A DNA stretch of 42,419 nt, from assembly GCA_007118095.1 (NCBI GenBank), contig SKSF01000061.1:1-42419 (forward strand), in the 5' to 3' direction. Below are positions 1 to 42,419 of the stretch, one piece after another. This stretch comes from Dehalococcoidia bacterium. GTDB taxonomy: Bacteria > Chloroflexota > Dehalococcoidia > Tepidiformales > Tepidiformaceae. Both the position numbers and the translations under genes were made by a program. The notes beneath the pieces are model-generated. The model was not told the DNA's origin, ran no database searches, and was given only the letters and a program-made list of their open reading frames with translations. Each line of letters begins with the position of its first letter. Within the stretch, counting starts at the first letter, position 1.

Positions 1-673
1 GGAAGACGAACAGCCCGTGGCCCTGCTGGCCGTATTCGTACAGCCGCACCAGTTCCGCCACGATGTCGAGCTGCGCGAGGTACCCCCGCTCCCCGTATCG
101 CGCTTGGAAGTGCGGACGCTGCCGCACCAGCTCCATTTCCGCCCACCGCCACGTCTGCGTCGCTTCGATGCTCATCTGCCGGTGCGCAGCGAGTTCCCAC
201 CCCAGCTCCTGCCACTCTTCGATGAATGCCTCGACACCACCCCGGCCGTCCGCCGGTACTTCGCAGCACAGGCAGATCGTCCCGTCGTCCCGCGTCACCC
301 GGGTCAACTCACGGGGGGAAATATAGCTGTCCAGGCACCACGAGCTGTCGAACGCCCCCTCGGCAAACGGGAGCTTCTGCGTTCCAGCCAGCATCCACGT
401 CACCCCATCGCCGCCGGCCATCGAACGCCCGGCGGCCAGGAAGTCCAGCCCAATATCCGTCGCCACCGCATCCGTGCCCGTCTCCAGCACCGCTGTCCGC
501 GCCGCCGCGCCCACGAACGCACCCGCATCGAGCATCAGCGTCCCCTGCCCGAGCCCCGAACGCTCGAGCAGCCACCGCGTCGTCTCCTCCCCGCCGATGT
601 GGTTGTGCTCCCCGAGCGCATCTATCCACCATGCCGGGTAGGCATCCACCAGCGCATCAAAAACCGAACCCAT
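1..673 (-). CDS. Class I SAM-dependent methyltransferase, 3' end beyond window
   Basis: The frame is open from an ATG at 673 to the left edge with no stop, so about 224 residues are visible and the C-terminus is missing. The N-terminal half reads as a Rossmann methyltransferase: a motif I region with a degenerate glycine loop (LMLDAGAFVGAAA, about residues 47-59), an acidic motif II (ATDIGLD), then a PFAEGAFDSSWCLDSY segment like motif IV of Methyltransf_11-type enzymes. The substrate cannot be told. It starts 32 bases after the lipB stop on the same strand, so the two are probably co-transcribed. The Shine-Dalgarno is weak (GGAA). The loose GxGxG makes the family call firm but the subfamily open. 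Confidence 0.75.
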   Translation of the reverse strand, partial: MGSVFDALVDAYPAWWIDALGEHNHIGGEETTRWLLERSGLGQGTLMLDAGAFVGAAARTAVLETGTDAVATDIGLDFLAAGRSMAGGDGVTWMLAGTQKLPFAEGAFDSSWCLDSYISPRELTRVTRDDGTICLCCEVPADGRGGVEAFIEEWQELGWELAAHRQMSIEATQTWRWAEMELVRQRPHFQARYGERGYLAQLDIVAELVRLYEYGQQGHGLFVF

Positions 674-705
674 GGGTTCCGATTTTAAAGCCGCATTTCC
701 CACGG

Positions 706-1371
706 TCAGCCTGCTGCCTCACGCAGCGTGCAGCCAAAGACAGCCGCGAACATTTCCACGAACGCATCCTCCACCTCGCCGAGCGCCACCGGCTGCCCTA
801 GTTCCCGCGTCATGCTCGTCATCTCCACATCCCCCAGTCCACACGGGTTAATCAGCTCGAAGTGCCCCATGTCCGGGTCCACATTCAGTGCCACACCATG
901 CATGCTCACCCCCCGGCGCACGTTGATGCCCGTCGAAGCGATTTTTCGGCCGCCCGTCCACACCCCGCGATTTCGCGCGTCCCGGCTCGCCTCGATCTCC
1001 CACATGGCCACCACCCGGATCACCGCCTCCTCTAACCCCGTCACCAGGTCTGTCGCCCCCACCCCCCACGTCCGCAGGTCGATGACCGGGTACGCCACGA
1101 GCTGCCCTGGTCCGTGATAGGTAATGTCCCCGCCACGTTCCGTCTGCACCACTGCAATTCCTGCCGCCTCGACCGCCGGCGCTGCCACCCGCAACTTCGG
1201 CTCCGGGTGTGCACGGCCCAGCGTCAGCACTGGCTCATGCTCGACCACGAGCAGCCGGTCCTCCCCCGAATCCTTCCGCCCCGCCTGCAGCTCCCGTTGC
1301 AGGGCATGCACGTCGCCATAGGCACGCCGCCCTAGCCGCTGCACCACCAGCTCCCGCGTCGCATCGCTCAC
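706..1371 (-). CDS. lipB: Octanoyl-[acyl-carrier-protein]:protein N-octanoyltransferase LipB
   Basis: Transfers the octanoyl chain made by fatty-acid synthesis from ACP to the lipoyl domains of 2-oxoacid dehydrogenases and glycine cleavage H protein, the first step of lipoate assembly in the cytoplasm. The 221-residue protein has the family hallmarks: RGG at 79-81, YHGPGQLVAYP at 85-95, the lysine of GGRKIASTGI (Lys143) and the acyl-accepting cysteine in NPCGL (Cys177). Length is normal. The start is GTG at 1371; no ATG precedes it in frame. It lies head-to-head with etfB across 211 bases and is followed by the methyltransferase. lipA is not in the window. Confidence 0.95.
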   Translation of the reverse strand: MSDATRELVVQRLGRRAYGDVHALQRELQAGRKDSGEDRLLVVEHEPVLTLGRAHPEPKLRVAAPAVEAAGIAVVQTERGGDITYHGPGQLVAYPVIDLRTWGVGATDLVTGLEEAVIRVVAMWEIEASRDARNRGVWTGGRKIASTGINVRRGVSMHGVALNVDPDMGHFELINPCGLGDVEMTSMTRELGQPVALGEVEDAFVEMFAAVFGCTLREAAG

Positions 1372-1582
1372 CCGTCCAGTCTATCTCACCGCCCTGCACC
1401 CATCGTCTATCGCGAATACCTGCTGCGCCCCGCATAGCCAGCCACTATGAGTCGCCTCACTTCGTGCCTCGCGTCACAAAAGGACTCGTGCTAACATCCC
1501 TTCGCGAAGTTGTGCCGCAACGCACCACCCATCCTTCCGGCCATCACTGTGCCGGTCCGAACGCAGGAGGTCAGTTGACCGC

Positions 1583-2386
1583 GTGAACATCATCGTTTGC
1601 GTCAAGCAGATTCCGGACCCGGAAACCCCCGCCGCTTCCTTCAAGGTCGACGAACAAGCCAAGAAAGTCATCCCCGCGCAGGGCGTGGCCCCCGTGGTCA
1701 ACCCCTACGACCCGCAGGCAACCGAAGCTGCACTCCAGCTCCGCGATGCCGCCGGCGGCGGGAAGGTCACCGTCGTCAGCCTCGGCCCCGATAGCGCCCG
1801 CGACGCCATCAAGCATGCCCTCGCAATGGGCTGCGACGAAGGTGTCCTCATCAACGACGATGCCTTCGAAGGCCAGGACAACTTTCAGACCGCCAACGCG
1901 CTCGCTAAGGCTATCGACAAGATCGGCGAGTACGACCTCATCCTCATGGGCCGCGCCGCCGCCGACTGGGACATGGGTGTCGTGCCCATCGGTGTCGCCC
2001 AGGCGCTAGGCATCCCGGCGGTCACCGTTGCCAAGTCCATCGAGAAAGACGGCGACTCCGTCAAGGTCGAACGCGTGCTCGATGACGGCTTCCAGACCGT
2101 CAAGGCCCCGCTCCCCGCAGTGGTCTCCGTCTCCAACGAGTTTGGCGAGCCTCGTTACCCGCAGCTCCGCCAGATCATGATGGCCGCCAAGAAGACCGTC
2201 GAAGTCTGGAGCGCGTCCGACCTCGGCCTCAGCCCCGACGAAGTCGGCGAGGGCAACCGTGTCCTCCCGCTCGAGGCCCTCTACATCCCCAAGATCGAAA
2301 GCAACGTGGAGATCATCGAAGGCGAATCCCCCGAGGAAAAAGCCGCAACCCTCGTCGCCAGGCTCCGCGAAGCCAAGCTCATTTAA
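1583..2386 (+). CDS. etfB: Electron transfer flavoprotein subunit beta
   Basis: Small subunit of the soluble FAD/AMP electron carrier that takes electrons from acyl-CoA dehydrogenases and passes them to ETF:quinone oxidoreductase. The 267 residues begin MNIIVCVKQIPDPE, typical of EtfB, carry the nucleotide-binding NPYDPQATEAALQL stretch, and contain the ETF-beta signature region VERVLDDGFQTVKAPLPAV followed by EPRYPQL. The start is GTG at 1583 with AGGAGG at 1565-1570. It is followed by etfA after 10 bases, so they form a two-gene operon ending at the hairpin at 3384. An acyl-CoA dehydrogenase that could use it lies at 10.8 kb. Confidence 0.95.
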   Translation: MNIIVCVKQIPDPETPAASFKVDEQAKKVIPAQGVAPVVNPYDPQATEAALQLRDAAGGGKVTVVSLGPDSARDAIKHALAMGCDEGVLINDDAFEGQDNFQTANALAKAIDKIGEYDLILMGRAAADWDMGVVPIGVAQALGIPAVTVAKSIEKDGDSVKVERVLDDGFQTVKAPLPAVVSVSNEFGEPRYPQLRQIMMAAKKTVEVWSASDLGLSPDEVGEGNRVLPLEALYIPKIESNVEIIEGESPEEKAATLVARLREAKLI

Positions 2387-2396
2387 GGACGCGCCC

Positions 2397-3356
2397 ATGT
2401 CAGGAATTCTCGTTGTTGCAGAAGTCTTCGATGGCGAACTCCAGCCCATCTCCCATGAACTCCTCGGCGCAGCACGCAAGCTCTCCGATGGGGGGGCGGG
2501 CCCGGTCAGCGCTTTCGTCGCCGGCGAAGCCTACGCCCAGGACCTCATCCATCACGGCGCCGACACCGTCTATGTCAGCAACGCCCAGGGCCTGGAGATC
2601 GGCCTCGCCGACCCCTACCTGGCGCCAGTGAACGCTGCGATTGAGCAGTCCGGTGCCGACATTGTCCTCCTTGGACAGACCAACATCGGCCGCGACCTCG
2701 GTCCCATGCTCGCGTTCCATCACAAGACCGCTGTATCCATGGAAACCGTCGACCTCCAGCTCCAGGACGGCCGCCTCCGTGCCACGCGGAGCTGCTACGG
2801 CGGTAACGCCCGCGCCGAGCTCACCTGGAAGGAGAAACTCCAGGTCGCCACGGTCAAAGGCAAGTCCTTCGACGCCCTCGAGCCGGACACCAGCCGCAGT
2901 GGCGAAGTCAAGAACGTCGACGCCGCCGGCGAGACGAAGATCGAAGTCCTCTCCACCGAGAAGGCTGAAGCATCCGGCGTCCGCCTCGAAGACGCCCCGG
3001 TCGTTGTTAGCGGCGGCCGTGGACTCGGCGACCCCTCCGCGTTTACCACGCTCGAAGAGCTCGCCGGTCTCCTGAACGGCGCCACGGGTGCAAGCCGGGC
3101 CGCCTGCGACCTTGGCTGGTATCCCCCGTCGCAGCAGGTGGGCCTCACCGGCAAGGTGGTCTCGCCGAACCTCTACCTGGCGGTCGCCATCAGCGGTGCC
3201 TCCCAGCACATGGCGGGCATGGCCGGCTCCAAAAATATCGTCTCCATCAACAAAGACCCCGACTCCAACATGGTCAAGGTCTCCAAGTACGCCATCATCG
3301 ATGACTACAAAAAGGTCATCCCCGCCCTCATCGAAGAGATCAAGAAGGTCAAGTAG
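2397..3356 (+). CDS. etfA: Electron transfer flavoprotein subunit alpha
   Basis: FAD-binding large subunit of ETF, 319 residues. The C-terminal FAD domain has the family signature: LYLAVAISGASQHMAGM, then KNIVSINKDPDSNMVKVSKYAIIDD near residues 261-304, plus the VSGGRGLGDP loop. The reading frame is open upstream to 2259, but that part only re-reads etfB in another frame. The ATG at 2397 gives the normal MSGILVVAEVFDGEL start, and its AAGGA Shine-Dalgarno overlaps the etfB stop, so the genes are translationally coupled. Function and partner are established for the family. Confidence 0.95.
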   Translation: MSGILVVAEVFDGELQPISHELLGAARKLSDGGAGPVSAFVAGEAYAQDLIHHGADTVYVSNAQGLEIGLADPYLAPVNAAIEQSGADIVLLGQTNIGRDLGPMLAFHHKTAVSMETVDLQLQDGRLRATRSCYGGNARAELTWKEKLQVATVKGKSFDALEPDTSRSGEVKNVDAAGETKIEVLSTEKAEASGVRLEDAPVVVSGGRGLGDPSAFTTLEELAGLLNGATGASRAACDLGWYPPSQQVGLTGKVVSPNLYLAVAISGASQHMAGMAGSKNIVSINKDPDSNMVKVSKYAIIDDYKKVIPALIEEIKKVK

Positions 3357-3383
3357 CTTTCTCCTCCCGGGCGCAAGAACCAG

Positions 3384-3411
3384 CGGGGCCGCGCAAGCGG
3401 CCCCGTTTCTT
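3384..3411 (+). terminator. Rho-independent terminator of etfBA
   Basis: A perfect 8-bp stem (CGGGGCCG / CGGCCCCG) with a 6-base loop is followed by TTTCTT, 27 bases after the etfA stop and just before the end of the convergent gene at 3414. Confidence 0.85.
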
Positions 3412-3413
3412 GT

Positions 3414-3989
3414 TCAGGCGTTGGTGCCCGGTGTTCCCCCACCGCGCGGCGCCACCGCATCCAGCCATGCCGAAGCCTCCCCCGGCGAGCGTAGCCGGAC
3501 GAACCGCGTACCCATATATGAGGGGTCGGTCGTCACCGACAGCCATCGCGTCGCGAGCGTCCGGCGCGTGGTCCATGCCCAAACTAGGAGCGAACGTTCC
3601 CGGTCCGTGAAGTGCGTCCAGAACCGCTCATAGTTCGTCCCCCACAAAAGCTCCTTCGAGCGCCACCGCCGCCACGACCGCCGCACCACCCGCCACCAGA
3701 TCAGTGCCAGCGGGAAGTCGAGATACACGACCGTTTCTGCGCGCGGCCAGGTCAGGTCCCGTGTCCGGCCGAAGTAGTTACCCGTCACCACCCATGCGTC
3801 CCCGCGCGTTGCCGCGCACACTCGCTCCCGGAAGAGCTCATCCTCCGCGGGCGTCCACTCTGGTTCCCAGAACAGTGCATCCAGCTCCACGAACGGCACG
3901 CCGAGCCGCTCGGCAAGTTCCGCTCCCAGCCTGCTCTTTCCGCTTCCCGTGCTCCCCGTGATAATGACCCGCCTCCCCGGGATCGACAT
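3414..3989 (-). CDS. P-loop adenylate-kinase-like protein (FlaR/topology-modulation type)
   Basis: A 191-residue protein opening with a beta strand and Walker A loop (VIITGSTGSGKS, residues 8-19), followed by LGVPFVELDALFWEPEWTP. This layout is typical of the small AAA/adenylate-kinase-like proteins annotated as DNA topology modulation protein or FlaR; the true substrate of these is unknown. Aromatic and arginine-rich helices (WWRVVRRSWRRWRSKELLWG) follow, a usual trait of that family. The frame is open to 4112, but the ATG at 3989 has GGAGGG five bases upstream and puts the P-loop at the normal place, so the extension is rejected. It converges on etfA and is apparently monocistronic. Confidence 0.8.
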   Translation of the reverse strand: MSIPGRRVIITGSTGSGKSRLGAELAERLGVPFVELDALFWEPEWTPAEDELFRERVCAATRGDAWVVTGNYFGRTRDLTWPRAETVVYLDFPLALIWWRVVRRSWRRWRSKELLWGTNYERFWTHFTDRERSLLVWAWTTRRTLATRWLSVTTDPSYMGTRFVRLRSPGEASAWLDAVAPRGGGTPGTNA

Positions 3990-4145
3990 CCATGCCCTCC
4001 AGCGATACCGCTCGCAACCGCAGACCGCGCAGCATACTCGGGAACGTATGGTGGCCACAATTCCGGCGGTCTTGCCACCGGCAGACATTTGCTGCGCCGT
4101 GTTTCTTATCACCGGAGCTCACGTAAACATTCTCCAACACCGCTA

Positions 4146-4174
4146 TTGTCACTCGTGATCACACCTGCTAGCCT
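4146..4174 (+). promoter_or_regulatory. Candidate sigma-70 promoter for the oxidoreductase at 4208
   Basis: TTGTCA, a 17-base spacer and TAGCCT, ending 33 bases before the ATG. The -35 is good and the -10 weak; this is inference from consensus only. Confidence 0.35.
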
Positions 4175-4207
4175 TCCCGCCTATCCACCCATCCCTGGAG
4201 GAAAGAA

Positions 4208-5629
4208 ATGGACGGGATAGAGGCGGACTATCTGATAATCGGAGCAGGCGCCGCCGGGATGGCGTTTACCGACGAGCTCATTTCGCACTCAGATGCCAGT
4301 GTTGTGATGGTTGACCGTCGCCACGCCCCCGGCGGTCATTGGAACGACGCCTATCCCTTCGTCCGCTTGCACACACCCTCACGCACCTATGGCGTGAATT
4401 CTCGTCCCCTCGGCAATGACACCGTGGACCAGCACGGGCCCAATGCCGGCTACTACGAGCGCGCCACCGCAGCCGAGATCTGCGACTATTACCAGCGCGT
4501 GATGGATGAACAATTCCTGCCTTCCGGCCAGGTGCGCTTTCTGAACATGTCCGACTACACCGGCGAAGGTACCGATGGCCACCGCGTCGTATCTCGTCTC
4601 GCTGGCGATGAAACGCGGGTAAACGTCCGCCGAAAAGTCGTCGATGCCACGTATCTCGAAACCGCCGTCCCGGCGACACACACGCCAGCGTTTACAGTCG
4701 ACCCGGCCGCTCGCCTGGTCTCGCCAAATCGCCTCGTGAACCTGGACGAAGCCCCGACCGGCTACACCATCCTCGGCTCCGGAAAAACCGCAATGGACAC
4801 GTGCAACTGGCTTCTCGACCAGGGCGTGTCGCCCGGCAAGATCCGGTGGGTCCGGCCCAGGGACCAGTGGATCCTCGACCGCGGTTCTCTGCAGCCCCTC
4901 GAACAGGTGGCGTCAGTCATGGAATGGCTGTCGCTCGGCCTCGAAGCTGCAGCCGGCGCCAGCAACGTTGACGACTTGTTCCGGCGCCTTGAAGCCTGCG
5001 GCCACCTCCACCGCCTAGACCCCGACGTCGAGCCCACCATGTTCCGGGGGCCGATTCTCAGCCAGGCGGAACGCGAAAGCCTTCGCCAGGTCGAAGACGT
5101 CGTTCGCCTTGGTCGTGTGCGCTATATCGGCGCCGACCGCATTGAGCTCGAGCAAGGAACGATTCCCACCGACCCCCGCCACGTACACATCGACTGCACC
5201 GCGGCCGCGCTGCGCGATGCCCCGGCACGGCCAATATTCGAGCCGGGACGGGTCACCCTGCAACCGGTAATGGCCGGGTTTCTCCCCTTCAGTGCCGCAC
5301 TCCTTGGCTATATCGAAGCCACCCGGGACGACGATGCCGACAAGAACCGCCTCAGTCCCCCGAACCCCTTTCCAAATGCGGCCGCCGACTACATGTCGAA
5401 CATCTTCATCATGACCAGCGCTCAGGCCGAATGGGCGAAGGAACCGGACATCATCGAGTGGGTGGAGGGCGCACGGATGTATGTGTCTGCGGGAGCCCGC
5501 AACCACATGGCCGACCCCCGCATGCAAGCCGCCGTCCAGCGCCTTGCCACGAATACCGAACCAGCCATGGTCAACCTCCACCGCATGATGTCCGAGGGTC
5601 AGCCCGCTGCCGCTGGCGGCCCGGCCTGA
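4208..5629 (+). CDS. FAD/NAD(P)-dependent oxidoreductase (flavoprotein monooxygenase-like)
   Basis: A 473-residue soluble protein. The N-terminal dinucleotide-binding loop IIGAGAAGM (residues 10-18) and the acidic end of beta-2 (VMVDRRHAPGGHW) mark an FAD-binding Rossmann fold. A second glycine loop (YTILGSGKTAMDTC, near residue 188) is the NAD(P)H site seen in class B-like monooxygenases and related proteins. The substrate cannot be read from the sequence. The start ATG has a strong GGAGGAAAG ribosome site at 4197-4205. It stands alone between two promoters and a shared hairpin. A catalytic role as a hydroxylase or Baeyer-Villiger-type enzyme is inference. Confidence 0.8.
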   Translation: MDGIEADYLIIGAGAAGMAFTDELISHSDASVVMVDRRHAPGGHWNDAYPFVRLHTPSRTYGVNSRPLGNDTVDQHGPNAGYYERATAAEICDYYQRVMDEQFLPSGQVRFLNMSDYTGEGTDGHRVVSRLAGDETRVNVRRKVVDATYLETAVPATHTPAFTVDPAARLVSPNRLVNLDEAPTGYTILGSGKTAMDTCNWLLDQGVSPGKIRWVRPRDQWILDRGSLQPLEQVASVMEWLSLGLEAAAGASNVDDLFRRLEACGHLHRLDPDVEPTMFRGPILSQAERESLRQVEDVVRLGRVRYIGADRIELEQGTIPTDPRHVHIDCTAAALRDAPARPIFEPGRVTLQPVMAGFLPFSAALLGYIEATRDDDADKNRLSPPNPFPNAAADYMSNIFIMTSAQAEWAKEPDIIEWVEGARMYVSAGARNHMADPRMQAAVQRLATNTEPAMVNLHRMMSEGQPAAAGGPA

Positions 5630-5649
5630 CTGCCTTCCCTGCAAGCACG

Positions 5650-5681
5650 AAAAAAGGCGGGGCCACGATAGTGGCCCCGCC
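5650..5681 (-). terminator. Strong terminator of the inositol-phosphate synthase gene
   Basis: An 11-bp perfect stem (GGCGGGGCCAC on the + strand) with the loop GATA. On the minus strand it is followed by a run of six T, 24 bases past the stop at 5705. The convergent + strand gene ends 26 bases away, so it may stop that transcript too. Confidence 0.85.
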
Positions 5682-5704
5682 GCTGCGTCGTACCGGGAAA
5701 AGGG

Positions 5705-7213
5705 CTACTCCTCCTCGTAATACTCCATGCCCAGGTGCGTGATCTGTTCCTCACCCATCAGGTAGCGCAGCGTGTTCTTCAGCTTCGTCTGCTGGATGAA
5801 CAGGTCATGCTCCGCGTAGACCTCTGGCGCATGCTGCGGACTCTTGAAATAGAACGACAGCCACTCCTGGATGCCCTTCAGCCCCGCGCGCTGGGCAAGG
5901 TCCAGGAACAGCGCGAGGTCCAGCACCAGCGGCGCCGCAAGAATCGAGTCCCGGCACAGGAAGTTCACCTTGATCTGCATCGGGTAGCCGAGCCACCCGG
6001 TGATATCGATGTTGTCCCAGCCTTCCTTGTTGTCCCCGCGCGGCGGGTAATAGTTGATCCCCACCTTGTGGTAGATATTCCCGTATAGCTCCGGGTACAG
6101 CTCCGGCTGCAGAATCGTGCCCAGCACGCCCAGCTTCGACTGTTCCTTCGTCTTGAAGCTCTCCGCGTCGTCCAGCACCTCGCCATCCCGGTTCCCCAGG
6201 ATGTTTGTCGAATACCAGCCCTCCAGCCCCAGCATCCGCGCCTTCAGCATCGGAGCCAGCACCGTCTTCAAAAGCGTCTGGCCCGTCTTGAAGTCCTTCC
6301 CGCAGATCGGCACGTTCCGGTCGTTCGCCAGCTTCACCAGTGCCGGGACATCCGCCGTCAGGTTCGGCGCGCCGTTCGCGAACGGCACGTTCTCCATCAG
6401 TGCCGCGTATGCGTACAGCATCGACGGCGCGATGTTCACGTCGTTCGTCTCCAGGCCCGCCTCGAAGTTCTCCAGGTTCCGGTGCACCTCCGTCTCTTCC
6501 ATGAAGATCTCCGTGGAGGCACACCAGATCATCACCACCCGCTCAAGGTTCTCCCGCGCCTTGAAGTCGCGGATGTCCTGCCGGATTCCCTCCACGAGCG
6601 ACTGCTTGTCACGCGTCTCCTTCGTGTTCTCGCCGTGCAGACGATGGACGTAATACGAATCGAAGGCTGCCGGCATCGGCTTTATCGCCTGCAGTTCCTT
6701 CTTCAGTGGCTCAATGTGCTCGTGCTTGTCCAGCACCCCGCACTTCAACGCCGACTCGTACGCGTCATCCGCGATCGGGTCCCACGCCGCGAACACCAGG
6801 TCACCCATCTCCGCCAGCGGGACAAAGTCCTTGACGAGCGGTGACCGGTTTTCGGTCCGCTTCCCCAGGCGGATCGTCCCCATCTGCGTCAGCGACCCGA
6901 CAGGGCTCCCCAGGCCCTTTCGCTCCGCTTCCACCCCGGCGATAAACGTCGATGCCACGGCCCCAAGGCCCACCAGCATCACGCCAAGCCGACCTTCGGG
7001 CGGCGTCACTTCACTCCGCTGTGCTTGTGTAAATTCCTTTGCTTCCAAGACCATTCCTCGTTCCCTGGCAAGCGTCATCAAGACCCGGTGCCACTGTGCC
7101 GGGATGCGGCCTGTCCGCACCCAGTGCTGGATCGTGCTCTGACGCCGCCCAAGCGCATGCGCCAGCGCACTTTGTCCACCAAATCGTGCCACAATCCGTT
7201 CCGCCGGGTTCAC
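5705..7213 (-). CDS. Inositol-3-phosphate synthase with N-terminal helix-turn-helix domain
   Basis: Converts glucose 6-phosphate to 1L-myo-inositol 1-phosphate with bound NAD, the entry to inositol lipids and solutes. From a GTG at 7213 (GAGGGG five bases upstream) the protein has 502 residues. Residues 3-55 form a compact Cro/YdaS-like HTH (FGGQSALAHALGRRQSTI, then HWVRTGRIPAQW). Residues 75-500 are the synthase: NAD loop VGLGAVASTF (81-90), GKDFKTGQTLLKTVLAPM, then the STNILGNRDGEVLD block that matches the NHLGNNDG region of the family. The frame stays open to 7348, but that would overlap the divergent gene. Well-studied bacterial synthases lack the HTH; small domains of this kind on such enzymes may exist in databases under the name carph-isopro, from memory. 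A dyad lies 32 bases upstream. Confidence 0.88.
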   Translation of the reverse strand: MNPAERIVARFGGQSALAHALGRRQSTIQHWVRTGRIPAQWHRVLMTLARERGMVLEAKEFTQAQRSEVTPPEGRLGVMLVGLGAVASTFIAGVEAERKGLGSPVGSLTQMGTIRLGKRTENRSPLVKDFVPLAEMGDLVFAAWDPIADDAYESALKCGVLDKHEHIEPLKKELQAIKPMPAAFDSYYVHRLHGENTKETRDKQSLVEGIRQDIRDFKARENLERVVMIWCASTEIFMEETEVHRNLENFEAGLETNDVNIAPSMLYAYAALMENVPFANGAPNLTADVPALVKLANDRNVPICGKDFKTGQTLLKTVLAPMLKARMLGLEGWYSTNILGNRDGEVLDDAESFKTKEQSKLGVLGTILQPELYPELYGNIYHKVGINYYPPRGDNKEGWDNIDITGWLGYPMQIKVNFLCRDSILAAPLVLDLALFLDLAQRAGLKGIQEWLSFYFKSPQHAPEVYAEHDLFIQQTKLKNTLRYLMGEEQITHLGMEYYEEE

Positions 7214-7244
7214 GTCGACCCCTCGCCAGTGTTTCAAGGAGCGT

Positions 7245-7259
7245 AACGAAAATTTCGTT
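7245..7259. promoter_or_regulatory. Perfect inverted repeat, candidate operator
   Basis: AACGAAA-A-TTTCGTT: 7-base arms around one base, lying between the divergent starts at 7213 and 7332. AT-rich in a GC-rich context. Its size suits a dimeric Cro-like HTH; whether the HTH of the adjacent synthase binds it is inference. Confidence 0.6.
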
Positions 7260-7331
7260 GCGCGCGAGTTAAGCACCGCACACCTGCCCTTACCCTTCCC
7301 CTCCGATACCCTCGCGGTGCACGATGTTGAT

Positions 7332-8783
7332 ATGCGTGTCGCCGTCATCGGAGCAAGTGGCTACATCGGCAGCCACCTCGTCCCCCGCCTCGTAGAACGG
7401 GGCCACGACGTCGTCGCCTGTGCCCGTCACCGTGACGTCCTCGAAGGCCGCGACTGGGAGCATGTCACCATTCGCGAAGTCGACCTCCTCCAGCCCGAAT
7501 CCATCGCGCCTGCCATCCGTGACTGCGATGCCGCCTACTATCTGGTCCACTCCATGGGTGGCGGTGCCGGGTTCGACCGCCGCGACCGCACGGCCGCGCA
7601 CAACTTCGCAGAGGCTGCGGCTCAGGAAGGTCTCCAGCGCATCATCTATCTCGGTGGCCTCCTCCCCCGCCGCAATGTCTCCCGTCACCTCGCATCCCGT
7701 GCTGCCACTGGCGACGAGCTCCGCCGTGGCACCGTTCCCGTCACCGAATTTCGCGCAGGAATCATCGTCGGCGCCGGCTCAGCCGGGTTCGAAATCATCC
7801 GCGACCTGGTCAACAACCTCCCCGCCATGGTGGTCCCCCGCTGGGTCCAATCTCAGACATCTCCCATCGCTCTCGACGACCTCCTCGACACCCTTGTCCA
7901 GAGCCTCGAAGTCCCCGCGACTACAGGCGAAACCTTCGATGTCGCCGGGCCTGAAGTCCTCCGCTACGGCGACCTTCTTCGCCAGTTCGGCGACGTCGTG
8001 GGGAAACATCCCGTCATGCTCCGCGTGCCGGTGCTGACCCCGCGCCTCTCGTCCTACTGGCTTGGCTTCGTCACCTCGGTCCCGGCAAATGTCGCACGCC
8101 CCCTGGTCGATGGCCTCCGCGAAGACCTGGTCCCGCGAGACCGCCGCATCGAGGATCTCATTCCCCTCCCCCGTCATACCTACCGCGAGGCGGTCGAGAC
8201 CGCCCTCGCAGCCGAGCAGGCAGAACCCCTCCCCGCCCGCTGGGTTGAGGGAGCCATCGGCTTTCGGGGCTACCGGCAGGATGTTTCCTACTTCTCGAAG
8301 GGTGTCACCACCGAAACCGCCGCCCCGGTCTCGCCGGCGGTGCTCTGGGAAACCCTCCGTACCATTGGAGGCCGCCGCGGCTGGTTCTATTTGGACCGCC
8401 TGTGGTCCATTCGAGGCATATTCGACAGGCTCCTCGGTGGCCCCGGCATGCGCCGCGGCCGCCGGCATCCGTCCGATATCCGCGTCGGCGATGCCATCGA
8501 CTTCTGGCGCGTCGTCGGCGTCGAACCCGGGCGCCGCCTCACCCTGGTAGCGGAGATGAAGCTTCCCGGCAAAGCTGTCCTCGAATTCGAAGTTCGTGAC
8601 ACCGGCGGCGGCAATTCCATGCTGGTCACCACTGCCCGGTTTCATCCGCGTGGCATACTCGGCTTCCTCTACTGGTACGCTGTCACCCCCCTTCACAACC
8701 TCATGTTCCAGAACATGCCGCGCAACATCATCGCCGCGGCCGCGAGTTTGCCCCACCCGCGTGGTGCCCCGGCGGGCACATAA
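7332..8783 (+). CDS. NAD(P)-binding SDR-like protein with C-terminal DUF2867 (YbjT type)
   Basis: A 483-residue two-part protein. Residues 1-290 are an atypical SDR: MRVAVIGASGYIG glycine motif at 7-13, the Asp-rich VDLLQPESI, then AYYLVHSMGG and a YLGGLLP segment, as in NmrA/YbjT-like proteins. Residues 310-475 resemble DUF2867, including RPS-like basic stretches, GDAIDFWRVVGVEPGRRLTLVAEMKLPG and a C-terminal RFHPRGILGFLYWY. E. coli YbjT has the same order and nearly the same length; its reaction is not known. The GTG at 7317 is a possible earlier start, but the ATG at 7332 gives the canonical N-terminus. It is divergent from the inositol-phosphate synthase, sharing the palindrome at 7245. 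Confidence 0.85.
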   Translation: MRVAVIGASGYIGSHLVPRLVERGHDVVACARHRDVLEGRDWEHVTIREVDLLQPESIAPAIRDCDAAYYLVHSMGGGAGFDRRDRTAAHNFAEAAAQEGLQRIIYLGGLLPRRNVSRHLASRAATGDELRRGTVPVTEFRAGIIVGAGSAGFEIIRDLVNNLPAMVVPRWVQSQTSPIALDDLLDTLVQSLEVPATTGETFDVAGPEVLRYGDLLRQFGDVVGKHPVMLRVPVLTPRLSSYWLGFVTSVPANVARPLVDGLREDLVPRDRRIEDLIPLPRHTYREAVETALAAEQAEPLPARWVEGAIGFRGYRQDVSYFSKGVTTETAAPVSPAVLWETLRTIGGRRGWFYLDRLWSIRGIFDRLLGGPGMRRGRRHPSDIRVGDAIDFWRVVGVEPGRRLTLVAEMKLPGKAVLEFEVRDTGGGNSMLVTTARFHPRGILGFLYWYAVTPLHNLMFQNMPRNIIAAAASLPHPRGAPAGT

Positions 8784-8788
8784 AGAGA

Positions 8789-8805
8789 CCGCGGGTTCAC
8801 CGCGG
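8789..8805 (+). terminator. Weak hairpin after the SDR/DUF2867 gene
   Basis: CCGCGG repeated around GTTCA forms a 6-bp stem six bases after the stop. There is no T run, so termination is uncertain. Confidence 0.3.
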
Positions 8806-8845
8806 CCTGTCGTTGGGTCTTGGTCGAGTCTTGGTCCAGGCGCCC

Positions 8846-9109
8846 CTAGCGTGTCCCGGTCTTTCCCTGCCTCTTCGGTGTGTCGGCCTTTGGCCGATCC
8901 GCTGTCAGGTCACGGATGTAATTGATGCTGCTGCAATGCGTCAACAGTTGCCAGCGGTACTGCCACAGCGCTTCCGCCGGGTCTTCCTGCTGCATGCCAG
9001 GCGAGAGCGACACCGCCTCGGTCGGCTTCATATACGCTCGCCTCCGCGGCATCCACCGGCCCTTCCCCAGTAACCGCACCGGCGCGGAGACGAACGCCTC
9101 CTTGATCAT
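8846..9109 (-). CDS. Hypothetical 87-residue protein
   Basis: No family recognised. The ATG at 9109 has a perfect AAAGGAG six bases upstream (a GTG lies one codon earlier), which is the main reason to believe it is translated. The protein is basic (many Lys/Arg at both ends) with an aromatic centre, ALWQYRWQLLTHCSSINYIRD near residues 47-67; it has no signal peptide, membrane segment or metal-binding motif. It is alone between the SDR gene and purA, both on the other strand. Its reading frame fills an otherwise long gap. Confidence 0.55.
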   Translation of the reverse strand: MIKEAFVSAPVRLLGKGRWMPRRRAYMKPTEAVSLSPGMQQEDPAEALWQYRWQLLTHCSSINYIRDLTADRPKADTPKRQGKTGTR

Positions 9110-9239
9110 CACTTACTCCTTTCAACATGCAACAGTACGTTATCGCTGTTAGTCATAATATCACCGAAGTCTTGAACCTGCGAGGGCCGCGGCTCCACGC
9201 TCTGAGCGCCTTCACACGCAATCCACCCCATCACCACAT

Positions 9240-9268
9240 AAGACAGCGCCGCGGTTCTCCTGTAAGCT
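9240..9268 (+). promoter_or_regulatory. Candidate purA promoter
   Basis: AAGACA, 17 bases, TAAGCT, ending 42 bases before the purA ATG. Four of six matches at each hexamer; tentative. Confidence 0.3.
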
Positions 9269-9276
9269 ATGCCGAC

Positions 9277-9303
9277 GGGCCCGGAACAAACGCAGGGCCC
9301 GGA
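9277..9303 (+). repeat. Direct repeat GGGCCCGGA in the purA leader
   Basis: Two 9-base copies at 9277-9285 and 9295-9303, 18 bases apart. Because GGGCCC is self-complementary the copies can pair as a hairpin that ends directly before the purA Shine-Dalgarno (GGAG, 9301-9304). Function unknown. Confidence 0.45.
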
Positions 9304-9310
9304 GATCGCT

Positions 9311-10615
9311 ATGCCCATCGTCGTAGTTGTCGGCGGGCAATGGGGCGACGAAGGCAAAGGCCGCATCGTCGACCTGCTCGCCCGCAAAGCGCGCGTCGTC
9401 GCGCGTTACTCGGCCGGGAACAACGCCGGCCACACCATTATCAACGACAAGGGAGAGTTCAAACTCCACCTTGTACCCGCCGGTATCTTCTACCGCGAAA
9501 AGACCTGCCTCATCGGCAATGGCGTCGCGGTCGACCCGGAAGTCCTCCTCCAGGAGGTCGACCAGCTCGAAGAACGCGGCATCGATACCTCGCGCCTCAT
9601 CGTCAGCGACCATGCGCAGGTCATCATGCCATGGCACCGTGAGCTCGACCGCCTCGAAGAGTTGAGTCGTGGTCGCTCCGCCATTGGCACCACTGGCAAG
9701 GGCGTTGGCCCCTGCTTCACGGACAAGGTCGCCCGCCGCGGTATTCGCGTGGGCGACCTGCTGCGGCGCGAAGACCTCCTCGCACGCGGCAAGGCCGCGC
9801 TCGACTACCACAATCGCGTCATCACGCGGGTCTACGATGCCGATGCACTCGACCTCGATGACTGCCTCGAAAACTACGTCGAATACGGCAAACGCCTCGA
9901 ACCCTATATCGGAGACGTCCAGGTCCCCATCATCCAGGCGAAACGCCGCGGCGATCACGTCCTGCTTGAAGGCGCCCAGGGCTCACTGCTTGACCTCGAC
10001 CACGGTACCTATCCCTACGTCACGTCCAGCGTGCCCAGCAGTTCCAGCAGCGGTGCCGCACTCGGCGTTGGTATCGGCCCTACCGATATCAGCCGCGTCG
10101 TCGGGGTCTTCAAGAGTTACTGTACCCGTGTTGGCAACGGCCCCTTCCCCACCGAGCTCTTCGACGATATGGCCACACTGCTGCGCGACCACGGCAAAGA
10201 AGACGGCCGGGGCGAATACGGCACTACCACCGGCCGGCCCCGCCGTATCGGCTGGTTCGACGCTGTCGCCGCCCGCTATAGCGTCCGCTTCAATGGAATG
10301 TCCGCCGTCGCGCTGACCCGCCTCGATGTACTCGACGAACTCCCGTCAATCCAGATATGCACCGCATATGAGCTTGACGGCGAGACCGTCGACACCGTCC
10401 CGGCGCGAGAATCCGATGTGAATCGGGTGCGCCCCGTTTACGAAGAGCTGCCGGGCTGGCAGACCCCCACCACGCACGTCCGCAACTTCGACGACCTGCC
10501 ACCGCAGGCACAGGCATTCATCCGCCGTGTCGAAGAGCTTATCGAATGCCCGGTCGACCTCATTTCCGTCGGCCCAGAACGGGAGCAGGCCATCATCGTG
10601 AACCCAATCTTCTAA
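9311..10615 (+). CDS. purA: Adenylosuccinate synthetase
   Basis: GTP-dependent ligation of IMP and aspartate to adenylosuccinate, first committed step of AMP synthesis in the cytoplasm. The 434 residues start MPIVVVVGGQWGDEGKGRIVD with the general base Asp13 and the P-loop-like GDEGKG; the catalytic His41 follows in GNNAGHTI. TTGKGVGPCFTDKVAR, LLEGAQGSLLDLDHGTYPYVTSS and the GEYGTTTGRPRRIGWFD block are all in place. Length is normal. The frame extends to 9269, but the ATG at 9311 has GGAG six bases before it and gives the standard N-terminus. Not clustered with other purine genes here. Confidence 0.97.
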   Translation: MPIVVVVGGQWGDEGKGRIVDLLARKARVVARYSAGNNAGHTIINDKGEFKLHLVPAGIFYREKTCLIGNGVAVDPEVLLQEVDQLEERGIDTSRLIVSDHAQVIMPWHRELDRLEELSRGRSAIGTTGKGVGPCFTDKVARRGIRVGDLLRREDLLARGKAALDYHNRVITRVYDADALDLDDCLENYVEYGKRLEPYIGDVQVPIIQAKRRGDHVLLEGAQGSLLDLDHGTYPYVTSSVPSSSSSGAALGVGIGPTDISRVVGVFKSYCTRVGNGPFPTELFDDMATLLRDHGKEDGRGEYGTTTGRPRRIGWFDAVAARYSVRFNGMSAVALTRLDVLDELPSIQICTAYELDGETVDTVPARESDVNRVRPVYEELPGWQTPTTHVRNFDDLPPQAQAFIRRVEELIECPVDLISVGPEREQAIIVNPIF

Positions 10616-10646
10616 CCTCGGACCCCATTCCAATACGAGGGCCATG

Positions 10647-10682
10647 CGCGGGCCGCGGACACTGTCGCCGCAGCCCGCGTTT
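10647..10682 (+). terminator. Probable purA terminator
   Basis: A 7-bp stem (CGCGGGC / GCCCGCG) extended by 4 more pairs beyond a C-A mismatch, then TTT. It lies 31 bases after the purA stop and upstream of the acyl-CoA dehydrogenase start. Confidence 0.5.
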
Positions 10683-10758
10683 GATGCAGGGTGGCATCCC
10701 TCGGCACGCCACCCCTGCTCGCTCCTCCGTTCTTGCGGGGTCGGGTATCCTGCGGGGC

Positions 10759-11922
10759 ATGGAATTCGAGCTCTCGGAAGAACACCGGCTGATCAAAGAC
10801 ACCGCGCGCCGCATCGCAAAGGACGTGGTCGCCCCCCGCGCGAAGGAACTGGATGAGACGTGCGAATACCCGCACGACTACTTCGAAGCCTTCAAGCAGG
10901 CCGGGCTCCTGGGGATGGCACTCCCCGAGGAGATGGGCGGCACAGGCAACGGCATTCTGCCCCTCTGCCTGGCGATCGAAGAAGTGGCGAAGTATGAGTG
11001 CGGCGCGGGCTTGATGCTGGTCCTCTCCGGCCTGCCCACCCGCCCGATCATGTTTGGTGGCACGCCAGAACAGCAGCAGCAGTGGTTGCCGGCCGCCGCC
11101 AACGGTGATCTCAAGGGCGCATTCTGCCTTACCGAACCGGACGCCGGCTCGGACGCCGCGAGCCTCAAGACACGCGCGGTCCGCGACGGCGACGACTACG
11201 TGCTCAACGGAAACAAGGTCTATATCTCCGGTGGCACCGTTGCAGACTTCCTCACGGTCTTCGCCCGCACCGGTGGCGAAGGTGCGAAGGGCATCTCGGC
11301 ATTTGTCGTGGACGCGAAATCCCCCGGCGTCGTCATCGACCGAACCGACGATAAGATGGGCGTCCGCAGTGTCCCCACTGCCCATTTCAGCTTCCAGGAT
11401 GTGCGCGTCCCGGCATCGAACCTCCTTGGCGGCGAAGAAGGCAAGGGTTTCAACCATGCGATGCTTACGCTGAACTCACTGCGCCCCACAGTTGGCGCAC
11501 GGGGCATCGGTCTCGCCGAGGGGTGCATCAGCTACGCGCTCGACTGGGCCCGTGAGCGCAAGGTCTTCGGCGACGCCGTCATCGACCTCCAGGCTATCCA
11601 GTTCATGTTTGCCGAGATGGCCATCCAGGTGGAAGCAGCCCGCAACCTCGTCTACAAGGCCGCGTGGCTCGTCGACCAGGGCAAGTTCGGCCGCGAAAAC
11701 GCCCATCACCTGTCAATCGCAAAAGCCTACGCGACCGAGATGGCCAACAAGGTCGCGTTCGATTCCCTGCAGGTGCTCGGCGCCCAGGGGTACATGAAGG
11801 ACCATCCGCTCGAGCGGCATTACCGTGACGCGCGCCAGTTGATGATCGTGGAGGGCACAAGCCAGGTGCAGCGCGTGGTCATTTCGCGCGCCATGCAGGA
11901 TCGCGCCCTCGTCTACGGATAA
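10759..11922 (+). CDS. Acyl-CoA dehydrogenase
   Basis: FAD enzyme that makes the alpha-beta double bond in acyl-CoA and hands electrons to ETF (etfBA lie at 1.6-3.4 kb). The 387 residues have the full family order: N-terminal helices (MEFELSEEHRLIKDTARRIA), the FAD site AFCLTEPDAGSDAASLKT, the beta domain VRSVPTAHFSFQDVRVP, and the C-terminal helix with the catalytic base Glu365 in IVEGTSQVQR. This Glu position is that of short- and medium-chain and glutaryl-type enzymes. The ATG at 10759 fits the fold; an open extension to 10546 overlaps purA and is rejected. Chain-length preference cannot be read. No strong Shine-Dalgarno. Confidence 0.93.
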   Translation: MEFELSEEHRLIKDTARRIAKDVVAPRAKELDETCEYPHDYFEAFKQAGLLGMALPEEMGGTGNGILPLCLAIEEVAKYECGAGLMLVLSGLPTRPIMFGGTPEQQQQWLPAAANGDLKGAFCLTEPDAGSDAASLKTRAVRDGDDYVLNGNKVYISGGTVADFLTVFARTGGEGAKGISAFVVDAKSPGVVIDRTDDKMGVRSVPTAHFSFQDVRVPASNLLGGEEGKGFNHAMLTLNSLRPTVGARGIGLAEGCISYALDWARERKVFGDAVIDLQAIQFMFAEMAIQVEAARNLVYKAAWLVDQGKFGRENAHHLSIAKAYATEMANKVAFDSLQVLGAQGYMKDHPLERHYRDARQLMIVEGTSQVQRVVISRAMQDRALVYG

Positions 11923-11986
11923 CCGCGCGTCTCCCGGCGTGCCTCCCCGTCGGTGCGGCGCTTACCGGCGGAGGTAACTCCACTGC

Positions 11987-12670
11987 ATGACACGGCATCG
12001 CGCTGTGCGCGATGATACGCAGGTGAGCGCGCAACAACAGACGGTTCGGCCCATGTTGCGGGGGCATCTCCACTTCGTCTGCGCTTTGCTGGCGCCGTTC
12101 GCCCTCGGCCTCCTGCTCATGCTCGCCGAGACCCCGCGAGGGTACGCCGGCGCCACTGTCTTTGGCGTCGGATTGATCGCCCTCTACAGCGTAAGCGCGG
12201 CCTATCACGTGGTGCGGTGGCCGGCCCGCATGCTGGGCTTCGTCGCCCGCCTCGACCACGCGACGATCTTTCTGTTTGTAGCTGCGAGCTATACGCCATT
12301 TTGCCTCGCACTCGGAGGCCCATGGGGGGTGACCCTTCTTCCAGCGGTGTGGGCGCTCGCGATAACCGGTGCGGCCCTGCGTGTGGCCTGGCCCGGCATG
12401 CCGCGCTGGCTGCGCGTCGGCGCCTACCTCGGTATTGGCTGGCTCGGTATTGCGGCTGCGCCGGCTGTCGCGACGGCACTGGATCCCGTGGCCGTAGTGC
12501 TTGTTGTTTCGGGCGGGCTACTCTTCTCGGTCGGCGCGTTCGTGTACGCGCTCCGCTATCCCGACCCGGCCCCGCGGGTCTTCGGTTACCACGAAGTGTT
12601 TCACGTGTGCGTCGTGGCGGGCACCACCCTTCACTATGGTGCGGTTGCGGGATTCGTCCTGCCCGGGTAG
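11987..12670 (+). CDS. Hemolysin III / PAQR-family membrane protein
   Basis: A 227-residue, seven-helix inner-membrane protein of the HlyIII/YqfA group, related to the PAQR receptors. Marker segments are SAAYHVVRW (end of helix 2), LDHATIFLFVAASYTPF (helix 3) and FGYHEVFHVCVVAGTTLHY (helix 7). The conserved histidines in these segments form the zinc site in PAQR structures. The bacterial role is unclear; membrane-lipid homeostasis has been proposed. GGAGG lies 12 bases upstream of the ATG. It is a single gene between the acyl-CoA dehydrogenase and the CoA-transferase. Confidence 0.88.
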   Translation: MTRHRAVRDDTQVSAQQQTVRPMLRGHLHFVCALLAPFALGLLLMLAETPRGYAGATVFGVGLIALYSVSAAYHVVRWPARMLGFVARLDHATIFLFVAASYTPFCLALGGPWGVTLLPAVWALAITGAALRVAWPGMPRWLRVGAYLGIGWLGIAAAPAVATALDPVAVVLVVSGGLLFSVGAFVYALRYPDPAPRVFGYHEVFHVCVVAGTTLHYGAVAGFVLPG

Positions 12671-12755
12671 CTCTCGCCCCTCGCACCGGTGCCCGCTTGC
12701 CGTAGAATCCCGTGTCACGCAGATGCCGCGAATGCGCAAGCAAGAGGGACGGGAA

Positions 12756-15230
12756 ATGACAACAGACGACTTGTATCCCCGGGAGGGGGAGGCCCCCGCG
12801 CCCCTCGCCGGGTTTCGCGTGCTCGACCTGAGCACGAAGCTGGGCGAAATGGCTGGCCGGATGCTGGCCGACTTCGGCGCCGAGGTTATCAAGATCGAGC
12901 CGCCAGGCGGGACCGAGGCGCGCCACCTGCCGCCATTCGACGAGACCAACGGCCTGAGGCGCGGCGAATCGCTGTACTGGGCCGCACTGGGCCGCGGGAA
13001 AAAGAGTGTAGTCCTCGACCTCACCTGCGGCCCCGACCGGGACACGGTCCTGCAGCTCATTGAGAGTGCCGACGCCCTCGTCGAGTCCTGGGCGCCGGGC
13101 TTTGCGAAGAAGTTGGGTCTCGACTACGAAACGCTGCGGGAGCGCAACCCCGCGCTGGTGTACGCGTCCGTCAGCCCCTACGGGCAGGACGGTCCCTGGG
13201 CAGATGTGCCGGCCACCGAGCTGACCATCGAGGCCGCCGGGGGGCTCGTGAGCCTCCAGGGCGATGAAGGTCGGCCAAACGTTCCCGTCGGCTTCCCGCA
13301 GGCCGCCTTCCACGCCGGGGCCCAGGCTGCCTGCGATACCGTCATCGCCCTCCACGAGCGCGAGCGGTCAGGGCTTGGCCAATACCTGGACGTGTCCGCC
13401 CAGGCGGCGATGGTCTGGACCCTTATGAACGCGACCGGTTTCCCGCCAAACGTGGGCGCGAACCCGCCCGGGACGTGCGAGAACCGGGTCGAAAAGGCGC
13501 CCGGTATCGTTCCGGGTCTCACCATCCCGCGCGTATGGGAATGCGCCGACGGATACGCGACTGGCAACTTCGCACTCTCCACGGTTGGCGCACGGACATT
13601 TGCCTCGTGCATGCGGTGGATGCAAGAAGAAGGGGCAATGCCCGCCGAGCTCAAAGACGCCGACTTCTCCCACTGGGTAGCAAGCTTTCAGGAGGGCGAC
13701 CTCACAGGCGATCAGATCATCCTCGCAGTGAATACCTTCTTCGATTTCCTAAAGACACGGTCGAAGTTCGAAGTCCAGGAGCGCGCGTGCCGCGAGGGCA
13801 CAATCATGTCGGCGATCATGGATGTGGCCGACCTGCTCGCCGACCCGCATCTGCAGGCGCGCGACTACTGGCGCGACGTTGACGGCTATACGCATCCCGG
13901 CCCGTTCATGCGGTCGCCCACGATGGCTCTGGCAGATTCCCCGGCAGCGCCCGCGCTCGGCCAGCACCAATCGCTGATCGAGGACAGCCTGCCGCGCGTC
14001 GAACTCCACGGTAGTGGCACCCGCACGCTCGCATTCGAAGGCGTGAAAGTCGCCGACTTCGCATGGGTTGGTGTCGGACCGCTCATTTCCAAAGCCCTGG
14101 CAGACCATGGGGCGACGGTCGTCCACCTGGAATCGGCCGCTCACCCTGATGTCCTGCGCCAGGCGGCGCCCTACAAGGACGGCCTCCCCGGGCTCGACCG
14201 CGCACAGTTCATGGCAAACTTCAACAGCTCCAAGCTGGGGATGGCCTGCGACCTTTCGAAGCCGAAGGGCCGGGAGCTCGCCCGCAGACTCGTCGACTGG
14301 AGCGATGTTGTTGTCGAAAGTTTCACCCCCGGCACGATGGCACGCTTCGGGCTCGACTACGAGACGCTTTCAAAGGATCACCCCGATCTGGTGATGCTTT
14401 CGACCTGTCTGCGCGGCCAGACCGGGCCCGAAGCCAGCTTCACCGGCTTTGGCGGACAGGGCGCTGCGCTCGCCGGTATCCACTCCATCACCGGCTGGCC
14501 CGACAGGACGCCCGCCGGTCCATGGGGCGCCTACACCGACTTCATCAACCCGCGCTTTGGCATACCCGCGCTAACTGCGGCGCTCATCCACCGCGAGCGG
14601 ACCGGCGAAGGGGCATACATCGACCTCGCGCAGACGGAGGTCGGCATCAGGTTCATTGAGCCCCTCGTCCTCGATTACACCGTCAACGGCCGCATCGCGG
14701 GCCCGGCGGGCCATGACTCGCTCTATGCCTCGCCCCATGCCGTCCTGGCAACAGAGGGGTTGGAACGCTACATCGCGATTGCCTGTGAGACCCGGGCACA
14801 GTGGCGTGCATTGCGCTCGGCTGCGCCGCTGGATGCGTTCGCCGACCCGGCCTACGATGCACTCGAGAAGCGCATCGCCCACAAGGAGGCCATCGAATCG
14901 GCGCTGCGTCCATGGTGCGCCACAAATGAGCCGTTCAGCTTCGTCGATGAGCTGCGGGCCGCACGTGTCCCGGCATCCGTGATTGAACGCCCGTCCGACC
15001 TCTACGACGACCCCCAGCTCGCTCACCGCGGATTCTTCGTCACACTGGAACACGCCGAAATGGGCCCGACCCCCTACGACGGCCTGGTCACGCGCTTCTC
15101 CGAAACACCGGGGCGCCTCGCTTCCGCGGCCCCAACGCTCGGCCAGCACACGGACTATGTCCTGCGCGAAGTTTTGGGCCTGGCCGAAGAAGAAGTCCTC
15201 GAGTACGCCGTCGAAGAAGTGCTCATGTAG
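12756..15230 (+). CDS. Double-domain CoA-transferase family III (CaiB/BaiF) protein
   Basis: An 824-residue protein made of two family III CoA-transferase modules (about 15-395 and 420-815); ordinary members have one module of about 400. Module 1 shows LADFGAEVIKIEPPGG, the LDL-type strand (KKSVVLDLT) and GLGQYLDVSAQAA with Asp212 at the position of the catalytic Asp of formyl-CoA transferase. Module 2 shows ALADHGATVVHLES, a weaker CoA loop, and GEGAYIDLAQTE with Asp623 at the same position, so both sites may be active. The normal enzyme is an interlaced dimer; a fusion could mimic that dimer. The ATG at 12756 follows GAGGGACGGGAA. The CoA donor and acceptor are unknown. Confidence 0.88.
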   Translation: MTTDDLYPREGEAPAPLAGFRVLDLSTKLGEMAGRMLADFGAEVIKIEPPGGTEARHLPPFDETNGLRRGESLYWAALGRGKKSVVLDLTCGPDRDTVLQLIESADALVESWAPGFAKKLGLDYETLRERNPALVYASVSPYGQDGPWADVPATELTIEAAGGLVSLQGDEGRPNVPVGFPQAAFHAGAQAACDTVIALHERERSGLGQYLDVSAQAAMVWTLMNATGFPPNVGANPPGTCENRVEKAPGIVPGLTIPRVWECADGYATGNFALSTVGARTFASCMRWMQEEGAMPAELKDADFSHWVASFQEGDLTGDQIILAVNTFFDFLKTRSKFEVQERACREGTIMSAIMDVADLLADPHLQARDYWRDVDGYTHPGPFMRSPTMALADSPAAPALGQHQSLIEDSLPRVELHGSGTRTLAFEGVKVADFAWVGVGPLISKALADHGATVVHLESAAHPDVLRQAAPYKDGLPGLDRAQFMANFNSSKLGMACDLSKPKGRELARRLVDWSDVVVESFTPGTMARFGLDYETLSKDHPDLVMLSTCLRGQTGPEASFTGFGGQGAALAGIHSITGWPDRTPAGPWGAYTDFINPRFGIPALTAALIHRERTGEGAYIDLAQTEVGIRFIEPLVLDYTVNGRIAGPAGHDSLYASPHAVLATEGLERYIAIACETRAQWRALRSAAPLDAFADPAYDALEKRIAHKEAIESALRPWCATNEPFSFVDELRAARVPASVIERPSDLYDDPQLAHRGFFVTLEHAEMGPTPYDGLVTRFSETPGRLASAAPTLGQHTDYVLREVLGLAEEEVLEYAVEEVLM

Positions 15231-15244
15231 GTAGAGATCCGGAG

Positions 15245-15268
15245 AGGGGGCGCCCCGCCGCGCCCCCT
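15245..15268. terminator. Terminator-like hairpin between convergent genes
   Basis: AGGGGGCG / CGCCCCCT, a perfect 8-bp stem with an 8-base loop, in the 39-base gap between the CoA-transferase and sirtuin stops. No T run on either strand. Confidence 0.4.
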
Positions 15269-15269
15269 A

Positions 15270-16037
15270 TCAAACCTGCTCGACAATGCGCGGCAGCACC
15301 TCGCTGATCGGCTCCTGGATGACAGCATGTGCGTAACTGTCGTACGGGGTGTCCTGAGCGTTAATGATGATCAGCTTTGCCCCGTTCCTGATTGCCATCT
15401 CCGGCAGGAGCGCCACCGGGTAAACGGTGAGAGAAGTCCCCACGGCAAGGAAGGCGTCGCACGTGCTTGCGGCCGCCTCGGAGCGTTCCAGGTCTTTCCG
15501 GACAAGATTCTGGCCGAACGAAATGGTCGCGGTCTTCAAGATGCCGCCGCACGACTTGCACGCCGGATCATCATCGCCCTGTTCAACGCGCTGGAGTACA
15601 AGCTCGATAGGGCCGCGGTCGGGACAGCTCAGGCACTGGAATTCGCGGACTGTCCCATGGATCTCAACAAGCCGGTCGGGACTGGTGCCGGCGTCGACAT
15701 GAAGACCATCCACGTTCTGCGTTACCAGCGTGTCCAGCTTCCCCTTGTGCTCGAGCTCGGCTAGCGCAACGTGCCCCATGTTGGGCTCGGCGGCGCCCAT
15801 CGGGTTATTCAGGCGGTTCCGCCACGACTCGCGCCGGGCATCCGAACTTGAGAGGAAGTGCTGGATAGTGGCCTTCTTCTCCGCCTCCGGGTTCTTCGTC
15901 CAGAGTCCCTGGGGCCCCCGGAAGTCGGGGATTCCCGAGTCGGTCGAGATGCCAGCTCCCGTCAGGGCGACGGTCTTGTTAGATTCCCGAAGCCATCCCG
16001 CAATCGCATCTATCGCTTCATCGAGTTTCTCGGCCAT
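15270..16037 (-). CDS. Sir2-family NAD-dependent protein deacylase
   Basis: Removes acetyl or other acyl groups from lysine using NAD, giving nicotinamide and O-acyl-ADP-ribose. The 255 residues contain the NAD motif TGAGISTDSGIPDFRG (26-41), TQNVDGLH (106-113), the catalytic His127 in EIHGTV, and four zinc cysteines (135, 138, 160, 163) in CLSC and CKSC. The class III sirtuin Tyr/Arg pair that marks desuccinylases is not obvious. The ATG at 16037 has GGAGGG six bases upstream; a TTG just before it is less likely. In bacteria sirtuins often control acyl-CoA synthetases, which suits the acyl-CoA enzymes nearby, but this link is inference. Confidence 0.93.
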   Translation of the reverse strand: MAEKLDEAIDAIAGWLRESNKTVALTGAGISTDSGIPDFRGPQGLWTKNPEAEKKATIQHFLSSSDARRESWRNRLNNPMGAAEPNMGHVALAELEHKGKLDTLVTQNVDGLHVDAGTSPDRLVEIHGTVREFQCLSCPDRGPIELVLQRVEQGDDDPACKSCGGILKTATISFGQNLVRKDLERSEAAASTCDAFLAVGTSLTVYPVALLPEMAIRNGAKLIIINAQDTPYDSYAHAVIQEPISEVLPRIVEQV

Positions 16038-16149
16038 CAAAACCCTCCGGCTCCGAGCCTAGCGGCCTTGTCAGGACTCTTCAATCGCCCCGGGGTTCGA
16101 CGCTACGCAACGCCCGCAATGACAAGTCAGCGTTCTTTCGAGGCTGGAC

Positions 16150-16290
16150 GCCACTTCCTGCCTCATCCGGGGGTGGTCTGACTGATCGCACCGTGCAAGG
16201 GTAGGGCTACGGTAACCTTTGTCCCGAAATGATCACTGGCCTACGCGGCCTAACGAAGGCTGAGCGCCGTGAAGCATCGCCAGCGCGTTG
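16150..16290 (+). ncRNA. Possible c-di-AMP (ydaO/yuaA)-like riboswitch in a long leader
   Basis: The 392 bases before the lysozyme-like gene hold no gene. Within them GTAGGGCTAC at 16202-16211, then CCTTTGTCCCGAA, closely resemble the GUAGGG.UAC...UUCUGUCCCG core of ydaO-type c-di-AMP riboswitches. A GGGGGTGGTC lies upstream and TAACGAAGGC downstream, roughly where the family has GGGGUUAAUC and UAAC...GGC. The segments between do not match well, and the P1 helix is not evident. These riboswitches commonly precede cell-wall hydrolase genes, as here. Suggestive only. Confidence 0.3.
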
Positions 16291-16429
16291 AAGGAATCTG
16301 GAGCTTGTCCGCAGTGACACCCGGCCCAGTGGTACGCGAGGAGGCCCTCTGAACGTCAGCATTAGCAGCACCACCCGGGCGCTAGTCGCTGTAACGCGAC
16401 GCCTGGTCGGCTACCACACCACGCAGCCG

Positions 16430-17317
16430 GTGCCAGCGGCCCCGGTCGCTGTGAAGCGGTCGGCGCCTCGGGTCATCCGCACAGCCTCGTTCGCCATCGC
16501 GGCTGGCACAGCGGCGATGGGCGGGTTCGCCTTCGCCGGGTTTGCACCCCCCTCCGCGACCGCTCCCCTTGCGACCGATCAGGAGCAGGTCGCCACGCCA
16601 GCTCCCACAGCTACCTTCGAATTCTTTCGTCCCGCTCCAGCATGGCCACACAGCTCCGAACTCGTTCCGCACTCGGCGCAGGACTTCGGCAGAGCGGAGC
16701 GGACTGACCCGGAGCCGGAGCACGTCGAACCGGCGGAGACACCGGAAGCACCGGCCATCCCCGCGGATGGCGGCCGCCTGAGCGAAGCACAGGTGCGCTC
16801 GCTGGCGGCAACAGCGGGATGGCCTGCCGAATGGCACGACCAGCTGGTCAATATCGCCTGGTGCGAAAGCAGGTTCGACCCCGCTGCAACAAATGGTCCC
16901 GACATCCACGGCCTCATGCAGGTCCACACTATGTGGTTCGACTATGCGGGCGTCGACCTGGCCCTCTGGGACGACCCGTTGGTCAACCTGGAAGTCGCGC
17001 TCGCGGTGTTCAACTACGACCTGGAAAAAGGCAATGCCCCCTGGCGGCAGTGGGAATGTCAGCCCGGTACGACACCAGCGCCATCAGGATCTGCCGCGAC
17101 GGAAGCCGAAAGCGAACCCGTTACTGCGGTAGACAACGAACAAGCGGCCCCGACTGAGGCAGCATCGGGATCCTCACCGGTAGAACCAACCGTGGAGCCT
17201 GCCTTGACGCCCGCCCCCGCGCCAACAATTGAGCCGGTTCCGCCGACCGCGACGCCAGCTTCTCCTGGCTCGGCCGAACCTCCCCCTCCTGAAGTGGAAC
17301 CAACACCGGCGGAGTAG
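16430..17317 (+). CDS. Secreted lysozyme-like (transglycosylase-fold) protein
   Basis: From the GTG at 16430 the protein has 295 residues. A basic N-terminus and hydrophobic stretch (about 16-40, APRVIRTASFAIAAGTAAMG) form a signal peptide or anchor. Residues 115-215 hold a lysozyme-like domain: IAWCESRFDPAATNG with the likely catalytic Glu146, then IHGLMQVHTMWF. Two low-complexity regions rich in Pro, Thr, Ala and Glu flank it (45-112 and 218-295), typical of wall-spanning linkers. It probably cuts peptidoglycan outside the membrane. The frame is open to 16292, and a CTG at 16349 with GAGGAGG four bases upstream would add 27 residues; which start is used is uncertain. Confidence 0.7.
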   Translation: MPAAPVAVKRSAPRVIRTASFAIAAGTAAMGGFAFAGFAPPSATAPLATDQEQVATPAPTATFEFFRPAPAWPHSSELVPHSAQDFGRAERTDPEPEHVEPAETPEAPAIPADGGRLSEAQVRSLAATAGWPAEWHDQLVNIAWCESRFDPAATNGPDIHGLMQVHTMWFDYAGVDLALWDDPLVNLEVALAVFNYDLEKGNAPWRQWECQPGTTPAPSGSAATEAESEPVTAVDNEQAAPTEAASGSSPVEPTVEPALTPAPAPTIEPVPPTATPASPGSAEPPPPEVEPTPAE

Positions 17318-17329
17318 CCCACCAGCAGG

Positions 17330-17977
17330 TCACGCGAGTTTCCCCGTGATGCCCCACGTGCGGAGCAGATGGCCCGCCCGCGTCTCACCACGGGGATCGA
17401 ACTCCATCAGGGCTTCGATGTCGGCGGGTGTGTCTAGGTCGAGTTTAAGTGCTGGCTCGGCCCGGAAGCTGATAACAACGCGCGCGGCATGTGCAGCCTG
17501 TCGATGGAGCTCGGCGCTGTCCGGCCCGTACCGCAGGGGGAAAAGCCCCGGCGGCCGCAAGAACAAAGCATTTGTCCCTCCGTCGCCGCTCCTCGTGATC
17601 GTTGCCGAGGGCGGTGGCGGAGCACCCTCGACGAGGGCCTGGATCGCCTCTCCCGTTGCGAGCGGAAGATCGGCATGCAGTAACAGGAGCTCGTCGCAGG
17701 CCAGGACCTCGCGCGCGTACTCGATCTGGCCGTTCAGACCATGCCGCCCCGGCTCCTCATGGAGGATTTCCGACGTGTCGCGCACCTGCCGTTCGACCGT
17801 CGCGTCTGCTGTGAGTACCACCGGGTGCCCGCCCGCTCGCACTACCGCCTCGATCACCGTCCGCGTGGTCGCGAGTGTGAGCTGCTGACGTTGATCTGCC
17901 GCCAGCACCTCGGCCAGGCGGCCCTTCGCACGGTCGAGACGGTTCACCGGGATCAGCGCGACGAACGGCTCCCTCAT
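17330..17977 (-). CDS. cofC: 2-phospho-L-lactate / phosphoenolpyruvate guanylyltransferase
   Basis: Activates a three-carbon phosphate with GTP (2-phospholactate in archaea, PEP in many bacteria, where it is called FbiD) for the F420 side chain. The 215 residues show the nucleotidyltransferase start VALIPVNRLDRAKGRLA (6-22), the LLLLHADLPLATGEAI strand with its metal-binding acidic pair (97-112), ATITRSGDGGTNALFLRPP, and the late LKLDLDTPADIEAL. These match CofC. The ATG at 17977 overlaps the cofD stop by ATGA, so translation is coupled and the products act in sequence. Which three-carbon substrate is used cannot be read. Confidence 0.92.
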   Translation of the reverse strand: MREPFVALIPVNRLDRAKGRLAEVLAADQRQQLTLATTRTVIEAVVRAGGHPVVLTADATVERQVRDTSEILHEEPGRHGLNGQIEYAREVLACDELLLLHADLPLATGEAIQALVEGAPPPPSATITRSGDGGTNALFLRPPGLFPLRYGPDSAELHRQAAHAARVVISFRAEPALKLDLDTPADIEALMEFDPRGETRAGHLLRTWGITGKLA

Positions 17978-18915
17978 TGTGCTGCCGCGTATTGACGGGC
18001 GGCAGAGAGAGTCGCGGACGCGAGCGCTGCCTTGCGTTCCGGCGATACCATCATCGTGTCCGTCACGTGGCAGGCCAGCCCCAGTTCTTCCACCGCCGGT
18101 TGGAGTTCCCGGTCTTGCTCGTCGATAACCATGAGGTCGAGGACGTCCCGGTACAGCCGCGCGACGGCCAGTGCCGAAACCTCATGGCCAAGCGACTGCA
18201 ACATCTGTGCGGCAGGTCCCTTCACCACATTCCCCGCGACAATCGGGCTGATCGCGACACGGACGGCATCGGTGGTACGCAACGCTTCCCGCACCCCGGG
18301 AACAGCCAAAATAGGGCCGACGCTAACGAACGGGTTGCTGGGCGCCACGATGACAGCCTCCGCACCGCGGATAGCGTCGAGCACCCCCGGCGCCGGGCGC
18401 GCTTGCTCAACGCCATCAAACCGCACATCACGCACTTCCAGCCCCGTCTTCAGCCGCACCATGTAGTCTTGGAACGCGATCTCTCCGTCGGGGCCAACGA
18501 TGCGTGTCGCGATGGGCTCGTTCGACATCGGGAGCATCGTCACCCCGAGGCCCCAGGCCGCAGCGATATCTTCGACAATTTCGTGGAGCTGCCAGCCGTC
18601 GCGCTTGAGCCGCGTGCGGTGAATGGCCGTCGCTAGGTCGCGGTCCCCCAGGTTGAACCACCCGGGGTAGCCGTACCGCTGTAGTGCCTGCACCACGTTC
18701 AAAGTGTCGCCTTCGAGTCCCCACCCGGTCTCCGGGTTGACCGCCCCCGCAAGCGCATAGATCACGATGTCGACGTCAGGCTGGACATGCAGCCCAAACA
18801 TCTCGACGTCGTCGGCCGTGTTGGAGATGACGGTGATCTCGGACTCGTTGACCACGCTTGCAAGGCCCTGGAGGAACCGGGAGGCGCCGACGCCCCCGGC
18901 GAGGACTGTGAGCAC
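17974..18915 (-). CDS. cofD: 2-phospho-L-lactate transferase (F420 biosynthesis)
   Basis: Joins the CofC product to the deazaflavin Fo, giving F420-0 or dehydro-F420-0; it is FbiA in actinobacteria. The 313 residues start VLAGGVGASRFLQGL (4-18), with ISNTADDVEMFGLHVQPDVD (30-49), FNLGDRDLATAIHRT and VIVAPSNPFVSVGPIL, all diagnostic of CofD. The start is GTG at 18915 with AAAGGAG eight bases upstream. First gene of a cofD-cofC operon. The Fo synthase and glutamyl ligase genes are not in the window, but these two imply F420 use by the organism. Confidence 0.95.
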   Translation of the reverse strand: MLTVLAGGVGASRFLQGLASVVNESEITVISNTADDVEMFGLHVQPDVDIVIYALAGAVNPETGWGLEGDTLNVVQALQRYGYPGWFNLGDRDLATAIHRTRLKRDGWQLHEIVEDIAAAWGLGVTMLPMSNEPIATRIVGPDGEIAFQDYMVRLKTGLEVRDVRFDGVEQARPAPGVLDAIRGAEAVIVAPSNPFVSVGPILAVPGVREALRTTDAVRVAISPIVAGNVVKGPAAQMLQSLGHEVSALAVARLYRDVLDLMVIDEQDRELQPAVEELGLACHVTDTMMVSPERKAALASATLSAARQYAAAQ

Positions 18916-18942
18916 GATTTGAGCTCCTTTCTCCGGTAGGCA

Positions 18943-18948
18943 ATTGTA
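18943..18948 (-). promoter_or_regulatory. Candidate -10 of the cofDC promoter
   Basis: TACAAT on the minus strand, 27 bases before the GTG. No clear -35 precedes it. Confidence 0.3.
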
Positions 18949-19093
18949 GTGAGGCTATGGGTAGACTCACGCCGGGATCATCCCCGGCCCAGTGCGCAGG
19001 TCTGCTGCTGGAAAAGATCGGCATATCTGCGCGGGTGCAACGCTCCCCCAACTGCGGAGACAATAGGGGTAAGAAGGTTTCCGGGAGAAGTCG

Positions 19094-19684
19094 ATGGGCC
19101 AGGCGAAGGAGAAGGTGACGCGGCAGAACCTGCTGGCGGTTGCGTTGATGGGCGTTGCCGCGTTCTTCGCCGCGGGGACTGTATTTTACCTGATCGCCAC
19201 GGGCGACGACGGCGCCAACGGTGACAGCAGCGTAGGCGTTATCGACGAACATCGGCCAGAACCAGGCGACATCGCACCAGATTTCGCCCTGCAGGATATC
19301 CGTGACGGGGAAATAGTCCGTCAGCTATCGGACTTCCGCGGGCAGGTTGTGGTGTTGAACTGGTACGCGTCGTGGTGTGGCCCATGCCGCGCGGAGATTC
19401 CGCACTTCCAGGCAGCCCAGGACGCACTCGGTGACGATGTTGTGTTTCTGCTGGTGAACCTCGAAGAGCCACGCGACCGGGCCGTGAGCTTCCTTGAAGA
19501 GCTCGACGCAACGATGACGTCGGTCCACGACGCGGACGGCGACGTCTTTGAACACTACCGCGGTACCAGCATGCCCACGACGTACTTCATCGACCGCGAC
19601 GGGACCATCTCCGTCGGGGGCAGCGGCATCGTTACCGAGGATGCCCTTGCCGAGCACCTGGGTGATCTTGGGCTGACGTACTAA
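19094..19684 (+). CDS. Membrane-anchored thioredoxin-like protein (TlpA/ResA type)
   Basis: A 196-residue protein with a short cytoplasmic N-terminus, one membrane anchor (about 13-35) and an extracytoplasmic thioredoxin domain of the AhpC/TSA-Redoxin subgroup: PEPGDIAPDFALQDI, the redox motif WCGPC at 94-98 and the cis-proline of MPTTYFID at 161. By family it reduces disulfides outside the membrane, for example in cytochrome c maturation; the actual partner is not shown. GGGAGAAG stands four bases before the ATG. It is divergent from cofD. Confidence 0.9.
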   Translation: MGQAKEKVTRQNLLAVALMGVAAFFAAGTVFYLIATGDDGANGDSSVGVIDEHRPEPGDIAPDFALQDIRDGEIVRQLSDFRGQVVVLNWYASWCGPCRAEIPHFQAAQDALGDDVVFLLVNLEEPRDRAVSFLEELDATMTSVHDADGDVFEHYRGTSMPTTYFIDRDGTISVGGSGIVTEDALAEHLGDLGLTY

Positions 19685-19892
19685 AGACGTACCCATCGTT
19701 GCTCATCGCTCGCCGACGACATCTGGCCGTGTTCGGCGGACCTTGATAGTCCCCAGTGCACGGTCGACGAGCGGGTCAGAGCGGCGGGAATCACCCTCAT
19801 TTGGCATTGCGGAAGGGTACAAAAAGACAGTCGTGCCCTATCCCCGCGCGCCTTGATTCCGCGTGGCGCGGTGCGGTGGACAAAAGCGGCGG

Positions 19893-20426
19893 CTACGCGC
19901 CCGTCCCCTCGCGCGCTTCCAGGTACCTCTCCCAGAGCGCATCCCGTTTCCGCGAGCCGCGGCGGTACCCAATCTGCGCGCCGATGATCGAGCCGAAAAG
20001 CTGGGCGAGCACATAGCCGCCGCCGATCAGTACGGCAAGTGCAACGCCGGGGTGGCCCAGGAAGCCAGGAGCCCAGCCAATCAGCAGGATGAACAGGACA
20101 CTCGCGATGGTCAGGCCGAAGAACGCGCCCGCATGCACCCACCGTTCTTCCGTCTTTTTCTTCGCAAGGTAGGCGCGGAGCACTTCCTGCGGAATCTCCG
20201 TCGTGGTGCCGGTTTCGCTGATATCCGCGTCACAGAAGCCGCACGTCGTGGCTTCCTTTTTCAAGCGGCCAAAGCAAAAAGCGCAGTACGTTCCCCCGCG
20301 TGGGACCTGGCGGTCGAGGCGTTCGTCCATACGGGGCTGCAGCTTCTCAAGGTACGGATACGGCGAGATGTACCCTGCCGTGCCCTCAACCTCGGGGGTG
20401 CTGGACTTGCGCGCGTCTTCGACCAT
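19893..20426 (-). CDS. Zinc-ribbon membrane protein of unknown function
   Basis: A 177-residue protein from the ATG at 20426 (a TTG at 20462 is possible; neither has a clear Shine-Dalgarno). A C4 zinc ribbon, CAFCFGRLKKEATTCGFC (about 47-64), is followed by a charged stretch and two hydrophobic helices (about 97-117 and 122-147). The tail is basic and probably cytoplasmic. It resembles the many zinc-ribbon/2TM proteins without known function. The 208 bases between it and the thioredoxin gene hold nothing I recognise. Confidence 0.7.
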   Translation of the reverse strand: MVEDARKSSTPEVEGTAGYISPYPYLEKLQPRMDERLDRQVPRGGTYCAFCFGRLKKEATTCGFCDADISETGTTTEIPQEVLRAYLAKKKTEERWVHAGAFFGLTIASVLFILLIGWAPGFLGHPGVALAVLIGGGYVLAQLFGSIIGAQIGYRRGSRKRDALWERYLEAREGTGA

Positions 20427-20494
20427 CACTGCTAGCGAACCATCAGATCGATTCGGCGGCAAGGAGGGGTGAGGATGATGAATGTGAGCGCTCG

Positions 20495-21051
20495 CTATGA
20501 GCCTTGCCGTTTGCCTTTGATGACGGAGAAGAGATCAGTAAGTTCCACAGACAGGTCCGGTAGCACCGGGTTGGCGGTTATCGTCCCTGGAGCCGAAACG
20601 GACTCCGGGGTCTCGCCCGGGCGCCAGGCGGTGACTTCCTGCTCTTCAGGGTCGATGAACCACAGAAGCCGTACGCCGGACTGCATGTAGTGCGCGATCT
20701 TTCGAGTCACACGACCTGGTCGGTCGTCGGGTGAGAGCACTTCGATGGCGAAATTCGGGAGCACGTCGACCGGCTTGTTTTCCTTGAAGAATCGCCCTGC
20801 GAGCCGCTCGCGCAGCGTCACCGAGACATCCGGGATGAACACCCAGCCGTGGCGCCGATCGATGTCCACGTCGGCATTGCCCCCTTGGCGGACATGGCTC
20901 TTGGGGAGAAAGGGAGTTCCCCGGCGATCTGGCTGTGGCCCTTGCCTAACACGGGCTTCTGGTAGACCGCCCCATCCATCAACTCGATCTCAGGCTCGCC
21001 CGGCTTAAGCGCAAGAAACTCGTCCAGGGACATGTGGGTCGCGGTCGCCAT
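20495..21051 (-). pseudogene. Uma2-family endonuclease-fold gene, frameshifted
   Basis: Two frames together make one Uma2 (DUF820) protein. The first (ATG at 21051) reads MATATHMSLDEFLALKPGEP, then EIELMDGAVYQKPVLGKGHSQIAGEL. The second continues with FLPKSHVRQGGNADVDIDRR, then the family core FIPDVSV, VLPNFAIEVLSPDDRPGRV, KIAHYMQSGVRLLWFIDPEEQEV and a normal C-terminus ending at 20495. The switch falls near 20900-20920, in a run of G and A homopolymers. The join also looks 15-20 residues short of the usual distance, so a small deletion is likely as well as the shift. Uma2 proteins have a PD-(D/E)XK fold and unknown biology. A sequencing error is the alternative. Confidence 0.75.
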
Positions 21052-21106
21052 GCTGCCAGTACAACGGGGCTCACCTGTCACCCGCCGTTGAGCGGTGCCC
21101 CGGGGA

Positions 21107-21256
21107 TCAGCGCATGTTCATGTAGACGTCGCCAGCTTCGAGCTCCCGCAACATTTTCTCCAGCCGGCGTTGCTTCGTGTCATCGCGTTTGGCCCGGTTG
21201 ATCCATCCCAGGTAGTCGTTTCGCTGGTAGGATGCCCGCGCTTCGTAAGCCGCCAT
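21107..21256 (-). CDS. Short YdeI/OmpD-associated C-terminal-like protein
   Basis: A 49-residue frame, MAAYEARASYQRNDYLGWIN, then RAKRDDTKQRRLEKMLRELE and a short tail. It matches in spacing the C-terminal helical part of YdeI/OmpD-associated proteins (xxYLxWIxxAKRxETRxRRIxxxxxxL). The N-terminal domain of that family is absent, so it is either a stand-alone short member or a remnant. It begins 14 bases after the hydrolase stop with no Shine-Dalgarno, so translation would have to be coupled. No function can be assigned. Confidence 0.5.
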   Translation of the reverse strand: MAAYEARASYQRNDYLGWINRAKRDDTKQRRLEKMLRELEAGDVYMNMR

Positions 21257-21270
21257 CAGCCCATGCTGCG

Positions 21271-22107
21271 CTACGTCTCCAGGAACTCGCGGACCGCCTG
21301 CGCGAAGCGCTCGGGCTGGTGCAGCGGAATCTGGTGGCCGCTCTCCGGGATCTCGACGAGCCGGCCATCAGGGAGCCGTCGCACCATCTCTTCCGCGATC
21401 TCCGGCGAAAGGATGGAACTCTTTTCGGCCCGGATAACCAATGTGGGGCACTTGATGTGTTCGATGCTCTCCCAGAGGAACGGGATCTCGGCAATGGCGC
21501 CGCGGCCCGTCGCCTGGTGGATGGAGGGGTCAAAGCGAAAGACCAGGTTGCCCGTCTCCTCGTCCAGCGTCAGCCCAGCCGCGAGCTGCCGCATCAGGTA
21601 GTCGCGCGACTGCCCCGGGTAAAGCTTCGCGTAGTATTCGAGCGCTTCTTCCTCGGTGGGGAAACCGGGCGTGCCCTCGCTCCTACCTGTCGTCTTGCGG
21701 ATGCCGCGCGCCCCCTGCTGCGCCATTTCTGGGCCCATGTCGGCGAGCACCAGGTGCTTCAGCCGGTGGCTATGGTCGCGCGCGTAGGCCATGGCAATGC
21801 GGCTGCCGATGCTGTGTGCGACAAGGTCGAACGCCTCGAGGTCCAGCTCTTCCGCCATGAAACGCAGGTCCATCGCGAAGGCCCAGACGAGGTAGCCGCC
21901 GGGTGCGTGCTCGGTCTCGCCGTGGCCGCGAAGGTCCGGTGCATAGACGCTGTACTGGTCTGCGATCATGTTCGCGACGTTCTCCCAGTACCGGGCGTTG
22001 TTCATGAGTCCATGAACGAGCACCACGGGATCGTCGCCGGGATTGCCCCACCGGATGTAGTGGTGGCGGAGGCCGTGGAGTGTCAGGTAGCCGTCTTCGC
22101 CTTCCAC
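21271..22107 (-). CDS. Alpha/beta-fold hydrolase
   Basis: A 278-residue hydrolase with oxyanion-side HG (VLVHGLMNNARYW, 29-41), DLRGHGETEHAPGG, the nucleophile Ser99 in VAHSIGS (a GxSxG variant with Ala first) and the catalytic His in ESGHQIPLHQPERF near the C-terminus. The Asp is probably in the VIRAEKSSILSPE strand region, but an unambiguous one is not visible there. The start is GTG at 22107 with AAGGAG seven bases upstream, inside the end of the preceding VOC gene; longer frames overlap that gene and are rejected. Substrate unknown; ester, lactone and haloalkane hydrolases all share this fold. Confidence 0.85.
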   Translation of the reverse strand: MEGEDGYLTLHGLRHHYIRWGNPGDDPVVLVHGLMNNARYWENVANMIADQYSVYAPDLRGHGETEHAPGGYLVWAFAMDLRFMAEELDLEAFDLVAHSIGSRIAMAYARDHSHRLKHLVLADMGPEMAQQGARGIRKTTGRSEGTPGFPTEEEALEYYAKLYPGQSRDYLMRQLAAGLTLDEETGNLVFRFDPSIHQATGRGAIAEIPFLWESIEHIKCPTLVIRAEKSSILSPEIAEEMVRRLPDGRLVEIPESGHQIPLHQPERFAQAVREFLET

Positions 22108-22111
22108 CGGG

Positions 22112-22972
22112 CTACTCCTTCGGTTCTTCGAAGAGCTGGAACAAGACCCCGCCGCCGTCCCGCGGATGGATAAACGTGTGCTTGCGCCAGCCGTTTTCGA
22201 CAACGCCGCCGTGGGGTTCGATGCCTTCCGCCCGTAGGGCCTCAACCGCCCGGTCCACGTCCCCCACCTCGCAGCAGATATGGTGGAGTCCCGGGCGGCG
22301 CTCATCGATGAACCTCTGGACAAAACTGTCCGGCCGGGAAGGTTGCATAACCTCGAATTGCAGCTTGCTCCCCGGGATCGTCATGATCGCGCCGTAGTAG
22401 CCGAGCTCGTCATCCTCCCAGCGGTTCTCCAGTTCGCAGCCCAGCACTCGCGACTGGAAGTCGATTTGCCATTCGATGTCCTTCGCTGCGAGCGAGACAT
22501 GGTCCACGCGCACGAGGTCCACAATTCCGCCGCCAGCCGACCGGTCCAGGTCACGGGGCGGATTCTTCGGTACGAAGGGCTGCCAGAGCACCCCGCCGCT
22601 TTCCTTCGGATGGATGAAGGTGAAGCGCCAGTCGCCGTCATCCTCGATGCCGCCAAATGGTCGTATACCCTGGCGCTCGAGCTCGGCCGCGGTTTCTTCG
22701 ATATCGTGTGTCTCGACAGCGATGTGATGGAGGCCCGGGCCCTGCTCATCAATAAACCGCTGGAGGAAGCTCTTCGGATGCGCCGGCTGGATGATCTCGA
22801 ACTCGATTTCGGTGCCGCGCACCTGGCTCGTGCACCCGGTAAATTCGGCGCCCTCCCGAACCGGGAACTCGTAAAGGGGCTCAAACCCGAGCAAGCGCTC
22901 CAGCCGGGCCTGCTGCTCCTTGTAGTCATGGTGGCCCATGCTGATGTGGTCAATGCGCTTCACCGGGATCAC
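22112..22972 (-). CDS. Two-domain VOC (glyoxalase / methylmalonyl-CoA epimerase-like) protein
   Basis: 286 residues with two vicinal-oxygen-chelate domains. Domain 1 (about 4-140): RIDHISMGHHD, GLHHIAVETHDIEET, TFIHPKESGGVLWQ. Domain 2 (about 152-284): RVDHVSLAAKDIEW, GLHHICCEVGDVDRA, HTFIHPRDGGGVLFQ. The HPK/HPR-xxGGVL pattern is that of methylmalonyl-CoA epimerase, but the last metal-binding Glu is Gln in both domains, so metal use may differ. The GTG at 22972 has AAGGAG six bases upstream; an ATG at 22987 in the same frame has none. It overlaps functionally with the hydrolase four bases downstream (same operon). The substrate is unknown. Confidence 0.82.
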   Translation of the reverse strand: MIPVKRIDHISMGHHDYKEQQARLERLLGFEPLYEFPVREGAEFTGCTSQVRGTEIEFEIIQPAHPKSFLQRFIDEQGPGLHHIAVETHDIEETAAELERQGIRPFGGIEDDGDWRFTFIHPKESGGVLWQPFVPKNPPRDLDRSAGGGIVDLVRVDHVSLAAKDIEWQIDFQSRVLGCELENRWEDDELGYYGAIMTIPGSKLQFEVMQPSRPDSFVQRFIDERRPGLHHICCEVGDVDRAVEALRAEGIEPHGGVVENGWRKHTFIHPRDGGGVLFQLFEEPKE

Positions 22973-23031
22973 AGTGCTCTCCTTCATTGGGGTGCCGAAA
23001 CATCGTACGGAGCGCGTGGAGTGAGCGGCAA

Positions 23032-23982
23032 ATGAGTGAAGCCCGTCCGACAGCACATGTACTGCTGAACCCGTGGGCGAGACACGCAGACCGGTTCGAC
23101 CCCCACCGGGCGTTGCGGCTCCTCGAGGAGCGCAGCGTCGATGCGATCCTCGTTGCGCCGTCATCTCCGGGCGCATTCCGGGAAGCAGCCCGCCAGGCGG
23201 TCTCGGCAGGCGTCGACTTCGTCTTTGTCGCAGGGGGCGATGGGGCAATGCGGCTTGCCGCTGCCGAACTCCTCCACTCGTCGACCGCGCTTGCGCCCAT
23301 CCCGGTCGGCACAGCGAACATCCTTGCCAGGGAGACCGGACTGCCATTGCGATGGGATGAGGCGATGGAAGCCCATCTCTCGGGCCAGCGCGTCCGGATG
23401 GATACCGGCCAGGCAAACGGCGCGACGTTCCTCCTGATGGCCGGGGTTGGCTGGGACGCCGCGATCGCGTCCCGCGTGACCCGCCGCCTGAAAGCAAAAC
23501 TCGGCGCCGGTGCTTACCTTCTGCAGGCTGCTCGCACGATTACCCGGCTGCACCCTCGCCAGATGCAGCTCGAAGTCGACGGCCGGGACCTGGCGTCGGA
23601 TTGGGGCTTATTGGTGGTCAGCAACACCCGCTTGTACGGCGGGCTGGTTGAGTTCACACCGGGCGCAAGCGCCGTCGATGGCATGCTGGACCTGTGCGCG
23701 GCAGGGCCGCGGCGCATCGGCCAGGGGACAGCATTGGCGACGCGCCTGGCCCTGGGCCGCCTGCGCGAACAGGACGGGTTGCACTTCGACCGCGGCCGCG
23801 AGGTCAGCATCAAGACCCCCGGCATCCCCGTGCAGGTCGACGGTGATGTCATTGGCGAAACACCGATGCAATTTACCGTGGCGCCGCACTCCCTCGTCGT
23901 AAGCGTTCCGGCGGGCCCGCTGCCGGCGCTCCTGCTGGACGAAGCTGAGACGGGGTCTGTGGACGATCGTTCCATTGTTTGA
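23032..23982 (+). CDS. Diacylglycerol/lipid kinase-like protein (YegS/DgkB family)
   Basis: A 316-residue protein of the DAGK catalytic family. The ATP site is FVFVAGGDGAMRLAAAEL (GGDG at 68-71), followed by PIPVGTANILARETGLP (90-106). The second domain has TFLLMAGVGWDAAI and late VQVDGDVIGETPMQF, the usual VDGE-like loop with Asp in place of Glu. Such enzymes phosphorylate diacylglycerol or related lipids at the inner membrane face. Start ATG at 23032 gives the normal HVLLNPWA N-terminus. It is divergent from the VOC gene. The stop at 23982 lies inside the -35 of the next promoter. Confidence 0.88.
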   Translation: MSEARPTAHVLLNPWARHADRFDPHRALRLLEERSVDAILVAPSSPGAFREAARQAVSAGVDFVFVAGGDGAMRLAAAELLHSSTALAPIPVGTANILARETGLPLRWDEAMEAHLSGQRVRMDTGQANGATFLLMAGVGWDAAIASRVTRRLKAKLGAGAYLLQAARTITRLHPRQMQLEVDGRDLASDWGLLVVSNTRLYGGLVEFTPGASAVDGMLDLCAAGPRRIGQGTALATRLALGRLREQDGLHFDRGREVSIKTPGIPVQVDGDVIGETPMQFTVAPHSLVVSVPAGPLPALLLDEAETGSVDDRSIV

Positions 23983-24016
23983 CACTGGTCCAATCTGCCT
24001 CGATAGTCCAACTATC
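23979..24016 (+). promoter_or_regulatory. Promoter with overlapping dyad operator for the MacB-type exporter
   Basis: TTGACA at 23979-23984, a 17-base spacer, then GATAGT as -10 at 24002-24007. The -10 is the left arm of a perfect dyad, GATAGT-CCA-ACTATC (24002-24016). The same dyad and the same placement occur in front of the ABC-2 exporter at 32.3 kb. Confidence 0.65.
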
Positions 24017-24118
24017 CGCTTTGCGGCAGGGTGATCCTTGTCAGGCGTGTTACATCAGTGGTGCCATGATTGGCGGAATCGGGACATTCAGTCAGAGCAG
24101 GCAGGGCAGAGAGCAGAT

Positions 24119-24853
24119 ATGAGCGAGAACGGTTCCCGCGATGTGGTGATCGAGGCTCACCAGGTTGTGAAGACCTACGATACCGGCCTCGTACAGGTGC
24201 GAGCCCTGAACGGGGTTGACCTCGTCGCAAGGCGCGGCGACATGCTCGCCATCATGGGACCTTCCGGCTGTGGAAAGACCACGCTGCTGAACTGCCTTTC
24301 CGGGCTCGATGAATTCGACAGCGGCACCGTCACCATCGACGGACAGGACATCACGCGGATGGCGGACAACAAGAAGACCGAGTTCCGCGCGAAGTCGATG
24401 GGCTTCATCTTCCAGACATACAACCTCTTGCCTGTGCTCACTGCTGCCGAAAACGTCGAGTTGCCGCTTATCGTCTCCGGGACGCGCCCGTCGGAAGCTC
24501 GCCGGCGGGCCGTCGCCGCACTAGACAAGGTCGCGCTTGCTGACCGGGCGAACGACAGGCCCGCGCAGCTCTCGGGTGGCCAGCGCCAGCGCGTGACCAT
24601 CGCCCGTTCGATCGTCAACGACCCGGCCATCATGTGGGCCGACGAACCCACAGGCGCGCTCGATTCCCAGACCGCGACCGAGATCATGGACCTCCTGGCC
24701 GAAGTCAATGAATCCCTGCAGCAGACAACGATCATGGTGACGCACGACCCCGGCGTGGCCGCGCGCTGCCACCGCACAATCCACATGGCAGACGGGGAAA
24801 TCCTGCGCGAAGACTCGCAGGCCGAAATGCTGGCCGCTATCGGTAAGCGGTAA
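24119..24853 (+). CDS. ABC transporter ATP-binding protein (MacB/LolD type)
   Basis: A 244-residue ATPase with Walker A GPSGCGKTT (about 50-58), Q-loop FIFQTYNLLPVLTAAENV, signature LSGGQRQR, Walker B IMWADEPTGALD and H-loop MVTHD. The QTYNLLPxLTAxENVxLP segment marks the MacB/LolD/FtsE-like group that works with FtsX-type permeases, and such a permease follows after 11 bases. ATP use drives mechanical movement of the permease for export of lipids, peptides or drugs; which one is not known. The frame is open to 24038, but the ATG at 24119 gives the usual N-terminus. Confidence 0.93.
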   Translation: MSENGSRDVVIEAHQVVKTYDTGLVQVRALNGVDLVARRGDMLAIMGPSGCGKTTLLNCLSGLDEFDSGTVTIDGQDITRMADNKKTEFRAKSMGFIFQTYNLLPVLTAAENVELPLIVSGTRPSEARRRAVAALDKVALADRANDRPAQLSGGQRQRVTIARSIVNDPAIMWADEPTGALDSQTATEIMDLLAEVNESLQQTTIMVTHDPGVAARCHRTIHMADGEILREDSQAEMLAAIGKR

Positions 24854-24864
24854 AAGGGGAGCCG

Positions 24865-27800
24865 ATGGACGAGCTGTTTGGTATCCCGATGAGCGGGATC
24901 GCCCTCGGGTCGCTGCTGGCGACGCTGGCAATCCTCGTCGCTGTGGGCTTCATCGCGCTCCGCAACCCCGTGATGTTCAAGATGGGCTTGCGGAACATTC
25001 CCCGTCGCCCTGCCCAGACCACGCTCATTGTCGTCGGCCTGATGCTCTCAACGCTGATCATTACCGCCGCCTTCGGGACCGGTGACACGCTTACCCGCAG
25101 CGTGACCGCCGAGGTGTTCCAGCAGCTTGGCCAGGCGGATGAACTGATTAACTGGGACCAGGAAGAGCACCCGGCCCCCGAGAGCGAACAGGTCATCCCC
25201 GAAGAGCTTGTGACCGAGCTCCGCACGACCTTCGCCGATGATCCCGACATTGAGGCGTTCGTCCCTTTCCGGAACCAGTCCTTACCCCTCATCAACACGC
25301 GCACCAACCTCAACGAGCCCGGGGCAAACATATCGGGGTACCACCTCGAAGACACCGATATGTTTGGTGGTTTGGTCGATCTCGATGGTAACCAGGTAAC
25401 GCTGGAAGGCAACGAGGTGGCAGTCAACGAGAACCTTGCGGAAGGGATCGAAGCAGAGCCGGGCGACACGCTCATCGGCTTCTTCCAGGACCAGCCCGTC
25501 GAGCTTGAGGTCGCGGCGATCGTCCCGACAAATGTGCTCGGGGGCGTGCGTGACCCCGCTTCCCTTCCCGGTGGGACGGTTTCGCTCGAATTCCTCGTCG
25601 AGCTCACTGGCAACGAAGGCGTCTACGATGGCATCTGGGTTTCGAATACTGGTGACGAGCGCGAAGGCCTCGAACGCACCAATGTCGTCATGGAACGGCT
25701 CGAGGCCTTCCTTGAGGGCACCCCCTTCCACGCCACTGCGGAAAAGCAAGACAACGTCGCGTTCGCCGAAGCACTCGGGAACCTCTTCACAACGTTCTTC
25801 GTTGTGCTGGGTTTGTTCTCGATCGCCGCCGGGGTACTCCTCATCTTCCTCATCTTTGTCATGCTCGCCGCCGAACGAAAGCCGGAGATGGGCATGGCCC
25901 GGGCGGTGGGCGCGAAGCGGCGGCACGTCGTCGAGTCGTTCCTCGCCGAGGGGATGGGCTACGACCTCGGTGCGGCCGTCGTTGGCCTCTTCGCCGGAAT
26001 GGGCGTGACCGTCGTCATGGTCGCGATCGTCAACTACTTTGGTGCCGACCTCCTGGGGCTCGATCTCTCGGCGTCATTCACCTGGCGGGGACTGGTAACC
26101 GCCTTCTGCCTGGGCATCATCGCGACCTTCATCGTCATCTTTGTCTCGAGCTGGCGAGCCAGCCGTCTGAATATCGTCGCCGCAGTGCGCGATCTACCGG
26201 AGGCGCCCCCCGTCAATCCGGAGCAAGGCACCTGGTACGGGTTGCTGCGGGCTGTGCTCAACGCGTTCGCGGCCGTCGGGTTCTTCCTCATCTCGTTCAT
26301 CGCTTCCATGCGGATACCGGACCTGGCTCCGCTATTTGCGGCGGGCATGCTCCTCGGGCTGGTCGGTCCCTTCATCTATGCGTTGCGCGGAAGGAGCTTC
26401 TCCGCCCCGGCATCGGAGCGGGTCGAAGGCGAAGGCATCCCCGTCTGGCCATTCTTCACAATCGTCGGCATCCCCTTCTACCTGGCAGCCTTGCTGCTGG
26501 TCCGGCTCACTCGCGACCGGCGGCCTGCGCGGCTACCCGTGTGGGCGATGGTGCTCGGGATCCTCGTGATGCCGGTTGGGTTGGTGGTAGCGGCACTCCA
26601 GGAGCGGCGTGTGCCGGTGGCGTGGTCGGCAGGGTTCGCGACGTTAGGGGCAATCCTCGGCATGTTCCTCATGCAGTGGGGCATGGACGTCGGTCGGTAC
26701 TTCCAGTTCACCGTGGGCTTCACGCTCATCATGGTCTGGTTCGCGGTGATCATGCGGTACTTCCATTTCCGGGAACGGCTGGCCTTCACCGCGTCCGGGC
26801 TCATCCTGCTGGTCTTCTGGTACCTGCCAGAAGAGGCACTGAGCTGGCTCCTGCCGGAGATGACCGGCGATATCGAGATGTTCTTCGTCTCCGGCGTAGC
26901 CGTCATTACTGCAGCGACCTTCGTCGTCGTCTACAACGCGGACATCGTTCTGCCGGTCGTGGTGCGCCTGGGGTCGCGCTTCTCCCGGATCGTCCCTGCA
27001 ATTAAGACGGGCGTGGCCTATCCCCTCACAGCACGATTCCGGACAGGCATGACTATGGCCATGATCGGCCTGATCATGTTCGCACTGGTGATGAACGCCT
27101 CGCTGAATACAAACTTCGAAAACGTGTTCCTCAGCGACGAAGCAAAAGGCGGTTTCGATGTGCGGGTCATCACCACACCCGACAATCCGATCCCGGATAT
27201 CGGCACCGCCGTCGATGAAGCCGGACTCGAAACCGATGATGTGCGTGGCGCGGGCCGGGTGCTCGCGGCGATGCCCTTCGAAGCCGAGGTGAGCAACATC
27301 GATGGACGAGGCCCGGTAGATGACGACGGGCAGCCTCGTGACTTCTTGCGGTACACCTTCTTGGGGCTAAACGACGGCTTCATCGAAACGGCCGATATCC
27401 CCCTGCGGCGCCTCTCTTCTGCGTTCGACAGCGAAGACGCCGTCTGGGAAGCCTTCCGCCGTGAAGAAAACCTGGCGATCATCCCGGCGCAGATCTCCGC
27501 GGAGCAACAAGGATTCGGCGAAGACCCCATGATGCAGGACAATCTCCTGCACCTGGACCCCATCGAAGATGGCTTCGAGCCGTTTGAACTGGACCTGCGA
27601 GACCCTGGCACCGGGAACATCGAGACCGTGACCGTTATCGCGCAGGCCCAGGAGGCCGCGGGCATCTTTTTCAACGGCATCTTCTTGCGCGAACAGGACC
27701 TGCAGCAGGCGTACCCGGGAGCGCAGAACCAGCAATATTACATAGCACTCGAAGACGGCGTGGACTCCGAGGCGTTTGCGCGTCACCTCGAGGCAAGCCT

Positions 27801-28269
27801 GTTGATAGCCTCAGTCGATTCGATCGACTCACTGCTCGACGAACAGCGGTCGCTACAGACCGGCTTCCTGTTCGTCTTCCAGGGCTTCATGGGGCTTGGG
27901 CTCATCGTCGGCATCGCCGCACTCGGCGTCGTGGCGTCACGGTCCGTTGTTGAGCGACGCCAGCAGATCGGGATGCTCCGGGCGATCGGCTACAAGCGTT
28001 CCATGGTCGCCCTCTCGTTCATCTTCGAATCCACGTTCATCGCGCTCTCTGGCATCGTCATGGGGCTCGTACTCGGCCTGGTGCTCGCGTGGCTCTTGTT
28101 CACCACGGGAGAAATTGGCGAGGAGGCCGAGGGCTTCAGCTTTATCATCCCGTGGGCACAGCTTGGGATCATCGCGGGCATTGCATTCGCCGCCGCCCTG
28201 CTTATGACGTTCCTGCCTGCGCGCGCCGCGTCACGCGTTCCCGTGGCCGAAGCACTCCGGTACGAATAG
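24865..28269 (+). CDS. Large FtsX-like ABC transporter permease
   Basis: 1134 residues, inner membrane. The first half has N-terminal helices (about 10-32 and 52-72), an extracytoplasmic MacB-like domain (75-300) and three FtsX helices starting near residue 305 (FVVLGLFSIAAGVLLIFLIF, then ERKPEMGMARAVGAKRRHV, the coupling segment). A central block of hydrophobic helices (about 470-695) separates a second half with another external domain (about 745-990) and FtsX helices near 1005-1130 (ERRQQIGMLRAIGYKRSMV). So it carries both permease halves in one chain. AAGGGGAG stands before the ATG. It forms an operon with the ATPase, probably controlled at 23979-24016. Cargo unknown. Confidence 0.9.
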   Translation: MDELFGIPMSGIALGSLLATLAILVAVGFIALRNPVMFKMGLRNIPRRPAQTTLIVVGLMLSTLIITAAFGTGDTLTRSVTAEVFQQLGQADELINWDQEEHPAPESEQVIPEELVTELRTTFADDPDIEAFVPFRNQSLPLINTRTNLNEPGANISGYHLEDTDMFGGLVDLDGNQVTLEGNEVAVNENLAEGIEAEPGDTLIGFFQDQPVELEVAAIVPTNVLGGVRDPASLPGGTVSLEFLVELTGNEGVYDGIWVSNTGDEREGLERTNVVMERLEAFLEGTPFHATAEKQDNVAFAEALGNLFTTFFVVLGLFSIAAGVLLIFLIFVMLAAERKPEMGMARAVGAKRRHVVESFLAEGMGYDLGAAVVGLFAGMGVTVVMVAIVNYFGADLLGLDLSASFTWRGLVTAFCLGIIATFIVIFVSSWRASRLNIVAAVRDLPEAPPVNPEQGTWYGLLRAVLNAFAAVGFFLISFIASMRIPDLAPLFAAGMLLGLVGPFIYALRGRSFSAPASERVEGEGIPVWPFFTIVGIPFYLAALLLVRLTRDRRPARLPVWAMVLGILVMPVGLVVAALQERRVPVAWSAGFATLGAILGMFLMQWGMDVGRYFQFTVGFTLIMVWFAVIMRYFHFRERLAFTASGLILLVFWYLPEEALSWLLPEMTGDIEMFFVSGVAVITAATFVVVYNADIVLPVVVRLGSRFSRIVPAIKTGVAYPLTARFRTGMTMAMIGLIMFALVMNASLNTNFENVFLSDEAKGGFDVRVITTPDNPIPDIGTAVDEAGLETDDVRGAGRVLAAMPFEAEVSNIDGRGPVDDDGQPRDFLRYTFLGLNDGFIETADIPLRRLSSAFDSEDAVWEAFRREENLAIIPAQISAEQQGFGEDPMMQDNLLHLDPIEDGFEPFELDLRDPGTGNIETVTVIAQAQEAAGIFFNGIFLREQDLQQAYPGAQNQQYYIALEDGVDSEAFARHLEASLLIASVDSIDSLLDEQRSLQTGFLFVFQGFMGLGLIVGIAALGVVASRSVVERRQQIGMLRAIGYKRSMVALSFIFESTFIALSGIVMGLVLGLVLAWLLFTTGEIGEEAEGFSFIIPWAQLGIIAGIAFAAALLMTFLPARAASRVPVAEALRYE

Positions 28270-28326
28270 GACGAGGGAAACGGCGTCTAACCCCGGTTCG
28301 CTCCGTAACGGGCTCGCGGAGTACCA

Positions 28327-29367
28327 TTGCGGCTCGTGGATGGCTTGTCCCCCGCTCGCCGTGCCGCGCGTGCCCTGTCGCGCCCTGCAGGATTCGTTGC
28401 CGTATTCCTGCTCGCGGTCGCGCTGACGGCCCTGGCATGCGGCGACATCAACGACGACGGCGCCGAAGTCCGGACCCCAACCCCACCTCCCGCGGAAACG
28501 GAGCGGCCCGGCGACGATCATGAGCCGACGCCGCCCCCGCCGGAGCCGACGCCTACCCCCGAACCCGGGGTCACCGGACTCTCGTGCGATGAGCGCGAGC
28601 CCCACCGCTCCTTGCTGGTGAACGATGTCAACGAGGCGCTCCAGGGCTACAACGGCGACTGGGGCTTCGCCCTCTATGACCTGAACTGCGACCACATGAC
28701 CGCCATTAACGGCGACTACATCCAGTACACGGCCTCGACGTCGAAGATCATCACGATTATTGCCGTCATGCGGGCGGTCGAAGCCGGCGACGTAGACCTC
28801 GAGGCAGTCGAACCTCACATCGATGAGGTGTTCGAATGGTCGTCCGACCATGACGCGAACGTCCTGGAAGAATTCATCGATCCAGCCGACCTGGATGCGG
28901 TCCTCGCGGATGCCGGCGTTTCCAGCCAGGCGTATATCGATGGCTCGTGGAACCAGGCGCACATGACCGCCCCGGACATGGCGCGTATCTGGGCCGGGAT
29001 CATACGGGGTGAACTGCTCACCGAAGAATCCGCCCGGTACCTGATGGACAAGACAGGGCTGGCCGAAATCCCCGACGGGCTCGAGACGTTCCCCGATGCA
29101 CGGTTCGAGATGGACGGCTTCCAGTACGGGCAAAAGGCCGGCTACTACGTGATCGATGGCATCCCCTATTTCATGGTCGGCGCCGGTTTCCTGGCCGAAG
29201 ACGATGGCCCCGAGACCTTCATCCCCGTATTCATCCTTCGGACCGAAAACCCGGAATTCCTCGACCCCCAGCGGCGGGAAGTGTGGCCCCTTGTCGTCGA
29301 ACACGTCGCCGAAGTCACAGGCACAGAAATGCCTGCGGACCCGGGCCCCGGTCCCTGGCCCGAGTAA
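28327..29367 (+). CDS. Lipoprotein of the serine beta-lactamase/penicillin-binding fold
   Basis: 346 residues. A signal peptide ends in the lipobox LTALAC with Cys38 as lipidated residue, then a Pro/Thr/Glu-rich linker (45-85). The catalytic domain has STSK at 137-140 (the SxxK nucleophile/base motif), SSDHDAN where class A beta-lactamases have SDN, and GQKAGYY where they have KTG. This order fits a surface-anchored serine hydrolase related to class A beta-lactamase; antibiotic hydrolysis is unproven and the altered third motif argues against assuming it. The start is TTG at 28327, supported by GGAG five bases upstream. Confidence 0.82.
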   Translation: MRLVDGLSPARRAARALSRPAGFVAVFLLAVALTALACGDINDDGAEVRTPTPPPAETERPGDDHEPTPPPPEPTPTPEPGVTGLSCDEREPHRSLLVNDVNEALQGYNGDWGFALYDLNCDHMTAINGDYIQYTASTSKIITIIAVMRAVEAGDVDLEAVEPHIDEVFEWSSDHDANVLEEFIDPADLDAVLADAGVSSQAYIDGSWNQAHMTAPDMARIWAGIIRGELLTEESARYLMDKTGLAEIPDGLETFPDARFEMDGFQYGQKAGYYVIDGIPYFMVGAGFLAEDDGPETFIPVFILRTENPEFLDPQRREVWPLVVEHVAEVTGTEMPADPGPGPWPE

Positions 29368-29460
29368 TCCGCCTCAAGATTGGACAAAACGGTCGCCCGC
29401 GCTCCGATCATTACGTCCGGGTGCCGGGATAGTGTCGCCCTCGTCCACCTCCTTAGTAGC

Positions 29461-29979
29461 ATGTTGCGTATGACAGCGGGGCCACAACTGCCGGTGCGGA
29501 AGCGGCGCGAGATACCGTCCTGGGCGCGGTGGTTCATGGCGGGGCTGATGGTCCTTGGGATCATCGCTACAGGCGGCATTCAAGCCCTTGGCGCGGTGTT
29601 CCTCGTACTGGGACTCGTCTTGCTGGCCTTTGCGGTGCCGATGGTATTCGGGCTATCGATGGCGCACGCGAACAGCTACAAGCAATCCCTCCTCCTTCCG
29701 TTCGATCGCCGCATGCACAGCGACGCCGGCGACGCCCGCCGGACCGTTTCCGCGGGGATCCACGTGATCAGCGTGATGATCCTCGCCGGCGGCATACTGC
29801 TTGGGTGGGCTTCGGGCTGCGCTACCTGGGCGGCATCCTCTAATCTGCTACCCGAATCCTTGCTGCCCCACGATCTGCCCTGTCATCGACGCAGCGCAAC
29901 ACGCGGCGGCCGACTTGCCCCCGCGGATGTAGCCGGTGGGGCTCCCTCAGGCACCCGGCTCAGCCCCGTCGGCGCTTGA
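29461..29979 (+). CDS. Small membrane protein of unknown function, likely frameshifted C-terminus
   Basis: From ATG at 29461 (a second ATG lies at 29470). Residues 20-75 form two or three adjacent hydrophobic helices, and a further helix ([15 protein letters not shown]) lies near 100-117. After it the frame turns into an Arg/Pro/Ser-rich tail unlike a protein. The +1 frame instead reads [12 protein letters not shown] and stops at 29843, a natural end for a membrane protein; one extra G in the GGG near 29801 would join them. So the last 45 residues are doubtful. It ends overlapping the convergent gene by 33 bases. Confidence 0.5.
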
Positions 29980-30453
29980 CCTCCCCGCCCGGCCGGCCGC
30001 CGTCGACCGGCGGCCGGTGGCATGAATCAGCCTTGTGAAGCGCCCCAGCCCGTGCGGCGGCATGTTGTTGTAGATGGTTTCGTAGTTACCAGCAGGGACG
30101 ACGTACGTCTCGTGCCAGATGCCGACATCGCCGTTCGAGCCGACCTTCCTGTTGAACGCGACCCACGCCGGCCAGTGCTCCGAATCCCTGTCGCGTGCAT
30201 ACGCCTCCAAATGTTCGAAGGAGCGCCAGTACTGGACCACCATCGGCCGCAGCGGGTTCGCGAAATACTGGTTCGCCCCCAGGAAGCCCGAATCGGGCCG
30301 TCGTTCGAGCTCCGCCAGCATCCGCGGCATGGCCATGAAGACGGGGAGCCACTTCCAGGCCTTCCACGGCTTATTGATGCGCATGCCGATGAGAAACACC
30401 ACGAAGTCGCCCTCGACCTCGGCGCTCACCCGCTGTTTGACCACATTTGCCAT
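29947..30453 (-). CDS. DUF4188 (phenylacetaldoxime-dehydratase-like) protein
   Basis: 168 residues from ATG 30453, preceded by a perfect GGAGGTGA. The body ([85 protein letters not shown]) matches the DUF4188 family, which has a ferredoxin-like monooxygenase fold and is named after weak similarity to phenylacetaldoxime dehydratase; no reaction is established here. The final 28 residues are Arg/Ala/Gly-rich and are encoded by a 10-bp GC hairpin at 29993-30017, so the original stop may have been lost. Confidence 0.82.
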
Positions 30454-30495
30454 CCCGGTCACCTCCAGCATGATTACTGATTGTACTGCTCGCCA

Positions 30496-31341
30496 TTAGC
30501 CACCAGACCGGTCCCAGCGGAACGTGAACCGGGCGATGAGGAACGACGCGACGAGCCACGCCACGAGCACCACCAGCACCCATTCCGTCTGCCACGAGCC
30601 GCCGTAGTCTTCCGTAGCCACCCAGTCGGGAAGGAAGACCTGGCGCATGCCCTGCACCATCCACTTCAGCGGGAAAACGGACGCTACACCCTGGAGCCAC
30701 GCCGGGATCATCGAATACACGAAGAACACGCCGGAGATGAACATCAGGATCAGGAACGGGGGCTGGACGACGGCCGGGGCCGAGTTTGCGCTCTTGATGA
30801 GCCGCGTATAGGTGATGCCCAGCAACGAGCACGAGGCCACGCCGAGGAGGAATACCACCGCGAACAGGCCATAGAGCCCGGGTTCGGACGGCAGCGACAT
30901 GTCGTAGAAGGTGACGCCGATAGCCAGGATGATGATGACCTGGGCGACCGCGGTGGTGAGGGCAAGGCCGATCTTCCCCGCAAAGTACGCGGAGCGCGGA
31001 AGCGGCGTCCCCGCCAGCCGCTTGAGCGTTCCGTCATGCTGTTCCATGGAGACAGTGGACGCGAGCGATGCGAACGTCACGCTCATAACCCCGGCCGCGA
31101 TCATCCCGGCAGCAAAATACTGCGAGAACGGAACGGGTTCGACGCCAGCCGGGCCTTCGATTTCGTCGCTGAAGATGGTGCCGAAGATGACGACGAACAG
31201 CACTGGCAAGAGGAACGTGAAGAAGACCTGCTCCGGTTGTCGAAAGAACTGGAGGAGCTCCACGCGCGTCCGGCCGAATGCGAGCGAAACAAGCGATGGT
31301 GCGGTGCGGGTTGCTGGTTGGGTGGTTGCCCTGGATTCCAT
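30496..31341 (-). CDS. ABC-2 type transporter permease
   Basis: 281 residues with six hydrophobic segments. The first follows a coupling helix (TRVELLQFFRQPEQVFFTFLLPVLFVVIFG); later ones include YFAAGMIAAGVMSVTFASLA, the VSMEQHDGTLKRLAGTPLPRSAYFAGK loop typical of ABC-2 permeases, and a last helix near the C-terminus. It pairs with the ATPase that ends six bases upstream. AAGGAG precedes the ATG by nine bases. Together they resemble the YadG/YadH and DrrA/DrrB exporters of drugs or lipids; the cargo is unknown. Confidence 0.9.
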   Translation of the reverse strand: MESRATTQPATRTAPSLVSLAFGRTRVELLQFFRQPEQVFFTFLLPVLFVVIFGTIFSDEIEGPAGVEPVPFSQYFAAGMIAAGVMSVTFASLASTVSMEQHDGTLKRLAGTPLPRSAYFAGKIGLALTTAVAQVIIILAIGVTFYDMSLPSEPGLYGLFAVVFLLGVASCSLLGITYTRLIKSANSAPAVVQPPFLILMFISGVFFVYSMIPAWLQGVASVFPLKWMVQGMRQVFLPDWVATEDYGGSWQTEWVLVVLVAWLVASFLIARFTFRWDRSGG

Positions 31342-31347
31342 TTGCGG

Positions 31348-32277
31348 TTACTCCTTGCTGCCGGTAGCTGGCGCTTCGCTGATCATTTCGAGGTAGATGT
31401 CTTCCAGGCTCGGGCGGGTAACGGTGAGGCCCGGCAGCTCCTCGAACCCGTATTCCCGCGCCCATGACGCGAGCGCCACAACGACCGCGGTCGGTTCGGT
31501 CGCCGGCAGGGTCACCAGACCCTCGGCTTCATGGTGTTCGAGCTCGAGCGGGAAGGGAGTGCTGGCGAGCGATCCTTCCCGCCGGAAGGTGATGCGGGCC
31601 GTGGCGCGTTCGCGGCCGCCAATCTCCCTCGGCGTGCCGATGTCCGCGACCCGGCCCTCGACAATCACGGCGACGCGCCGTGCAAGGTGCTCCGCTTCGT
31701 CGAGGTAATGGGTCGTCAGGACGACCGTCTTGCCAAGCCCCGTCAGGCCGTCGACCATCTCCCACGCTTGGCGGCGTGCCGACGGGTCGAACCCGGTCGT
31801 CGGCTCATCGAGGAACACCAGGGCAGGGTTCCCGACGATTCCCAGCGCGACGTCCACGCGGCGCTTCTGCCCGCCCGAAAGCGTGTCGCAGCGGGCCTTG
31901 CGCTTTTCCGCCAGGCCGGTGATACCGATGACGTGGTCGACCGGCAGCGGATCCGGGTAGAACGTCGCGAAGTGCCCGACGACCTCCTCGACCGTGAGCT
32001 TTTCAAAGACCCCGCTCGACTGGAGGACAATGCCAAGCCGCGCCTTCCAGGCAGCCGTTCCCTGGCCGGGATCAACGCCCAGGACGGTAACGTCGCCGCC
32101 GGTTCGGGCGCGGTAACCCTCGAGGATTTCAATGAACGTCGTCTTCCCGGCGCCGTTGGGCCCCAGGATCGAGAACACCTCGCCAGGTACAATGTCGAGG
32201 CTGATGCCTTTGAGTGCCTGGTTCGGCCCGTAGCTCTTTGTGACATCTCGTGCGTGGACGGGGAGGGTCGGGTGCAT
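31348..32277 (-). CDS. ABC-2 exporter ATP-binding protein
   Basis: 309 residues. Walker A GPNGAGKTT at 39-47, Q-loop LGIVLQSSGVFEKLTV, signature TLSGGQKRR, Walker B LVFLDEPTTGFDPSARR and H-loop LTTHYLDEAEHL. After residue 225 comes a DUF4162-type tail ending in LEDIYLEM, as in DrrA/CcmA-like drug-export ATPases. Start ATG at 32277; the frame extends to 32406, but that would cover the promoter and the MerR start. It is divergent from the MerR gene; the 76 bases between hold two copies of the dyad operator. Confidence 0.93.
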   Translation of the reverse strand: MHPTLPVHARDVTKSYGPNQALKGISLDIVPGEVFSILGPNGAGKTTFIEILEGYRARTGGDVTVLGVDPGQGTAAWKARLGIVLQSSGVFEKLTVEEVVGHFATFYPDPLPVDHVIGITGLAEKRKARCDTLSGGQKRRVDVALGIVGNPALVFLDEPTTGFDPSARRQAWEMVDGLTGLGKTVVLTTHYLDEAEHLARRVAVIVEGRVADIGTPREIGGRERATARITFRREGSLASTPFPLELEHHEAEGLVTLPATEPTAVVVALASWAREYGFEELPGLTVTRPSLEDIYLEMISEAPATGSKE

Positions 32278-32298
32278 GGCGCATCGCCTCACAGTTTG

Positions 32299-32337
32299 GA
32301 TAGTGACACTATCGGATAGTGACGGTATCGTTGTCAA
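32299..32337 (-). promoter_or_regulatory. Exporter promoter with tandem dyad operators between merR and ABC-2 genes
   Basis: On the minus strand: TTGACA (32337-32332), 18 bases, GATAGT as -10 (32313-32308). The -10 is the left arm of the perfect dyad GATAGT-GTC-ACTATC (32299-32313). A second, imperfect copy sits at 32315-32329 (+ strand GATAGT-GAC-GGTATC), so the copies repeat every 16 bases. The layout suggests repression of the exporter by the divergent MerR protein. Confidence 0.7.
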
Positions 32338-32353
32338 CAATCGGAGGCGGATC

Positions 32354-33031
32354 ATGCGAATGCAGGCATTGAGCAAGGAGTCAGGCGTCAGCGTCCCGAC
32401 TATCAAGTACTACATCCGCGAAGGCCTCATGCCGCCCGGGACGCCGACAGGCCCGAACCAGGCGGACTATGGCGATACGCACCTTCGGCGGTTGGCCCTG
32501 ATCCGCGCGCTGCGCGAAGTCGGGGGGCTCGGCATCGTGACCATTCGGGAGGTACTGGCCTCTGCGGGCGAAACACAGGCAGACACCATTGGCGCCATGG
32601 GCCAGGCGATGGATGCGCTTGCCGCCAGCGCCCGGCCGGACGAAGCCGGCGAGCACGACCCTCGCGTGCCACCCATGGTGGAGGAGCTCCGCAAAATCCT
32701 GGCCTCCGAAGGCTGGGTCTTCCGGCCTGGGGCCGGGGCCCTTTCAGCACTCGCCCGAGCCCTGGTCGCTGGCGCCGATGCCATGGGGGAGGAACCCGCA
32801 CCAAAAGCCGTCCGGCTCTACGCTGAGCCAGTGATGGAAATTGCGCGGCGTGAATTCGGTCCAAGACAGATACAGGAGGACGAGGCCCGCGTTGACGAAG
32901 ACACGATCGCCTGGGCGGTCGTCGGCACCATCCTCTACGAGCCGGTTATCCTCGCGTTGCGCCGCCTGGCGCACGAGCACGAAGCCCTGTCACGCCTCCC
33001 GGAGCACGTCCGGCGCAAGCTCTCACAATAG
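32354..33031 (+). CDS. MerR-family transcriptional regulator
   Basis: 225 residues. The N-terminal winged HTH (MQALSKESGVSVPTIKYYIREGLMPP, 3-28) followed by the wing (NQADYGDTHLRRLALIRALREVG) is a clear MerR domain. The C-terminal 150 residues are a helical ligand or dimer domain without a recognised family; there are no metal-binding cysteines, so a small organic inducer is likelier than a metal. GGAGG lies six bases before the ATG. Divergent from the ABC-2 exporter, and probably regulating it and itself through the dyads at 32299-32329; the same dyad at 24.0 kb suggests a second target. Confidence 0.88.
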   Translation: MRMQALSKESGVSVPTIKYYIREGLMPPGTPTGPNQADYGDTHLRRLALIRALREVGGLGIVTIREVLASAGETQADTIGAMGQAMDALAASARPDEAGEHDPRVPPMVEELRKILASEGWVFRPGAGALSALARALVAGADAMGEEPAPKAVRLYAEPVMEIARREFGPRQIQEDEARVDEDTIAWAVVGTILYEPVILALRRLAHEHEALSRLPEHVRRKLSQ

Positions 33032-33035
33032 GCGC

Positions 33036-33063
33036 CCGGTCTCCCACCGTGATGGGAGACCGG
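33036..33063. terminator. Terminator-like hairpin between merR and the selenoprotein gene
   Basis: A perfect 11-bp stem (CCGGTCTCCCA / TGGGAGACCGG) with a 6-base loop, four bases after the merR stop and 14 before the convergent stop. No T run on either side. Confidence 0.5.
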
Positions 33064-33076
33064 AGACGCGCTCTGC

Positions 33077-33595
33077 TTAGTCGACGAGCGCCTCGATGAT
33101 CTGGTCGACAATGCCGTCTGCCCTGGTCCGCATCTCTTCGTCGGTGGCGTCCTGGATTGGATGCTGAACAAACAGGCGCTTAACCTCTGGCAGCCCGAGC
33201 GACCTCGACTGGACGTCTGCCGCGTCAACGAACTCGGACGATGCAATAAACACCGAGGGAATGCCCTGGATTTCGAACCATGTAGTGTCGTGCACACTGC
33301 ACGTTGTACACGACCCTCAATCAGCGAGCGCTTCGATGACGAAGCCGCACTCCTCTGCGATCCGCCGACGCAGGCTTTCCGGCGCTGGTTTGGTGAACGT
33401 TGGCTTGTTGTAGTGCTTGAAGGTGACGCCCGGGAGGCGTGCCTTGATCTGCTCTTCAACCCGGGCGATGAGCACATCCCCGCGGGGCTTCGAAATATCC
33501 AGCAGAGCAACCGTGCCCGAAATGCTCTCGGGGCGCTTGCTGAGGTGCCGCTCAACAGGGACGCGTTCGTCGGTCGGGTCCAGGATGGTGGTCAC
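33077..33595 (-). CDS. UGSC-family selenoprotein (in-frame TGA as selenocysteine)
   Basis: 172 codons from GTG 33595 (GGAGG six bases upstream) to TAA at 33077, with TGA at 33319-33317 as codon 93. Either side of it the frame is open and of one family. Before it: FTKPAPESLRRRIAEECGFV, then IEALAD. After it: GSCTTCSVHDTTWFEIQGIP, then SVFIASSEF and LGLPEVKRLFVQHPIQ. Reading the TGA as Sec gives U-G-S-C, the motif that names the family, at its usual place. A 10-bp hairpin right after the TGA fits a SECIS. These proteins are thought to be thioredoxin-like or thiol-redox proteins; no reaction is proven. If the organism cannot insert Sec, it would be a truncated 92-residue product. selA/B/C/D are not in this window. 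Confidence 0.88.
33287..33314 (-). promoter_or_regulatory. Candidate bacterial SECIS element
   Basis: On the minus strand, two bases after the TGA, GTCGTGTACA pairs with TGTGCACGAC (10 bp, one G-T wobble) around the loop ACGTGCAG. The loop G nearest the stem is 18 bases from the U of UGA, inside the range known for SelB-binding hairpins. The hairpin lies within the coding sequence, as bacterial SECIS elements must. Confidence 0.75.
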
Positions 33596-33654
33596 GCGAT
33601 TCCTCCGTGGGAAGGTTGTGCCATTATGCGTCCTGCGGCGAACCCCTGCACAGG

Positions 33655-33882
33655 CTATCCCCGGCCCAGTGACAGGACCCGCGCTGGCAGCAGAACGATC
33701 GCCCGCAACGTCTGGAACACACCTTCGACAGCGATCCCGAACAGGCGAAGCGGCAGCAGGATAAGCCAGATAATCGGATAGAGCAGGAGCGCCAGCAGCG
33801 CCACCGGCCATGCAAGCACGAAAAGTATCAGCCAGAGGACGATGACGATCACGGTGTCAGGATACCGGCCTGGCGCCTGCAC
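33655..33882 (-). CDS. Small two-helix membrane protein
   Basis: 75 residues from GTG 33882 with two long hydrophobic helices back to back (about 10-31 and 33-47: VIVIVLWLILFVLAWPVALL, then ALLLYPIIWLILLPLRLFG) and a basic C-terminus ending ARVLSLGRG. No family recognised and no Shine-Dalgarno of note. It lies 59 bases upstream of the selenoprotein gene on the same strand and could be co-transcribed with it. Confidence 0.6.
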   Translation of the reverse strand: MQAPGRYPDTVIVIVLWLILFVLAWPVALLALLLYPIIWLILLPLRLFGIAVEGVFQTLRAIVLLPARVLSLGRG

Positions 33883-33918
33883 ACGGTAAAGCGGTGTCCC
33901 TGTGCAGGCGCCCTGGCC

Positions 33919-34737
33919 TCAGCGGGTTGGCGACTGCAGCGCGTCCATGAGCGCCTTCGCCGTCACCACACCGTGCTCCATGAAGTCACCGATGACCTCC
34001 GCGAATTCGGCCGAGACCTCGCGCGGGACACCATGGCTCACCCGGGAGAAGACATGCAGCGTCGCGTTGGGTAGCCGCTGGAAATCCTTCAGGTTCGCTG
34101 TGAGGAGACCATCCGCCGCCCCCGCTATCACGAGCGTGGGCACCTCCAGGTTCGCCAGTTGATCCCCGCGGCGGTAGTCCACCATCGACTGCCACGACTC
34201 CTCGAAATGCCCGTCGCTCACTGAGAGTGCCCGGTCAACGGCTCGCACAATCTGTTCGGGGTCGTGCACGCGAGCCGTCGTCGCCAGCCGCTCTTCAATC
34301 ATCGTGTTGCGCGCATTCTCGCGGCGAAGGCGCGCGGCCCGTTCGTGCATTTCGGGCGGTGTCGCGATGCCATCCGCCGGTGCCGGGGCCACGAGGACAA
34401 GCTTGTTCAGTCGATCAGGGTGACGGAGGCCGAGTTCCATACCGATCACGCCGCCCATTGAGTGTCCCACATAGGTGAAGCGGTCAAGCTCAAGGTTGTC
34501 CGCCATGCCAACAACGTCCGCGGCGTACTGTTCAATGGTGTAGCCATCCGCCGGGTGCGAGCTGTCGCCTGCACCCCGTGCATCCATCACGACGCAGCGG
34601 TAGCGATCCTTCAGCCGCGGGACCACGTCTTCCCAGCTATCGTGGGAACCCGTGTACCCGTGGTGAAACAGGATAGCCTCCCCGCTTCCCTGCTCGTCAT
34701 AGAACAACTCGGTGCCATGGATGTTTGCGTAAGGCAT
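33919..34737 (-). CDS. Alpha/beta-fold hydrolase
   Basis: 272 residues with a textbook hydrolase order: HHGYTGSHDSWEDV (25-38), DARGAGDSSHPADGYT, nucleophile Ser93 in VGHSMGG, an acid in VIAGAADGLLT and the late His in VFSRVSHGVPREV. It resembles haloperoxidase/esterase-type family members; the substrate is not readable. GAGGAGG stands five bases before the ATG. It is followed by the small membrane protein and then the selenoprotein gene on the same strand. Confidence 0.9.
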   Translation of the reverse strand: MPYANIHGTELFYDEQGSGEAILFHHGYTGSHDSWEDVVPRLKDRYRCVVMDARGAGDSSHPADGYTIEQYAADVVGMADNLELDRFTYVGHSMGGVIGMELGLRHPDRLNKLVLVAPAPADGIATPPEMHERAARLRRENARNTMIEERLATTARVHDPEQIVRAVDRALSVSDGHFEESWQSMVDYRRGDQLANLEVPTLVIAGAADGLLTANLKDFQRLPNATLHVFSRVSHGVPREVSAEFAEVIGDFMEHGVVTAKALMDALQSPTR

Positions 34738-34799
34738 ACGCGCCTCCTCGTGCGGATTTCCCGCAGTCTACGCGCTTGGCAGCGGTACGTGGTCGAACC

Positions 34800-35162
34800 T
34801 CAGGCGGATCCCGCGCCGTCTATCACGAGTGCGAAATCGATCGCGACCACGGGCTCGTTACCCACCACCCAGGCGTCGTGGTTCGGCGGCAGCACGGAGA
34901 CAGCCCCGGGACCAGCGTCGAACTCCGTACCGTCCTCCATCTTCACGTGCAGGATGCCCGAGACGTGATACAGCGTGTGTGGCGCGGGGCAGAGCGGTGT
35001 CCCTTCTGACTCTGCGTGGTCTGTCGACCAGCACCAGCCCGGCTCGAAGACATAGCGCAGGACGGGTCCACCACCAATCGTCACAATTTCAAAGCGAGCT
35101 CGGTCGAACGTGTGGACCTCGTCGGCCTGGTTGAAAGTACGGATCTCTGCAGTGGCCACCAT
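34800..35162 (-). CDS. Cupin-domain protein
   Basis: 120 residues forming one small beta-barrel: GGGPVLRYVFEPGWCWSTDH (first motif, 30-49), PHTLYHVSGILHVKMEDG and FDAGPGAVSVLPPNHDAWVVGNEPV (second motif). The His/Glu metal ligands of motif 1 are incomplete, so it may bind no metal or act as a sensor or isomerase. The frame starts at ATG 35162 with AGAGGA upstream. No function assigned. Confidence 0.8.
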   Translation of the reverse strand: MVATAEIRTFNQADEVHTFDRARFEIVTIGGGPVLRYVFEPGWCWSTDHAESEGTPLCPAPHTLYHVSGILHVKMEDGTEFDAGPGAVSVLPPNHDAWVVGNEPVVAIDFALVIDGAGSA

Positions 35163-35252
35163 TGCTCCGTCCTCTCGTCAACGATGTAGACGACAGGCAC
35201 ATGTGCCGCCTATCGACGCATCGGTGACTGCGCACTGTATTACACTTCGCTC

Positions 35253-35948
35253 ATGTGTGGACGCATGACGCTGACCCACCGCGACCGGCTGTCGCTTGCC
35301 CGGGAGCTCGGGGTCGTACCGGAAGCGATCCCGGAGGACTTCAAACCGCGGTACAACATCGCACCAACACAAATGCACTTCATCGTCCGGCTCGAGCGAG
35401 AAGACCGAGTCTGCGAAACGGCTCGTTGGGGTCTGATTCCCCACTGGTCCAAAGACGACAAGAACGCCTACAAGACCATCAACGCACGCGCCGAGACGGC
35501 CGAGAAGAGCCCCGCCTATCGGTCCGCCTTCAAGAAGCGGCGCTGCCTCGTACCGGCGGACGGCTTTTACGAATGGCAGGGACCGAAAGGTAACCGCCAG
35601 CCTTACTGGTTCCACCGGCCGGACGGTGGCTTGTTGCTCTTCGCCGGGCTCTACGAGATATGGACTCCGGAAGATGGGAAGCCCGTCCCCACCTTCACCG
35701 TCGTCACGACAGAGGCGAATGAATACCTCTCTCGCATCCACAATCGCATGCCCGTCATCCTCGATGAGGAGGCGCAGGACGCTTGGCTCGACCCCGGGGA
35801 ACCGGACGTCGACAGCCTCAAATCGCTGCTCAAACCAGCGCCCGAAGATGCCCTCGCTGCCCGCCCGGTCTCGCAAGACGTGAACAACGTGAAAAACCAC
35901 GGCCCCGAACTCCTGGACGAAATCGTGCTCGACAAGCCTGCGTTCTGA
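35253..35948 (+). CDS. SRAP-domain protein (YedK/HMCES family)
   Basis: Protects abasic sites in single-stranded DNA by forming a thiazolidine crosslink through its second residue. The 231 residues begin MCGRMTL, leaving Cys2 as N-terminal nucleophile once Met is removed; PRYNIAPTQ, INARAET (Asn77), ADGFYEW (Glu107) and SRIHNRMPVIL (His163) supply the other known active-site residues of YedK. Length is normal. There is almost no leader: a TATTAC -10-like box lies 12 bases before the ATG, so the mRNA may be nearly leaderless. It is a single gene. Confidence 0.95.
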   Translation: MCGRMTLTHRDRLSLARELGVVPEAIPEDFKPRYNIAPTQMHFIVRLEREDRVCETARWGLIPHWSKDDKNAYKTINARAETAEKSPAYRSAFKKRRCLVPADGFYEWQGPKGNRQPYWFHRPDGGLLLFAGLYEIWTPEDGKPVPTFTVVTTEANEYLSRIHNRMPVILDEEAQDAWLDPGEPDVDSLKSLLKPAPEDALAARPVSQDVNNVKNHGPELLDEIVLDKPAF

Positions 35949-35993
35949 CCGCATCGTGCCCGGGGCTCGCCGCGTTGCCGCGGAGTCGAACCA

Positions 35994-37184
35994 TCAAACA
36001 ACGTTCGGGTTGAACTCGCTTTCCTCGCCAAGCAGGTATCCGCCTCCGGTTTCCCAGATGCCGGGAGCCGCCTGGACATGTGCGGCCGCGACCTCCAGGT
36101 CACGGACGATCCGCCCCAGCCGGTCGTTGTTGTAGACCACACCGCTCCCGGCGGCTGAACCAAACACCGAGCCGGCGTGGACTGCCGTGGTAATCGCGTG
36201 CGTGATCGCGAGCCGAACGTTCATCCGCTGGTCCGTCCCGGGTGGATCCCCTCTCAAGATCGTAGTCCACGCTTCCCCGGCCGCCTTGTACAGGAACGCG
36301 CGCGCCGCCTGCAGCGAGGTCCATGCCCGGGCGACGTCGGCGCGGACTGCCGGTTCCTTCGAAAGCTGCTGCATCGAAGCCCAGCGCATTTTCTGGGGGG
36401 CGAGCTGCGCAAAGGCATCGAAAGCGGCCTCCGCCATCCCGACCGCCTGCGCACCCTGGAGCACAAATACCAGGTTGACGTATCCATCACGGTAGAGCGG
36501 TCCCCGCGTATAGCGTGGCTCGTCCAGCGGTACGAACCCGTACGTATATCTTGACGGCACGAAAAGGTCCTCGATTGCGATGTCATGGCTCCCGGTGCCC
36601 TGCAGCCCCGGCGTATCCCAGGTGTCGATCACCTGTGCCTGCGACGCGGGCGCAAAGACCACGCGGATTTCGGGCATCCCGCCCTCGGGCGGCGGGTTAT
36701 CAGGGTCCTGGACCATGCAGGTACCGTAGAGCCACGTCGCGTGGGTGCAGCCGCTCGCAAAGGGCCAGCGCCCCGACACACGGTAGCCCCCTTCGACGGG
36801 CACGGCCTTCCCACCCGGCTTCAGCGCCCCGGCCAGCGCAGCACCGGGATTGCTGACAATCTCCCCGTAGATTTCCCGGTCGAGGCGGCACGGGAGCCAT
36901 GAAGATTGCGAACCGATCATGGCAAGCCACCCGAGTGACCCATCCAGCCGTGACAGCGACTCGATAATCCCTGCGGCGGTGACCGGGTCCATCTCAAGGC
37001 CCCCAAACTCCCCTGGCACAAGGAGCTTGAAGAGCCCCGCCGCCCGCATCTCCTCTGCGAGCCACTGTGGCAATTGCCGGTCTTGCCCCATGGACGCTGC
37101 GATATCCGGGATCCGTGGGGTCAGGGACTCGATGAACTCCTGAGCGTGGTGTAGTGCAGTCGGAGCCTCGGCCGCGTTGGTCAT
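35994..37184 (-). CDS. Acyl-CoA-dehydrogenase-fold flavin enzyme (possibly monooxygenase-like)
   Basis: 396 residues. N-terminal helices (LTPRIPDIAASMGQDRQLPQ, EEMRAAGLFKLLVPGEFGG), the beta domain with YRVSGRWPFASGCTHATWLYG and VIDTWDTPGLQGTGSHDIAI, and a C-terminal four-helix part ending in ITTAVHAGSVFGSAAGSGVVYN. The catalytic Glu of true acyl-CoA dehydrogenases is not at its place, and the WPFASG and GTGSHDI motifs are those of the HsaA/DszC/pHPA-hydroxylase group of FMNH2-dependent monooxygenases. A role as an oxygenase is therefore likelier; it needs a separate flavin reductase, none nearby. Start at ATG 37184; ATG 37199 is possible. Confidence 0.82.
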   Translation of the reverse strand: MTNAAEAPTALHHAQEFIESLTPRIPDIAASMGQDRQLPQWLAEEMRAAGLFKLLVPGEFGGLEMDPVTAAGIIESLSRLDGSLGWLAMIGSQSSWLPCRLDREIYGEIVSNPGAALAGALKPGGKAVPVEGGYRVSGRWPFASGCTHATWLYGTCMVQDPDNPPPEGGMPEIRVVFAPASQAQVIDTWDTPGLQGTGSHDIAIEDLFVPSRYTYGFVPLDEPRYTRGPLYRDGYVNLVFVLQGAQAVGMAEAAFDAFAQLAPQKMRWASMQQLSKEPAVRADVARAWTSLQAARAFLYKAAGEAWTTILRGDPPGTDQRMNVRLAITHAITTAVHAGSVFGSAAGSGVVYNNDRLGRIVRDLEVAAAHVQAAPGIWETGGGYLLGEESEFNPNVV

Positions 37185-37366
37185 ATGTAGCTGCCCCATT
37201 CGTTGCCCGTGTGCCGGGAATCCTGGTTCGTGCAAAGCAGGGACCGGCTTCGATGTCCCGGTCGTGTGTTGGTGTCTCGCCAGGATCCGTGCTCACAAGA
37301 GTGGCACCGGGCAGGGCGTTCTAGCTCAAAAAGCGTTACGCCCCACCCGGCTGGACGGGCGCGACT

Positions 37367-37738
37367 CTAGGCGGTGGCGCCCACGATCTTCTTGGCGTTT
37401 TCGACGAACTGCTGGTGAGGCGTGGGGTCACCGACCTCGAGGAACTCGGTGTCCTCTTCGGCGACGGCCGTGTGCCCCTTCGGCATGTGGTAGTAGTCGC
37501 CTGCCTGGACGATTTCTTCCGTACCGTCGGCGTGGTACACGCGAAGGCGGCCCTTCACCACGTACCCCCAGTGGTCGCAGGGGCATCGGTCGTTCGGCAG
37601 CCCCGCCAGGAGCGGCGTGAAATCCGTGCCAGCGGGGACCGACGCGACCTGGAGGCGCATGCCACCCCAGTCGCCACCGCGCACCTGCGACGGTCCTGCC
37701 TCGACGAGGAGCGGAAGCTCTTGAAACGATGCTCGCAT
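37367..37738 (-). CDS. Cupin-domain protein
   Basis: 123 residues from ATG 37738 with an AAGGAGG six bases upstream. One cupin barrel: DRCPCDHWGYVVKGRLRVYH (45-64), GTEEIVQAGDYYHMPKGHTAV (69-89). The His-rich motif 1 is partial and motif 2 keeps a His in PKGHT. A nearby pair of cysteines (DRCPCD) is unusual for a cupin. It lies upstream of the flavin enzyme on the same strand, 182 bases away; the gap holds no gene. Function unknown. Confidence 0.82.
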   Translation of the reverse strand: MRASFQELPLLVEAGPSQVRGGDWGGMRLQVASVPAGTDFTPLLAGLPNDRCPCDHWGYVVKGRLRVYHADGTEEIVQAGDYYHMPKGHTAVAEEDTEFLEVGDPTPHQQFVENAKKIVGATA

Positions 37739-37861
37739 GGTTGTCCTCCTTCGTATGGACGATGTGCGAACGGGACTGGCTGCTCTACGGGCAGCTTTGG
37801 AGTCAGCGCGGCACCGGCGATAGTTCGGGATCTGTACCCGGACACCGCCGGTACCCGCAAG

Positions 37862-37899
37862 GCTCACCCGGCGCGAGCCTAGCCGCGCGCCGGGTGAGC
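37862..37899 (-). terminator. Strong hairpin after the hydrolase-LuxR gene
   Basis: A perfect 14-bp stem (GCTCACCCGGCGCG / CGCGCCGGGTGAGC) with a 10-base loop, 46 bases past the stop at 37945. No T run, so it may be a terminator or an mRNA-protecting structure. Confidence 0.55.
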
Positions 37900-37944
37900 G
37901 CCATCGAGGAAAGCCTTCATTGGCCTCTACAAGAAAACCTGTAG

Positions 37945-39000
37945 TCAGGCGCGCGGCGGAGGTGCCGCGAGGCCCATCGAAACCGCGCGCATGGCGGCGT
38001 CGGCGCGGCCACGAGCAGCAATCTTGCCGTAGACGTTCGAAATGTGACGCTCCACGGTCGCGACCGAGATACCAAGCTGCTCGGCGATTCGCCTGTTGCT
38101 TTCGCCACGCGCGATGAGCTGGAGGACCTCGCGCTCGCGGCCGGTGAGGGGCTCGACCAGCGCTCTGGCCTCTTCGACCTGCTCCACCGGACGGCCTGCC
38201 ACGGCAGCCAGGATGGCGTCGACCACATTGCCGGAGTCGCGGATGAATGGATCGTGTTCGTTTCCCTCGAAGACGTGGAACTCGGCGCCCGGGATCAGGG
38301 AGGCAACCTCCCGACCGGCAGCGAGCGGGACGGCACGGTCATAGCGGTTGTGCAGGACAGTCGCGGAAACACGCACTTCCGGTAGCGCGTCACGCGCATC
38401 CATATTCCACAGGTGTTCGAGCAGCGCTTCCGCCATCGATGCCGTTGTCGCCATGCGCTGGAAATGGCTGAACCAGTCGAGGTCCTGCGCGCTCCCGTTG
38501 GGGACGAGCATGGTGGCCAGCGTGCGCGAGCCGAGCCCCCAGTTCGCGCGGACGAGGTGCTTCAAGGCTTCCATGCGCTCGGGGGTAGTAATCGCGGACC
38601 CCCGTGCGAACGCCGAATAGAACACCACCCGCTCCACCCGTTCGGGATAGCGGGCGGCAAGAACGGCGGCGGGCGGGGCGCCAAAAGAGTAACCAATGAG
38701 GTTGGCGCGCTTGATGCCTGCAGAATCCAAAACAGCGCGGAGCTGCTCAACGTCATTCTCGAGCGAGAGCGGGAACCCTTCACGATCCGACAGTCCACAT
38801 CCGAGCCGGTCGTACCAGGTGAAGCGATGGGCCCCGCAAAACTTCGCCCGGGCCGAGGCGGCAGCAGAGTGCGACCAGAGGTGTTCGATATGGCTCAACC
38901 AGCCAGGGACCATGACCAGCGGCGGCCCGCTGCCCGCGCTTGCGTACGCGATGCGCGCGCCGCTGGCGGTGCGGCAAAAGTGGATAGCCGGTGCTTCCAT
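37945..39000 (-). CDS. Alpha/beta-hydrolase fused to a LuxR-type HTH
   Basis: 351 residues. Residues 5-268 are a hydrolase: VPGWLSHIEHLW (31-42), WYDRLGCGLSDR, nucleophile Ser105 in IGYSFGA, Asp221 in NRYDRAVPL and His249 in EGNEHDPF. Residues 284-345 are a GerE/LuxR HTH: LTGREREVLQLIARGESNRR, then IAEQLGISVATVERHISNVY. The hydrolase part probably senses or processes a small molecule and the HTH then acts on DNA; such fusions occur in several phyla. No response-regulator receiver is present. Start ATG 39000 with GGGAGG seven bases upstream. Target genes unknown; the divergent side is bounded by the operon to the right. Confidence 0.9.
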   Translation of the reverse strand: MEAPAIHFCRTASGARIAYASAGSGPPLVMVPGWLSHIEHLWSHSAAASARAKFCGAHRFTWYDRLGCGLSDREGFPLSLENDVEQLRAVLDSAGIKRANLIGYSFGAPPAAVLAARYPERVERVVFYSAFARGSAITTPERMEALKHLVRANWGLGSRTLATMLVPNGSAQDLDWFSHFQRMATTASMAEALLEHLWNMDARDALPEVRVSATVLHNRYDRAVPLAAGREVASLIPGAEFHVFEGNEHDPFIRDSGNVVDAILAAVAGRPVEQVEEARALVEPLTGREREVLQLIARGESNRRIAEQLGISVATVERHISNVYGKIAARGRADAAMRAVSMGLAAPPPRA

Positions 39001-39070
39001 GCGCCGCCTCCCTTGGTCCGCATAATAGGCGGTCGCCGCAGACAGCGTCATGCTCGATGGCCCCAAGCAA

Positions 39071-39099
39071 GAGGCCCACCGGCTATCCCGGTGGGCCTC
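39071..39099 (-). terminator. Terminator of the leftward DoxX/AHSA1 operon
   Basis: A 12-bp perfect stem (GAGGCCCACCGG / CCGGTGGGCCTC) with a 5-base loop, four bases after the DoxX stop; followed on the minus strand by TTGCTT. Confidence 0.7.
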
Positions 39100-39102
39100 T
39101 TC

Positions 39103-39615
39103 TCAGGCACTGCTCCCGTTGCGCCGTGCGTTCCCTTGCTGTTCCTCTAGGTACGATCCGAGCCGGTCGAGCCGATCTTCCCAGGCTTGTTGACACGAAG
39201 CCAGGAGATCGTCCCTCACGGGCGGCGCGGCAATGCCTGTCTCGAGTGCTGCGGGTGCCGGGAGGAGCCATTGCCACCGGCCCCATGTGACAGCCGCGGC
39301 GAGCAACCCCACCACGAATGGTCCGGCGGCGCGCAGCCCGTCGCCGTTTGCAATCGTCGTTACGACGGCCCCGATCATGATCAGGGCCAAACCGATGGCC
39401 GCCATCGGGGTAAGCCACCGGGCGATCCGCAGCAGCCCCGGGAGCAAAAGCCCCAGGGCGCCGGCTGCCTCGGCGACTGCGATGAAGCGCATGAACGGAC
39501 CAGGAAGGCCCGAGTCATTGGCGAGCTCGTCCATGGGGACGAGGAGCTTCCCGGCGCCGGCGACGAAAAAGAGAAGGGCAAGCGCTATCTGCACCGCCCA
39601 GAGGGTGGTGTTCAT
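39103..39615 (-). CDS. DoxX-family membrane protein
   Basis: 170 residues from ATG 39615 (AAGGA upstream). Four hydrophobic helices in the DoxX arrangement (about 5-22, 45-63, 69-90, 97-115), with the FFVAGAGKLLVP segment after helix 1 and an AAGALGLLLPGLLR loop. DoxX-type proteins sit in the inner membrane and are linked to redox or thiol stress in some bacteria; their activity is unknown. The last 45 residues form a charged amphipathic extension not usual in the family. It is the last gene of the operon. Confidence 0.85.
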   Translation of the reverse strand: MNTTLWAVQIALALLFFVAGAGKLLVPMDELANDSGLPGPFMRFIAVAEAAGALGLLLPGLLRIARWLTPMAAIGLALIMIGAVVTTIANGDGLRAAGPFVVGLLAAAVTWGRWQWLLPAPAALETGIAAPPVRDDLLASCQQAWEDRLDRLGSYLEEQQGNARRNGSSA

Positions 39616-39684
39616 GGTGGATTCCTTGTTGTGCGCAGGCGGGGACAGGGACGGCGGCATCGTCGCCGCCCCGCTGGAATGGCG

Positions 39685-40164
39685 CTAGCTGAGATTGGAC
39701 AGGTGCTCCGCTAGCCGGTCGAGCGTCTGGTTCCCGCCCTCGAGGGCGCCAACCTCCTTGATCTTCTGGTCCCGCGCCTCCGCCGACGGGAACCGAATCC
39801 GCATCGTCAACTCCGTCTGCGCCCCGTCCCGTTGAAAAGTTACCGTAACCCTGAACTGTTCCTCGTCCCCGGGTTCACCTTGCGAATAGACGAGCAGCTC
39901 TGATGGTTCCACCTCGTGATACGTTACGATGTTGTCGAATGGTGTGCCGTCTGGCGCGTGCATTACGAACCGCCACTCCCCGCCCGGGCGGACGTCCATG
40001 ACCTCGTTCGTTGTTGTGAAGCCCTCCGGGCCCCACCACTGCGCGATGCGGTCCGCCTCCGTCCATGCCCGGTAGACGAGCTCCGGCGGCGCGTCGAACT
40101 GCCGCGTAAACACGATGTCGCGGTCGCCCGGGGCCGCGACGGTAGTCTCTGCGCGTGTTGCCAT
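39685..40164 (-). CDS. SRPBCC / AHSA1-family protein
   Basis: 159 residues, a START-like fold of the AHSA1 type: FTRQFDAPPELVYRAWTEAD, QWWGPEGFTTTNEVMDVRPG, EWRFVMHAPDG and a C-terminal helix (LEGGNQTLDRLAEHL). The family binds hydrophobic ligands or Hsp90-like partners; bacterial roles are mostly unknown. AAAGGAG lies seven bases before the ATG. It follows the tandem AHSA1 gene by 32 bases and precedes DoxX. Confidence 0.92.
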   Translation of the reverse strand: MATRAETTVAAPGDRDIVFTRQFDAPPELVYRAWTEADRIAQWWGPEGFTTTNEVMDVRPGGEWRFVMHAPDGTPFDNIVTYHEVEPSELLVYSQGEPGDEEQFRVTVTFQRDGAQTELTMRIRFPSAEARDQKIKEVGALEGGNQTLDRLAEHLSNLS

Positions 40165-40196
40165 GGCAGGCTCCTTTCGAATGGTGCTTGGCGCCG

Positions 40197-41213
40197 CTAA
40201 CGCAGCGCGGCCAGCAGCTCGTCGAGCTGCTCGAACGTATCGGCGACGCCCTGCTCCACGCCCATTTCAATGACCTGGTCGCGTTCTTCCGGCGTCTCGT
40301 AGCGGGTGTGGATCGATAGAAGGGTGCGCTCGCCGCGGTCTTCGAACGAGATGGTCTCGTAGGCGACTGGCGGGTGTTCATTCCGGTCCGGGTCAGAAAA
40401 CGCATCGCGATGCGAAATTCGTATCGGCCGCTCAATGTCTTCGAACGTGCGGAGAGTCCAGGCCTCCTCCCCGTTCGGCCCCTTCATACAGAAGTGCCAC
40501 GTTCCGCCCGCGCGAAAGTCGAGATCGCAATAGTCGATCGGGAACTCACGTGGCCCGAACCACTGCTTCAAGTGCTTGCAGTCAGAGTGCGCTTCGAAAA
40601 CAAGCTCACGCGGTGCGATGAACTCGCGCTTCATCACCATTTCGCGATCGCCGATCAGTTCGACGGTGATGGACTGTTGCTGTGTCATTTCGGTCTCCTT
40701 CTGGTTGTTCGTCACCCTGTCTAAATACCTGGTAGCCAGGTGCTCTTCGAGCTTGTCGAGCGTTTGGGCCAGGCCCTCTTCCATGCCCATCTCGATAACC
40801 GTGTCGCGGTCCGAGGGGCTGTCGTAGCGGGCGTGCATTGACAGGACCGTTCGCTCCCCCCGTTCTTCAAGCGTGAGCGTGATAAGGGAGATTGGGGGCT
40901 TCTCGTTGCGGTTCTCATCCGAGAACCCGTCCTTGTAAACGATGCGAGAGGGCCGCTCGATGTCCACATAAGTGGCCAGCCCCCATGCTTCCTCCCCGTT
41001 GGGGCCCTTCATGCAGTAATGCCACGTCCCGCCGGGGCGGAAGTCGATGTCGCAATAGGCGAGCGGAAACGTGCGTGGCCCCCACCATTGCATCAGGTGC
41101 TGGCAGTCCGAGTACGCCTCGAAGACGAGGGCGCATGGCGCGTTGAATTCGCGGGTGACTTGGAGCTCGCGGTCGCCTACGAGCTCGAGCGTCATTTGTT
41201 GCTGCTGTGTCAC
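40197..41213 (-). CDS. Tandem AHSA1/SRPBCC fusion protein
   Basis: 338 residues made of two near-identical AHSA1 domains (about 1-160 and 176-338). Both contain a REFxAPxxLVFEAxSDCxHLxQWxGPR start, then GGTWHxCMKGPNGEEAW and DRDxVIEMG. The GTG start at 41213 has GGAGAAAG upstream. The linker (YLDRVTNNQKETEM) encodes a perfect AAGGAG and, six bases on, an in-frame ATG at 40688 that begins MTQQQ like the first copy. So the linker looks like a former intergenic region, and the second domain could also be made alone (163 residues). A TAG at 40723-40721 in the +1 frame may be the lost stop of copy 1. Confidence 0.9.
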   Translation of the reverse strand: MTQQQQMTLELVGDRELQVTREFNAPCALVFEAYSDCQHLMQWWGPRTFPLAYCDIDFRPGGTWHYCMKGPNGEEAWGLATYVDIERPSRIVYKDGFSDENRNEKPPISLITLTLEERGERTVLSMHARYDSPSDRDTVIEMGMEEGLAQTLDKLEEHLATRYLDRVTNNQKETEMTQQQSITVELIGDREMVMKREFIAPRELVFEAHSDCKHLKQWFGPREFPIDYCDLDFRAGGTWHFCMKGPNGEEAWTLRTFEDIERPIRISHRDAFSDPDRNEHPPVAYETISFEDRGERTLLSIHTRYETPEERDQVIEMGVEQGVADTFEQLDELLAALR

Positions 41214-41249
41214 TGCTTTCTCCGTTGGGAATGCTGAGCGGCTGCTTGT

Positions 41250-41993
41250 CTATCGGCGGCTTGCGTCGTTTCGTCCCAGGTAATGGTCGCGGTCCGCCCG
41301 CTCGAAGTGCTCGAGCGCGTAACGAAGGGCGGTCCTGGGCATGGTGGCGGCGTGGGTGTCGAGAAACGCGATGAGCCGGCCGCGGTCATGCTTGCCGGCT
41401 TCGCGCAACCAGCCGCCCACGGGTTTGTGGATGAGGTCGTGACTGTCGTGCAGCAGGAGTTCGGCGATGGCGAAGGTATCGTCGAGTTCCCCCTGCCGGA
41501 GGAAATAGGAAGACGCCACGATCGCTGTGCGTCGTTCCCACAGGTCGCTCGATCGCGCCAGCTCATAGAGCGGGTCACGCCGCTTGTCGATAAGGTACCG
41601 CCCAACCACGAACGGGGCGCCCAGGTCCACAAGGTCCCAGTTGTTGATGCGGTCGTGGCGGCGCAGGTAGAGATCGTAGATCGCTTTTCGCCCCGCTTCC
41701 GGCGTCTTCTTTCGCCGCCCCTGCTTGTCCATGATGCTCATGGCGCCCGCACGAGCCTCGTGGATGTCGCTGTCGAGTAGCCGCTCGATCTCAGCGACGT
41801 GCATGTCGATGTGCTCCTTCGCCAGCGCGAACACCTCACCCATCCGCACCCCGATGAAGGTGTCCCCTTCGGCGTATTGTCCCTTGCCGGTCTTGAAGTA
41901 CCGCTGGATCTTCTCTAGCTCCGCATCCGACTGGTGCTGGTACAGGCGCGCGACGAAGCCATCGGCGGTGAGGGTGGGCGGTTCTGCTGCCAT
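41250..41993 (-). CDS. DNA alkylation repair protein (AlkD-like HEAT repeats)
   Basis: 247 residues of helical repeats: FKTGKGQYAEGDTFIGVRMG near the N-terminus, then INNWDLVDLGAPFVVG, the SSDLWERRTAIVASSYFLRQ core and the DLIHKPVGGWLREAGKHDRG end, all marks of AlkD-type glycosylases and related HEAT-like proteins. Family members excise or bind alkylated bases, often with charged groups; here substrate range is not readable. GGAGGAGG lies eight bases before the ATG. Second gene of the leftward operon. Confidence 0.88.
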   Translation of the reverse strand: MAAEPPTLTADGFVARLYQHQSDAELEKIQRYFKTGKGQYAEGDTFIGVRMGEVFALAKEHIDMHVAEIERLLDSDIHEARAGAMSIMDKQGRRKKTPEAGRKAIYDLYLRRHDRINNWDLVDLGAPFVVGRYLIDKRRDPLYELARSSDLWERRTAIVASSYFLRQGELDDTFAIAELLLHDSHDLIHKPVGGWLREAGKHDRGRLIAFLDTHAATMPRTALRYALEHFERADRDHYLGRNDASRR

Positions 41994-42024
41994 TGGGCGG
42001 CCTCCTCCGACGCAGACTGCTGGC

Positions 42025-42419
42025 TTAGGCGGTGGCTGCCGGGCTCGAGGCCTGGCCGTCGGCCGCCGCGCGCAATGTCGCGATGTCGAGCTTCACCATC
42101 TGGAGCAGCGCTTCCATAACGCGCTGTCGCCGGGCCGGGTCAGGGTCGCCCATCAGCTCGTCGAGCTCCGCGGGGATGATCTGCCACGCGAGCCCGAAGC
42201 GGTCCTTGAGCCACCCGCATTGCAGCTCTTCTCCGCCGTCTGACAGTGCGGCCCAGAGCCGGTCGATCTCTGCCTGGTCCTCACACCTTACGAAGAGGGA
42301 GATAGCTTCGGTGAAACTGAACATCGGCCCGCCGTCCATGGCCATGAACTCCTGCCCCCCGAGCGTGAAGACGGCAGTGAGCACCTTCCCCTCCATTGGC
42401 CCCTCGGGGTGCCGGGTGA
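42025..42419 (-). CDS. PhnB-like VOC protein, 5' end beyond window
   Basis: The visible 131 codons are the C-terminal two-thirds of a PhnB/3-demethylubiquinone-methyltransferase-like VOC protein: VLTAVFTLGGQEFMAMDGGP, FTEAISLFVRCEDQAEIDRL, the ELQCGWLKDRFGLAWQIIPA block and the RRQRVMEALLQMVKLDIATL end helix. An internal ATG at 42396 exists, but the frame continues to the edge with family-like residues (RHPEGPM) before it, so the start lies outside. These proteins are named from a domain, not from methyltransferase activity. First visible gene of the leftward operon. Confidence 0.85.
   Translation of the reverse strand, partial: TRHPEGPMEGKVLTAVFTLGGQEFMAMDGGPMFSFTEAISLFVRCEDQAEIDRLWAALSDGGEELQCGWLKDRFGLAWQIIPAELDELMGDPDPARRQRVMEALLQMVKLDIATLRAAADGQASSPAATA

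Follow-up and report, generated by a model that had tools for sequence, protein, structure and literature searches.

According to a published account (PMC13188914), the selenoproteins GrdB and PrdB cleave C–N bonds reductively, and thioredoxin serves the glycine reductase complex. UGSC proteins are among the major environmental selenoprotein families and are without known function. Two reports (PMC2398784; PMC13188914) place UGSC among proteins with a thioredoxin-like fold, and the first, the GOS paper, reports a fusion of UGSC to a domain called Unknown_1. Within the accessible part of the literature searched, no biochemistry on the family was found.

We analyzed a UGSC gene in a stretch of 42,419 nucleotides from a Dehalococcoidia bacterium (contig SKSF01000061.1), referred to here as the window. 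The features that concern us are as follows.

33077..33595, minus strand: coding sequence of a UGSC-family selenoprotein, 172 amino acids, GTG start, TAA stop, selenocysteine at residue 93
33317..33319, minus strand: TGA codon, almost certainly decoded as selenocysteine 93, kept as TGA at the same codon in homologues
33308..33319, minus strand: U-G-S-C active-site motif, with Sec93 and Cys96 invariant in an alignment of 18 diverse members
33289..33303, minus strand: apical hairpin CGUGCA-GUG-UGCACG of a putative bacterial SECIS, marked by covariation and frozen synonymous codons
33601..33606, minus strand: ribosome-binding site GGAGGA upstream of the GTG start, by direct reading of the sequence
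32240..33031, plus strand: MerR-type regulator, convergent (PF13411, E 5.9e-18), adjoining UGSC in five related loci
31348..32406, minus strand: ABC transporter ATPase, downstream (PF00005, E 7.4e-25)
30496..31341, minus strand: ABC-2 permease, downstream (PF01061, E 3.9e-25), also downstream in seven related loci

Upon translation, the TGA at 33319-33317 proved to be the sole interruption of the minus-strand frame 33595-33077, which opens with GTG at 33595 and closes with TAA at 33079-33077. A preliminary description of this DNA had reported two open stretches in one frame parted by that TGA, and its coordinates were exactly right, as was its U-G-S-C motif: with the TGA at codon 93 read as selenocysteine, the sequence runs U93-G-S-C-T-T-C99. 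The layout is common: at 57 places in the window an in-frame TGA links two open stretches of comparable size, and hence open frames by themselves are no proof. The observation stands above chance because the protein matches a known family and its TGA is conserved. The read-through protein matched both curated models of the family well over their cut-offs, PF24696 (UGSC) with 159.9 bits (E 8.5e-47, residues 3-171 of 172; cut-off 25) and NF041046 ("UGSC family (seleno)protein") with 160.1 bits (cut-off 125), and the TGA and the frame downstream of it are kept. The gene, which ordinary gene callers would split or miss, adds a new member to an already known, functionally uncharacterised selenoprotein family. 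Among the 18 diverse members, K64, U93, G94, C96, D103, G111, F122 and G134 are invariant. The cysteine following the two threonines, which had been described as completing a CxxC-like motif, is present as Cys99 but lies outside this family-wide invariant site.

A search for a sigma-70 promoter and an intrinsic terminator found neither. An inverted repeat (GGTCTCCC/GGGAGACC) that lacks a T-run occupies 33038-33061, in the gap that separates UGSC from the convergent MerR gene. Homologues of the ABC ATPase were found in 10 related loci, in eight of them on the same strand. The true starts of the ATPase and of the MerR regulator probably lie further in than annotated. Because the order of the MerR, ATPase and permease genes beside UGSC (30496-33031) is kept in several related loci, the block is old synteny. 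The 29 pattern matches obtained in viral contigs did not include any that codes for a relative, and an origin from viruses or mobile elements was rejected.

The TGA is conserved well beyond the window. In 32 genomes of relatives, all 66 homologous places contained exactly one stop, a TGA. The codon was also present in every genome_contigs locus inspected (80 loci were retrieved, spanning Chloroflexi/Dehalococcoidia, Gammaproteobacteria, Pseudomonadales, Binataceae and others), as well as in the codon alignment and in the HMM-filtered set. Across 400 genomes of the phylum, 85 of 90 places matching PF24696 carried it; the five that did not include some short fragments and could include cysteine forms. 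Ratios of dN to dS against close relatives were 0.085-0.21 before the TGA and 0.07-0.14 after it, which indicates that purifying selection is equally strong on either side.

The genome to which the window belongs (3.2 Mb, 98% complete) contains everything that the preliminary description had proposed searching for: selA, selB, tRNA-Sec and selD. SelB (614 amino acids) scored 308 bits over C70:13805-14908, or 329 bits with its in-frame neighbour, against a cut-off of 242, and tRNA-Sec scored 72.6 bits against a cut-off of 47, with anticodon TCA (UCA) as called by ARAGORN. The selD gene (356 bits; C48:19752-20681, L019) has an in-frame TGA of its own, and the selenophosphate synthetase is therefore probably itself a selenoprotein. 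SelA was found in two pieces, positions 2-325 on contig C68 and 339-453 on C209, apparently because contig ends interrupt the gene. Thus, selB and tRNA-Sec are present, and the relatives have a conserved downstream frame in place of an ordinary stop, so that neither of the two grounds on which the preliminary description would have been abandoned was found. In a sample of 61 genomes, made up of this one and its relatives, selA accompanied UGSC in 28 of 32 genomes as compared with nine of 29 that lack UGSC (Fisher p 7e-6). The four UGSC genomes with no selA match each have a listed completeness of about 81%. In a wider survey, one genome (G394, 98% complete) contains a UGSC–Unknown_1 fusion with a TGA (L162, at C35:28845-29375), yet has no selA match.

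A SECIS just after the TGA had also been proposed, in the form of a 10-bp stem with an 8-base loop. That stem exists, at 33314-33287, and is the computed minimum-energy fold of a 41-nt piece (-16.5 kcal/mol, z -1.96). Of 89 distinct homologues, however, no more than 17 have nine of its pairs at once, and 75% of its cells are paired with no excess of covariation over shuffles; we reject it as the SECIS for want of covariation, real though the fold is. Nested within it is a smaller hairpin, 33303-33289, with a 6-bp stem and the loop GUG at 33297-33295, which is whole in 82 of the 89. In 35 diverse sequences, 95.2% of its cells are paired, four of its six pairs exhibit compensatory changes, and there are 14 double-change cells as against 2.1 in shuffles; its covariation score of 0.293 (versus 0.116) was reached by none of 500 shuffles. 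Codons +5 to +7 (ACG TGC AGT), spanning the 5' arm as well as the loop region's first base, are synonymously almost invariant among 81 distinct sequences, and synonymous sites in the rest of the gene stay close to background (mean synonymous-site ratio 0.59 inside these codons and 0.95 outside, a contrast matched by none of 20000 random sets). The loop starts 19 nt past the TGA, a spacing within the range for bacterial SECIS elements. The smaller hairpin, then, is on comparative evidence the likely SECIS, and the proposal was mistaken as to the stem.

Two readings in which no selenoprotein is made must be weighed against this evidence. One is that the gene is a pseudogene, its TGA having arisen recently by nonsense mutation or reflecting an error of sequencing in the metagenome assembly; the frequency of the layout in the window means that the layout itself is no evidence against this, but the same codon is TGA in every close homologue, from independent genomes, dN/dS is low on both sides, the SECIS is frozen, and the machinery for selenocysteine is present in the genome. 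The conservation of the TGA together with the dN/dS values excludes a pseudogene, to which we attach practically no probability. The other is that translation ends at the TGA in the ordinary way and that a 92-amino-acid protein is the functional product. Some termination at selenocysteine codons is to be expected in bacteria, but the 79 codons after the TGA are under selection as strong as that on the codons before it, the residues Cys96, Asp103 and His145-Pro146, all invariant or almost so across UGSC members, lie after the TGA, and the predicted model described below needs post-TGA residues for two of its five strands. A functional short product is accordingly very improbable. From the comparative evidence and the machinery in the genome, decoding of the UGA as selenocysteine is nearly certain.

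What the selenoprotein does is a matter on which two further readings compete. UGSC could be a general selenol/thiol oxidoreductase, an antioxidant akin to thioredoxin or peroxiredoxin, rather than a substrate reductase of the GrdB/PrdB kind. The placement of the family among thioredoxin-like-fold proteins in the literature cited above speaks for this, and the UxxC motif and the thioredoxin-like partner described below suit a redox relay. Structure prediction and profile comparison point the other way. An AlphaFold2 model built on 50 aligned sequences (pLDDT 92.3, pTM 0.87) is built of five beta-alpha units in strict alternation, and Sec93 immediately precedes helix 94-109; the top Foldseek hits, at E of about 1e-5 to 1e-4, were flavodoxins and flavodiiron proteins, and comparison with assorted alpha/beta proteins gave Z about 10. 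UGSC is thus confidently predicted to be a flavodoxin-like alpha/beta domain in which Sec93 opens the helix after the third strand. The order of elements in the thioredoxin fold (beta-alpha-beta-alpha-beta-beta-alpha, with antiparallel strands) is not that of the model, which calls into question, at the level of prediction, the fold assignment repeated in the literature. The similarity of profiles favors GrdB/PrdB, and the set of invariant residues exceeds what a simple redox pair would call for. On balance we regard a general oxidoreductase as unlikely, if far from negligible. Searches for solved structures by sequence found none for UGSC relatives, and a search through the GrdB profile returned one weak, unrelated match alone.

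The likeness to GrdB emerges when family members are compared as profiles. Twelve of the 18 diverse UGSC members match glycine reductase selenoprotein B, and others match GrdF, GrdH or PrdB (best E 5e-5 to 5e-4). An hhalign comparison of UGSC with a GrdB profile, built from GrdB homologues in Chloroflexota genomes, gave 92.6% over 81 columns. Masking the selenocysteine column left a score of 41.8; none of 60 column-shuffled controls exceeded 21.1, and a reversed one scored 16.1. The window's own protein gave no match to GrdB models at E up to 1, the fusion L162 scored far under the cut-off, and other UGSC members match weakly; the window's protein falls short of the family cut-offs (PF07355/TIGR01917/TIGR01918) and is not classed as a GrdB member. 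The profile evidence supports UGSC as a candidate stand-alone, distant relative of the selenocysteine domain of selenoprotein B from glycine, betaine, sarcosine and D-proline reductases. The likeness peaks over 30 columns around the selenocysteine motif and could in part be motif convergence.

In 57 of the 80 related loci a partner gene lies just upstream of UGSC, ending anywhere from 4 nt inside it to 121 nt upstream (median gap 28 nt; 59 measured). Its product, typically of 520-530 amino acids, is a thioredoxin-like domain fused to Unknown_1. The first ~130 residues are thioredoxin-like, with matches to the ResA/AhpC-TSA family and to a DsbE-like structure, the latter at Z up to 18.0 and 1.7 A across 132 residues, and in the closest relatives this domain carries a CPTC motif. 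Unknown_1 (~350 residues) gave no significant match to a Pfam family, and the structure-match lists for the partner protein were filled by the thioredoxin domain. In the long form L162, Unknown_1 follows UGSC as a fused domain (32-34% identity, E 1e-40 or better), and from the description in the GOS paper we infer that the Unknown_1 named there is the domain found here.

In the window's genome the partner gene resides on another contig, C113, so that a putative operon is seen in relatives rather than here. The C113 gene is 81% identical to that of locus L054. A second, divergent UGSC gene (L165, C27:32335-32835, plus strand; 28% identity), with an in-frame TGA of its own, lies about 27 nt ahead of an Unknown_1 match (C27:32862-33890, plus strand). 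Because of the C113 gene and the C27 pair, the association of UGSC with Unknown_1 holds here at the level of the genome, though not beside the window's UGSC. The SECIS region of L165 lacks the usual CAGUGUG loop. Many PF24696 matches in the phylum fall in long open frames of about 530-1030 amino acids, which are possibly UGSC–Unknown_1 fusions like L162, in which alone the fused domain was looked at. Some genomes (G045, G057, G178, G193 and G362) have between 6 and 12 matches of the UGSC type apiece, and this expansion suggests that substrates have diversified.

Taken together, we consider it probable that the gene encodes an intact selenocysteine protein that acts as a GrdB/PrdB-like selenol reductase recharged by a thioredoxin-fused partner, the function of UGSC in this scheme being inferred. 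SelB and tRNA-Sec would insert selenocysteine at the UGA as directed by the G-U-N-loop hairpin 19 nt downstream. The Sec93 selenolate would attack a small substrate and reductively cleave a carbon-heteroatom (or similar) bond, and Cys96 would resolve the product as a selenenyl-sulphide whose Se-S bond the CxxC in the partner's thioredoxin-like domain would then reduce back, while the role of Unknown_1 is probably to hold the substrate or to contribute the remaining half of the active site. Comparative evidence supports selenocysteine decoding, the SECIS, selection on the full product and genetic pairing with the thioredoxin-fused partner; the fold and the distant homology to the GrdB/PrdB selenocysteine domain are supported as predictions. 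More tentatively, and with somewhat less confidence than doubt, we suggest that UGSC and the thioredoxin-fused Unknown_1 protein constitute an uncharacterised two-component, selenium-dependent reductase system, widespread in Chloroflexota, Gammaproteobacteria and Binataceae, with a stand-alone GrdB/PrdB-like selenocysteine domain, a dedicated thioredoxin that recharges it, and a substrate other than glycine, betaine, sarcosine or proline. In the literature reachable by full-text search for UGSC, which takes in few subscription journals, we found nothing linking UGSC to GrdB/PrdB or to a dedicated thioredoxin-fused operon partner; tying the family to both provides a concrete, testable hypothesis.

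How, finally, does the window's protein compare with known systems? It is an ordinary member of the UGSC family (NF041046, PF24696), sharing the full-length match over curated cut-offs and the U-G-S-C motif and differing in nothing essential. With selenoproteins of the thioredoxin fold it shares the UxxC redox motif and differs in its predicted alternating beta-alpha, flavodoxin-like architecture. With GrdB, GrdF, GrdH and PrdB (PF07355, TIGR01917, TIGR01918, TIGR04483) it has in common a U-G-[S/T]-C-x-x-C motif that opens a helix; the E-x-x-G-[IV]-P stretch that follows and, farther on, an H/HP motif also align, over about 80 residues in all. Given that GrdB and PrdB cleave C–N bonds and that glycine reductase uses thioredoxin, the analogy is a specific one. 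Unlike GrdB, UGSC is a separate protein of 172 amino acids that has no counterpart to the GrdB N-terminal part and lies under the GrdB cut-offs, its second cysteine is not conserved family-wide, and its common neighbour is the thioredoxin–Unknown_1 protein.
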